Source of the DNA: Chloroflexota bacterium | GTDB taxonomy: Bacteria > Chloroflexota > Anaerolineae > Anaerolineales > UBA4823 | Assembly (NCBI GenBank): GCA_029265355.1 | Contig: JAJUJL010000034.1 | Coordinates: 1-39,506, forward strand | DNA length: 39,506 nucleotides | Direction: 5' to 3' | The notes under the pieces: model-generated | Told to the model about the DNA's origin: nothing | Databases searched by the model: none | What the model saw: the letters and a program-made list of their open reading frames with translations, nothing else | In this document: positions 1-39,506 of the stretch, piece after piece | Layout: every line of letters begins with the position of its first letter | Position numbering within the stretch: position 1 is the first letter of the stretch | Position numbers and translations under genes: made by a program

Positions 1-353
1 ATCGTGATCGCTGCCTCGAATTCCTTCGAGCCTTCGTACTGGATATCGATGCCGGTCGCTTCCTCGAATGCCTTGATCGAGTTGTCGAACTTCACCGCAT
101 CGGCGTCCGTGAACGGCCCAGCCATCGTCACCACCGTGCCTTTGAACTTGCCGGCATAGGCATCTGCCAATTCAGGCCCGGCAGGCGGGATGGTTACTTC
201 GCCGGAGGGTTGTTCAGGCTTGGGAGCCTCTGTCGCAGCAGCAGGCGGCTGCGTGGCCTCCGGTGTGGCAGGCTGCGGCGCACAGGCGGCCAGGATCATT
301 GCGAACGCCAACAGCAGTGCCAACCCTGCCCATAGTGATTTCCGAGTATTCAT
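1..353 (-). CDS. ABC transporter sugar-binding lipoprotein, N-terminal part (cut by window edge)
   Basis: Reading the minus strand from the ATG at 353 gives 117 codons and then leaves the window. The protein starts with a lipoprotein signal: MNTRKSL, a hydrophobic stretch, and the lipobox ILAAC with the lipidated cysteine at residue 24. A Pro/Thr/Glu-rich linker (about 25-55) follows, as is usual for surface lipoproteins. The mature domain then opens with FKGTVVTMAGPF and KAFEEATGIDIQYEG, a pattern I associate with alpha-glucoside-type family 1 solute-binding proteins; the exact sugar is inference. A strong Shine-Dalgarno (AAGGAG, then AAGG) precedes the ATG. The gene lies 121 bp downstream of a LacI-family regulator on the same strand, which suggests a sugar-uptake operon continuing to the left with permease genes outside the window. 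I saw no copy of the TAACACGTGTTA operator in the 354-474 gap. Confidence 0.9.
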   Translation of the reverse strand, partial: MNTRKSLWAGLALLLAFAMILAACAPQPATPEATQPPAAATEAPKPEQPSGEVTIPPAGPELADAYAGKFKGTVVTMAGPFTDADAVKFDNSIKAFEEATGIDIQYEGSKEFEAAIT

Positions 354-474
354 ATGTTTCTTCCTTCTCCTTGATTAATCTGTGAACTTTAGCTGATGCA
401 TGGTAGAGAGATCAAGTCTGTTCCATCCCAGGATTTACCATCACCTCCTTCGCAATATTGCTTGATCACGCTGA

Positions 475-1518
475 TTACGACAACATCGATTTGCCAAGGT
501 TACAAGAATGACGCAGGATAAGATGTGTCTCCAACAATTGCACTTTCTGCTCAGGCTGTTCACCCTCTAAAATTTGAACCAAGAGGTTTCCGGCGCGGCG
601 CGCCAGCTCGGTGGCAGGCACCCGCACCGTCGTCAGGGGAGGATTGATATAGGCCGACATGGGCAGGTCATCGAACCCGATCAGAGCCGTCTTTTCGGGT
701 GAGTGCAAATCCTGCTCCACCAATGCCGCATTGACGCCATAAGCAACTTCATCACTGGCGGCAAATACTGCGCTGAACTCGGCGCCGCTGAGGATGATCT
801 GCTTCATTTGTTGGTAGCCGCTTTTCGAAGAGAAATCACCATAGCGCACCAGATTCTGGTCGTAGGCAAGACCGCAGGCTTCCAAGGCTTCCCGATAGCC
901 GGCCAGGCGCTCTGCCGCAGCGCTGTACTCCGGTGAGGCGTTGGTGATGCAAGCAATGCGCCGGTGACCCAACTTGATGAGATGCTCGACTGCATTGCGC
1001 GCCGCGCTGCGATTATCCACATCCACCGAGTAGTACCGATCACCGGGTAAGCGCCCGATCAGGACAATCGGAAAGTTTTCATCATCCAGCAAGGTCAATG
1101 CTTCATCATCCAGGCGCGGCCCTGAGAGGATCAAGCCATCGATGTGCTTGGCGCGCACCAACTGTAAATAGGCCTCCTTCTGGTGTTGAGGCTCAACGAT
1201 ATCAATTAACAATCGCATCCCATTCTGATGCGCCACGTCCAGCAGACCTTCCAGGGTTTGAGGCAAAAAAGCATCCGAAGCGATATGGTAATGGCTGCGC
1301 GCCATCACCAGGCCAATGATTTGCGCCCTGCGGCTAACCAATGCCCGGGCGGCGGCATCGGGCACGTATCCGAGCGAACGCGCCGTGGTGATCACCCTTT
1401 GGCGAGTCTCTTCGCTAATTTGTGCATTCGGTGTGTTGTTGAGCACAAGGGAAACCGTCGTTCTGGAAACGCCGGCGGCATCTGCTACATCCTGGCTGGT
1501 AACTCGTTTGATATTCAA
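475..1518 (-). CDS. LacI-family transcriptional regulator (first)
   Basis: A 347-residue LacI/GalR-family repressor. The N-terminal helix-turn-helix is clear (TSQDVADAAGVSRTTVSLVL, about residues 7-26), followed by the hinge helix (ARALVSRRAQIIGLV) and a periplasmic-binding-protein-like sensor domain (IGLVMARS, HIDGLILSG, HRRIACITNAS, AVFAASDEVAYGV, IGFDDLPMSAYINPPLTTVRVP). The start is TTG at 1518, with AAGGA seven bases upstream; an upstream ATG in the leader is out of frame and meets a stop after three codons. It lies between another LacI gene and a sugar-binding lipoprotein gene, all on the minus strand, so it probably controls that transporter and itself. Two abutting perfect palindromes lie 22-48 bp upstream of the start and are the obvious binding sites. 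The ligand cannot be read from the sequence. Confidence 0.95.
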   Translation of the reverse strand: MNIKRVTSQDVADAAGVSRTTVSLVLNNTPNAQISEETRQRVITTARSLGYVPDAAARALVSRRAQIIGLVMARSHYHIASDAFLPQTLEGLLDVAHQNGMRLLIDIVEPQHQKEAYLQLVRAKHIDGLILSGPRLDDEALTLLDDENFPIVLIGRLPGDRYYSVDVDNRSAARNAVEHLIKLGHRRIACITNASPEYSAAAERLAGYREALEACGLAYDQNLVRYGDFSSKSGYQQMKQIILSGAEFSAVFAASDEVAYGVNAALVEQDLHSPEKTALIGFDDLPMSAYINPPLTTVRVPATELARRAGNLLVQILEGEQPEQKVQLLETHLILRHSCNLGKSMLS

Positions 1519-1539
1519 GGTACCATCCTTGTTTCTCAG

Positions 1540-1566
1540 CTAACACGTGTTAGTAACACGTGTTAG
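1540..1566. promoter_or_regulatory. Tandem LacI-type operators upstream of the first LacI gene
   Basis: Two copies of the 13-mer TAACACGTGTTAG lie head to tail at 1541-1553 and 1554-1566. Each contains the perfect palindrome TAACACGTGTTA with a central CG, the usual form of a LacI/GalR operator whose hinge leucine inserts at a central CpG. The centres are 13 bp apart. The position just before the TTG start at 1518 suggests autoregulation and control of the downstream sugar-binding gene. The palindromes are seen directly; binding by this regulator is inference. Confidence 0.75.
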
Positions 1567-1633
1567 TAATATAGCAAGATTTTCACCTTCTGTCAACTAC
1601 CACTGTCGAGCAAACCTTGATCGCTGCCTCCTC

Positions 1634-2638
1634 TCAAGCCGTCTGGCGAGCTACGAGGCGCAGTTGCAACTCAATATTTTGCGCCAGGTGTTGGGCACCC
1701 ACCAGGCTGGCTTTCAATAGTTGCGCCGCCATGCGCCCGGATTCATCCAGCGCCTGGCTGATCGTCGTCAGACCCAAAAGCTCAGCCATGTCAATGTCAT
1801 CAAAACCCATCACTGCCAGATCCTTCGGCGCTTGCAGATTAAGTTCTTGCAAGGCTCGTAAAACGCGCAGCGCCAGATCATCATTGGCAGCAAACAATGC
1901 CTGCGGCGGCGTCGGCATACTGATTAACTGAACGACCGCCCTGCGGATATCGTCGATGCTGAGTGACGAATGCAGGATGTAAGCCTCAGGAAGATCGATT
2001 CCCGCCTCGTTCAATGCCTGGCGGTAACCGTCCAGGCGTTTTTTCTCAGGGTGCACCGAATAGTCCGGCAGGTGAGCTGGACCAAGGAAAGCGAGCCTCT
2101 GATAGCCTTTTTGGATGAGGTATTCAGCCGCCAGCGCGCCCCCAGCGCGATCATCAATTTCAATGCTGCTGAAGCCAGCGCAGCGGTATTCCACCAGCAC
2201 AGTCTCCAGTTTATGCTTCATCAGGCGGCGGGCTGCCGGTTCCAGCAGCGGCAAGGAGAGCAGCACCAGGCCATCCACACGCCGGGTGACCGGCAGCATT
2301 GCCAGGTAGCCCTGCAGGCGCTCTAACGAGTCCACCGGATAGATAATCATCTCATACGGCCCATCCGCCAGTTCCGCCGATATGCCACGCATGCGCTGCA
2401 CGAATGACGAATAAGTGAAGAAGGGGGTGATCACACCAACACGTCCCACACCTTTGCGGGCGCGCGCCACGGCTTCAGCCGCTGGGGTAAAACCCAGCTC
2501 ATCGATCGCTTCTAATACCCGTGAACGGGTCGCCTGGCGCACCTGCTCAGGCGTGTTGAGCACGCGCGAGACGGTGGCAATGCTGACACCAGCCTTGCGG
2601 GCGACATCATAAACCGTGGGGTGAGTAGAGGTAGCCAT
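1634..2638 (-). CDS. LacI-family transcriptional regulator (second)
   Basis: A 334-residue LacI/GalR-family repressor, complete. The DNA-binding domain is textbook (TVYDVARKAGVSIATVSRVL, about residues 8-27, then NTPEQVRQATRSRVLEAIDELGF). The sensor domain shows the family's usual landmarks: VGVITPFF, RVDGLVLLSLP, GGALAAEYLIQKGYQRLAFLG, ALFAANDDLALRVLRAL, VMGFDDIDMAELLGLTTISQ. The sequence is clearly different from the first regulator, so they are not recent duplicates. It reads toward the first LacI gene with 115 bp between them. A cre-like imperfect palindrome lies 31-44 bp upstream of the start. Ligand and regulon are unknown. Confidence 0.95.
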   Translation of the reverse strand: MATSTHPTVYDVARKAGVSIATVSRVLNTPEQVRQATRSRVLEAIDELGFTPAAEAVARARKGVGRVGVITPFFTYSSFVQRMRGISAELADGPYEMIIYPVDSLERLQGYLAMLPVTRRVDGLVLLSLPLLEPAARRLMKHKLETVLVEYRCAGFSSIEIDDRAGGALAAEYLIQKGYQRLAFLGPAHLPDYSVHPEKKRLDGYRQALNEAGIDLPEAYILHSSLSIDDIRRAVVQLISMPTPPQALFAANDDLALRVLRALQELNLQAPKDLAVMGFDDIDMAELLGLTTISQALDESGRMAAQLLKASLVGAQHLAQNIELQLRLVARQTA

Positions 2639-2668
2639 GCAGTGGAAAGGGAAATGTATCTACTTACA

Positions 2669-2682
2669 TGAAAGCTCTTACA
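2669..2682. promoter_or_regulatory. cre-like operator upstream of the second LacI gene
   Basis: TGAAAGCTCTTACA is an imperfect 14-bp palindrome (10 of 14 positions symmetric). It resembles the LacI-family pattern TGNAANCGNTTNCA known from CcpA cre sites. It lies just upstream of the regulator's ATG, where an autoregulatory operator is expected. A single copy was seen, so this is a moderate call. Confidence 0.45.
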
Positions 2683-2708
2683 AAGTATAGCAAATAAAAA
2701 AGCGATCG

Positions 2709-4331
2709 TCAACAACTTGCCAGGTTTTTAACCAGGTACAGTGCACCACGCTTGAAGCCGCGCCGCAAATAATAGGCGCGCGTACCGACTGCCGAGATAA
2801 CAGCCAATCTACCAAATCCGTATTGGAGAGCAATCTGCTCGGCGGCTTCGATCAAGCGTGTTCCCAACCCGGCATGCTGGGCCGCGCCGGGTTGGCTGGC
2901 GCCGACTCGCACCGATTGACCATACACATGCACCTCGCGAATGATCGCTGCCGCGTGCAGATCAGCCAGTTCGTTGCGCGGAGAGGCATCGCCCGGCATG
3001 GAAAGCCGCAAGAAACCAGCCAGGTGATCGTCTGGAGTGACGAAGGACAAAAACACCTCGTGCGCACCGCCGGCGGTGTAGTGCAGTTCATCCAGGCGCA
3101 GCTCCCTCACCTCAATGGCTTTGCCGCGCACCTCCCGACAACGAATACAGTGGCAGTGTTGCCCGCGCCGTTCCAGCTCCAGGTGCACATCCTGGCGCAG
3201 GCTGGTGCGTTTGTTGCCTTCGACAACGTTCGTCGAGGGAATGTCGCGGATCACCCGGTTCACCCGGCAGTAGCGAGGAATGGTTGGCTTGATATCGGCA
3301 ATCAACTCAACCAGTTCTTGGGTCGTGTAAGGTCGAAATTCACCTCGCAGCCAATAGTTGTATAACTCGGCATTTGCCAGGAGCTGGTTGGGGTAAATTT
3401 TAATTTCGTCCGGACAGACATCTTCCCACAAGCGGGCAAAATCGCGGCGATCTGTATCAATGGTCGCTCCCAGCAAGTTTGGCATCCAGTGCAAGACAAT
3501 TTTGAATCCGGCTGAGCGCAACAGCGCCACAGCCCGGCGGGTCTCTTCTACCGTGTGGCCGCGCTGGTTGAGCGCCAGGATTTCATCATTCAGGCTTTGC
3601 GCGCCGATCTGCACCTTGGTCACACCCAGGTAGCGCATCCAGGCCAGTTCGGCGAGATCGACGTGGTCTGGGCGAGTTTCGATCACCAGCCCGACATTGC
3701 GGTGATGTGAACGTTCATTCCACGATTGCGCCTGAGGCAATGTCTGAGCTGGTTTCCCATTCAAGGCATCGAAGCAGCGGCGGATGAACCATTCCTGATA
3801 GTCGCGGCGGTAGGCGCTCCAGGTACCTCCCAGGATGAGCAACTCCACTTTATCAGTGGGATGACCAACGGCTTCCAGCGCCTGCAGGCGCGCCGCGACC
3901 TGGTCGAATGGGTCGAAATCGTGCTGCAGGGCGCGCCGGGCGCCTGGCTCGTCGGGCAGGTAGCTCTTAGGCATGCGCACATCGGTTGGGCAGAAGATGC
4001 ATTTTCCGGGGCATGGGTATGGTTTGGTCAACACCGTAACCGTGGTTACCCCTGAAAGCGTTCGCACCGGCTTCATGCGGATGCGCGCCAGGAGTTGCTC
4101 ATCTGCAGCCCATTCTCCGCTCTCGACAAGCCGCCGATACCCCGCCACCAGGGCATGCTTGCCCACATACCCGCCGCCTGGGAGCGGATGCCGATGCAAG
4201 GCGTCGCTCAATTTCCTTCCAGCGCGCAGCTCCTCCAGCACTTTGCGAGCCGTTGCCAGAATTTCAGGCGTGTACTGGCGATTTCTTTGCCAGGCCTCGA
4301 TTTCCAACTCGAAATTACTTTTATCGACCAT
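2709..4331 (-). CDS. elp3: Elp3-family radical SAM / GNAT tRNA U34 carboxymethyl-modifying enzyme
   Basis: A 540-residue protein with the two-domain layout of Elp3. The radical SAM part has an iron-sulfur motif CPGKCIFC (cysteines 107, 111, 114) after TVLTKPYP, then LLILGGTWSAY, GLVIETRPDHV, VTKVQIGAQS and VLHWMPNLLGAT. The C-terminal GNAT acetyltransferase part has the acetyl-CoA loop (HAGLGTRLIEAAEQIA) and ends YYLRRGFKRGALYLVKNL. Elp3 adds a carboxymethyl-type group to U34 of tRNAs using acetyl-CoA and SAM; the Dehalococcoides enzyme, also Chloroflexota, is the known structural model. The gene is divergent from a Trm9-like methyltransferase with only 20 bp between start codons, which fits a shared pathway. 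A -10-like TATTAT sits 8 bases before the ATG and no Shine-Dalgarno is visible, so the mRNA may be leaderless. Confidence 0.93.
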   Translation of the reverse strand: MVDKSNFELEIEAWQRNRQYTPEILATARKVLEELRAGRKLSDALHRHPLPGGGYVGKHALVAGYRRLVESGEWAADEQLLARIRMKPVRTLSGVTTVTVLTKPYPCPGKCIFCPTDVRMPKSYLPDEPGARRALQHDFDPFDQVAARLQALEAVGHPTDKVELLILGGTWSAYRRDYQEWFIRRCFDALNGKPAQTLPQAQSWNERSHHRNVGLVIETRPDHVDLAELAWMRYLGVTKVQIGAQSLNDEILALNQRGHTVEETRRAVALLRSAGFKIVLHWMPNLLGATIDTDRRDFARLWEDVCPDEIKIYPNQLLANAELYNYWLRGEFRPYTTQELVELIADIKPTIPRYCRVNRVIRDIPSTNVVEGNKRTSLRQDVHLELERRGQHCHCIRCREVRGKAIEVRELRLDELHYTAGGAHEVFLSFVTPDDHLAGFLRLSMPGDASPRNELADLHAAAIIREVHVYGQSVRVGASQPGAAQHAGLGTRLIEAAEQIALQYGFGRLAVISAVGTRAYYLRRGFKRGALYLVKNLASC

Positions 4332-4338
4332 GCGGGGC

Positions 4339-4345
4339 TATAATA
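4339..4345. promoter_or_regulatory. Overlapping divergent -10 elements for elp3 and the Trm9-like gene
   Basis: The 20-bp gap between the two start codons contains TATAAT on the plus strand (4339-4344), 7 bases before the ATG at 4352. On the minus strand TATTAT (4345-4340) lies 8 bases before the ATG at 4331. Neither gene has a Shine-Dalgarno in the gap. This spacing puts transcription starts at or next to both start codons. The -35 boxes would lie inside the opposite gene and are poor matches, so promoter strength is uncertain. Confidence 0.55.
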
Positions 4346-4351
4346 CCATGT

Positions 4352-5086
4352 ATGCAAGCCCAGGTGATGAAACAATTAATTGACCTTAATCGGCGTTTTT
4401 ACCAGCAGTTTGGCGAGCAGTTTTCCGCCACGCGCCAGCGCCTGCAGCCCGGCGTGCAGCGCGTTCTTGCAACTCTCCCACAAGATGCAGCCATCCTGGA
4501 TCTGGGATGCGGCAACGGCGAACTGATTCGCCGCTTGTGTCGCGCCGGATTCCGCGGCGGCTACACAGGGATCGATTTTAGTCCCATCCTTATCGAAAAG
4601 GCGCGCGGCTCAGCGCCACAATCCTCCAGCATCCGTTTCTATCTGGCAGATATCAGCGAATCAAACTGGTTCGAATGTCTCGGTTTCGAAAGCGGGAGTG
4701 AAAAATTCGATGTTGTACTGGCTTTCGCCGTGCTCCACCACCTGCCCGGCGAGCCATTGCGCTTGCAATTGGGACGCGAGATCCATCACCTGCTCCAACC
4801 TGGGGGCATCTTCTGGCTCTCAGTCTGGCAATTCTTGAACAGCGCCCGGCTGCGCGCTCGCATCCAACCCTGGCATTGGGTCGGCCTGGACGAAAAACAG
4901 GTCGATGCAGGTGATTTTCTGCTGGATTGGCGCCGCGGGGGACCGGGGCTGCGCTACGTGCACCTTTTCAGCCAGGATGAATTGCTGAGGCTTGCCCGCG
5001 GCGCAGGTTTTGAGATCAGCCAAACCTTCGCATCGGACGGCGAAGGAGGAAATTTGGGTCTGTACCAAAAATGGGTAGCGCAATAG
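4352..5086 (+). CDS. Trm9/ABH8-like SAM-dependent tRNA wobble-uridine methyltransferase (putative)
   Basis: A 244-residue class I methyltransferase from the ATG at 4352; an upstream open frame back to 4253 is inside elp3 and unlikely to be used. SAM motif I is AAILDLGCGNGEL (46-58), with the acidic YTGIDFSP (71-78) and VLAFAVLHHL (122-131). Several parts match the eukaryotic Trm9/ABH8 layout rather than generic methyltransferases: FSATR (24-28) before motif I (yeast has FSQTR), AVLHH (yeast AVVHH), LLQPGGIFWLSVWQ, DAGDFLLDW (185-193), RYVHLF (201-206; yeast RYYHLY) and a C-terminus GLYQKWV (yeast NWWVVAQK). Trm9 methylates the carboxymethyl group left by Elp3 to give mcm5U. These comparisons are from memory, not alignment. 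The gene is divergent from elp3. If Trm112 is needed as partner, it is not in this window. Confidence 0.75.
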   Translation: MQAQVMKQLIDLNRRFYQQFGEQFSATRQRLQPGVQRVLATLPQDAAILDLGCGNGELIRRLCRAGFRGGYTGIDFSPILIEKARGSAPQSSSIRFYLADISESNWFECLGFESGSEKFDVVLAFAVLHHLPGEPLRLQLGREIHHLLQPGGIFWLSVWQFLNSARLRARIQPWHWVGLDEKQVDAGDFLLDWRRGGPGLRYVHLFSQDELLRLARGAGFEISQTFASDGEGGNLGLYQKWVAQ

Positions 5087-5138
5087 GACAGATACGGGTA
5101 CAATCGCTTCACCTCACAGATCTTTGCCAGGCACTTCA

Positions 5139-5891
5139 ATGAAGATTTTAGTCATCTCCGATATTCACGCCAACCTGACCGCCTTAGAATCCGTTCTGGA
5201 GGATGCTGGCTCCTGGGACAGCCTGTGGTGCCTGGGTGATCTGGTGGGCTATGGCCCCGATCCCAATGAGTGTATCGAATGTGTGCGGCAAATGCCAAAC
5301 TTGCTGTGTGTTTTGGGGAATCATGACGCCGCCGCTCTCCAACATATCGATCCCGACTCATTCAACCCAGAAGCGCGCCAGGCAATTCTATGGACCCAGG
5401 AAACCCTCTCACCTGAAAGCATCGCTTTCTTGAGCAGCTTACCACAGCGGATCAACAGCCCGCAGATCGATTCCAACCCTGCACTACCCATCACCCTCGT
5501 TCATGGGAGTCCTCGCCAACCCGTGTGGGAGTATTTACTGGACACTCACAATGCCGGGAACAATTTTGACTATTTCGAGACCCCTTACTGCTTTGTGGGT
5601 CATACCCATCTCCCCGTCATCTATGTGCGGCTCGAGACGCAAAACTTGACCCATTTGCTGGTGCCTGAGCCCGAGACTATTTTGCAGCTCACCCCTCGCG
5701 CCATCCTCAATCCGGGGTCTGTCGGGCAGCCACGTGACCGCGATCCGCGTGCCAGCTACGCCTTGTACGATAGCGAACAAAACACCTGGTATTACCGGCG
5801 GGTAGCATACGATGTCGAAGCTGTGCAAGCGCGTATGCAAGCTGCCAGCCTTCCGGAGCGCCATATCCGGCGCCTGGCGCTGGGCTGGTAA
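5139..5891 (+). CDS. Calcineurin-like metallophosphoesterase (YfcE/MJ0936-type)
   Basis: A 250-residue single-domain phosphoesterase starting MKILVISDIHANL at the ATG at 5139. An in-frame TTG at 5124 is possible but the family motif begins at the ATG. The metal-binding set is complete: D8 and H10 (DIH), D34 (GDLVGYGPDP), N61-H62-D63 (GNHD), the HGSP histidine in the middle, and GHTHLP. This is the layout of small bacterial and archaeal phosphodiesterases, acting on cyclic or simple phosphodiesters; the natural substrate is unknown. It follows the Trm9-like gene by about 50 bp on the same strand. A TACAAT hexamer at 5099-5104 may give it its own promoter. Confidence 0.9.
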   Translation: MKILVISDIHANLTALESVLEDAGSWDSLWCLGDLVGYGPDPNECIECVRQMPNLLCVLGNHDAAALQHIDPDSFNPEARQAILWTQETLSPESIAFLSSLPQRINSPQIDSNPALPITLVHGSPRQPVWEYLLDTHNAGNNFDYFETPYCFVGHTHLPVIYVRLETQNLTHLLVPEPETILQLTPRAILNPGSVGQPRDRDPRASYALYDSEQNTWYYRRVAYDVEAVQARMQAASLPERHIRRLALGW

Positions 5892-5974
5892 CGACAGTTT
5901 CCAGGGGGGAACCGAGGGCCACCGTGCATCGTCTATTGTAGGAAAAGATACTGTTTCACCCAGGAGAAGAGCCT

Positions 5975-6934
5975 ATGTTTCCTCTACAGCGCCCCCGGAA
6001 TCGTTTCCTGATCCTCTGCGTGCTTGCGGCTTTGGTCGTGTGCGCCTGCTCGCCTGCCGCTTCTCCGGCGCCTTTCGAGCAGGGTGGAGAAAGCGGCGCC
6101 GCGCCGCCCATGTACGCCGAGGAGGCGCGCGATACTCAATCGAACTTTGCCGCCGGTGCCGTGAACCTGCAGGCTGAGCGCCTGGTGATCAAGAATGCCA
6201 GCCTGAACCTGGTTGTTGCCGATCCCGGCGAGTCGATGGATCGCATCGGCAGCCTGGCAGAGACCATGGGCGGGTTTATCGTCTCGGCCAATTTATACAA
6301 GACCCAATTGGACAGCGGCGTTGAAGTCCCACGCGCCTCGATCACCATTCGTATCCCGGCAGAAAAGCTGGAAGATGCACTGGCGCAGATTGAAAGCGAA
6401 AGCTCCCTGCCGCCGCTGCGCAAAGATATCAACAGCCAGGATATCACCAGCGAATACACCGATCTGCAGTCTCGCCTGCGCAACCTGGAAGACGCCGAAG
6501 CCCAACTGCGCGAGATCATGGCTTCTGCGACGCGCACCGAAGATGTGCTGCAGGTCTACAACCAGTTGACCTCGGTGCGCGAGCAAATCGAAGTGCTCAA
6601 AGGACAGATCCAGTTCTATGATCAGGCGGTGGCGCTCTCATCCATCAGCGTTGAATTGCTGCCAAATGAAGCTGTTCAACCCCTGACTATCGGAAGCTGG
6701 CAGCCGGTGGGCGTCGCCAGGAATGCCATCCAGGCGTTAATCAATACCCTGAAGTTCTTGCTCAACGCCGCGATCTGGATTGTGCTGTACCTGCTGCCCA
6801 CCTTACTGGTGATTTTCCTGATCTTCGGGCTGCCGCTGATCCTGTTCTTCCGCTGGGTGCGCCGCCTGCGCCAGCGTTCGAAGAAGCCTGCCCCGCCGGT
6901 CGTGCCCCCGGCGTCGACGCCCCCGACCGCATGA
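5975..6934 (+). CDS. DUF4349 lipoprotein with C-terminal membrane anchor
   Basis: A 319-residue envelope protein. It starts with a signal sequence (FLILCVLAALVVCAC) with the likely lipidated cysteine at residue 25. The DUF4349 core follows: ERLVIKNASLNLVVADPGES, then GGFIVSANLY and a charged coiled-coil stretch (SEYTDLQSRLRNLEDAEAQ to VREQIEVLKGQIQFYDQ, about 160-215). Near the C-terminus is a strong membrane segment (AAIWIVLYLLPTLLVIFLIFG) and a basic, proline-rich tail. So the coiled-coil domain is outside and tethered at both ends. Function of the family is unknown; it recurs as membrane-tethered surface proteins in many bacteria. The gene follows the phosphoesterase by 83 bp and ends before a strong bidirectional terminator. 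Confidence 0.9.
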   Translation: MFPLQRPRNRFLILCVLAALVVCACSPAASPAPFEQGGESGAAPPMYAEEARDTQSNFAAGAVNLQAERLVIKNASLNLVVADPGESMDRIGSLAETMGGFIVSANLYKTQLDSGVEVPRASITIRIPAEKLEDALAQIESESSLPPLRKDINSQDITSEYTDLQSRLRNLEDAEAQLREIMASATRTEDVLQVYNQLTSVREQIEVLKGQIQFYDQAVALSSISVELLPNEAVQPLTIGSWQPVGVARNAIQALINTLKFLLNAAIWIVLYLLPTLLVIFLIFGLPLILFFRWVRRLRQRSKKPAPPVVPPASTPPTA

Positions 6935-6955
6935 GCTTTATTCCAACCGATATCC

Positions 6956-6998
6956 AGCAGGACTGCCGCCGCAATCACGGTGCGGCGGCAGTCCTGCT
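6956..6998. terminator. Bidirectional terminator hairpin between convergent genes
   Basis: A perfect 18-bp stem (6956-6973 with 6981-6998) encloses a 7-base loop. It lies between the stop of the DUF4349 gene (plus) and the stop of the C39/LysM gene (minus). There is only a short T-stretch after it on the plus strand. Position and strength make termination in both directions the natural reading. Confidence 0.8.
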
Positions 6999-7017
6999 AC
7001 TGTCAGGCGGCAAAGTT

Positions 7018-7935
7018 TTATGGAAGTTGCAATACCTGCCCAGGGTGAATCACATAGGGATAGGTGAGATGATTGCGCTGAGCCAGGCGTCGCCAATCCA
7101 CCCCTAAACGGCGCGCCACCAACGTCAAATAATCACCGCGCTTCACGATATACTGGGCGGGCAGTGAGCTTTGCTCTGGCTGGGTCACAATCTGTGTGTC
7201 ACGCCCAAAGATGATCGGCATATAAAGCTTATTGGTCAGCAGGCTCAGATCAGGCGGCTGCGGCTTTGCGACCTCATTCGCCCCTCCAAATATTGCCATC
7301 TTTCCCAGCACCTTCCAGGAATTCATAAAAGCGCGCTGAGAGTAGGTTTGGTTACGACCGGTGTAAGCATCCACGACATGCACTTTCCCAGGCTCATAAC
7401 CCACCAGGATCATCGTATGCTCGAAACGCGCCACCGTAACGACTTGCCCATCTCGGGCGACATACTGCTGAGGGACGCCGGGCTGCATTTGACCGATCAC
7501 CCACACGATCACCGGTCGACCAGCGGCAATTTCCGCTCTCAGGTCGTCCCAACTCAACCCGCGGGCTGCACGCGCCTGCAAACCGAAGGAGCGCAGCGTC
7601 GCGGCCACTGGCTCGGCATGCACGCCGTAAGATTGCGGCGGCGTATTGCCCCATTCGCCGTTAGCATCGCCGACAAAACCCTGATCGGGATTGTCCGAGC
7701 GCGGCAGGCTGTTTAAGAACTTCTTCTCGCCAATATGCACCCCCCAAAACGCTGCCCAATCCACGGCAGAACGCGATTCGCATGACAAAGTGAACCGCTG
7801 TGCATTGGCGGGCACGCCGCTGATGTATGCCTGTTCAGGCAACGACTGGGCGCTGGCAATACCCGGAAATGGCAAAGCTGGCAAGAATACCAGTATAGCG
7901 AGAAGGCTCACAGCGAGGTAACGATGTTTTCTCAT
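7018..7935 (-). CDS. Secreted C39-like cysteine peptidase family protein with LysM domain
   Basis: From the ATG at 7935 this is 305 residues. A longer open frame back to 8199 overlaps rsmG and is not credible. A signal peptide (MRKHRYLAVSLLAILVFL...ASA) is followed by a papain-like C39 domain. The candidate nucleophile is C52 in RFTLSCESRSAVDWAAFWG, the candidate histidine is H173 in FEHTMILVGY, and the acidic residue is D189 in VHVVDAYTG. About 30 residues of linker lead to a LysM module at the C-terminus (YIVKRGDYLTLVARRLGVDW to IHPGQVLQLP), which binds peptidoglycan-like glycans. The protein is probably exported and held at the cell wall; substrate unknown. A weak TAAAAT lies 7 bases before the ATG, and a TATAAT (7980-7975) further upstream overlaps the rsmG promoter. 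Confidence 0.88.
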   Translation of the reverse strand: MRKHRYLAVSLLAILVFLPALPFPGIASAQSLPEQAYISGVPANAQRFTLSCESRSAVDWAAFWGVHIGEKKFLNSLPRSDNPDQGFVGDANGEWGNTPPQSYGVHAEPVAATLRSFGLQARAARGLSWDDLRAEIAAGRPVIVWVIGQMQPGVPQQYVARDGQVVTVARFEHTMILVGYEPGKVHVVDAYTGRNQTYSQRAFMNSWKVLGKMAIFGGANEVAKPQPPDLSLLTNKLYMPIIFGRDTQIVTQPEQSSLPAQYIVKRGDYLTLVARRLGVDWRRLAQRNHLTYPYVIHPGQVLQLP

Positions 7936-7954
7936 GCCTGACATTTTAGTCGAA

Positions 7955-7982
7955 TTGAAATCCTGCGGCAAGCGATTATAAT
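7955..7982 (+). promoter_or_regulatory. rsmG promoter, leaderless type
   Basis: TTGAAA (7955-7960), a 16-bp spacer and TATAAT (7977-7982) make a near-consensus sigma-70-type promoter. The ATG of rsmG is only 7 bases after the -10 box, and no Shine-Dalgarno fits in between. Transcription would start at or one base before the start codon. Confidence 0.75.
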
Positions 7983-7989
7983 TTTTCTG

Positions 7990-8700
7990 ATGACTGCTCT
8001 TGACCAGTTGGTCTTCGAATTCATTGGACTGCAGCTCACGCCCGTCCAGGTGCAGGCTCTCGAAACCTTCCAGAGCGAGCTGTTGGATTGGAATACGCGC
8101 ATTAACCTGACCGCCATCCGCGAACCTGAACAGGTGCAGATCAAACACCTGCTCGACTCGCTCACCTGTTTGCAGGTGATGCAAGGCACACCTGTGCACA
8201 AGGTGATCGATGTGGGTACTGGCGCAGGTTTACCCGGGATTCCACTCAAGATCGCCCAACCCCAAATAGAGCTGACCCTGTTGGAATCGATCGAAAAAAA
8301 AGCCAACTTCTGCCGTCATATCGTGCAAGTTTTGGGCCTGAGTAACGTCAGCGTCATCACCGACCGGGCTGAAATCGCAGGCCAATCGCCCGCCCACCGC
8401 GAGCAGTACGATTGGGCAGTCGCCCGAGCTGTGGCGCGCCTGCCCATCCTGGCCGAGTACCTGCTGCCGCTGGTTCGAATCAATGGCTTTATGCTGGCAA
8501 TGAAAGGAGAGAATGCCCTGGAAGAGCTGCGCACAGCCGAGAGGGCAATCCGCCTCTTGGGGGGGCGCGTGACGCGCATCGTGCCAGTGCAGCTTCCCAG
8601 GGTCAGCGAGAAGCGCCACTTGCTCGTCATCCAAAAAACCCACCCCACGCCGGTAAACTACCCTCGCCGGGTCGGGCAGCCCGAGAAAAAACCGCTCTGA
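7990..8700 (+). CDS. rsmG: 16S rRNA (guanine-N7) methyltransferase RsmG (GidB)
   Basis: A 236-residue RsmG. It methylates N7 of a conserved guanine in the 530 loop of 16S rRNA using SAM. Family marks are present: LLDWNTRINLTAIREPEQVQIKHLLDS near the N-terminus, the SAM-binding motif VIDVGTGAGLPGIPLKI (about 69-85), LTLLESIEKKANFCRHI, YDWAVARAVARLPILAEYLLPL and AMKGENALEEL. Length is normal; the last 20 residues are a basic extension. It is divergent from the C39/LysM gene and convergent with the MOSC gene, ending 19 bp before that gene's stop. It is not next to gidA (mnmG) here. Confidence 0.96.
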   Translation: MTALDQLVFEFIGLQLTPVQVQALETFQSELLDWNTRINLTAIREPEQVQIKHLLDSLTCLQVMQGTPVHKVIDVGTGAGLPGIPLKIAQPQIELTLLESIEKKANFCRHIVQVLGLSNVSVITDRAEIAGQSPAHREQYDWAVARAVARLPILAEYLLPLVRINGFMLAMKGENALEELRTAERAIRLLGGRVTRIVPVQLPRVSEKRHLLVIQKTHPTPVNYPRRVGQPEKKPL

Positions 8701-8719
8701 ATTTGTGAAACCAACCCCA

Positions 8720-9217
8720 TTAGCCACTGGCTGCCTGCGGCTGGATGACTTGCACCTCATCGCCAACCTGCACCCAGCCCGGTTGCAGCACGCGCGCATA
8801 CACCCGCGACCAGCCAGGGTGAACTTTTTCTGAGATACGCTTGAACTCCCCGTCTTTGAATGCAGCCGCGATCGTGCTGCACGGAGAAGTGAATTTTGTC
8901 ACCTCTACCAACACATGGCTTCCCAACCGCAAACGCGCTCCCGGTTGCATCAGCGACCAGTCCAGTCCCACCAGCGTGATATTTTCCCCCGCCGCGCCCG
9001 GGTAGATCGGGTGTCCTTCCGCCTGCAGCGCCAGGATGTGCTCCAAGGCGTATAAACACAAGGCTGCATGGGGTCCGCCATGCAATTCCTGGTTCGCCTG
9101 CCGGTCGCCTTGCAGCCCAAACGCTGTCGCCTCACCCGCCGGGATCGAGTGTTTTGGTACGCCCCCACTAGAGATATTCAATTGAAATATCCTGCCATTC
9201 ACCGCATTGGGTTTCAT
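8720..9217 (-). CDS. MOSC-domain protein (YiiM-like)
   Basis: A 165-residue protein that is essentially one MOSC domain, the C-terminal domain of molybdenum-cofactor sulfurase and of YiiM/YuaD. It starts GRIFQLNISSGGVPK, then GLQGDRQANQELHGGPHAALCLYALE, the GAAGENITLVGLDW block, and the conserved cysteine in KFTSPCSTIAAAF. Such domains bind sulfur-carrying pterin-metal cofactor or act in detoxifying N-hydroxylated compounds; the role here is not known. I chose the ATG at 9217, with AGGG five bases upstream. An alternative ATG at 9229 overlaps the recF stop (ATGA) and would add four residues. Either way it is translationally linked to recF. Confidence 0.88.
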   Translation of the reverse strand: MKPNAVNGRIFQLNISSGGVPKHSIPAGEATAFGLQGDRQANQELHGGPHAALCLYALEHILALQAEGHPIYPGAAGENITLVGLDWSLMQPGARLRLGSHVLVEVTKFTSPCSTIAAAFKDGEFKRISEKVHPGWSRVYARVLQPGWVQVGDEVQVIQPQAASG

Positions 9218-9225
9218 AGTTTCCC

Positions 9226-10467
9226 TCATTTTCCTTCTGGAAACACTCGCCCGCCTTCGATGCGCCACAGCGTCGATTGGCTGGCAAATTCGTGCGCAAA
9301 CATATCCAGGTCGGTGGTGGTCAACAAGAGCTGCTCTGTTTGCAACAGGCGGGTGAGCAGATCAAGCCGTCTCTGACCATCCAGCTCAGCCAGCACCTCA
9401 TCCAGCAGGAGCACCGGCCACTCACCCACTTTATCCTTCATCCATAACACCTCTGCCAGTTTCAGCGACAGCACGGCAGTTCGCACCTGGCCGCGTGACC
9501 CGTAAACCCCCAAATCCAAGCCATTGCTCAAGAAGCGCAACTCGTCTCGGTGGGGGCCAATCGTAGTCACACCGCGCGCAACTTCTTCGCTGCGCAGGCG
9601 CCGCAGCTTGTCCAGGAAACCTTCCTGGATGCGTTCGGGTGGGATGTTCGAACGATCCAGCGGCGCGTCAATCGGAAGCATGTATTGCTGCGCGGGGCGT
9701 GGCAGAGGCTCGTAAGCGGGCTCATACGACAAACGCAGGATCTCCTCCCCGTGCGTCAATTCTCGATGAATGCGCGCTGCCAGCCTTTCCAGTTCTTGAA
9801 CAGCATGGATGCGCGCATGGATGAGCTGGGCTCCGCTCAGGGCAAGCTGCTCATCCCAAAAGCGTAACTGCTCCAGATCGCCGCCCCGCTCAGAGAGCTG
9901 TTTCAGCAATGCATTGCGCTGGGCAAGACTGCGGCTGTAAGATGAAAGCAGCGCAGCATACTGAGGATGCACCTGCCCCAATGTCAGGTTCAAATAACGG
10001 CGGCGCTCCTCGGGCGCGCCTTCCAGCACGCGCAGCGTTTGCGGCAAGAACAGGACAGCGTTGAACGCGCCGATCGTCTCGCTGAGCTTCCTCTCCGAAC
10101 CATCCAGCAACACCTCCCTGCGCACCCGCACGCTGCCGTTGGCATATCCATTGGGCTCCTGGATGATGCGCACCTCCAGCCGATGAGCGCCGGGTTTGAG
10201 CAGCGGAGAGGCGCAGGCAGTGGAGCGCTGGAAGCTGGCAGTGATGCGCGCGACCGCAACAGGCTCTTTACTTACTAAAAAATTGACCAGTTGGCGATCG
10301 TGTGTGGCATGAAAAGACGCAAAGGTTGCCAGATAATAGATCGACTCTAACAAGCTCGTTTTACCCTGGGCATTGGCGCCCAAAAGGATTAATACCCCTC
10401 TAGGCACATCCAGGTCAAGGCGAGAAAAGTTGCGAAAATGAGTTAGCGAGAGATGGTTCAGATGCAT
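9226..10467 (-). CDS. recF: DNA replication and repair protein RecF
   Basis: A 413-residue SMC-like ATPase that loads RecA at gapped DNA. From the ATG at 10467 it begins MHLNHLSLTHFRNFSRLDLD, the standard RecF N-terminus; 19 further upstream residues in the open frame are unlike the family. Walker A is GANAQGKTSLLE (K36), the signature is SRGQVRTAVLSLKLAEV, and Walker B with D-loop is VLLLDEVLAELDGQRR, followed by TTTDLDMF. A GGGG-rich Shine-Dalgarno precedes the ATG. It follows def and overlaps or abuts the MOSC gene. There is no dnaA, dnaN or gyrB neighbour, unlike the classical arrangement. Confidence 0.96.
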   Translation of the reverse strand: MHLNHLSLTHFRNFSRLDLDVPRGVLILLGANAQGKTSLLESIYYLATFASFHATHDRQLVNFLVSKEPVAVARITASFQRSTACASPLLKPGAHRLEVRIIQEPNGYANGSVRVRREVLLDGSERKLSETIGAFNAVLFLPQTLRVLEGAPEERRRYLNLTLGQVHPQYAALLSSYSRSLAQRNALLKQLSERGGDLEQLRFWDEQLALSGAQLIHARIHAVQELERLAARIHRELTHGEEILRLSYEPAYEPLPRPAQQYMLPIDAPLDRSNIPPERIQEGFLDKLRRLRSEEVARGVTTIGPHRDELRFLSNGLDLGVYGSRGQVRTAVLSLKLAEVLWMKDKVGEWPVLLLDEVLAELDGQRRLDLLTRLLQTEQLLLTTTDLDMFAHEFASQSTLWRIEGGRVFPEGK

Positions 10468-10484
10468 GCCACCCCAAAGAAACA

Positions 10485-10504
10485 CCACGGAGCATTCCCC
10501 GTGG
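10485..10504. other. Hairpin in the def-recF gap
   Basis: CCACGG and CCGTGG pair around an 8-base loop. On the plus strand the stem is followed by CAATTTTT, on the minus strand by TGTTTCTTT. No plus-strand gene ends here. On the minus strand it lies 125 bp after the def stop and just before the recF start, so it may partly terminate def mRNA or shape the recF leader. Confidence 0.4.
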
Positions 10505-10628
10505 CAATTTTTACGAAAGAGCAACCATTGCTGGAGGAAGCGTGCGCCGCTCTCCCGAACTGCGCCGATTCAGGTCGATTTGGCGTCAAATCCCCTGACA
10601 GGGCAGATGATCTCAACAGGTAAAACGG

Positions 10629-11138
10629 CTAGTCCAGCGAAGCTGGTTCGGTCTCCGCTTCCAGCTTCCAGACCTTTTCCGCCCGGTCGATAAAGAGAAC
10701 GCCATTCAAGTGATCGATTTCGTGCTGGAAAATGCGCGCCAGCCAGCCCTGCGCTTTGATGCGCAACGGCTGCCCGCGCCGGTTCATTCCCTTGATGATC
10801 GCCGATACCGGCCGATCCACATCACCGACAAAGCCTGGGATAGAAAGGCAGCCCTCTGTTCCAAGTTCTGTTTCGGTATCCAGGCGCACAATCTCAGGAT
10901 TGATCACCGCGTACAGCTTGGGCGGCTTAGTTTCATCATCATCATCACCGTACTCCACCACGATGACACGCTGGGATACGCCCACCTGGGGAGCAGCCAG
11001 GCCCACACCTGGCGCCTGACGCATCGTTTCGATCATGTCATCGATCAAGGTTTGTAAGTCCGGCCCAAAATCGCTCACCTTTTGCGCTTTGCGGCGCAAA
11101 ACCGGCGATGGATGAGTCACAATTTCACGCACTGCCAT
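10629..11138 (-). CDS. def: Peptide deformylase
   Basis: A 169-residue peptide deformylase, which removes the formyl group from the initiator methionine of new proteins. All three metal-site motifs are intact: GVGLAAPQVG (44-53), EGCLSIPG with the metal cysteine C97, and QHEIDHLNG with H139, E140 and H143. An acidic insert (EYGDDDDETKPP) follows motif 1. The ATG at 11138 has GAGGG upstream. It lies 51 bp after the CNBD/PH gene and 161 bp before recF on the same strand. The gene ends with TAG, which is relevant to the amber codons discussed at 38154 and 38349. Confidence 0.97.
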   Translation of the reverse strand: MAVREIVTHPSPVLRRKAQKVSDFGPDLQTLIDDMIETMRQAPGVGLAAPQVGVSQRVIVVEYGDDDDETKPPKLYAVINPEIVRLDTETELGTEGCLSIPGFVGDVDRPVSAIIKGMNRRGQPLRIKAQGWLARIFQHEIDHLNGVLFIDRAEKVWKLEAETEPASLD

Positions 11139-11189
11139 AACACCCTCAAATATCGTATCAACAGATCACGAAGAATAGACGCGCTTATT

Positions 11190-12920
11190 TTACCGCGGAA
11201 ATATCTCCCAGTCAGTATCGCGCTTTGTTTTTCCCACCCGCTCGCTGTGTTTACTGTAAGCCGCCAACCAATCAACCATGCGCTCTCGTTCCCGCGCCGC
11301 TTCGGCTGATTTTTTTCGCCGATTGAATTCTTCAATATAATGTGAAATGTCGTGGTGCACCTGCGCCGGATCTGCAACCACCCGGAAAATAAAGGGGGTC
11401 TGCCCAACGTTGATGATGACATCTCCAAAGTTGAACAGAATTTGAATAATACCATCTCGCGAATACTGCAGGCTGAAGATATTCTCGATGCTGGCAGATT
11501 TTCGTTGTTCCTCGCCCAGGGGTTTACGTTCGATATCCAATATCTGGGTTGGCGTGACCTGATAAATATCGTTGCTCCAATCGATATAGTTGTAGATCCA
11601 CCAGCCCACAAAAAACAAACCCATTAGCGCCAGAACGCTCATCAGGGATGCTTCTATCAACAGGTTAAATGCGCCGGTCACATACTCATACACCAGCAAT
11701 ATCCCTGCGATGAAGGATAGCAAAATGAGCAGCGAAGGCCAGAAAAGCTTGCCCAAAAGAACCAGGATGTGTTTGCGATAAGTGATCACCCCGTCGCGCT
11801 CGTAACGCACCTTGAAAAAGGTCTCCCATTTTTCCCGCAGGCTGCCTGGCTTTGCCGGGTTGCGCACCTTGGGTTTCGCCTCACCAGGGGCAGGTGCGCC
11901 AGGCATCGTTTTTGACGTTTCCACACCGCCTTCCAGGCGCATGCGTAGCGATTGCTCCAGCTCCTTTTCTAATGCTTCCTTTTCCAACCGGCGGCTTTCA
12001 GCCCCGGCGCGCACGCGGTACCCTTCCACAAAGCTGGCGAAGCGCTCCGGATACTTTGCCCTGCGCATGCGAATCTCACCCGTGAAAGTGCTCACGATGA
12101 CATCCCCGTAGCCAATGATGCGTCCCAGCCAACTGGTGCGCACATTGACCGATTTCACCTGGGTCAACGGGGCTTCACGGCGGCTTTCATACAAGAAGAC
12201 CAGTTTTTCCAGCCATACCACGCGCTGGCTGGTGACAATGTAATAATCGTTGCTCCAATCGAGCAAGTTCCACGCGCCAATCACGAGAGCGACGGCGATA
12301 CAGGCGATGCCCGCGATCAAAGAAAACAGCTTAAAAAATTGGGTCGGGGCAAACCCAAAGCTGAACACCAGGATCGGTATGGAGATCAAGATCAATAAAA
12401 CTGGGATAATCAGATTTACATAGAGGAACCACTCGTGGCGGCGCACAATCAGATGCACAATTTCGTCATCGCCCACCCAACTGAACTGCTTCCTTTGTGC
12501 AAGGTAGCGGCTTTCGGCTGTCGCCGCCAGGTTCAGGCGCAATTGGGGCAGATCTTTCAAGATGTTCAAGAAGGGTTCGCGGTCCAACCGCAAGAGGATC
12601 GTTGGCTCGTCGGCGGTGACCGTTACCATACGCGGTCGTTCGAAGAGCAGGGCATCCTCGCCAAAATGCTCTCCGGCCTTCAAGATATCAACATCTTTCT
12701 CCCTTCCGCTTTGGTCATGAAAAGAAACCCGTACCTGACCCTGGAAGATGACGTAGAAACTATCCCCTGTCGAGCCTTGTTTGTAGATCACCTCCCCCTT
12801 CTTAAATGAAATCGCCTCGAAGCGGCTGACCACGCGCGCCAGGTCGAGCTCGCTCAGCCCTTGAAAAATGTACTGCGTCTTCAGCAGGGCCGCGTATTGC
12901 GGGATGCGATCATCTGCCAT
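11190..12920 (-). CDS. Membrane protein with cyclic-nucleotide-binding domain and two PH-like (YdbS/bPH2-type) units
   Basis: A 576-residue protein. Residues 10-130 are a cNMP-binding domain with a good phosphate-binding cassette (FGEDALLFERPRMVTVTA, 86-103). Two related membrane units follow. Unit 1 has two helices (about 167-189 and 197-219) and then DWSNDYYIVTSQRVVWLEK (221-239). Unit 2 has two helices (about 385-411 and 420-446) and then DWSNDIYQVTPTQILDIER (447-465). The repeated DWSNDxYxVT after a helix pair is typical of bacterial PH-like domains. A charged linker (305-370) joins the units. The predicted role is a membrane sensor or scaffold gated by a cyclic nucleotide; this is inference. 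It is the first gene of a minus-strand group with def, recF and MOSC. TAGAAT lies 6 bases before the ATG with no Shine-Dalgarno. Confidence 0.82.
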   Translation of the reverse strand: MADDRIPQYAALLKTQYIFQGLSELDLARVVSRFEAISFKKGEVIYKQGSTGDSFYVIFQGQVRVSFHDQSGREKDVDILKAGEHFGEDALLFERPRMVTVTADEPTILLRLDREPFLNILKDLPQLRLNLAATAESRYLAQRKQFSWVGDDEIVHLIVRRHEWFLYVNLIIPVLLILISIPILVFSFGFAPTQFFKLFSLIAGIACIAVALVIGAWNLLDWSNDYYIVTSQRVVWLEKLVFLYESRREAPLTQVKSVNVRTSWLGRIIGYGDVIVSTFTGEIRMRRAKYPERFASFVEGYRVRAGAESRRLEKEALEKELEQSLRMRLEGGVETSKTMPGAPAPGEAKPKVRNPAKPGSLREKWETFFKVRYERDGVITYRKHILVLLGKLFWPSLLILLSFIAGILLVYEYVTGAFNLLIEASLMSVLALMGLFFVGWWIYNYIDWSNDIYQVTPTQILDIERKPLGEEQRKSASIENIFSLQYSRDGIIQILFNFGDVIINVGQTPFIFRVVADPAQVHHDISHYIEEFNRRKKSAEAARERERMVDWLAAYSKHSERVGKTKRDTDWEIFPR

Positions 12921-12926
12921 ATTACC

Positions 12927-12954
12927 ATTCTAGCACGAAGTAGAATTCTTTCAG
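12927..12954 (-). promoter_or_regulatory. Promoter of the CNBD/PH gene, leaderless type
   Basis: Reading the minus strand, CTGAAA (12954-12949), a 16-bp spacer and TAGAAT (12932-12927) are followed by only six bases (GGTAAT) before the ATG at 12920. The layout copies that of rsmG (TTGAAA, 16 bp, TATAAT, 7 bases, ATG). Confidence 0.55.
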
Positions 12955-13098
12955 CCCGTTTTATCACGAGTCGATGTCAACTACCCTGTCTCACAAGAAT
13001 AGCCAGCTCTGTTTTAGCAAAGTTGCAATCTTTGCGCCAGCCAGTCCTGGTTTGAAAAGTGATAAAATGGCTTCCTACATTCACCTAAGGAGTTGTGT

Positions 13099-14559
13099 AT
13101 GCCGATCCACTTTGGCACCGATGGTTGGCGGGCTGTAATTTCTGATTCGTTCACTTTTCACAACCTGCGCATGGTTACCCAGGCAATTGCCGATGCGATT
13201 CGCTCTGAATCCTGGAATGATGGCGCTCCTGCCAGTGGAAATCCGGATGCAAAAAATATCGTCGTAGGCTTCGACACCCGCTTTCTCTCCGATCGCTACG
13301 CCACGGAGGTGGCGCGCGTGCTGGCAGCCAATGGTTTCACGGTTAACCTGGCTCAAGCAGATGCACCCACGCCAGCCATTTCGTTTTCCGTTCGACACCT
13401 GGGCGCCGCAGCCGGCGTTATGATCACCGCCTCACACAACGCTCCTCGCTACAACGGGGTGAAACTAAAAGCCTCCTATGGCGGCTCCGCTTTGCGCGAA
13501 CAATGCCGCAGGGTTGAGGTCTATTTGAACGACAACGAGGAACGGGCGCGAGGCCCAAACCTGATGGATTATGACCAGGCGCGCCGCCTGGGTCTCATCC
13601 AGCGCTTCAACCCGTTACCCGCCTACTTTGAGCACCTGCGCAAGCTAATCGACTTTGACGCCATCGCCGATAATCCCCAGCGACTGGTTGTGGACTCGAT
13701 GTACGGCTCCGGGCGAGGTGTGGTCAAGGGAATTTTGCAGGGCACCGGTTGCGAGGTGCAAGAAATCCGCGGCGAGATGAACCCAGGTTTCGGCGGCGTG
13801 CACCCAGAGCCGATTGCCAGGCACCTGGGCGCCCTGGCAGGCGCCATCAGCACCCACATGGGCAACTTCGGATTAGCCACCGATGGCGATGCTGACCGGA
13901 TTGGGGCCATGGATGAACGCGGCAACTTTGTGGACCCGCACAAGATCATGGCTCTGGCGCTGCGCCATCTGGTGGAAAAGAGGGGCTGGTTAGGACCTGT
14001 GGTGCGGACAGTTTCCACCACCCGCATGATTGACCGGCTGGCGCGCCGCTACGGGGTGCCAGTATACGAAACCCCGGTCGGCTTCAATCACATTGCCGAT
14101 TATATGCTCAAAGAGGACATCCTCATCGGCGGTGAAGAGTCCGGCGGCATCTCGTTTCGCGGGCACATCCCCGAAGGTGACGGCATCTTGATGGGATTGC
14201 TCATCGTTGAGATGGTGGCAACCTCTGGAAAAACATTGGTTGAATTGGTCGACAGCCTGCTGGAAGATGTTGGGCCAGCCTATTACCAGCGCAACGATTT
14301 GCGCCTGAGCCGCCCGGTATCCCAAGCTCAAATGGCAACCCTGTTATTGGAAAAAGCGCCCGCACACATCGCCGACGTCAGGCTCCAGGAAATCTCAACA
14401 TTGGATGGCGTTAAGTACATCCTGGAAGACGATTCCTGGCTGCTGATCCGCCCCTCCGGCACAGAACCCGTTTTGCGGGTGTACGCCGAAGGTCGCAGCC
14501 CGGAGATGGTGCGGGCTATGATCGGTTATGGCGAGCAGGTTGCCGCCAGCGCCACGTGA
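13099..14559 (+). CDS. Phosphoglucomutase/phosphomannomutase family protein
   Basis: A 486-residue alpha-D-phosphohexomutase that moves phosphate between C1 and C6 of hexose phosphates. All four domain signatures are present: IHFGTDGWRAVI at the N-terminus, the catalytic serine loop VMITASHNAPRYNGVKLK, the metal loop ATDGDADRIGAMDE, the sugar-specificity loop IGGEESGGISF and the phosphate-binding loop IRPSGTEPVLRVYAE. The GEESGG loop suits glucose or mannose phosphates but does not settle the substrate. The ATG at 13099 has AAGGAG 8 bases upstream; an in-frame TTG six bases earlier is less likely. It is convergent with the LPxTG-like gene, only 7 bp apart. Confidence 0.95.
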   Translation: MPIHFGTDGWRAVISDSFTFHNLRMVTQAIADAIRSESWNDGAPASGNPDAKNIVVGFDTRFLSDRYATEVARVLAANGFTVNLAQADAPTPAISFSVRHLGAAAGVMITASHNAPRYNGVKLKASYGGSALREQCRRVEVYLNDNEERARGPNLMDYDQARRLGLIQRFNPLPAYFEHLRKLIDFDAIADNPQRLVVDSMYGSGRGVVKGILQGTGCEVQEIRGEMNPGFGGVHPEPIARHLGALAGAISTHMGNFGLATDGDADRIGAMDERGNFVDPHKIMALALRHLVEKRGWLGPVVRTVSTTRMIDRLARRYGVPVYETPVGFNHIADYMLKEDILIGGEESGGISFRGHIPEGDGILMGLLIVEMVATSGKTLVELVDSLLEDVGPAYYQRNDLRLSRPVSQAQMATLLLEKAPAHIADVRLQEISTLDGVKYILEDDSWLLIRPSGTEPVLRVYAEGRSPEMVRAMIGYGEQVAASAT

Positions 14560-14566
14560 ATCTCTG

Positions 14567-15115
14567 CTAGGCTGTGCGCAGCCGCCGAGCCAACAAGATC
14601 ACAACCAGCATCAAGATCGTCAAGCCTAATAGCCCCGGAATGCCCACCTCATCTGCAAAACCGGTTGTCGGCAGCGCAGTTGACGTGGGCGTTTGCATGG
14701 ATGCGGCCTGCGTCAGCAGCGCAGCAACCGTCGGCGTACGTGGGTCTTCGGTTGGCTCGGGCGTATTGGTGGCTACGGCCACCACACTGGTCGCCGTTGG
14801 AGCGGTGGTGGCAGGCGGCAAAGTTGGTGTGCGGCTAGGTGTGGCTGTGAATGCCGCGGCAACAGATGTCTGCGTGATGGCAAGCGCCACCTGGGTATTC
14901 TGAGCATTGGCCTGGGCGATCTGGGTTGCCTCGGCGGCGCGCTGGCGCGGCAAGAAGAACATCCCGTAGACCACGATGCACACCAGGGCCAGGATGGCTA
15001 CTGCACCCAGGATGCCAGCCACGATGAGAAACGTGCGGTTGCTTGACTCCTCCACGGGCGGCGTCTCTTCCGGTTCCGCACTCATTGCAAGGTTATCATT
15101 CTCTTCAAATGTCAT
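14567..15115 (-). CDS. Membrane protein with Thr/Pro-rich stalk and LPxTG-like C-terminal tail
   Basis: A 182-residue protein. An acidic cytoplasmic N-terminus leads to a membrane segment (about 29-51). Next is a Gln/Ala-rich stretch and a low-complexity Thr/Pro/Ala stalk (about 88-148), probably glycosylated. The C-terminus reads LPTTGFADEVG (148-158), a hydrophobic segment and a basic tail ARRLRTA. That is the order of a sortase sorting signal (LPxTG, hydrophobic span, positive tail), here with an added N-terminal membrane anchor. Sortase processing is inference and no sortase lies in the window. A strong AGGAGG Shine-Dalgarno precedes the ATG at 15115. It lies 88 bp downstream of the seven-gene operon on the same strand and may be read with it. 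Confidence 0.75.
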   Translation of the reverse strand: MTFEENDNLAMSAEPEETPPVEESSNRTFLIVAGILGAVAILALVCIVVYGMFFLPRQRAAEATQIAQANAQNTQVALAITQTSVAAAFTATPSRTPTLPPATTAPTATSVVAVATNTPEPTEDPRTPTVAALLTQAASMQTPTSTALPTTGFADEVGIPGLLGLTILMLVVILLARRLRTA

Positions 15116-15203
15116 GGCGCTCTCCTCCTGTAGAGGTTCTTAGAATTCTACTGCTGCTTACAGCCGTTTACGGAGTCATTTCACCGGCTGACTGAAAATG
15201 ACC

Positions 15204-16259
15204 TCAAGCCAGCACTTCCATATTTGCCAAAGGGACAATGACCGTTTCGCCGTTTTCAAGCTTTACATCTGCCACCTGGGTTAAAATGCCATTGGGCAAG
15301 CTGGTGCGGCCAGAACGCACCTTAATGAGCACGCCCACCTTTCCTTCGTAAGGCGGACGCAGGATGCGCACCACCTGGTTCGGCGAGAAGATGTCGGTCT
15401 CACGCGGCGCGGAGACGTGTTCGGGCGCGGGCAGCTCAATCACAATCTCGGGTCGTGCTTCGCGGTAGCGGTCTCGCGGTTCCGCATTCAAACTCACTTC
15501 GCGGCGATTATTGGAAGTGAGCAGCTTAAATGCCGAGGAGTTCATCGGTATGTGACCGAAGCCATCCAGGATGATGATGGGGAAACGCATCTTCACTGCC
15601 ATTGAGTACAGCGACGAATCCATACTACCCAGGATCAAGCCGCGCAGCGGTAACTCGCCGGCTGCTTTCAGCACTTCGGCGCTCGCACAGTGACTTGCCA
15701 GGATAACAGAGCCGCGCATACTGACATCCAACTGATCTGGCGATAGAGCATCATCGGGTGATCTGGCAAGCACATACATCAACCCAAAATCGATGCGTCC
15801 GTTACCCCAAACACCCTGAATCAAGGCACCGGTGGTTTCGATCACCACACCGCGATCGCCCACCAACTCCGAAACGATGCCTGGCAGACCTGCTCGCAAC
15901 TCATAGGGAGGCGCATCCAATTCCATCAGCACCTGACCATCGCCAGCGACGATCACCTTTCCACTGCGCGGGGCGCGAACTAACCTTTGGGTAAAACCCA
16001 CCGGCCCTGCCAGCACGTCACCTTGTGCAACTGGGCTGCCCGCTTTGCAAACGATGTGCTGATCGGCTTTCTCACGCGACAACCCCAGGCTGCGTGCAAT
16101 ATCCAACAGCATGTGTTCCGGCGCCAGGCGAGCCTCGGCAACCACATCTGTAGCGCTGACCTTTTGCCCTTTGCGAACGACTACGCGACCCGGGATGGGC
16201 AGTAATCTCTCCCGCCGGATGAGCGTCAATGGCAAAATGTGGCTAACAGGTGCTAACAT
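15204..16259 (-). CDS. Conserved hypothetical, lipoyl/RnfC-like N-terminal part and KOW-like C-terminal part; last gene of the GlmL operon
   Basis: A 351-residue soluble protein I cannot assign to a named family. The N-terminal 115 residues (LPIPGRVVVRKGQKVSATDVVAEA, then GSPVAQGDVLAGPVGFTQRLVRAPRSGKVIVAGDGQVLMEL) look like the beta-barrel/sandwich folds of biotinyl-lipoyl or RnfC N-terminal domains, without an obvious modified lysine. The middle has glycine-rich blocks (GALIQGVWGNG, RGSVILASHCASAEVLKAA, RGLILGSMDSSLYSMAVKMRFPIIILDGFGHIPM). The C-terminus (PPYEGKVGVLIKVRSGRTSLPNG, then VADVKLENGETVIVPLANMEVL) is KOW/SH3-like. There is no signal peptide or membrane span. It follows the GlmL-like gene by 43 bp with AAGG before the ATG, so it is probably a cytoplasmic partner of the membrane assembly. 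Confidence 0.8.
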   Translation of the reverse strand: MLAPVSHILPLTLIRRERLLPIPGRVVVRKGQKVSATDVVAEARLAPEHMLLDIARSLGLSREKADQHIVCKAGSPVAQGDVLAGPVGFTQRLVRAPRSGKVIVAGDGQVLMELDAPPYELRAGLPGIVSELVGDRGVVIETTGALIQGVWGNGRIDFGLMYVLARSPDDALSPDQLDVSMRGSVILASHCASAEVLKAAGELPLRGLILGSMDSSLYSMAVKMRFPIIILDGFGHIPMNSSAFKLLTSNNRREVSLNAEPRDRYREARPEIVIELPAPEHVSAPRETDIFSPNQVVRILRPPYEGKVGVLIKVRSGRTSLPNGILTQVADVKLENGETVIVPLANMEVLA

Positions 16260-16302
16260 AGATCTCTACCTTGGTGTTGCAAGTAAAATGCCAGACATTT
16301 GT

Positions 16303-18057
16303 TCAGATACCAAGCGCCCACCGCCATTTTTCGATCATCTCGCGACGCTGCACCGCATCCTCCGGCAAACGCAAAGGGCGTCCACGCGCATCAATGACCA
16401 CACCGAGAACACCGCCCACCACGCGCAGGCCTCCGCCTCTGCCTGCCGCGCCCATGCCAACATCCGTCCGCTGCAGCGGTCTCAACTCCAACCTGGCAAC
16501 TTTCCCTATCGGCAAGTGCAGCATCTCCAGCGATCCCTGCTTGATTTCCAGAGCGGTTTCGCTGTTGTCGTCTTGCAGCATGCGCACCCGCAAGATAGGG
16601 GTACCCGGTTTGGCTTCTGAAACAGGCGAGATGACCGTCCCAAGGCTGACAAAGGTATTGGGTTCCAACACCTGCACCGCCAGCACCGGATTGGTGGCGG
16701 CAGCCGCCCCCAAGGATGGCAAGATGTGGTTGTAGTCAATGGCCAGGGTGGTCACACCAGTGGGCTGCAGGCCATCGAGCAGCATCAGCAGGCTGTGCGC
16801 CGGACTCGGCGCCTGCGTGATGACAGCTCCTGAAGCAAAGATCGGTTCAAACCACGGCGTCAGTTGGGGTCCATACCGAAAAACTCTGGCAGGGAAGCCC
16901 TCCGATGTTTTTAACAAGGCGAGGCGCATCAACTGCCGGGCAATCGCTTGCTCGATATCCAAGTCTTCTGCAGTGGCCGGCAGGCTGCCTGCAAACAAGG
17001 ATTTATTGTACAAATAATCGCGCACATCGTCTGGCGGAATGGGCAAATGCAGCCAGCGCATCAACTCGCCGTCCTCGCTGAGATCGAAAACCTGCGTCAA
17101 ATTCGCGCTCATGCCCAGTTGGCTGTGCACACCCATGAACAGTTCACCCGAGAAAGCCGCAGCCAGCGTGGTAGAAAAGGCGCCAACATCGATCCCCAAT
17201 ACTCCCTTGCTTTGATCATAGACGCGGCTCAGGAAACGGATGACCCTGCCAAAGCCGGTAGCGGTTGGAATCAACCCACCGCCCGCCCAGGCATCCAATT
17301 CTTGCACACCGGTTAATTTCCGGCTGCGCACAGAGCGGTACACGCTTGCCAGGTGGACAGTCGCCGGCTCCAAATCTTCCTCAGTTAACGTCGGACGCAC
17401 ATTGGGCGCAAATGTCACATTCGCCAGTTTACCCAATGCCTCTTGCACCTGTGGCTTAAGTTCCTGGTTGCCAGCATACAGCACATCGGGCCTTTGCTCC
17501 TGCGGCATCAGATAACACGCCAACCCGATCGCCTCCAACAGCTTGAGCACCGACTGCGATGCTCCACCTTCGGTTCCACCGGCAACCAGGATCAAATCAG
17601 GCCGGATGCGTAGGATGGTATCCATGCGCGTCTCGGTTTTTCGGCGGTCGGTCAAATTTATCGTATCCATCAAGCGGGCGTAGGTGGAAGAAGCCAGGCG
17701 GCGCACACTCTCCAGGGAGACATCCTCCAGCAAGCCCACCGCCACGATCTTGAGCGGCTGGCCCACCGATAGCGTGGCGCACACCTTGTCCACACCAGAG
17801 CCGTCCGCTCTGCTGGGCAGGATGAGTTGCTCGTCCGCGCCAATCAGGGTTCTACCGGTAATCACCTGCAACCGATCCAAAGCCATGCGAATTCCTTCGC
17901 CGATGTCAAAGTAAGGTGCATGCGCCGTGGTTAGCGCAGACCCCGAGGCCAAAAAACGATAGCTGCCATCCACCACATCGAACAAAGATGCTCGTGTGTT
18001 GATGCTGCCCACATCAATTGCCAGCAAGGAGTCAGCGTCGATCAGCGAAGTCGCCAT
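16303..18057 (-). CDS. GlmL/MutL-like ATPase (actin/Hsp70 fold)
   Basis: A 584-residue protein of the MutL (GlmL) family, named after a gene beside clostridial glutamate mutase; it is unrelated to mismatch-repair MutL. Two phosphate-binding loops of the actin/Hsp70 superfamily are visible: AIDVGSINTRASLFDV (13-28) and GIDVGAFSTTLAA (288-300). The family's DLILVAGGTEGGAS lies at 154-167. A long C-terminal part (about 440-584) carries a beta-rich section and a glycine-rich patch (AAGRGGGLRVVGGVLGVVID). In the known context the protein is thought to maintain a B12-dependent mutase, but no mutase subunit lies in this window. Its neighbours are membrane proteins, so here it probably serves as the energy-using part of a membrane complex; that is inference. 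The gap from the upstream gene is 6 bp. Confidence 0.88.
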   Translation of the reverse strand: MATSLIDADSLLAIDVGSINTRASLFDVVDGSYRFLASGSALTTAHAPYFDIGEGIRMALDRLQVITGRTLIGADEQLILPSRADGSGVDKVCATLSVGQPLKIVAVGLLEDVSLESVRRLASSTYARLMDTINLTDRRKTETRMDTILRIRPDLILVAGGTEGGASQSVLKLLEAIGLACYLMPQEQRPDVLYAGNQELKPQVQEALGKLANVTFAPNVRPTLTEEDLEPATVHLASVYRSVRSRKLTGVQELDAWAGGGLIPTATGFGRVIRFLSRVYDQSKGVLGIDVGAFSTTLAAAFSGELFMGVHSQLGMSANLTQVFDLSEDGELMRWLHLPIPPDDVRDYLYNKSLFAGSLPATAEDLDIEQAIARQLMRLALLKTSEGFPARVFRYGPQLTPWFEPIFASGAVITQAPSPAHSLLMLLDGLQPTGVTTLAIDYNHILPSLGAAAATNPVLAVQVLEPNTFVSLGTVISPVSEAKPGTPILRVRMLQDDNSETALEIKQGSLEMLHLPIGKVARLELRPLQRTDVGMGAAGRGGGLRVVGGVLGVVIDARGRPLRLPEDAVQRREMIEKWRWALGI

Positions 18058-18063
18058 GCAGCT

Positions 18064-18768
18064 CTATCCAGGGAAGATCAAGGGAGTTAGAAACTCCCGG
18101 AGGAATTCCAAACGTTCAACCAGTGCAGCAAAAGCTGCCAGGAATGCACCGGCAAATGTTGCGCCCAGGGTAACCGCAATAAATCCTTTTCCGATTTGAG
18201 CCACGATTTCCAACCAGGGGCTGCGCCGCGGCACGCCTCCCAGGCCAGGGCGGGCTCCAAAATGAAAATAGGCCAGCGTGCTGGTTGTGCCAACCAACAG
18301 CACCAATCCCGAAGCCACCTGCAACCAGGCTTCGCCTGGGCCTCGTCCTGCCGGATTCCAGTCCAATGCATTGATCGCAGCCAACACCTGGGGAAAAATT
18401 GTACCGATAACAGCGCCGCCCACCGCCGTGGCTGCACCAACGCCAACCAGGAAGGCAACCGCCGGCGAGCCAAACCAGGAGAGGCGCGAGGACATTTTCA
18501 GTAGCAGCAACCCGGCAAAGATTAACGGGAAAAGCACGAACAACCTTTCCGACTGACCGCCAAAGATCAGCGGAGAAAGAAGTTGAGGCCAAATCACGCT
18601 GTACCATGCCACAATCAGCGCATATCCTGCCGAGGCGCCAATGAAAAGATTGATCGAGACGCGGAAGAAAGGATTATCGCCCAGGATGTAGCTAAAAACC
18701 ATCACCGTCAAGAAGAATCCCACCAGGCCGCCGATCAACTCCATGAGCGCCGAGCTTTCCAGATTCAC
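18064..18768 (-). CDS. Polytopic membrane protein of the GlmL operon
   Basis: A 234-residue integral membrane protein with six or seven predicted spans: around ELIGGLVGFFLTVMVFSYIL, SINLFIGASAGYALIVAWYS, LFVLFPLIFAGLLLL, PAVAFLVGVGAATAVGGAVIG, WLQVASGLVLLVGTTSTLAYF and a C-terminal helix IGKGFIAVTLGATFAGAFLAA. The glycine/alanine-rich helices suggest tight helix packing. I recognise no named family or catalytic residues. Its ATG overlaps the stop of the zinc-ribbon/PDWL gene by four bases (ATGA), and it ends 6 bp before the GlmL-like gene, so it is made in step with both. Confidence 0.85.
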   Translation of the reverse strand: MNLESSALMELIGGLVGFFLTVMVFSYILGDNPFFRVSINLFIGASAGYALIVAWYSVIWPQLLSPLIFGGQSERLFVLFPLIFAGLLLLKMSSRLSWFGSPAVAFLVGVGAATAVGGAVIGTIFPQVLAAINALDWNPAGRGPGEAWLQVASGLVLLVGTTSTLAYFHFGARPGLGGVPRRSPWLEIVAQIGKGFIAVTLGATFAGAFLAAFAALVERLEFLREFLTPLIFPG

Positions 18769-21074
18769 GAGCTAGCCTCCTTTCGTGCATCAACGCTCGC
18801 ATTCGATTTGCTGAATCGATCGATCGTCCATCCCAAGCCGCCCAACAAGACCACCAACACAATCGCCAGGGGTACACCCAAACCAGATATTGACCAATAA
18901 GCGCCTCCCAGTCCCGGCCTGGCCAAAGAAGCCTCGTAAGCGGCTCCGCTGGAGACACCCGCCAGCATACCGCTCACAAGCCTGGGGGTGCCTTCATAAT
19001 ATGGTCGCACCACCGGCTCTGCCTGCGCGCTGACCAGCATCAAGAGAGGTTTACCGACCAGCTCCCTGCGCGTCTGCTCCACCCAGGCTCGGGCAACCTC
19101 AGGGTCGTTGGTGATCACGATCACCATACCGAAATCGGATAAACGGTTGATATTCGTCAGAGGGCCGGTGTTCCAGAGGTCAGCATCTTCAGCGGCGTTG
19201 AGTGCGTCTGGCAGCAATTGCTGGGGGGATTGCACAAAGGCAAACAATCCTGCGGTACCTCCGGGGATGTAGCCAAGATTGGCATATTGCATCATATCCT
19301 GGTATGTATGTCCGCCATTCGCATTGGTGCTGGCAATCAGGTGTTCCGCCAAGGCTGGGCCTGCTGGCTGCGAGGACACCAAAGCCAGATAAGCGCCTTT
19401 GATCATGAGGTGATCGAAGATTCCGCTGGCAATTGCTTCCATCTCGCCACTGAAGCCAGCCGGGTAATCAACGGCAACAAGCACAGGCGCTCCTGCGGGC
19501 AAGTTGTCCACCGCAGCGCGGGCGCTGAACACCGCCGGAGATAGGACCGGCGGCGGAGAAGACACCAGGCCGAAAATGGATTGGGACAAAACTGCCGCTA
19601 CCAAAGCCAGGAACACAACCAGGCGCAGCAATTGTTGTGAAGAAATCACAGGGCTCTCGCGCAGTTCACGCGGTTTGCCCTCCATCTTGATCATCTTCTC
19701 CAGCATCTCAGCCTGCGCCCGTTGGGTATCGCTGAGTTGCAGTTTCAAGGTGTACGCCTGGGGCGCTCGCTGAGAAGCGATCTCAGGCTCGGCTGGCAGT
19801 ACCCCCCTCAAGCCTGCCAGCGGCCCACTCGAGATGACTTTTTGCTCATCCTGGCTGCGCATCGGAATGACCGGAGCGGCGGCTTCGACAGGGCGCATCG
19901 CCTCCAGCCAGCTTGGCAACTCAGCTCGCGCCAATCCCGGCTCTTCGGGTAAAACCGGAGCAGCGCTCGAAGCTCCTTCTGCCAGCGATTCGTCTTCAAA
20001 CCCAGGCAAGTCTTCTACAAATGGGCTCACAGAAACCCGCCCAGGTTCACCAGGCGTCGACGAAGTAACCTGCTCGCCTTCGAAAGGTGAAGCGCCAAGA
20101 ACTGGCGCGTTCTCTGCCCGTTCAGCAAACAAATTATCAGTCGCTCGGTCCTGCCCAGTTTTTTCTTCAGGGGCCGATTCCTGGGGCGTCGGTGCTGCCA
20201 TTCCGGAAAGCCAGTCCGGAATTTCAGCATCCGCAGAAGCAGAAAATATGGATGGCGGGAACGAGGGGGGCGCGAGAGATTCATCGGGCAGCGATGGCTC
20301 AGAGCTGGAGTGCCAATCCGATTGATCTACGGAGCTTGCCGGATGGTCTTCTTCCTGCGTTGGTGTTTCGGACTTCTCCAGCTTCGAAGCTGCTTTGTCG
20401 ATGCCCGCCAGCCAGTCTGGAATTTCTGGCGCCTCGAGCGGCTCACCTTCCACATTCTGAGATTTCTGACGCCCAAGCAACCACTCTGGGATGTCGTCAC
20501 TGGCAGGTTGCGCGGCATCCACAGATGGCGATGGTTTGTTGGCGGTGAGCCAGTCGGGAATATCCTCCGCTGGCTCGATTGAACTCTCTGCACTGCTTAA
20601 CCCCGCCAACCAGTCGGGTAGAGGCTCTTCAGTTTCCGAGCTGCCCAGTGCCTCCAGGTTATCTGCCGGTGCACCCTCATCTTCCAGTTTTCGAGCGCGA
20701 ATTCGCTGCAGCCAGTCTGGTTCGGCGTCTTCTCGAGGCGGAGGAGCACCAGCCGTCGGTCGGTCTGGGCGTGCAGATTGCGGTTTCTTGGTTGGTTCAG
20801 AATCGACTGCCTGGGAACGAATGTCAGCCAACCAATCCGGAAGCTCATCATCCTGAGCACTGGCTCCTGGCGGCGGCGCCCACCAATCTGCTTCACTTGG
20901 CCCCTGGTCTTTCTCGCCCTCTGGCACATTGCGCAAGCTGGCGAGCCAATCTTCCAATTCAGAACCGCCCGCGCCTGTCAGCGGCGTCAAACGCGCCTGG
21001 CAAAATCGGCAAATCTCCAACTCGGCCGGGTTCAGCTTACCACACAGGGGACAACGTACATCTGCCATGCTCAT
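18765..21074 (-). CDS. Zinc-ribbon membrane protein with nine PDWL-type motifs
   Basis: A 769-residue protein in four parts. Residues 8-25 are a zinc ribbon (CPLC, then CRFC; cysteines 8, 11, 22, 25). Residues 35-400 are an acidic, Pro/Ser/Glu-rich, probably disordered region with a short motif of the form [IL]-P-[DE]-W-L repeated: cores at 41-44, 79-82, 119-122, 153-156, 173-176, 196-199, 219-222, 286-289 and 387-390, often followed by AG or a small pair and a hydrophobic residue. A charged, probably helical stretch (about 440-475) leads to a membrane span (482-504). An outside domain of about 230 residues (VLVAVDYPAGFSGEMEAIA, HLMIKGAYLALVSSQP, YANLGYIPGGTAGL) ends in a second span (GVPLAIVLVVLLGGLGW) and a short basic tail. 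So the motif region is cytoplasmic and could dock several partner copies. Starts and stops overlap both neighbours. Confidence 0.85.
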   Translation of the reverse strand: MSMADVRCPLCGKLNPAELEICRFCQARLTPLTGAGGSELEDWLASLRNVPEGEKDQGPSEADWWAPPPGASAQDDELPDWLADIRSQAVDSEPTKKPQSARPDRPTAGAPPPREDAEPDWLQRIRARKLEDEGAPADNLEALGSSETEEPLPDWLAGLSSAESSIEPAEDIPDWLTANKPSPSVDAAQPASDDIPEWLLGRQKSQNVEGEPLEAPEIPDWLAGIDKAASKLEKSETPTQEEDHPASSVDQSDWHSSSEPSLPDESLAPPSFPPSIFSASADAEIPDWLSGMAAPTPQESAPEEKTGQDRATDNLFAERAENAPVLGASPFEGEQVTSSTPGEPGRVSVSPFVEDLPGFEDESLAEGASSAAPVLPEEPGLARAELPSWLEAMRPVEAAAPVIPMRSQDEQKVISSGPLAGLRGVLPAEPEIASQRAPQAYTLKLQLSDTQRAQAEMLEKMIKMEGKPRELRESPVISSQQLLRLVVFLALVAAVLSQSIFGLVSSPPPVLSPAVFSARAAVDNLPAGAPVLVAVDYPAGFSGEMEAIASGIFDHLMIKGAYLALVSSQPAGPALAEHLIASTNANGGHTYQDMMQYANLGYIPGGTAGLFAFVQSPQQLLPDALNAAEDADLWNTGPLTNINRLSDFGMVIVITNDPEVARAWVEQTRRELVGKPLLMLVSAQAEPVVRPYYEGTPRLVSGMLAGVSSGAAYEASLARPGLGGAYWSISGLGVPLAIVLVVLLGGLGWTIDRFSKSNASVDARKEASS

Positions 21075-21697
21075 CGTCCATAGGGCCGGTCAGCCCCCAG
21101 AATGACACGCAAGCCTACCGCAATGGTGCCCAACCCGATCCCCAGCAACAAACCTCTACCACCCGCTACCGAAGGTACGCCTGCGATCCACTCTCTTAGC
21201 CCGCCTGCGCCGTGCAATCCAGGGATATTCAGTCCAAAAAGGGGCACCGCGCCAGCCAGCATCACCAAAGCGGTCGCCAGGAACAGCAAGTTGAACCAGT
21301 TTGCGCTGCGCCTTAACATGCGCGCCGCGGCAACCACCAATACCACCGTCAACAGCGCCATCACGCTGCTCTCGACAGGCAGTTGGACGTATTGATAAAT
21401 CCACAAAGCCAGGGTATTAGTGGGGCCAAGCAGTCCGGCAATGATCGCAGTAAGAATGAGCGATACCACCAACAGCAGCGAGTAAATGCTGCTGCCTCCT
21501 TGCGCAGTACTCATTTTGCGCCAGTGCACCATCAGCAGATTCACGACGCCCACCACCAACGCAATGGCGGCCAGGATGACGGTGTAACGCAAAAACACAT
21601 CTCGGAGTAGTACCAACAGGGACAGATCAATGAAATAGCCGGCTAAGACAACCAGCCCAAACGTAATTGCAATGGCAGCCGAAAAAGCCGACTTCAT
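21071..21697 (-). CDS. Polytopic membrane protein of the GlmL operon
   Basis: A 208-residue membrane protein from the ATG at 21697, which overlaps the upstream stop as ATGA; the open frame extends 19 residues further but those lie inside the previous gene. About six spans are predicted, around FSAAIAITFGLVVLAGYFI, YTVILAAIALVVGVVNLLM, SLLLVVSLILTAIIAGLLG, ESSVMALLTVVLVVAAARML, LLFLATALVMLAGAVPLFG and GLLLGIGLGTIAVGLRVILG. There are no recognisable catalytic motifs. Its stop overlaps the ATG of the zinc-ribbon gene. Role unknown beyond likely membership of a membrane complex. Confidence 0.83.
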   Translation of the reverse strand: MKSAFSAAIAITFGLVVLAGYFIDLSLLVLLRDVFLRYTVILAAIALVVGVVNLLMVHWRKMSTAQGGSSIYSLLLVVSLILTAIIAGLLGPTNTLALWIYQYVQLPVESSVMALLTVVLVVAAARMLRRSANWFNLLFLATALVMLAGAVPLFGLNIPGLHGAGGLREWIAGVPSVAGGRGLLLGIGLGTIAVGLRVILGADRPYGR

Positions 21698-22443
21698 ACC
21701 ACCCCCAAGATTTTCAACACCGCGCCCACCAGCATGGCGACAATCAATGTCCAACGGAAGAAGTCCTGGGCGCGTAAGCTGGCAGTATTGATTGCGCTGC
21801 TGTTAAGATATGCGGCGGCGGCATAAAATTCCTCGCCCAGCAGCGGCTCCTGCGCCGAGGCCACCAGCACCGCCTGGGCAGGCAAACTATCACTGCCTCC
21901 CAGGGTGATACCGCCTATTTGCGATGTGGCATCCGCAATCAATGCCGCCTCACTGCCGATGTGTCCGGCGATCACCGTGGCGCTGACCTGTTCACTGCTC
22001 ACGACCTGCACTGTTCCGGTCACATAGGATAGCGGCGTAATACCAACAACCTGCCCAAGGTTGGGATCGAACTGGTTAGAAGCGCCGATCGCAGCAAAGG
22101 CAGTGCTCATTGTATCTTGTGACAGGATGCCCAGCGTGCCATCGCCAGAGGTCGCAATGCTCGGTTTGTCGCTGATCGAAGCAGTCCGCGCCACGCGTTC
22201 CAGCACGCCCAATCCAACCAGCGCTGCACCCGCTTGCAAGCCATTGAACTCGCCGCTGCCCAGGCTGACGTGCATACACCGGCCCGACTCAACGGCGATA
22301 CCAATCGCCTGGGTCAGGCGCTGGTAAGCCCTCAAAACGCGCAAGTTGCCCCCAGGTCGCCTCCTGCCCATGGCAGCAAACACCAACATCAGCGCCAGGA
22401 ATAACAGCACAAAGGCCAGGCCTAAAATACCCGGGGTGATCAT
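21694..22443 (-). CDS. Membrane-anchored protein, DUF6754-like (from memory)
   Basis: About 249 residues, with a membrane helix at each end (ITPGILGLAFVLLFLALMLVFA and FFRWTLIVAMLVGAVLKILGVV) and a globular part between. The middle is alanine- and glycine-rich: HVSLGSGEFNG, AALVGLGVLERVARTASISD, TSGDGTLGILSQDTM, GHIGSEAALIADAT, GSDSLPAQAVLVASAQEPLLGEEFYAAAAYL. I associate these blocks with the orphan family DUF6754, found in Chloroflexota, but I have not checked this. Start choice is uncertain: ATG at 22443, just after the upstream stop, or GTG at 22458 or 22449. Its stop TGA overlaps the next ATG. Confidence 0.8.
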   Translation of the reverse strand: MITPGILGLAFVLLFLALMLVFAAMGRRRPGGNLRVLRAYQRLTQAIGIAVESGRCMHVSLGSGEFNGLQAGAALVGLGVLERVARTASISDKPSIATSGDGTLGILSQDTMSTAFAAIGASNQFDPNLGQVVGITPLSYVTGTVQVVSSEQVSATVIAGHIGSEAALIADATSQIGGITLGGSDSLPAQAVLVASAQEPLLGEEFYAAAAYLNSSAINTASLRAQDFFRWTLIVAMLVGAVLKILGVV

Positions 22444-22448
22444 TTCCA

Positions 22449-22709
22449 CTAAGGCCACTGGTTTTCAGTCTCCCTCAGGAATTTAGAGAACGCCTGCACC
22501 TGATCAGGATTTTCCAACAGGCCAGCCAGGGCGGTCAAGTCTGCATCCGAAAACATCAGGCGCAACACCGGTTGGCCGAGATACAACGCCTGGGCTCCGA
22601 ACCAGGTCATTGGGCCGCTGGCTTCCAGGAAGGAAGCTGCCCAATCGGATAACCCCCAGCCACGGAGCCGCTCAGCCCATGACCGCCACATCTGCTGGTT
22701 GGTCACCAT
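22449..22709 (-). CDS. Small hypothetical protein, first gene of the GlmL operon
   Basis: An 86-residue soluble protein from the ATG at 22709; the open frame continues upstream but only through promoter-like sequence. It is rich in Trp and Leu (MWRSWAERLRGWGLSDWAASFLEAS, GPMTWFGAQALYLGQPVLRLM) and ends LLENPDQVQAFSKFLRETENQWP, so it is probably all-helical. I recognise no family. The stop (TAG) lies within 10 bp of the next gene's start. TATACT six bases before the ATG marks this as the start of the operon. Confidence 0.7.
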   Translation of the reverse strand: MVTNQQMWRSWAERLRGWGLSDWAASFLEASGPMTWFGAQALYLGQPVLRLMFSDADLTALAGLLENPDQVQAFSKFLRETENQWP

Positions 22710-22715
22710 GGTCAC

Positions 22716-22721
22716 AGTATA
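22716..22721 (-). promoter_or_regulatory. -10 element of the GlmL operon, leaderless type
   Basis: On the minus strand TATACT (22721-22716) is followed by GTGACC and then the ATG at 22709. No Shine-Dalgarno fits between. The -35 region is a weak match, so the promoter call rests mainly on the -10 box and its spacing, which agrees with the other leaderless-type starts in the window. Confidence 0.45.
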
Positions 22722-23163
22722 GCACAAATCCGATCTATCCGGTAAGTGTTGCAAGGCTATCAAGATTGTATAGCAGCAGTTCCACATGGGGCGATCTCAT
22801 TACATGCAATAATAGTATTCTGCGGTTCCGTGCAGTATTTGTTGCAATACGCCCATTCAACCATATCCATCATAGCGTCAGTGCGGAAAAGGGGGTTGGA
22901 GGTGATTCTGGGCTGCGAAGCCGCCCAGAATCACCTCCCCCAAAACACATCTCTTGTTATCCCGAACTCACTCAATAATAACAACTTTTGTCTGAAATGT
23001 GACAGGGTACAGGTATTTTACATGCCATATATAACTACCCATCCCGGATAAGGAGGAATACACTTGGAGGAGTGAAAAAATACCTTTTTGCGCATGTTCA
23101 CGATAAACTTGTCTGAAAATTTCAGGCTCGAAATAAAAATTTGTCAAGAATTGGAGTGAAGAT
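22722..23163 (+). other. Divergent intergenic region and leader of nifJ
   Basis: About 450 bp without a credible gene between the GlmL operon and nifJ, visibly richer in A and T than its surroundings. It holds a 16-bp perfect hairpin (22898-22938, listed separately). Further right, TTGTTA (22954-22959), a 16-bp spacer and TAATAA (22976-22981) form a possible nifJ promoter, which would give a leader of about 175 nt. AAGGAGG at about 23051-23057 is a good Shine-Dalgarno, but the only frame it could serve is TTG GAG GAG TGA. The nifJ Shine-Dalgarno is GGAG seven bases before the ATG. Confidence 0.4.
22898..22938. repeat. Perfect 16-bp inverted repeat upstream of nifJ
   Basis: Arms 22898-22913 and 22923-22938 pair perfectly around a 9-base loop. 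The left arm begins GGAGGTGATTC, a perfect Shine-Dalgarno-like string, and the right arm ends AATCACCTCC, like the 16S rRNA 3' end. Both neighbouring genes start away from this hairpin, so it does not end any visible transcript. It could be an operator, a repeat unit or an mRNA structure. Confidence 0.7.
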
Positions 23164-26100
23164 ATGGCAAGACAAATGGTTACGCTTGATGGCAACGAAG
23201 CTACGGCTTATATTGCCCACAAACTAAGCGAAGTCATCGCCATCTACCCGATCACCCCTTCATCAACAATGGGTGAGCTGGCTGATGAATGGTCTGCTCA
23301 GGGGGTTAAAAATCTGTGGGGTACAGTACCCCTGGTGATTGAAATGCAGTCGGAAGGCGGCGCAGCCGGCTCCGTTCACGGCGCCCTGCAAACCGGCTCA
23401 CTCACCACAACCTTCACCGCCTCCCAGGGGCTGTTGTTAATGATCCCCAACATGTTCAAGATCGCTGGCGAATTGACCCCCACCGTTTTTCACGTTTCAG
23501 CGAGATCTTTGGCAGCTCAGGGGCTCTCCATCTTCGGGGATCACTCGGATGTCATGGCGGCTCGTTCGACAGGCTGGGCTCTGTTGGCTTCCAACTCCGT
23601 TCAGGAAGCCCAAGACATGGCCTTGATTGCCCACGCCGCCACGCTGGAGGCGCGGGTGCCCTTCGTCCACTTTTTCGACGGTTTCCGCACCTCGCACGAG
23701 GTCAATAAAATCGAGCGTGTATCCGATGAGGATATTCGCGCCATGATCGATGACAACCTGGTTCGCGCCCACCGCCAGCGTGGGCTGACCCCCGATCGCC
23801 CGGTGATCCGCGGCACAGCGCAGAATCCAGATGTGTATTTCCAGGCCCGCGAAACGGTCAATCCCTTCTATAAAGCCTGCCCGGATATTGTGCAAAAATA
23901 CATGGACAGATTCGGAGAAATCAGCGGGCGACAGTACCACCTGTTCGATTACGTTGGCGCGCCCGATGCGGAACGGGTAATTGTCTTGATGGGCTCCGGC
24001 GCCGAGACTGCCGCCGAAACAGCCCTGTACCTGGCAGAGAAGGGTGAAAAAGTGGGTGTGGTAAAGGTACACCTGTATCGTCCCTTCTCAGTCTCGCACT
24101 TCCTGCAGGCGCTGCCCGCAACCGTGCGCACGCTGGCAGTGCTGGATCGCACCAAGGAACCCGGCGCGGCTGGCGAGCCCCTTTATCAAGATGTGGTTAC
24201 CGCAATCAATGAAGGGCTGGCGGAAGGCAGCGTACCATACACCCAATTCGCTGACCGGCCTTATCCACGCATCATCGGCGGGCGTTACGGGCTCTCATCC
24301 AAAGAGTTCACCCCGGCCATGGTCAAGGGCGTCTTCGATGAGCTGCTCAAAGCCGAACCGAAGAATCACTTCACCATCGGCATCATCGACGATGTCTCTC
24401 ATACCAGCCTGGATTACGACCCTTCCTTCCACATCGAAGCGCCCGAAACAGTGCGCTGCGTCTTCTGGGGCCTGGGCGCAGATGGCACCGTTGGCGCGAA
24501 TAAAAACTCCATCAAGATCATCGGTGAGGAGACGGATAACTACGCCCAGGGTTACTTCGTGTACGACTCGAAAAAATCCGGCTCGGTGACCATCTCCTTC
24601 CTGCGCTTTGGCCCCAAGCACATCCGCGCCCCATACCTGATCGGGCAAGCCAATTTCGTCGCCTGCCACCAGTTCTCCTTCCTGGAGCGCTATGATGTGC
24701 TCAAGTACGCCATGCCAGGCGCAGTTTTCTTGCTCAATAGCACCTATGGACCCGATGAGGTCTGGGATCATCTGTCGCGCGAAACCCAAGAAAGCATTCT
24801 CTCCAAGCAGTTGAAATTCTATGTCATCGACGCCTACGAAGTCGCGCAGAAAACTGGCATGGGGGGTCGCATCAATACCATCATGCAGACCTGCTTCTTT
24901 GCCATCAGCGGCGTGCTACCCCGCGAGCAGGCCATCGAGGAGATCAAGAAAGCCATTAAGAAGACTTATGGCAAGCGCGGCGAGGCAGTTGTTCGCCAGA
25001 ATTTCGAGGCTGTGGACAGTACGTTGGCGAATCTGTACGAGGTGAAGGTTCCCGGTCAGATCACCAGCAACCTGACCCGCCGGGCGGCGGTTCCAGCGGA
25101 AGCCCCTGAATTTGTGCGCCAGGTATTGGGTGCCATGATCGCTGGCGAAGGCGACTCGCTGCCAGTGAGCGCCTTACCCGCCGATGGCACGTTCCCCACG
25201 GCAACCACTCGCTGGGAGAAGCGCAACATCACCCTGGAAATCCCGGTCTGGGAATCCGATCTGTGCATCCAGTGCGGCAAATGCGTCTTCGTTTGCCCCC
25301 ACGCTGTCATTCGCGAGAAGGTGTACCCTGCCGAATACCTGGCTTCCGCGCCCGAGGGCTGGGAAGCGGTCGAAGCGCGCTGGAAAGAATTCCCCAACCT
25401 GAAATACACCCTGGCCGTGGCTCCCGAAGACTGCACCGGCTGCGGCCTGTGCGTGGAGGCCTGCCCGGCCAAGGATAAGAGCCAGGTGGGGCGCAAAGCG
25501 ATCAATATGGCGCCCCAGCCACCGATCCGCGAGCGGGAAGCTGTGAAATGGGATTATTTCCTGAGCATCCCCGAGGTGGATCGCACGCAGTTCAGCGTCC
25601 GTTCGGTGAAGAACTCCTCCCTGCTGGAGCCGCTGTTCGAGTTCTCTGGCGCCTGCGCCGGGTGCGGCGAAACCCCTTACCTCAAGCTGCTTAGCCAGTT
25701 GTTCGGCGACCGCATTGTGATCGCCAATGCAACCGGTTGCTCCTCAATCTATGGCGGCAACCTGCCAACCACCCCCTGGGCTAAGAACAAAGAAGGTCGC
25801 GGCCCGGCCTGGTCCAATTCGCTGTTCGAAGATAACGCCGAATTTGGGTTGGGCATGCGCCTGACGTTGGACAAGCAATCCGAGTTTGCCCGGGAACTGC
25901 TGCCCAAATTCGCCAGCATCGTTGGCGAGCAGCTTGTCGAGGATATCTTGAAAGCAGACCAGAGCAGCGAGGAGGGCATTCTCGCCCAGCGCAAGCGAGT
26001 GGCAGAATTGAAGCAGCGCCTGCAAAGCGTGGACAACGAAGAAGCCCGCCACCTGGTCAGCATTGCCGACAACCTGGTGCGCAAATCAGTGTGGATCATC

Positions 26101-26751
26101 GGCGGCGATGGATGGGCTTACGACATCGGCTACGGCGGCCTGGACCACGTACTGGCCAGCGGTCGCAACGTCAAAGTGTTGGTGCTGGATACTGAAGTTT
26201 ACTCCAACACCGGCGGGCAAGCCTCCAAAGCCACCCCGCGTGCGGCTGTGGCGCGCTTTGCCGCCAATGGCAAGAGTATGCCCAAGAAAGACCTGGGCAT
26301 GATCGCCATGGCCTACGGTTACGTGTATGTGGCGCGCATCGCCATGGGCGCCAGCGACCAGCAAACCCTGAACGCCTTCCTGGAAGCCGACGCTTACGAT
26401 GGGCCAGCTCTGATCATTGCCTACAGCCACTGCATCAATCACGGCTATGACCTGCGCAAAGGATTAGAGCAGCAGAAGCTGGCTGTTGCGTCCGGTGTTT
26501 GGCCGCTCTACCGTTTCAACCCCGACCTGGCGGCGCAGGGTAAAAACCCGCTGGTCATCGACTCCAAGGCGCCCAGCGTACCGATCGAGCAGTATGCCTA
26601 CAACGAAACCCGCTACCGCATGCTGCTGCACAGCAATGAACAGCGCGCCGAGATGCTGATCAAGCAAGCCCAGCAGGATGTAGAACGGCGCTGGAAGCTC
26701 TACCAGCAGATGGCCAGCATGCACTACGACGGCGAGGCTGATGCCTCCTGA
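23164..26751 (+). CDS. nifJ: Pyruvate:ferredoxin (flavodoxin) oxidoreductase, single-chain
   Basis: A 1195-residue PFOR, the usual length for the homodimeric single-chain enzyme. It oxidises pyruvate with CoA to acetyl-CoA, CO2 and reduced ferredoxin. Domains in order: pyrimidine-binding TPP domain (AIYPITPSSTMGE, 26-38), transketolase C-like domain (about 260-400), gamma domain with GLGADGTVGANKNSIKII (about 438-455), an EKR-type linker, and a 2[4Fe-4S] ferredoxin domain (CIQCGKCVFVCP with C701, C704, C707, C711; CTGCGLCVEACP with C757, C760, C763, C767). Last is the TPP pyrophosphate domain, starting with the cluster motif GACAGCGETPY (about 831-841), then NATGCSSIYGGN and GGDGWAYDIGYGG (about 980). 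It is complete. It is followed by a DHOD-like gene, a common pairing, and points to fermentative or anaerobic metabolism. Confidence 0.98.
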   Translation: MARQMVTLDGNEATAYIAHKLSEVIAIYPITPSSTMGELADEWSAQGVKNLWGTVPLVIEMQSEGGAAGSVHGALQTGSLTTTFTASQGLLLMIPNMFKIAGELTPTVFHVSARSLAAQGLSIFGDHSDVMAARSTGWALLASNSVQEAQDMALIAHAATLEARVPFVHFFDGFRTSHEVNKIERVSDEDIRAMIDDNLVRAHRQRGLTPDRPVIRGTAQNPDVYFQARETVNPFYKACPDIVQKYMDRFGEISGRQYHLFDYVGAPDAERVIVLMGSGAETAAETALYLAEKGEKVGVVKVHLYRPFSVSHFLQALPATVRTLAVLDRTKEPGAAGEPLYQDVVTAINEGLAEGSVPYTQFADRPYPRIIGGRYGLSSKEFTPAMVKGVFDELLKAEPKNHFTIGIIDDVSHTSLDYDPSFHIEAPETVRCVFWGLGADGTVGANKNSIKIIGEETDNYAQGYFVYDSKKSGSVTISFLRFGPKHIRAPYLIGQANFVACHQFSFLERYDVLKYAMPGAVFLLNSTYGPDEVWDHLSRETQESILSKQLKFYVIDAYEVAQKTGMGGRINTIMQTCFFAISGVLPREQAIEEIKKAIKKTYGKRGEAVVRQNFEAVDSTLANLYEVKVPGQITSNLTRRAAVPAEAPEFVRQVLGAMIAGEGDSLPVSALPADGTFPTATTRWEKRNITLEIPVWESDLCIQCGKCVFVCPHAVIREKVYPAEYLASAPEGWEAVEARWKEFPNLKYTLAVAPEDCTGCGLCVEACPAKDKSQVGRKAINMAPQPPIREREAVKWDYFLSIPEVDRTQFSVRSVKNSSLLEPLFEFSGACAGCGETPYLKLLSQLFGDRIVIANATGCSSIYGGNLPTTPWAKNKEGRGPAWSNSLFEDNAEFGLGMRLTLDKQSEFARELLPKFASIVGEQLVEDILKADQSSEEGILAQRKRVAELKQRLQSVDNEEARHLVSIADNLVRKSVWIIGGDGWAYDIGYGGLDHVLASGRNVKVLVLDTEVYSNTGGQASKATPRAAVARFAANGKSMPKKDLGMIAMAYGYVYVARIAMGASDQQTLNAFLEADAYDGPALIIAYSHCINHGYDLRKGLEQQKLAVASGVWPLYRFNPDLAAQGKNPLVIDSKAPSVPIEQYAYNETRYRMLLHSNEQRAEMLIKQAQQDVERRWKLYQQMASMHYDGEADAS

Positions 26752-26760
26752 CAAAATAAC

Positions 26761-26807
26761 TCGGGGCAGGGTCGAGAGACATTCCTGCCTGCTCAACCCT
26801 GCCCCGA
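26761..26807 (+). other. Intercistronic hairpin between nifJ and the DHOD-like gene
   Basis: A perfect 12-bp GC-rich stem (26761-26772 with 26796-26807) encloses a 23-base loop. The loop holds CCTGCC (26784-26789), which can pair with GGCAGG inside the left arm (26765-26770), so two exclusive folds exist. No T-run follows. The position 9 bp after the nifJ stop suggests 3'-end protection or uncoupled expression of the two genes rather than full termination. Confidence 0.6.
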
Positions 26808-26849
26808 CGGAAAAAGCGCCATTTACTCAGACCATACACGAGGGAAACA

Positions 26850-27839
26850 ATGTTGGATCTAACCACCACGTACTTGGGCCTCAAGCTCAAAAATCCCCTG
26901 GTTGCATCGGCCTCACCGCTCTCCAAGAAGGTGGAAAGCGCCCGCCAGCTCGAAGATGCTGGCGTTTCGGCGATTGTGATGTACTCTCTGTTCGAAGAGC
27001 AAATCATCCAGGAAAGCCTGAAGTTGCATCGCGACCTGACCCGCGGCACGGAATCCTATGCCGAGGCGATCAGCTACCTGCCCGATTACGGCACCTACAG
27101 CATCGGGCCGGAAAGTTACCTGGAACACCTGAACAAGATCAAGTCGGCCATGAACATCCCCATCATCGGCAGCCTGAACGGCGTGTCGACTGGCGGCTGG
27201 GTGGAATACGCCCGCAAAATCGAGCAAGCTGGCGCCGATGCGCTCGAGCTGAACCTGTATTTCCTGGCCACAGACCCTGAGCTTTCCAGCGCGGAACTCG
27301 AAGCCAGCCACATATCGCTGGTCAAGGACATCCGCCAACAGGTTTCTATCCCGATCGCCGTCAAACTCAGCCCATTCTACAGCTCCTTACCGCACTTCGC
27401 CCGCCAGTTGGTCAACGCTGGCGCCAATGGCCTGGTGCTTTTCAACCGTTTCTACCAGCCCGATTTCGACCTGGATGAGCTGGAAGTGGTGCCGAACCTG
27501 GTGCTGAGCAACTCCAACGAGCTGCGCCTGCCGCTGCGCTGGATCGCAATTCTCTACGGACGAGTGCAGGCCGATTTTGCACTGACCAGCGGGGTGCACA
27601 CCGCCTCGGATGTCATCAAAGCCATGATGGCCGGCGCGCGCGTGGCCATGGTGGCCTCGGAGTTCTTGCAGCGCGGCATCGGCCGCGCCAGCGAAATTCT
27701 GGCCGATGTGCAGCACTGGATGGAAGAGCACGAGTATGCTTCCATTCAGCAGATGCAGGGCAGCATGAGCCAACAGGCAGTCGCTGAGCCGGCGGCGTTC
27801 GAACGCGCCAACTACATGCGTGCGCTGAGCTCCTATTAG
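26850..27839 (+). CDS. Dihydroorotate dehydrogenase-like FMN protein
   Basis: A 329-residue TIM-barrel protein of the dihydroorotate dehydrogenase family. It starts [24 protein letters not shown], the typical N-terminus, and shows [49 protein letters not shown] and a flavin-phosphate region ([31 protein letters not shown]). It is the subgroup that sits next to nifJ in many anaerobes and is annotated as DHOD-like; a true pyrD role is doubtful because no pyr genes are near and the catalytic base region is not obvious. A link to PFOR electron flow is inference. The gene lies 98 bp after nifJ, ends with TAG and is followed by a bidirectional terminator. Confidence 0.88.
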
Positions 27840-27900
27840 AAATTGCTGGAAAGGCGCCGGCTGCCTGCAGCCGGCACACAATGTTGTAAGAAAAACAACA

Positions 27901-27936
27901 AACCGGGTTGGACCCAATAAACGGTCCAGCCCGGTT
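27901..27936. terminator. Bidirectional terminator between the DHOD-like gene and infA
   Basis: A 14-bp stem (27901-27914 with 27923-27936, one G-U pair) with an 8-base loop. On the plus strand it is followed by AAGTTTTA. On the minus strand it is followed by a T-rich stretch ending TTGTTTTT. The genes on both sides point toward it. A second GC-rich hairpin (about 27856-27875) lies just before it on the DHOD side. Confidence 0.8.
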
Positions 27937-27985
27937 AAGTTTTACGAAAAAGACCTGAGAATAAGTCCGGTAAGGTAGCGGGGAT

Positions 27986-28231
27986 TTATGCTTCGGGCAC
28001 TTCCGCAAACTTCTTGTGACGGTAAACAATCCGACCGCGGGTCAGATCATAGGGTGACATTTCCACTCGCACACGATCGCCGAGAAGGATGCGAATATAG
28101 TACTTGCGCATTTTACCTGAAAGGTAAGCCAGGACTTCGTGGCCGTTATCCAGGCGGACTTTAAACTGAGTTCCAGGCAGGGCTTCGACGACCAGCCCCT
28201 CGACCTGAATTTTATCTTCGTCTTTTCCCAT
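27986..28231 (-). CDS. infA: Translation initiation factor IF-1
   Basis: An 81-residue IF-1, an OB-fold protein that binds the 30S A site during initiation. It matches the family along its length: [61 protein letters not shown], with a short C-terminal tail. GGAGGTG lies just before the ATG at 28231. It follows rpsU by 45 bp and is probably co-transcribed. infA beside rpsU rather than in the large ribosomal-protein cluster is less usual. Confidence 0.97.
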
Positions 28232-28276
28232 CTACACCTCCGGTACAATCCCAGGCGCAAACCTGGGCAGGTTGGT

Positions 28277-28474
28277 TTACTCCATATCACTGGTTTGGCG
28301 TCGCTTGATACGGCGAATAGACTTCTTCTTTGAGATGCGGCGCAGCTCACTCTTGGAAACGAACCAGCGCTTACGGCGCACGGTGCTCAAGATGCCGCTC
28401 TTTGCCACCTTTTTGCGGAAGCGCTTCATTAACTGATCCTGCGACTCATTGGGACGCAAGGTTACGGTAGCCAC
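28277..28474 (-). CDS. rpsU: 30S ribosomal protein S21
   Basis: A 65-residue S21: TLRPNESQDQLMKRFRKKV, SGILSTVRRKRWF and a very basic C-terminus with SKKKSIRRIKRRQ, as the family requires for binding near the 3' end of 16S rRNA. The start is GTG at 28474. It is supported by a complete Shine-Dalgarno (AAAGGAGGTGA, 28491-28481 on the minus strand) at good spacing. It heads an rpsU-infA transcript from a consensus promoter at 28706-28734, through a leader of about 225 nt with a terminator-like hairpin. Confidence 0.96.
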   Translation of the reverse strand: MATVTLRPNESQDQLMKRFRKKVAKSGILSTVRRKRWFVSKSELRRISKKKSIRRIKRRQTSDME

Positions 28475-28501
28475 TCAGTCTCACCTCCTTTCGTTTCCAG
28501 G

Positions 28502-28521
28502 CTCGCCACGGGTAGGGCGAG
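28502..28521 (-). promoter_or_regulatory. Leader hairpin next to the rpsU Shine-Dalgarno
   Basis: CTCGCC and GGCGAG form a 6-bp stem with an 8-base loop, ending about 10 bases before the Shine-Dalgarno of rpsU. It could present or hide the ribosome-binding site and is a candidate site for feedback by S21. That role is inference. Confidence 0.4.
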
Positions 28522-28553
28522 ATGATGCCAATCGACCACCGGCTGCAGGCAAG

Positions 28554-28592
28554 AAAAAAGCCCGGCGGTTGTTCTCCAGGTCATGCCGAGCT
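28554..28592 (-). terminator. Internal (attenuator-like) terminator in the rpsU leader
   Basis: On the minus strand AGCTCGGC (28592-28585) pairs with GCCGGGCT (28566-28559, one G-U pair) around an 18-base loop, and the stem runs straight into six T (28559-28554). This is the form of an intrinsic terminator. It lies about 110 nt after the expected transcript start and 80 nt before rpsU, so it can only act as an attenuator of rpsU-infA. No clear antiterminator was identified, although a CCGG-rich segment downstream could compete for the 3' arm. Confidence 0.6.
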
Positions 28593-28705
28593 GTCCAAGC
28601 CAGAGCTGGTAACTCGCCAATCACACACCCGATACGCTCACTCCTTCCAGTTACAATGTAGCTGATGAATGGATTTAAGCGCGGGTCAAGAACACCGCAA
28701 ATAAA

Positions 28706-28734
28706 ATTATATCAGCAGGCAATGCGCTTGTCAA
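28706..28734 (-). promoter_or_regulatory. Consensus promoter for rpsU-infA
   Basis: On the minus strand TTGACA (28734-28729), a 17-bp spacer and TATAAT (28711-28706): a full match to the sigma-70-type consensus at ideal spacing. Transcription would start near 28699. The -35 box is only 11 bp from the 5S-derived 23-mer at 28745, so it marks the limit of the conserved chromosome at this boundary. Confidence 0.88.
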
Positions 28735-28739
28735 ATTTA

Positions 28740-28767
28740 AATAGAAAAAGTCTCTTGGCAATGACCT
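28740..28767 (-). repeat. 5S rRNA 3'-end remnant, left direct repeat of the accessory segment
   Basis: 28740-28767 matches 38917-38944 at 27 of 28 positions, with 23 identical in a row (28745-28767). The matched sequence is the last 18 bases of the 5S rRNA gene (TCATTGCCAAGAGAC and three bases before it) plus its T-run, in the same orientation. Next to it AGAGAC (28771-28776) can pair with GTCTCT (28750-28755), so on the minus strand a hairpin followed by TTTTT still forms and can terminate the PIN-side transcript. It may be an attachment-site copy or an internally deleted 5S gene. Confidence 0.85.
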
Positions 28768-28792
28768 GACAGAGACTCCCATGCCTGCAGTA

Positions 28793-29026
28793 TTAGCCGG
28801 CCAGCCATTCAACCTGAAGCAGTTCGCCCAGCGCTTTGAACTCTGGGTCGCCGGTCAGCAGGCTGGCGTGGTACTTCTGGGCTGTCGCAGCCGCCAGCAC
28901 CGCTTCCTGATCCACGGGCGCCATCTCAATCGACAGGCTCCCCGGCGCGGCAATGGCCCAATTGCTGAACTCCCGGAGCGGCGCGGCGATCACATTTGCG
29001 AGCAGCCCCGTTGTTGGGCTGCACAC
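28793..29026 (-). pseudogene. Truncated PIN-domain gene
   Basis: The 77 residues end AAATAQKYHASLLTGDPEFKALGELLQVEWLAG. This is the C-terminal part of a VapC-like PIN ribonuclease, with the conserved LLTGD and the final VEWL strand. The N-terminal half with the first catalytic acidic residue (usually DSS or DTN in the first ten residues) is missing, because the surface-protein gene ends at 29040 directly upstream. No antitoxin gene is present. So it is most likely a recombination remnant and inactive. An annotator may still call it as a short CDS. Confidence 0.6.
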
Positions 29027-29039
29027 AATTTGAGCGCGA

Positions 29040-32000
29040 TCACCGCAACACCAGCGGCAGGAAAACCTTATAGCCGCTCGCAGATTTAATCACATCGTAA
29101 GCCTCGCCTTCTGTATAGGGCAGCAAACCTGCCAGGAGATTGTTGTACTCTTGGTCCAGGATAGTAGCGGTCTCGGGTATATCCAGGTGCAAGGTACCAC
29201 TGCCGGCGCCGGTCTGGACGGTGACCTCGTAGAACCAGCCGTAACCGCTAACACTGGTTATGCTTGAACCAGCAAGGGTCTCTGTCTCTCGGATGGAAAA
29301 ATCCTCGGCTGCCACATCCAAGGCGCTTTCTGCGAAGATGACGTTAAAACGCACACTGGCGGCGCCGGTAGGATTGGCGTCGGCGCGCACAATGGCGACC
29401 GGCCTTTCCAGGGTGTATGCTTCGCCGCTTGTGTAGGGCAAACTTGCCAGGGCATTGCCATCCAGGTCCGTGATGGTCGCCGAGGCTGGCACATCCAGGC
29501 GCAGCGTGCCGCTGCCGCCGCCGGTATAGACGGTCACTTGATATTTATCAGCAGAAACTTCTGTAACACTGCTGACGCGGGCGCCAGTGATTGTACCGGC
29601 AGTCGTTAGGGCAAAGTCCGCTGTATCTACGCCGCTGACCGCTTCCGAGAAAGTGACGTCAAAACGCACCTGGCTGGCGGTGGTCGGGTCAGGGTCAACG
29701 CGCGTACTCGAAACCACCATGGGCGGGACGACAGGCGGCGGAACTGTATACCTGTAGACGCTAATCCACCAATCCGTGTAAAGAATCTGATTCTGCTCCA
29801 GGCGGGTGGCAGTGCTGTTGCTGGAATTGCTGCAATAAAAGCCGCCGCCCTTGCCCTCGCCGTTGCCGCTGGCGGCGTGATTGCCGCGCAGCACGTTATC
29901 GCGCAGGGTAATCTGGCCGTAGTAGTAATACGTCATCCGCAGCGCGCCGCCCATCGCATGCCCGGCCACCGAGGCGGTGTTGGTGAGGAGTTGGCAGTTC
30001 TGGATAAGCACGTTATAGTTATTTTGCGAATTGAGTTCGTCCTGATACAGGTACAGTCCACCACCGGCGCCGTTGCTGTTGAGCGAGGCGACGTTTTCTC
30101 GAATGATGCTGTTGGTGACGGTCAGCGCGGCATTGTAGGTGGCAATACCGCCGCCGTAGCCATCGCCGCTGGTGGTGGAAGCGTAATTGCCATAGATGGT
30201 CGTATCCCGCAGCGTAGCTGCGCCGTATTGCACATACAGTGCGCCGCCCGCGCCCTCGGTGACGTTCAGCGAAGCCCCACCCAATTGCGAAGCGTTGCCG
30301 CCGGTGAGGCTCACCCCCTCGATGGTCACGCTCACGCCGGTGTGCGCGTAAATCACGCGCCCCAGCCCAAGGGCGTTAAGTGTGGTGGAATAGAGCGCCG
30401 TGTCGCGCACCGTAAAGTCGCTGTTCCAGCCGCCCTGCAAGGTGAGGGAATGGTCGAGATAGGCCAGTTCCGCTAGCCCGCCATAGTCGTTCACGCCCGC
30501 GCACACACCAGAGATTTTCACCACGTCGGTGGGAGAGGTGGCCGCGTCAATGGCAGCCTGTACGGTGTTATACGTAATGGAAGCGTCGTTGAGACGGGTG
30601 CGACAGGTGTGGAACGGTGTGGCGAGGCTGGTGCCGTTCTGCGTCTCGGTCGCCACCGCCGTGACGACGTTGGTGACCAGCGTGCCGCTGGTGGCGGGCG
30701 CGGTTTCCACGCTCAGCGTTAGCGTTACCGTCGCACCAGCGGCAAGTGTCCCCACGTTGCACAATGTCACGCCGCCCCAGGCCGGGTCGAGCGTACAACT
30801 TCCCGCCGTGATGTTCGCCGCCGTGGCGCGTAATTCCAGCGGCAGGTCGTCTGCCAGGACGAGACTGCTCGCCGGGTTGACGCCATCGTTATAGGCGGTC
30901 ACGGTATAGACATACGTGGCGCTCGGATAGAATGCCGCCGCGCTAGCCTGCTTGGTTACGCGCAAGCCCACCTCCAGTAACTCGTCTGCGCCCAAATCGG
31001 AGGCCGCGCCTTGCGGGCGCACGTTGCCATCTACATCATCACCCAGCACCAGGCCAACGGCGCGGCCCAGCGCCGCCGAGCCCGCACCAAGGTGATAGCC
31101 ATCTGCCGTGAAATTGGGGTCGCCGGTGTACTAAGTAAACCGCCGAAAGTGTTTAGAATAAATCCGCCATTGCGTCGGCGGTTTACTCCAGGGTTTCGCC
31201 GGTGCTCGTTCACATTTTTGTAAAAACACTTCCGGCGAAACACCTAGTTGCTCAAGGTTACAGTCCCGGCGATATTGCGCGTGTTCTGCGTATTGTTGTG
31301 CCACAAAATACCGTTGACGCTCAGCACGCTGCTGGTGTACACCGTCATTCCTGTGACCTGGTTGGCGACAATGGCGTTGGGCACGGTGACGATGGAATTC
31401 TCCACCAGAGTCAACGCGCTGCCGTCGCCGCCGGTGTTGCCGTTGAAGGTATTGTGCTCCAGCGTGGCTTCGGCGTCTAGGAAAAGCAGCCCCGCGCCAT
31501 AGCGGGCGGCATTGCCGAGCGTGTTGCCAATAAAGACATTGTTTTCCAACTGCTGCGTCACCTGCGGGTCACTCCAAAAGCGGTCTACAGCAATGACGCC
31601 GCCCGCCCCGCTGCCCTGGGTGGCCGTGTTGCTGCGGATGATGTTGCGTTGCATCAACAGTTGCGCATCCTCAATGTAAAACCCGCCGCCGACCATATAA
31701 TTTTCATATATATCGCCCGCTCCGGTCGCCGTGTTATTGTCAAAGATGTTGTCGCGCAGCGTCAGGACGCCGGCCCACAGGTACGCTCCGCCGCCATTGC
31801 TGCCCTGGTTGCCCTGGAAGAGATTGTTTTCCAACACCAGCGTATAGCGGTCTAACAACGGGCCATACAGATACAGACCGCCGCCGCGACTGCTGCTGGT
31901 GTTGGCAAGAAACTGGTTGTAACGGATGACGGCGTTGCTCTCAATCAAATAGACGCCGCCGGCCGCGCCGCTGTTGCCGGTGTTGTTTTGCACCCGGCAG

Positions 32001-32514
32001 TTCCCCATCGTCAGGTTGACATAACGGGTGCTGACGCCGCCGGCGCTGTTGCCGCCCCACGACATGCCGTTGAAGATGGTCAAGCCATCGAGGGTAACAT
32101 CAATGAAAGCATGGCTTTGCCCGTTGATAGTGACCACCGTGCTCCACCCGCTGCCGCTCAGAGTGGTGATGTTGACAGCAGGGTCGCGGCTGCTAAAATC
32201 TGCCGTGTAGCCGCCCTTCAACATCAGGCTCTTCTGACTGATGTAGGCTGTGCCATAAGTCCCGGCCGCCAGCCGAATCTCGTCGCCAGAAACCGCCTGG
32301 CCGATGGCATACGACACCGTCTGGCACGGAGCGGCTGGGTGGTGCAGTTGCCACTGTCGGCGCCGGTTGGAGAAACATAGCGAATGGTAGCGGCGGCTAA
32401 TGCGGGGCGATAAATCAGCGCCGTTAACAGAACTGCGTTGACAAGTAACAGGATTATCAAGAAAGGAAATCTGGTTTTCGTAATAACACCTTGGTGTAGA
32501 TACCTCCATGGCAT
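29040..32514 (-). pseudogene. Broken beta-helix/choice-of-anchor surface protein gene
   Basis: Three open pieces read as one protein of about 1110 residues. From 32514 come a signal peptide (FPFLIILLLVNAVLLTALIYRPALAA) and IRYVSPTGADSGNCTTQP. Near 32325-32340 the frame shifts and the protein continues as CQTVSYAIGQAVSGDEIRLAAGTY; removing about five bases would join them. The piece to 31247 is a parallel beta-helix with many GGGLYL and NNLFQGN type turns and ends GTVTLSN. A 114-bp insertion (31131-31244) interrupts it, after which YTGDPNFTADGYHLGAGSAALGRAVG, the usual continuation of this family, resumes. Next come a DUF11-like domain, a second beta-helix, two Ig-like repeats (SEAVSGVDTADFAL, FAESALDVAAEDFSI) and the tail YKVFLPLVLR. 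In its present form no full protein can be made unless fragments are used. Confidence 0.8.
31131..31244. mobile_element. 114-bp palindromic (MITE-like) insertion in the beta-helix gene
   Basis: Removing 31131-31244 plus one flanking TA joins the two halves of the surface protein exactly in frame (SN then YTGDPNF). The insert is flanked by TA (31129-31130 and 31245-31246), as for Tc1/mariner or IS630-type insertions. Both ends read inward to the shared core CGCCG(G/A)AAGTGTTT. Inside are two hairpins: a perfect 13-bp pair AGTAAACCGCCGA/TCGGCGGTTTACT and a pair GTTTCGCCGG/CCGGCGAAAC. It encodes no protein. No second copy was seen in the window. Confidence 0.7.
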
Positions 32515-32564
32515 CTAGAGTAAAGCCTATGCACGTTTCCGGTAGGCCAAGCATCCCTCAAGCA

Positions 32565-32631
32565 GATGACCAGGCCGGGTACAAGCGTCCATCACAGGCT
32601 CTGTGTCCGCTACGGCCCCAACCTGGTCATC
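32565..32631. repeat. Nested inverted repeat between two surface-protein genes
   Basis: GATGACCAGG (32565-32574) pairs with CCTGGTCATC (32622-32631). Inside, AGCG pairs with CGCT and CACAG with CTGTG, giving a long, partly interrupted hairpin of 67 bases. It lies upstream of the broken beta-helix gene and downstream of the 80-residue gene, both on the minus strand. It lacks a clear T-run. It could be a structured RNA, a terminator or another small palindromic element. Confidence 0.5.
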
Positions 32632-32660
32632 ACACTCGATTCAGGTAAACGCAGACCTTT

Positions 32661-32903
32661 TCATGCGTTAATCTTCCGTTGAACTGCGTCTGTGTTTGCT
32701 GCTTTGTCTTGTTCGCTCTGCAGCCAGGCGCGCAGGTCAGTCACCATGCTTTCAAAATCGGCATAGCCGCGCCGTTCACCGCTTTCGGCGTCTTGCAAGC
32801 TAAAATGCCATTGTATATTGGTGTTATCTCTATCCACTGCCCAGGTGCGCAGCAGAAAGGCGCGGCGGCGAGGGGAACGGTCAAGTGGCGGCGTCATTGG
32901 CAT
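32661..32903 (-). CDS. Small hypothetical protein next to surface-protein genes
   Basis: An 80-residue protein. The core RRRAFLLRTWAVDRDNTNIQWHFSLQDAESGERRGYADFESMVTDLRAWL has the form of a small conserved protein I recall beside repeat-rich surface proteins in Chloroflexota: a basic start, FLLR-W, a WHFSLQD strand, SGERRGY, and a helix ending in LRAWL. There is no signal peptide or membrane span. It lies 12 bp downstream of the CSLREA surface protein gene on the same strand, so the two are probably co-transcribed. Function unknown. Confidence 0.6.
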   Translation of the reverse strand: MPMTPPLDRSPRRRAFLLRTWAVDRDNTNIQWHFSLQDAESGERRGYADFESMVTDLRAWLQSEQDKAANTDAVQRKINA

Positions 32904-32915
32904 ATCTCATCATAA

Positions 32916-35831
32916 TCAGGGAGCTGGCCAAGTGTTGACAATGATTGGGATGAACAACCTTGTTTTTACGACACCGCCCTCTGGCGGCGTGACGGGAAGC
33001 GTACAAGCTTTGGGCGCACCAGGCTGAGCCAAACAGGCGATATTTTCAATGCGCTGTCCCAAGGCGCCGTCGTTTACAATGACCGAGAATTGGATGATCA
33101 ACGTCTCTCCCGGCGATAAAGTCAGGTTGTCCCATACAAGGGGGTCAGCGTCTGCACTTGCTTCAGGCGTATCCGAGTCGAACACGTAGGTGGTATATGC
33201 TGGGATGGCGTCTGAGATGACCACGTTGGTTACGGTAATGGCGTGTGGGTTGGTCACTGTGATCGTGTAGCGGATCACGTCGCCTTCCATAAGCGTCCCG
33301 CCGTTCACGTCGCGCGCGGTCTTGTCGAAGAGCAGGACGGGCAGCACCGTCCCTCCCCCTTCGCCCGGCGGCGTTACCAACGCTGTGCAAACCTGCGGGA
33401 TATTCGGCTGCGTCAAGCACGCGGCATTGGCGATGGTTTGCCCACCCGCCGTCGCCTCCACGCGCACATCGAACTGGTAAGTGCGCGACGCGCCGGCCGC
33501 GAAGCTCTGGGCGCTCCATATCAACGGATCGCTATCCGCATCGGGAGCAGGCGTGGCCGAACCGGTCACGTAGGCCGTGTGCGCCGGGAGCGTGTCGCTG
33601 ATGACAACGTTGTTCACATCTACGCTATGCGGGTTGGTGACGATCACCGTGTAATGGATCACGTCACCGGGCAGCAGCGGCGCGCCATTCACATCCAGCG
33701 CGGTCTTCTGCATCTGAAGTTGCGGTTGCACTACGCCGCCGTTCTCGCCGGGCGGCGTCACCGGCGCTGTGCAGACTTGCGCCAGCCCTGGCTGCGTCAG
33801 GCATGCGCTGTTGACGATGGTCGCTCCGCCGGCGTTGGCGTTCACCGTCACCGCAAAGCGCACTATACGGGTTTCGCCCGCCGGAATGTTCAACCCGCTC
33901 CACACCAGCGGGTTGGCGTCGGCGTCCGCTTCAGGGGTATCGGAATCAGGCACATAGGTGGTATAAGCCGGGATGGTATCGGTGATGACCACACCGCTCA
34001 CCGTGGCCGGGAAGGTGTTCTCGATGCGCACGGTGTAGGAGATGGTATCGCCGGGCAGCAGCGGCGCACCGTTCACGTCCACCGCTGTCTTGCTGAGTAT
34101 GACCGGGCCGACGCTGCCATATTCATACGCGCCGCTGTCACAATCCGCTGCGCTGTCGCCGTCGCCGTCTACCGGGCGCGGCGCGCCGCGCTGGTCGATG
34201 GCCGGGCAGTAGAAGCCGTCGCCGGCCGGCGCGCGGTCAATCGCCGGGCTGCCGGCTTGCAGCGCAATCGAGGCGGTGGGGCCGCCGTTATCCTGCGCGC
34301 CGGCCGGGTCCAGCAGCGGATTCAGTTCCGGGATCGCCGCGTTGCAACTGGTACCGGGATATTGCAAATTGTAGCCACCATCGGTATACGACTCGGCGTA
34401 GGCATAACAGTTGCTGCCCCATAACGGATTGGCAATGATGGTGTTGCGCAACGTGATCGGCGTCGCCCAGTCATTGCTGTAGTACAAGGCCGCGCCGTAG
34501 TTAGCGCCGTTATGATCAAACGTGCTGTTGTTGATTTCACCCCAGCCCTCGAACGAGCCTAGCGCGCCGCCGGCATAACCCGCCGTATTGGTATAAAAGG
34601 TGCTATTCGTCACATACAGCCCGCGCCCGAACCAGATCGCGCCGCCCCACTCGGCGTGATTGCCCTGGAACAGGCTGTCGAAGACCGTAATCGGGCCGGT
34701 CGCGTCGTTTTGCGTCATGATCACGCCGCCCATATGGGCCGTGTTGCTATAGAACGCGCTGGCCGTAATCGTGATGGGCGCATAACTGAAAATCACGCCG
34801 CCATCCTCTATCGCCATATTTTCCACAAACAGGCTATGGCGGATGTCGAGGGCGCGGTAGCCGCCGCTGCGGATGACGCCGCCCTGATATCCGGCCTCGT
34901 TGCCGCTGAACCGGCTATTTTCAATGTGGACCACGCCAGTTCCCCCGGCATCGTGCAGCGCGCCGCCCTGCCGGGCCAGGTTGTCCACGAATTCACAGCC
35001 GGTGACGGTCACTTCCAAATCCCCACTGTACGCTACCGTGCCGTAGTGGTTACTGGTGGTCACGCCGTTCTGCTCGAACCGGCTGTTATTGAGCGTCAGG
35101 CTGCCGCCGGCCTGATAGATGGCATGGCCGCTGCTGGCCTGGTTGAGCACAAAGTCCGAATCGTCCACCAGCGTAGTCGGCGCATTGACGGCATAGATCG
35201 CCGCCCCTGTGCCGGTCGTGGTGTTGCCGCTGAAACGACTGTCAACGACGGTGAGACGCCCGCCATTAACGTAAACGGCGGTATTGGTGCTGCTCAGAAC
35301 GGCGCTGCTCCATAGTTCCAGAGAGGCGTTTGCGACGCTGATGGCGCTGCCTGATGCCTGGCCGCCGGCTTGCGCCAGGGTCAGATCGCGCACGGTCAAT
35401 GGCACACCGCTTTGGGCATTCAGAATACGCCACTGGCCGTCCCCGCTCACGGTTAATTGCGTCACGCCGGGGCCTTGCAAGGTCAAACCGTCGGTATCGG
35501 TGACGGGCGGCAAATCGGAGAGCAGCGTAATCTGGCCGCTCAGATTGGTGAGATAAATCACGTCCGCGCCGTTGCCGGCGGCGCAGTCGGGCCAGGTGGC
35601 CGCGTCATCGTTGGTATTGATGAGCGCCTCCCGCAGCGTGCAGTAGCCGTCATTGGCCGTCGTGTCGGCCAGGCTGTTGACGTGCAACATCGCCGCATTG
35701 CTCCAGTTGCCGTTGCCGCCTTGCCAGGAGCAGGTAACGGCAGGAAAAGCCTGAACGTGCATGTATTCTCCCAGCAAGATGCCAATAACCATAACCAAAG
35801 GCAATAAGACCAATAAGCGTTTTGCTTTCAT
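32916..35831 (-). CDS. CSLREA / choice-of-anchor Q surface protein with three DUF11 repeats
   Basis: A 971-residue secreted protein, intact. A signal peptide (RLLVLLPLVMVIGILLGEYMHVQA) is followed by a CSLREA-type entry (LHVNSLADTTANDGYCTLREAL), then a right-handed beta-helix up to about 500 with many short turns such as NSRFSGNEAGYQGGVI and NSTFYTNTAGYAGGAL. A choice-of-anchor Q block follows (DPLLDPAGAQDNGGPTAS, GSPAIDRAP, DQRGAPRPVDGDGD, GAYEYG). Then come three DUF11 repeats, each of the form KTAxDVNGAPLLPGD, YTVxVxNP, VVISDTIPAYTTYV and ending in VTPPGE. It ends TRLFIPIIVNTWPAP, a tail like the YKVFLPLVLR of the broken neighbour. AAGGAG precedes the ATG. Likely an adhesin or envelope protein. 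It is divergent from the BTAD regulator. Confidence 0.9.
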   Translation of the reverse strand: MKAKRLLVLLPLVMVIGILLGEYMHVQAFPAVTCSWQGGNGNWSNAAMLHVNSLADTTANDGYCTLREALINTNDDAATWPDCAAGNGADVIYLTNLSGQITLLSDLPPVTDTDGLTLQGPGVTQLTVSGDGQWRILNAQSGVPLTVRDLTLAQAGGQASGSAISVANASLELWSSAVLSSTNTAVYVNGGRLTVVDSRFSGNTTTGTGAAIYAVNAPTTLVDDSDFVLNQASSGHAIYQAGGSLTLNNSRFEQNGVTTSNHYGTVAYSGDLEVTVTGCEFVDNLARQGGALHDAGGTGVVHIENSRFSGNEAGYQGGVIRSGGYRALDIRHSLFVENMAIEDGGVIFSYAPITITASAFYSNTAHMGGVIMTQNDATGPITVFDSLFQGNHAEWGGAIWFGRGLYVTNSTFYTNTAGYAGGALGSFEGWGEINNSTFDHNGANYGAALYYSNDWATPITLRNTIIANPLWGSNCYAYAESYTDGGYNLQYPGTSCNAAIPELNPLLDPAGAQDNGGPTASIALQAGSPAIDRAPAGDGFYCPAIDQRGAPRPVDGDGDSAADCDSGAYEYGSVGPVILSKTAVDVNGAPLLPGDTISYTVRIENTFPATVSGVVITDTIPAYTTYVPDSDTPEADADANPLVWSGLNIPAGETRIVRFAVTVNANAGGATIVNSACLTQPGLAQVCTAPVTPPGENGGVVQPQLQMQKTALDVNGAPLLPGDVIHYTVIVTNPHSVDVNNVVISDTLPAHTAYVTGSATPAPDADSDPLIWSAQSFAAGASRTYQFDVRVEATAGGQTIANAACLTQPNIPQVCTALVTPPGEGGGTVLPVLLFDKTARDVNGGTLMEGDVIRYTITVTNPHAITVTNVVISDAIPAYTTYVFDSDTPEASADADPLVWDNLTLSPGETLIIQFSVIVNDGALGQRIENIACLAQPGAPKACTLPVTPPEGGVVKTRLFIPIIVNTWPAP

Positions 35832-35897
35832 CGGTAGCTCCTTATTTTGTATCTCCTGATTACACTCATGTTATACTTATCCAACGATAGCAAAATT

Positions 35898-35915
35898 TCG
35901 TGAACCAATCGTGAA
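35898..35915. promoter_or_regulatory. SARP/BTAD-type direct repeat in the divergent gap
   Basis: TCGTGAA occurs at 35898-35904 and 35909-35915, separated by CCAA. That is a heptamer repeat with an 11-bp period, the known form of SARP binding sites. It lies in the 90-bp gap between the BTAD regulator (plus) and the CSLREA gene (minus), just before the regulator's GTG. A palindrome GTGAATTCAC (35911-35920) overlaps the second copy. TATACT (plus) and TATAAC (minus) around 35870-35877 may be the -10 boxes. Confidence 0.5.
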
Positions 35916-35921
35916 TTCACT

Positions 35922-38915
35922 GTGCCTCCGCAGCTCCGTTTAACGCTTTTAGGAACTTTTCAGGCCACTTTAGCGGGTGAAACTATCCAGGGGTTTATCT
36001 CCAGCAAGGTTCAGGCGCTTTTGGCATACCTGGCCATGGCTGAGCAGCCGTGCCCACGCGCCGAATTATCGGCGCTGCTCTGGGGAGACATGCCCGAAGC
36101 CAATGCCCAGGTCAATTTGCGCCAGGCGCTCTCTAACCTGAGGAAACTGCTTGGTCCCTACCTGCACATTGACCGCCAAGTTGTTGCCCTGGCGTCTAAA
36201 AACAACCATTGGGTAGATGCCGTTGCGTTTCGAAAAGAGTCACTCAACCTGTTGTCGCGCATCGCAGCCGTCCCTGCCGGGGTAGATGACGCAGCCCTGA
36301 CCAGTTTGCAGACCTGCGCCGCCTGGTATGCCGGTGATTTTTTGTCCGGCTTTCAGGTGCACGCTTCTCTGGCCTTTGAAGATTGGATGCTGTTGCAGCG
36401 CGAACGCCTGCACAACCTGGCGGGGCAGGTGTTGTACCAGCTCACTGCCCAGCTCGCCGCCCGCCGACGCTACACTGAAGCGTTGATGGCATCTGCGCGC
36501 TGGCTGGAATTGGACCCCTGGAACGAAGATGCCCACCGCCAGCACATGCTGCTGCTAGCCAGCGACGGACAGCGCAGCGCCGCCTTGCACCAATACGAAA
36601 GTTGCCGCCGCGTCCTGCAAGCCGAAATTGGCGTCCAACCCGGCCCAGAAACCCAGGCGCTTTACCGGCGACTGTCTGCCAACGCGCCGCCACCCGACCA
36701 AAACGGCGCGGCTCTGGCCCAGGGCGCTTATCGCCTGCCCTTTGTGGCGCGCGAAGCCGAACATGCCTGGCTGCTGCAACGTTGGCAGGCTTCACAGCGT
36801 TGGCAGGGCGGCCTGACCCTCGTCTCTGGCGAGGCTGGCATCGGCAAAACCCGCCTGGTGCAGGAGGTCTTAGAACAGGTTGCTCTGCAGGGAGGTGTAG
36901 TGCTGCAGGGGCGTTGCTATGAATTCAACCGCGCCCAGCCTTTCCAGGCCATCCACGACGCCATGCAAAACTACCTCGGTAGTCTTCATCCTGCCGAACG
37001 CCCCGCCCTGACCAATGATTTACTGATAAATATTGAACGGCTGCTAACTGACGCACGTCAAACCTGCCCCAACGGCGTCACTCTCTTTTTGGATGATTTA
37101 CAATGGGCCGATACAGATACCCTGGATGTTCTGAATTACCTGGTGCGCCGCCTGGCGCATGGGCCTTGTTGGTTCGTCGGCACATACCGCCCTGAAGAAA
37201 CGCCACCTGCGCATCCCCTGGCGCAGCTGATGTGTAGCCTGGAGTACGATAGACTGCTCTTCTCCCTTTCTTTACAGCCCCTATCTGAGTCGGCTGTGGC
37301 ACAGCTGGTAGAACTACTGGCAAGCGCCGACTCAGCTTCGGCGGGCTTGCCCCAGGCGCAACTGACCCAAGCCTTGTATGCTGAAAGCCAGGGCAACCCT
37401 TTTTTGCTTCATGAACTGGTATCCAGGTTACAGGAAAACAACCTGGCATCTTTAACTAACAAAACCATGCCCGAGCTGCCTCTTGCCGGGTTGCTGTCTG
37501 AGCGCGGCGAAATGCTGATACAGCGGCGGGTTGAGCGCCTTGATGAAACCAGCCAGTATTTGCTTTTCCTGGCGGCAGCTTTCGGGCAGCCATTCGACGC
37601 CGCGTTGCTGCAAGCCGCTGGCGATTGCTCTGCCCGGGTGGTTGACCAGGTGGTGCAGGGCTGGTTGGGCAGCCGCCTGGTGAAATCAACAGGCAGGGCC
37701 TTGGATTTCACTCACGATAAGATTCGGTCTATCCTGGTGCAGAACGTGCCTGCGCCACTGCGCCGACTGTTACACGCTCGCCTGGCTGCTGCTCTTGAAG
37801 CGTTATATGCCAGCCCAACCGCATCCTTAGACCTTCTGGCGCACCACTTTGACCAGGCTCAAAACTGGCCCAAGGCGCTGCATTATCTCACCTTAGCTGG
37901 GGATTCAGCCGCACGCCAATATGCTTGCGAACAAGCCCACGCCTACTATTTGCGCGCCCTCGATATCCTGCGCCGGCACCTGCCGTCTGAAAACGGCGCT
38001 GCCGACCAGGAGTTTGAACTGCTTTGCAGCCTTGAAACCCTGTACGAGCTTCAAAAGCGCCGCTCAGAGCAAAACGCGGTGTTAGGCGACCTGGCAAAGC
38101 TGGCCGGTCTGGATTTACCAAGCGCGCCAGGCGCTGCTGCCGATGCGGCGCGCTAGGTGGAGGTGCACCTGCGGCAGGCGCGTTACGCCGAGGCTACCGG
38201 TGATTATATTTCTGCCGCTCGCGCAGCTCAATCGGCGGTTGTGCTGGCTAAAACTACCCGGCAACCAGCGTTGGCTGCGGCAGGCTACCACCAATGGGCC
38301 TATGCCATGTGCCGCCAGAAACAACTTGCCGCAGCCTGGGAACTTTATTAGAAAGCCTACCAGATTGCTGCTGAATTTAGCAATCAAACTGTCTTGTGTG
38401 ACTGTTTACAGGGCCTGGCCAATATTGCACGCGACAGGCAGGAGTTTGAGCAGGCCCAGTCTTGCCTTGAACAAAGCCTGGTTCTGTGCCGCGCGGCTGG
38501 AGATTTGCGCAGCGAAGGTGATGCCTACAATATCCTGGGGCTGGTTTTCCAGCAGCAGGGTAAATATTCACCAGCGCGCGAGTGTTTTGATAGGAGCCTG
38601 TTGATTCGTCGCCAAATTGGCGACCGGCGCGGCGTATCCCTGGTCTTGAACAACCTGGGGCGCCTGGCCTGCGCGCTGAACGATTTTTCGCTTGCCAACA
38701 CTTCATTTCTTGACGCTCTGGACCTGAGTGAAATCGTTGGCGACCAATACGGGCAGGCTGTGGCTCATGCCGGTCTATGCCAGGTTTACCAGGTGCAGCA
38801 CGAGCCCTGCCAGGCACAAAAACATGCCTGGCAGAGTCTGCGCCTTTACCGCCGAGTTGGAGACCGTGCTCGCGCACGTGAAATGCTCGTACAGCTTAAA
38901 CGCAGCAAGCATTAA
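35922..38915 (+). pseudogene. BTAD/SARP-type ATPase transcriptional regulator interrupted by two in-frame TAG codons
   Basis: One frame from the GTG at 35922 to 38915 spans 997 codons with TAG at codon 745 (38154) and codon 810 (38349). Residues 1-95 are a winged-helix domain (RLTLLGTFQATLAGE, SSKVQALLAYLAM, LSALLWGDMPEANAQVNLRQALSNLRKLL). Residues 100-260 are the BTAD helical domain (AWYAGDFLSGF, LELDPWNEDAHRQHMLLLA, LHQYESCRRVLQAEIGVQPG). An ATPase domain follows, with Walker A GEAGIGKTRL (303-312) and Walker B TLFLDDLQWAD (about 386-396). TPR-like repeats fill the rest, before and after both TAG codons. Each TAG falls where glutamine (CAG) would fit. TAG ends other genes here (def, the DHOD-like gene), so these are probably real stops. 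The first 744 residues could still work as a shortened regulator. Confidence 0.8.
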
Positions 38916-38916
38916 C

Positions 38917-38944
38917 AATAAAAAAAGTCTCTTGGCAATGACCT
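38917..38944 (-). repeat. Right direct repeat: 3' end of the intact 5S gene
   Basis: The copy of the 28-bp repeat that belongs to the complete 5S rRNA gene: its last 18 bases (38927-38944) and the T-run terminator. It pairs with the remnant at 28740-28767 to bound a unit of 10177 bp. Confidence 0.85.
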
Positions 38945-39050
38945 ACTCTCCCAGGGGGTCGCCCCCCAAGTACCATCGGCGCTGACGAGCTTAACTGCCG
39001 GGTTCGGGATGAGACCGGGTGTACCCTCGTCGCTCCAATCACCAAGAGAC
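38927..39050 (-). rRNA. rrf: 5S ribosomal RNA
   Basis: The minus strand from 39050 reads as a 5S rRNA. Helix I is formed by GTCTCTTGG at the 5' end and CCAAGAGAC at the 3' end. The conserved internal strings CACCCGGTCTCATCCCGAAC, AGTTAAGC and GATGGTACTTGGGG are present. The precursor stem spans 124 bases; the mature ends are probably a few bases inside. The 3' arm of helix I runs into seven T (38926 leftward), which serves as terminator of the rrn operon. The 23S gene lies 63 bp upstream. Confidence 0.95.
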
Positions 39051-39113
39051 TTTTTTCACATGTTAAGGTCAACTGAATAAGGTCAAATTTCGAAGATGTT
39101 CGAGTTCTCCGCA

Positions 39114-39506
<393 letters not shown>

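Follow-up and report, generated by a model that had tools for sequence, protein, structure and literature searches.

The window, by which we mean the whole 39,506-nt stretch of Chloroflexota DNA that was analyzed, carries seven open reading frames (A–G) on the minus strand between positions 22709 and 15204, with overlapping or nearly touching neighbors, and these are grouped with an eighth member, H. Features are listed below with transmembrane segments abbreviated as TM.

A, 22449..22709, minus strand: small soluble protein of 86 aa, no family
B, 21694..22458, minus strand: DUF6754 protein (PF20539, 2.6e-28, 99.3 bits) with TM, Rossmann-like domain, TM
C, 21071..21697, minus strand: membrane protein with six TM that matches no family over cut-off
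D, 18765..21074, minus strand: zinc ribbon, W-L motif tail, TM, Rossmann-like domain, TM
D tail, 19902..20948, minus strand: nine W-L motifs, with W at residues 43–389
D Rossmann-like domain, 18918..19490, minus strand: residues ~529–719, model m4e2d8790d334
E, 18064..18768, minus strand: membrane protein with 5–6 TM, no family over cut-off
F, 16303..18057, minus strand: MutL-family ATPase of 584 aa (PF13941, 9.1e-67)
G, 15204..16259, minus strand: soluble protein with a barrel-sandwich-like N-terminus, a conserved Q-G-x-W-G-N motif and a C-terminus labeled KOW/SH3-like by eye
H, 14567..15115, minus strand: TM, Thr/Pro-rich stretch, LPTTG, TM, Arg tail

The start codon of C (ATG at 21697) overlaps the stop codon of B, and the overlap reads ATGA at the B/C and C/D junctions. 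At D/E the GTG start of E overlaps the D stop as GTGA; thus, the tight packing of seven minus-strand genes described in the first-pass annotation was borne out, but the ATGA that it had counted at three junctions is present at two. A and B overlap by ~10 bases if the first GTG is the B start, and gaps of 6, 43 and 88 bases separate E from F, F from G and G from H, respectively. The promoter scan gave 8 matches versus 4.0 in shuffles, and the terminator scan 13 versus 10.1; neither was taken as evidence. The gene types assigned earlier agreed with our analysis, with A soluble, B, C, D and E in the membrane, a weak zinc-ribbon match in one of these (D), and F a MutL of PF13941. The proposed seven-gene operon is usually one of eight genes, the order being as in the window: H, absent from the earlier list, was found in 93 of 121 loci.

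These 121 loci consisted of the window, 40 loci picked by DUF6754 and 80 picked by F (two of them, L047 and L152, represent one contig), and all locus and genome counts given here are raw, with relatedness ignored. The best match of every gene lay on one strand throughout, A–H were all present in 75 of the 121 loci, and the median gaps between neighbors from A to G ranged from −4 to +4 bases, which are lower bounds measured from the earliest starts. By the same earliest-start measure, C and D were more than 1000 bases apart in 2 of 107 pairs. Homologues of A were found in 37 of the 41 DUF6754 loci, and a second H-like ORF on the opposite strand in seven loci. Locus L079 showed A–G and no H, and L199 contained C-D-E-F and no G. 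Locus L084 (F-G-H, no A–E) is most easily explained by a gap in the assembly, because unreadable bases (X in translation) stand at the F start and a DUF6754 gene lies far off in the same genome. The survey that the first-pass annotation had named as a check found the genes kept together far beyond close relatives. One search for relatives had at least 574 matches, of which the 80 best were listed. Proteins resembling B, D and E probably exist in phyla other than Chloroflexota as well. Outside the operon, 44 of the 80 GTDB loci have a downstream phosphoglucomutase-like gene that converges on it, and 16 of the 80 have an upstream gene for glucose-1-phosphate adenylyltransferase (one copy checked); both look like shared local synteny.

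Across 301 Chloroflexota genomes, F and G occurred together in 155, F only in 23, G only in 3 and neither in 120 (Fisher 1e-55, counted without regard to relatedness); because the G profile was made with close relatives, diverged G proteins could have escaped it in the 23 F-only genomes. A diverged F-like ORF (2e-8) adjoins G in one of the three G-only genomes (G137, locus L194). Genomes with DUF6754 contained F in 66 and G in 63 of 67 cases, and the membrane set B-C-D-E accompanies F–G in about one-fifth of genomes. Among 19 loci of genomes lacking a DUF6754 match, F was found in 18; at these F loci, G adjoined F in 17, a D-like zinc-ribbon protein was present in 11, and B, C and E were absent from 17. 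F and G represent the core of the system, because loci without DUF6754 usually retain both, often with the zinc-ribbon protein. The joining of the ATPase to a membrane complex, as first proposed, would apply to full loci but not to the many Chloroflexota that keep F–G without B, C and E, and the gene order suggests a tie of the membrane genes to this core.

F belongs to the MutL ATPase family (226.2 bits against PF13941, cut-off 27) and carries, outside the MutL model, an extra C-terminal domain (residues ~466–584) with a D-x-R-G-R-P motif. Among 117 F sequences, D15 was kept in 99 (E in 13), G17 and T21 in 114 each, D290 in 102, G292 in 114 and G410 in 116, all residues that we take to be the ATP motifs; the C-terminal D556 and R558 were kept in 116 each. 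A crude hydropathy scan flagged one to four segments in 86 of the 117 proteins, which were taken as the buried core of the ATPase fold. GlmL/MutL (PF13941, NF040745) has the ATPase domain family and the motif residues in common with F, but F scored far below the GlmL equivalog (99.5 of 475 bits for NF040745, as well as 65.9 of 204.05 for TIGR01319 and 64.9 of 600 for NF040744), has the additional C-terminal domain and a fixed partner, G, and falls on a separate side of the tree. In this quick tree, in which nine F rows formed very long branches, one branch (SH-aLRT 100) parted 62 F-type from 8 mutase-type MutL proteins of the phylum. By itself the missed cut-off is weak evidence, because the other MutL of the window genome, with 283.3, 194.8 and 173 bits against the same three models, also misses.

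A passage of one paper (PMC4682846) terms MutL/GlmL a chaperone reactivating glutamate mutase, citing diol dehydratase work. The family membership of F, the failure of the GlmL cut-off to recognize even the second MutL of the genome, and the genes for MeaB and the small subunit of methylmalonyl-CoA mutase that stand divergently next to A in 20 of the 121 loci (on 19 distinct contigs) would all agree with F being a reactivase or chaperone for a coenzyme-B12 mutase, as proposed for GlmL, and with the membrane genes being passengers. However, no GlmE- or OraE-like ORF was detected among the ORFs of 160 loci when proteins of three control loci served as blastp queries (E 1e-5), the weak GlmS-like hits in these loci corresponded to methylmalonyl-CoA mutase subunits, and PF06368 (GlmE) had no match in the window genome, a point that the first-pass annotation had proposed to check. 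The loci of the 8 mutase-type MutL proteins served as a positive control and mostly showed mutase-linked ORFs: GlmE (L174, L175) and OraE (L177) were found over cut-offs, a B12-binding ORF lay next door in L178, GlmS/GlmE-like ORFs were recognized by eye in L173, and MutL formed part of one long chain with a B12-binding-like start in L179 and L180; L176 showed no mutase. Moreover, the five mutase-adjacent loci of the broad 41-locus set all came from one family (f2), and MeaB is that mutase's own chaperone. We therefore regard the reactivase explanation as improbable. F is very probably, judging from sequence, part of a machine other than glutamate mutase, and probably not the mutase helper that the name MutL/GlmL implies. 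The absence of glutamate mutase partners, the separate side of the tree and the wide co-conservation all favor the earlier placement of F in another machine, and a mutase is not a routine part of the locus; the phrase "without any mutase" is accurate for the operon but not for all of its neighborhoods, given the B12-mutase gene adjoining A in some loci.

The membrane proteins showed a recurrent topology in a crude hydropathy scan of homologues across loci, which also flagged 12 of the 99 A and 16 of the 105 G homologues: two TM segments in 105 of 107 B, six in 94 of 107 C, two in 105 of 116 D, and five or six in 99 of 115 E. B clearly belongs to DUF6754 (cut-off 27 bits), by its name a domain of unknown function, and this name was present in no paper of the open literature searched. 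The mean K+R content of the B flanks (0.39/4.08/1.1/0.11 in 105 loci) predicts, by the positive-inside rule, a cytoplasmic location of its Rossmann-like domain, and the corresponding domain of D is predicted to lie outside the membrane. The model of B (m6699ec5f5b65) had pLDDT 78.3 and pTM 0.68, and that of the D domain pLDDT 89.5 and pTM 0.81. Their best fold matches reached Z 9.4 (rmsd 3.1, 133 aligned) and Z 8.8 (rmsd 3.6, 141 aligned), respectively, against a usual background best of 7–8; the D domain had no clear match among PDB structures. Assigning a function from these folds was rejected because the neighbors were generic Rossmann-like proteins (RCK, SIS-type, dehydrogenase and other), and kinship between B and D was undetectable (hhalign probability 9.8). 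PDB sequence-profile searches with B, C, D and E returned nothing usable.

The tail of D carries an array of short motifs, mostly acidic-[LI]-P-[DES]-W-L in the window and usually a P-[DAS]-W-L repeat across D proteins, with a maximum of ~70 copies. W-[LIMV] occurred 651 times in 41 D proteins versus 115 in shuffles, 784 versus 139 in 75 D proteins, and 51 versus 11 in 11 D-like proteins. A strict DNA pattern, matched by five of the nine window motifs, averaged 10.5 copies per genome in DUF6754 genomes, 3.5 in genomes with F only and 1.9 in those with neither (reversed control: 2.6, 2.5 and 2.1), an excess that is partly circular because D itself supplies many of the copies. In five genomes of families f24, f34 and f63 with complete listings, 38 of 42, 29 of 33, 12 of 14, 17 of 23 and 11 of 15 copies lay inside D, and the spacing differed, two of the genomes having 48 or 84 bases; the motif therefore outlives its spacers. 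No zinc ribbon was seen within the N-terminal 120 residues of 14 D proteins in the set of 41 and of 17 in the set of 75, counts affected by some D ORFs that are cut or start upstream. In family f20 (L036–L038 and L071), D is 286–299 aa long and lacks both the ribbon and the motif tail, yet the operon is there; thus, the tail cannot be essential everywhere, and a scaffold role of D is slightly weakened.

The N-terminus of G weakly resembles RnfC/NqrA, but remained below the Pfam cut-offs (RnfC_N, 15.9 versus 25.6 bits; NQRA_N, 21.8 versus 25 bits for the G of L181), and no other Rnf/Nqr subunit was recognized in the operon. Its best PDB hit, an entry named Lysozyme (5i8l, E 9.4e-6), was rejected as a local resemblance of W-G-N-G in three repeats (~10 bits per repeat). 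H matched the LPXTG signal model TIGR01167 (16.6 bits, cut-off 15.9, E 0.0091) and is a putative sortase substrate; 68 of 93 H homologues have LPxT[GAS] among their final 60 aa, and sortase genes were present in 10 of 10 genomes tried, with two in the window genome. Together with the four membrane proteins and the predicted outside domain of D, this would suit a helper of cell-envelope or surface-protein assembly or of secretion, in the sense of the export complex suggested in the first-pass annotation, of which H would be the sortase-anchored product. We consider this explanation unlikely, as H was present in just 17 of the 41 broad DUF6754 loci, no secretion component was recognized in the operon, and the F loci of genomes without DUF6754 nearly always lack B, C and E.

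In families f24, f34, f60 and f63, presumably gliding Chloroflexia (a guess on our part), F and G are unlinked, and F was still matched in 11 of 12 genomes, the exception being G230. At all 12 unlinked-G loci, G is followed within 2.5 kb, on its own strand, by a receiver-domain protein. A hybrid histidine kinase lies between the two in 6 of these loci, and 4 of 5 scanned receiver proteins gave a weak MAPKK1_Int or Robl_LC7 match (E 0.005–0.04, below cut-off), both of which we take to be roadblock folds. The usual architecture of D (zinc ribbon, motif tail, TM and outside domain) is of the kind found in GltJ, a zinc-finger, multivalent TM protein with partners in Myxococcus gliding. These features raise the idea of a trans-envelope complex for motility, adhesion or polarity, analogous to GltJ and regulated by receiver-domain proteins, which nevertheless appears quite unlikely given the sub-threshold roadblock matches, the operon's lack of any recognized motility gene and the spread of F–G over many further Chloroflexota families. 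We disfavor even more strongly, as very improbable, F being a PilM/FtsA actin-fold member of a type IV pilus or division apparatus. Among PDB sequences the F profile matched PilM best (E 0.0075, 87 profile positions), and an actin-fold protein stands beside membrane proteins in the PilM/PilN system too, but the matches listed for PilM_2 (PF11104) in 12 genomes were other proteins, found in 10 of the 12, and never the F locus, and no pilus gene was recognized in the operon. PADLOC anti-phage defense models matched none of A–H at E 0.01, and relatives of the B and D patterns were missing from the viral contigs searched, as were those of D and E from the plasmids searched.

It is highly likely that the operon encodes one functional system distinct from mutase reactivation. 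Tentatively, and with somewhat less than even confidence, we picture it as a self-contained Chloroflexota machine for assembly or scaffolding, docked at the membrane and switched by ATP. F would be the ATP-binding switch, of the actin-fold (ASKHA) kind, working with G, and an adaptor with zinc ribbon and W-L motifs, either D or one of the short proteins related to it, would usually join the two. Where B, C and E are kept, D would also link the core in the cytoplasm to a complex of some sixteen membrane helices, with the Rossmann-like domain of B on the cytoplasmic side and that of D outside. The P-x-W-L repeats of D may hold many copies of a putative cytoplasmic partner at the membrane, with F or G as candidates for binding them. 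By binding and hydrolyzing ATP, under modulation by G, F would assemble, release or remodel the putative complex of the products. Under the names tried, no description of the system was found in the open literature searched, and we found no described counterpart for the putative ATP-switched membrane machine.

A more far-reaching and rather unlikely version is a phylum-wide machine in which the actin-fold ATPase and G would drive a membrane-anchored multivalent Trp-Leu-motif scaffold gathering a cytoplasmic partner, under two-component control in some families; in the class of the window, the partner might include a TPR protein that carries this motif array as well. If true, such a machine would be an organizer class undescribed in any bacterium. 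The system is very probably important to the cells, because gene order is kept across many families and one component is retained where the genes are unlinked. Most of its products lack a functional name, and the name of F comes from a different pathway. Our results caution against taking "MutL/GlmL" in Chloroflexota as evidence of glutamate mutase. They also define a core of F and G, to which a zinc-ribbon adaptor is often added, as well as a membrane module and a specific candidate motif for interaction.

The first-pass annotation had described a seven-gene minus-strand operon; the seven ORFs were recovered, joined by overlaps or short gaps, but an eighth gene was found to follow them:

22709–15204, minus strand: seven ORFs, A (soluble), B (DUF6754), C, D and E (membrane), F (MutL-family ATPase) and G (soluble)
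14567–15115, minus strand: H, the eighth ORF, 88 bases after G

ATGA was common to the B/C and C/D junctions and GTGA to the D/E junction, making two ATGA junctions instead of the three first reported; the overlap of A with B is contingent on the start chosen for B. Pfam cut-offs were passed only by B (DUF6754, 2.6e-28) and F (MutL, 9.1e-67), and weak matches below the cut-offs were obtained for D (zinc ribbon) and G (RnfC_N). A phosphoglucomutase/phosphoglucosamine mutase family gene at 13093–14559 is convergent with the operon, and a relative occupies this place in 44 of 80 GTDB loci.

Of 301 genomes sampled from the phylum, 67 had DUF6754, the window's own counted. Profiles built up from the window's proteins were used to seek homologues in a broad set of 41 loci, comprising the window and loci from 40 of the other 66 DUF6754 genomes, and found A in 37, B, C and D in 41 each, E in 38, F in 37, G in 25 and H in 17, contig ends accounting for several missing genes. 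An F-profile scan of GTDB genomes yielded at least 574 relatives, of which the best 80 were retained, all titled Chloroflexi/Chloroflexota or with an Anaerolineae-type name. These best 80 loci kept the order A-B-C-D-E-F-G-H to the contig limits, except for L079 (H not found) and L084 (assembly gap); in two further GTDB loci the printed order was shuffled by overlapping ORF starts. L084, from a chromosome-level MAG, contains unreadable bases at the F start near 9785–10000, and the join there is suspect because the DUF6754 gene of this genome lies elsewhere. In all 121 loci (41 selected by B and 80 by F, so that B or F, respectively, is present by construction; L047 and L152 being the same contig) the best matches of all genes lay on one strand, all eight genes were present in 75, and neighbour gaps from A to G had medians of −4 to +4 bases, which are lower bounds. 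An extra H-like ORF occurred on the opposite strand in 7 loci. The anticipated co-conservation across Chloroflexota was thus borne out.

F scored far under the GlmL model cut-offs, which the other MutL protein of the window genome also failed. As a positive control, eight loci with mutase-type MutL from the same phylum revealed GlmE (L174, L175) and OraE (L177) over cut-off, an adjoining B12-binding ORF (L178), GlmS/GlmE-like ORFs judged by eye (L173) and single long chains ending in MutL (L179 and, from the window genome, L180); no mutase neighbour was seen in L176. With GlmE and OraE proteins as queries, no related ORF was found at the 160 loci of F or G type. In a quick tree, with nine F rows on long branches, one fully supported branch split 62 F-type from 8 canonical MutL rows. 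Together these results make it probable that F is something other than the mutase helper, in agreement with the earlier assignment of this GlmL-like ATPase to another machine. The rival view, that F is a reactivase for a B12 mutase, draws on the methylmalonyl-CoA mutase small subunit (TIGR00640 cut-off passed by the one copy checked) and MeaB, which adjoin A in divergent orientation at 20 of the 121 loci (19 distinct contigs). Five of these (L041, L042, L046, L047 and L069) come from the broad set and all belong to family f2; the other 15 are among the 80 GTDB loci L073–L152. However, this pair, though a genuine neighbour within one group, stands outside the operon, so that the description "without any mutase" holds for the operon itself but not for its surroundings at every locus.

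The L180 chain (L180:8212–12018, contig C4 at about 369–373 kb) is 1269 aa long. Its start matches a B12-binding model below cut-off (21.6 of 32.1 bits), its middle matches no Pfam family, and the MutL domain lies at its end. A mutase may here be joined to its helper in a single polypeptide, and L179 (genome G184) is alike in appearance.

PF13941 matches occurred in 158 of the 301 genomes, many lacking DUF6754. Among 19 loci from genomes without a DUF6754 match, F was present in 18; of these, 17 had G adjoining it and 11 a zinc-ribbon protein resembling D; B, C and E were also present in just one, L164. The core is therefore smaller than the whole operon. Profiles matched F in 181 and G in 158 of the 301 genomes; both occurred in 155, F only in 23, G only in 3 and neither in 120, a tally that leaves out of the F-positive set three genomes with mutase-type MutL alone (Fisher 1e-55, a statistic that ignores relatedness). 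In one of the G-only genomes G is adjoined by an F-like ORF of diverged sequence (L194). Among families such as f24, f34, f60 and f63, ten loci with at least 1.3 kb of sequence after F had no G there; G is placed elsewhere in the genome in such families, and 11 of 12 unlinked-G genomes had an F match (G230 did not). Retention of both genes though unlinked is evidence for an F–G link beyond gene order. At all 12 unlinked-G loci the 2.5 kb after G held a receiver-domain protein encoded on the same strand, and in 6 of them a hybrid histidine kinase intervened. Two-component control is suggested by these loci, but for unlinked G only. MAPKK1_Int or Robl_LC7 matched weakly in four of five receiver proteins scanned from these loci (L181–L191, L193).

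The tail of D is usually an array of acidic-hydrophobic-P-[DAS]-W-L motifs. W followed by L/I/M/V was counted 651 times versus 115 in shuffles for 41 D proteins, 784 versus 139 for 75 others, and 51 versus 11 for 11 D-like proteins encoded at loci lacking DUF6754; a zinc-ribbon pattern lay within the first 120 residues in 27/41, 58/75 and 11/11, respectively. Family f20 has a short D lacking both ribbon and array. The window genome contains 15 strict DNA copies of the motif versus 1 in the reversed control; D has 5 of them and one other gene 7, and 3 stand singly. Its only strict-motif cluster besides D is the gene at L218:5933–10267 (contig C4), whose 1445-aa product combines TPR repeats, a helix-hairpin-helix and 16 P-x-W-L motifs. 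Among seven further genomes picked for having a second cluster, six carried one ORF combining motifs with a start of this kind (TPR by eye), and G240 had motifs spread over two adjoining ORFs. Complete listings for five f24/f34/f63 genomes, among which motif spacing varies, placed 38/42, 29/33, 12/14, 17/23 and 11/15 strict copies in D. Across the 301 genomes, mean strict copies were 10.5 with DUF6754, counting D's own (control 2.6), 3.5 with F only (2.5) and 1.9 with neither (2.1). A constant motif between changing spacers suggests selection for many putative binding sites, whose partner would most simply be F or G, because the reduced unit retains only the D-like protein, F and G.

The ATP-motif residues of F were kept in most of 117 sequences, and D-x-R-G-R-P near its C-terminus in nearly all. 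Against PDB sequences the F profile matched PilM best (E 0.0075), but in the 12 genomes tried the PilM_2 matches fell on other genes. Hydropathy gave predicted TM segments in B, C, D and E, as expected from the first-pass annotation, and charge flanks predicted an outside-in-outside course for B, placing its domain in the cytoplasm, an inside-out-inside course for D, whose N-terminal part would be cytoplasmic, and six TM segments with the N-terminus inside for C; E has five to six, with flanks of no clear orientation. AlphaFold models of the outside domain of D (pLDDT 89.5) and of B (pLDDT 78.3) were Rossmann-like, with no specific PDB neighbour found for either; PDB searches gave no match for C and E at E 1 and no trustworthy one for G.

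H ends in a sortase-signal-like LPTTG behind an N-terminal TM segment. An LPxTG-like (LPxT[GAS]) end in 68 of 93 H homologues and sortases in all 10 genomes tried fit, but do not show, a surface link; surface-protein assembly, a motility/polarity complex and a pilus or division apparatus are further rivals. In a limited collection of open literature, no description of the system turned up under the names searched, nor any described system of this composition. The reading we prefer is a scaffold or assembly machine docked at the membrane and switched by ATP, in which F would be the engine with G its cofactor, D would serve as a multivalent adaptor and B-C-D-E would form the membrane base.
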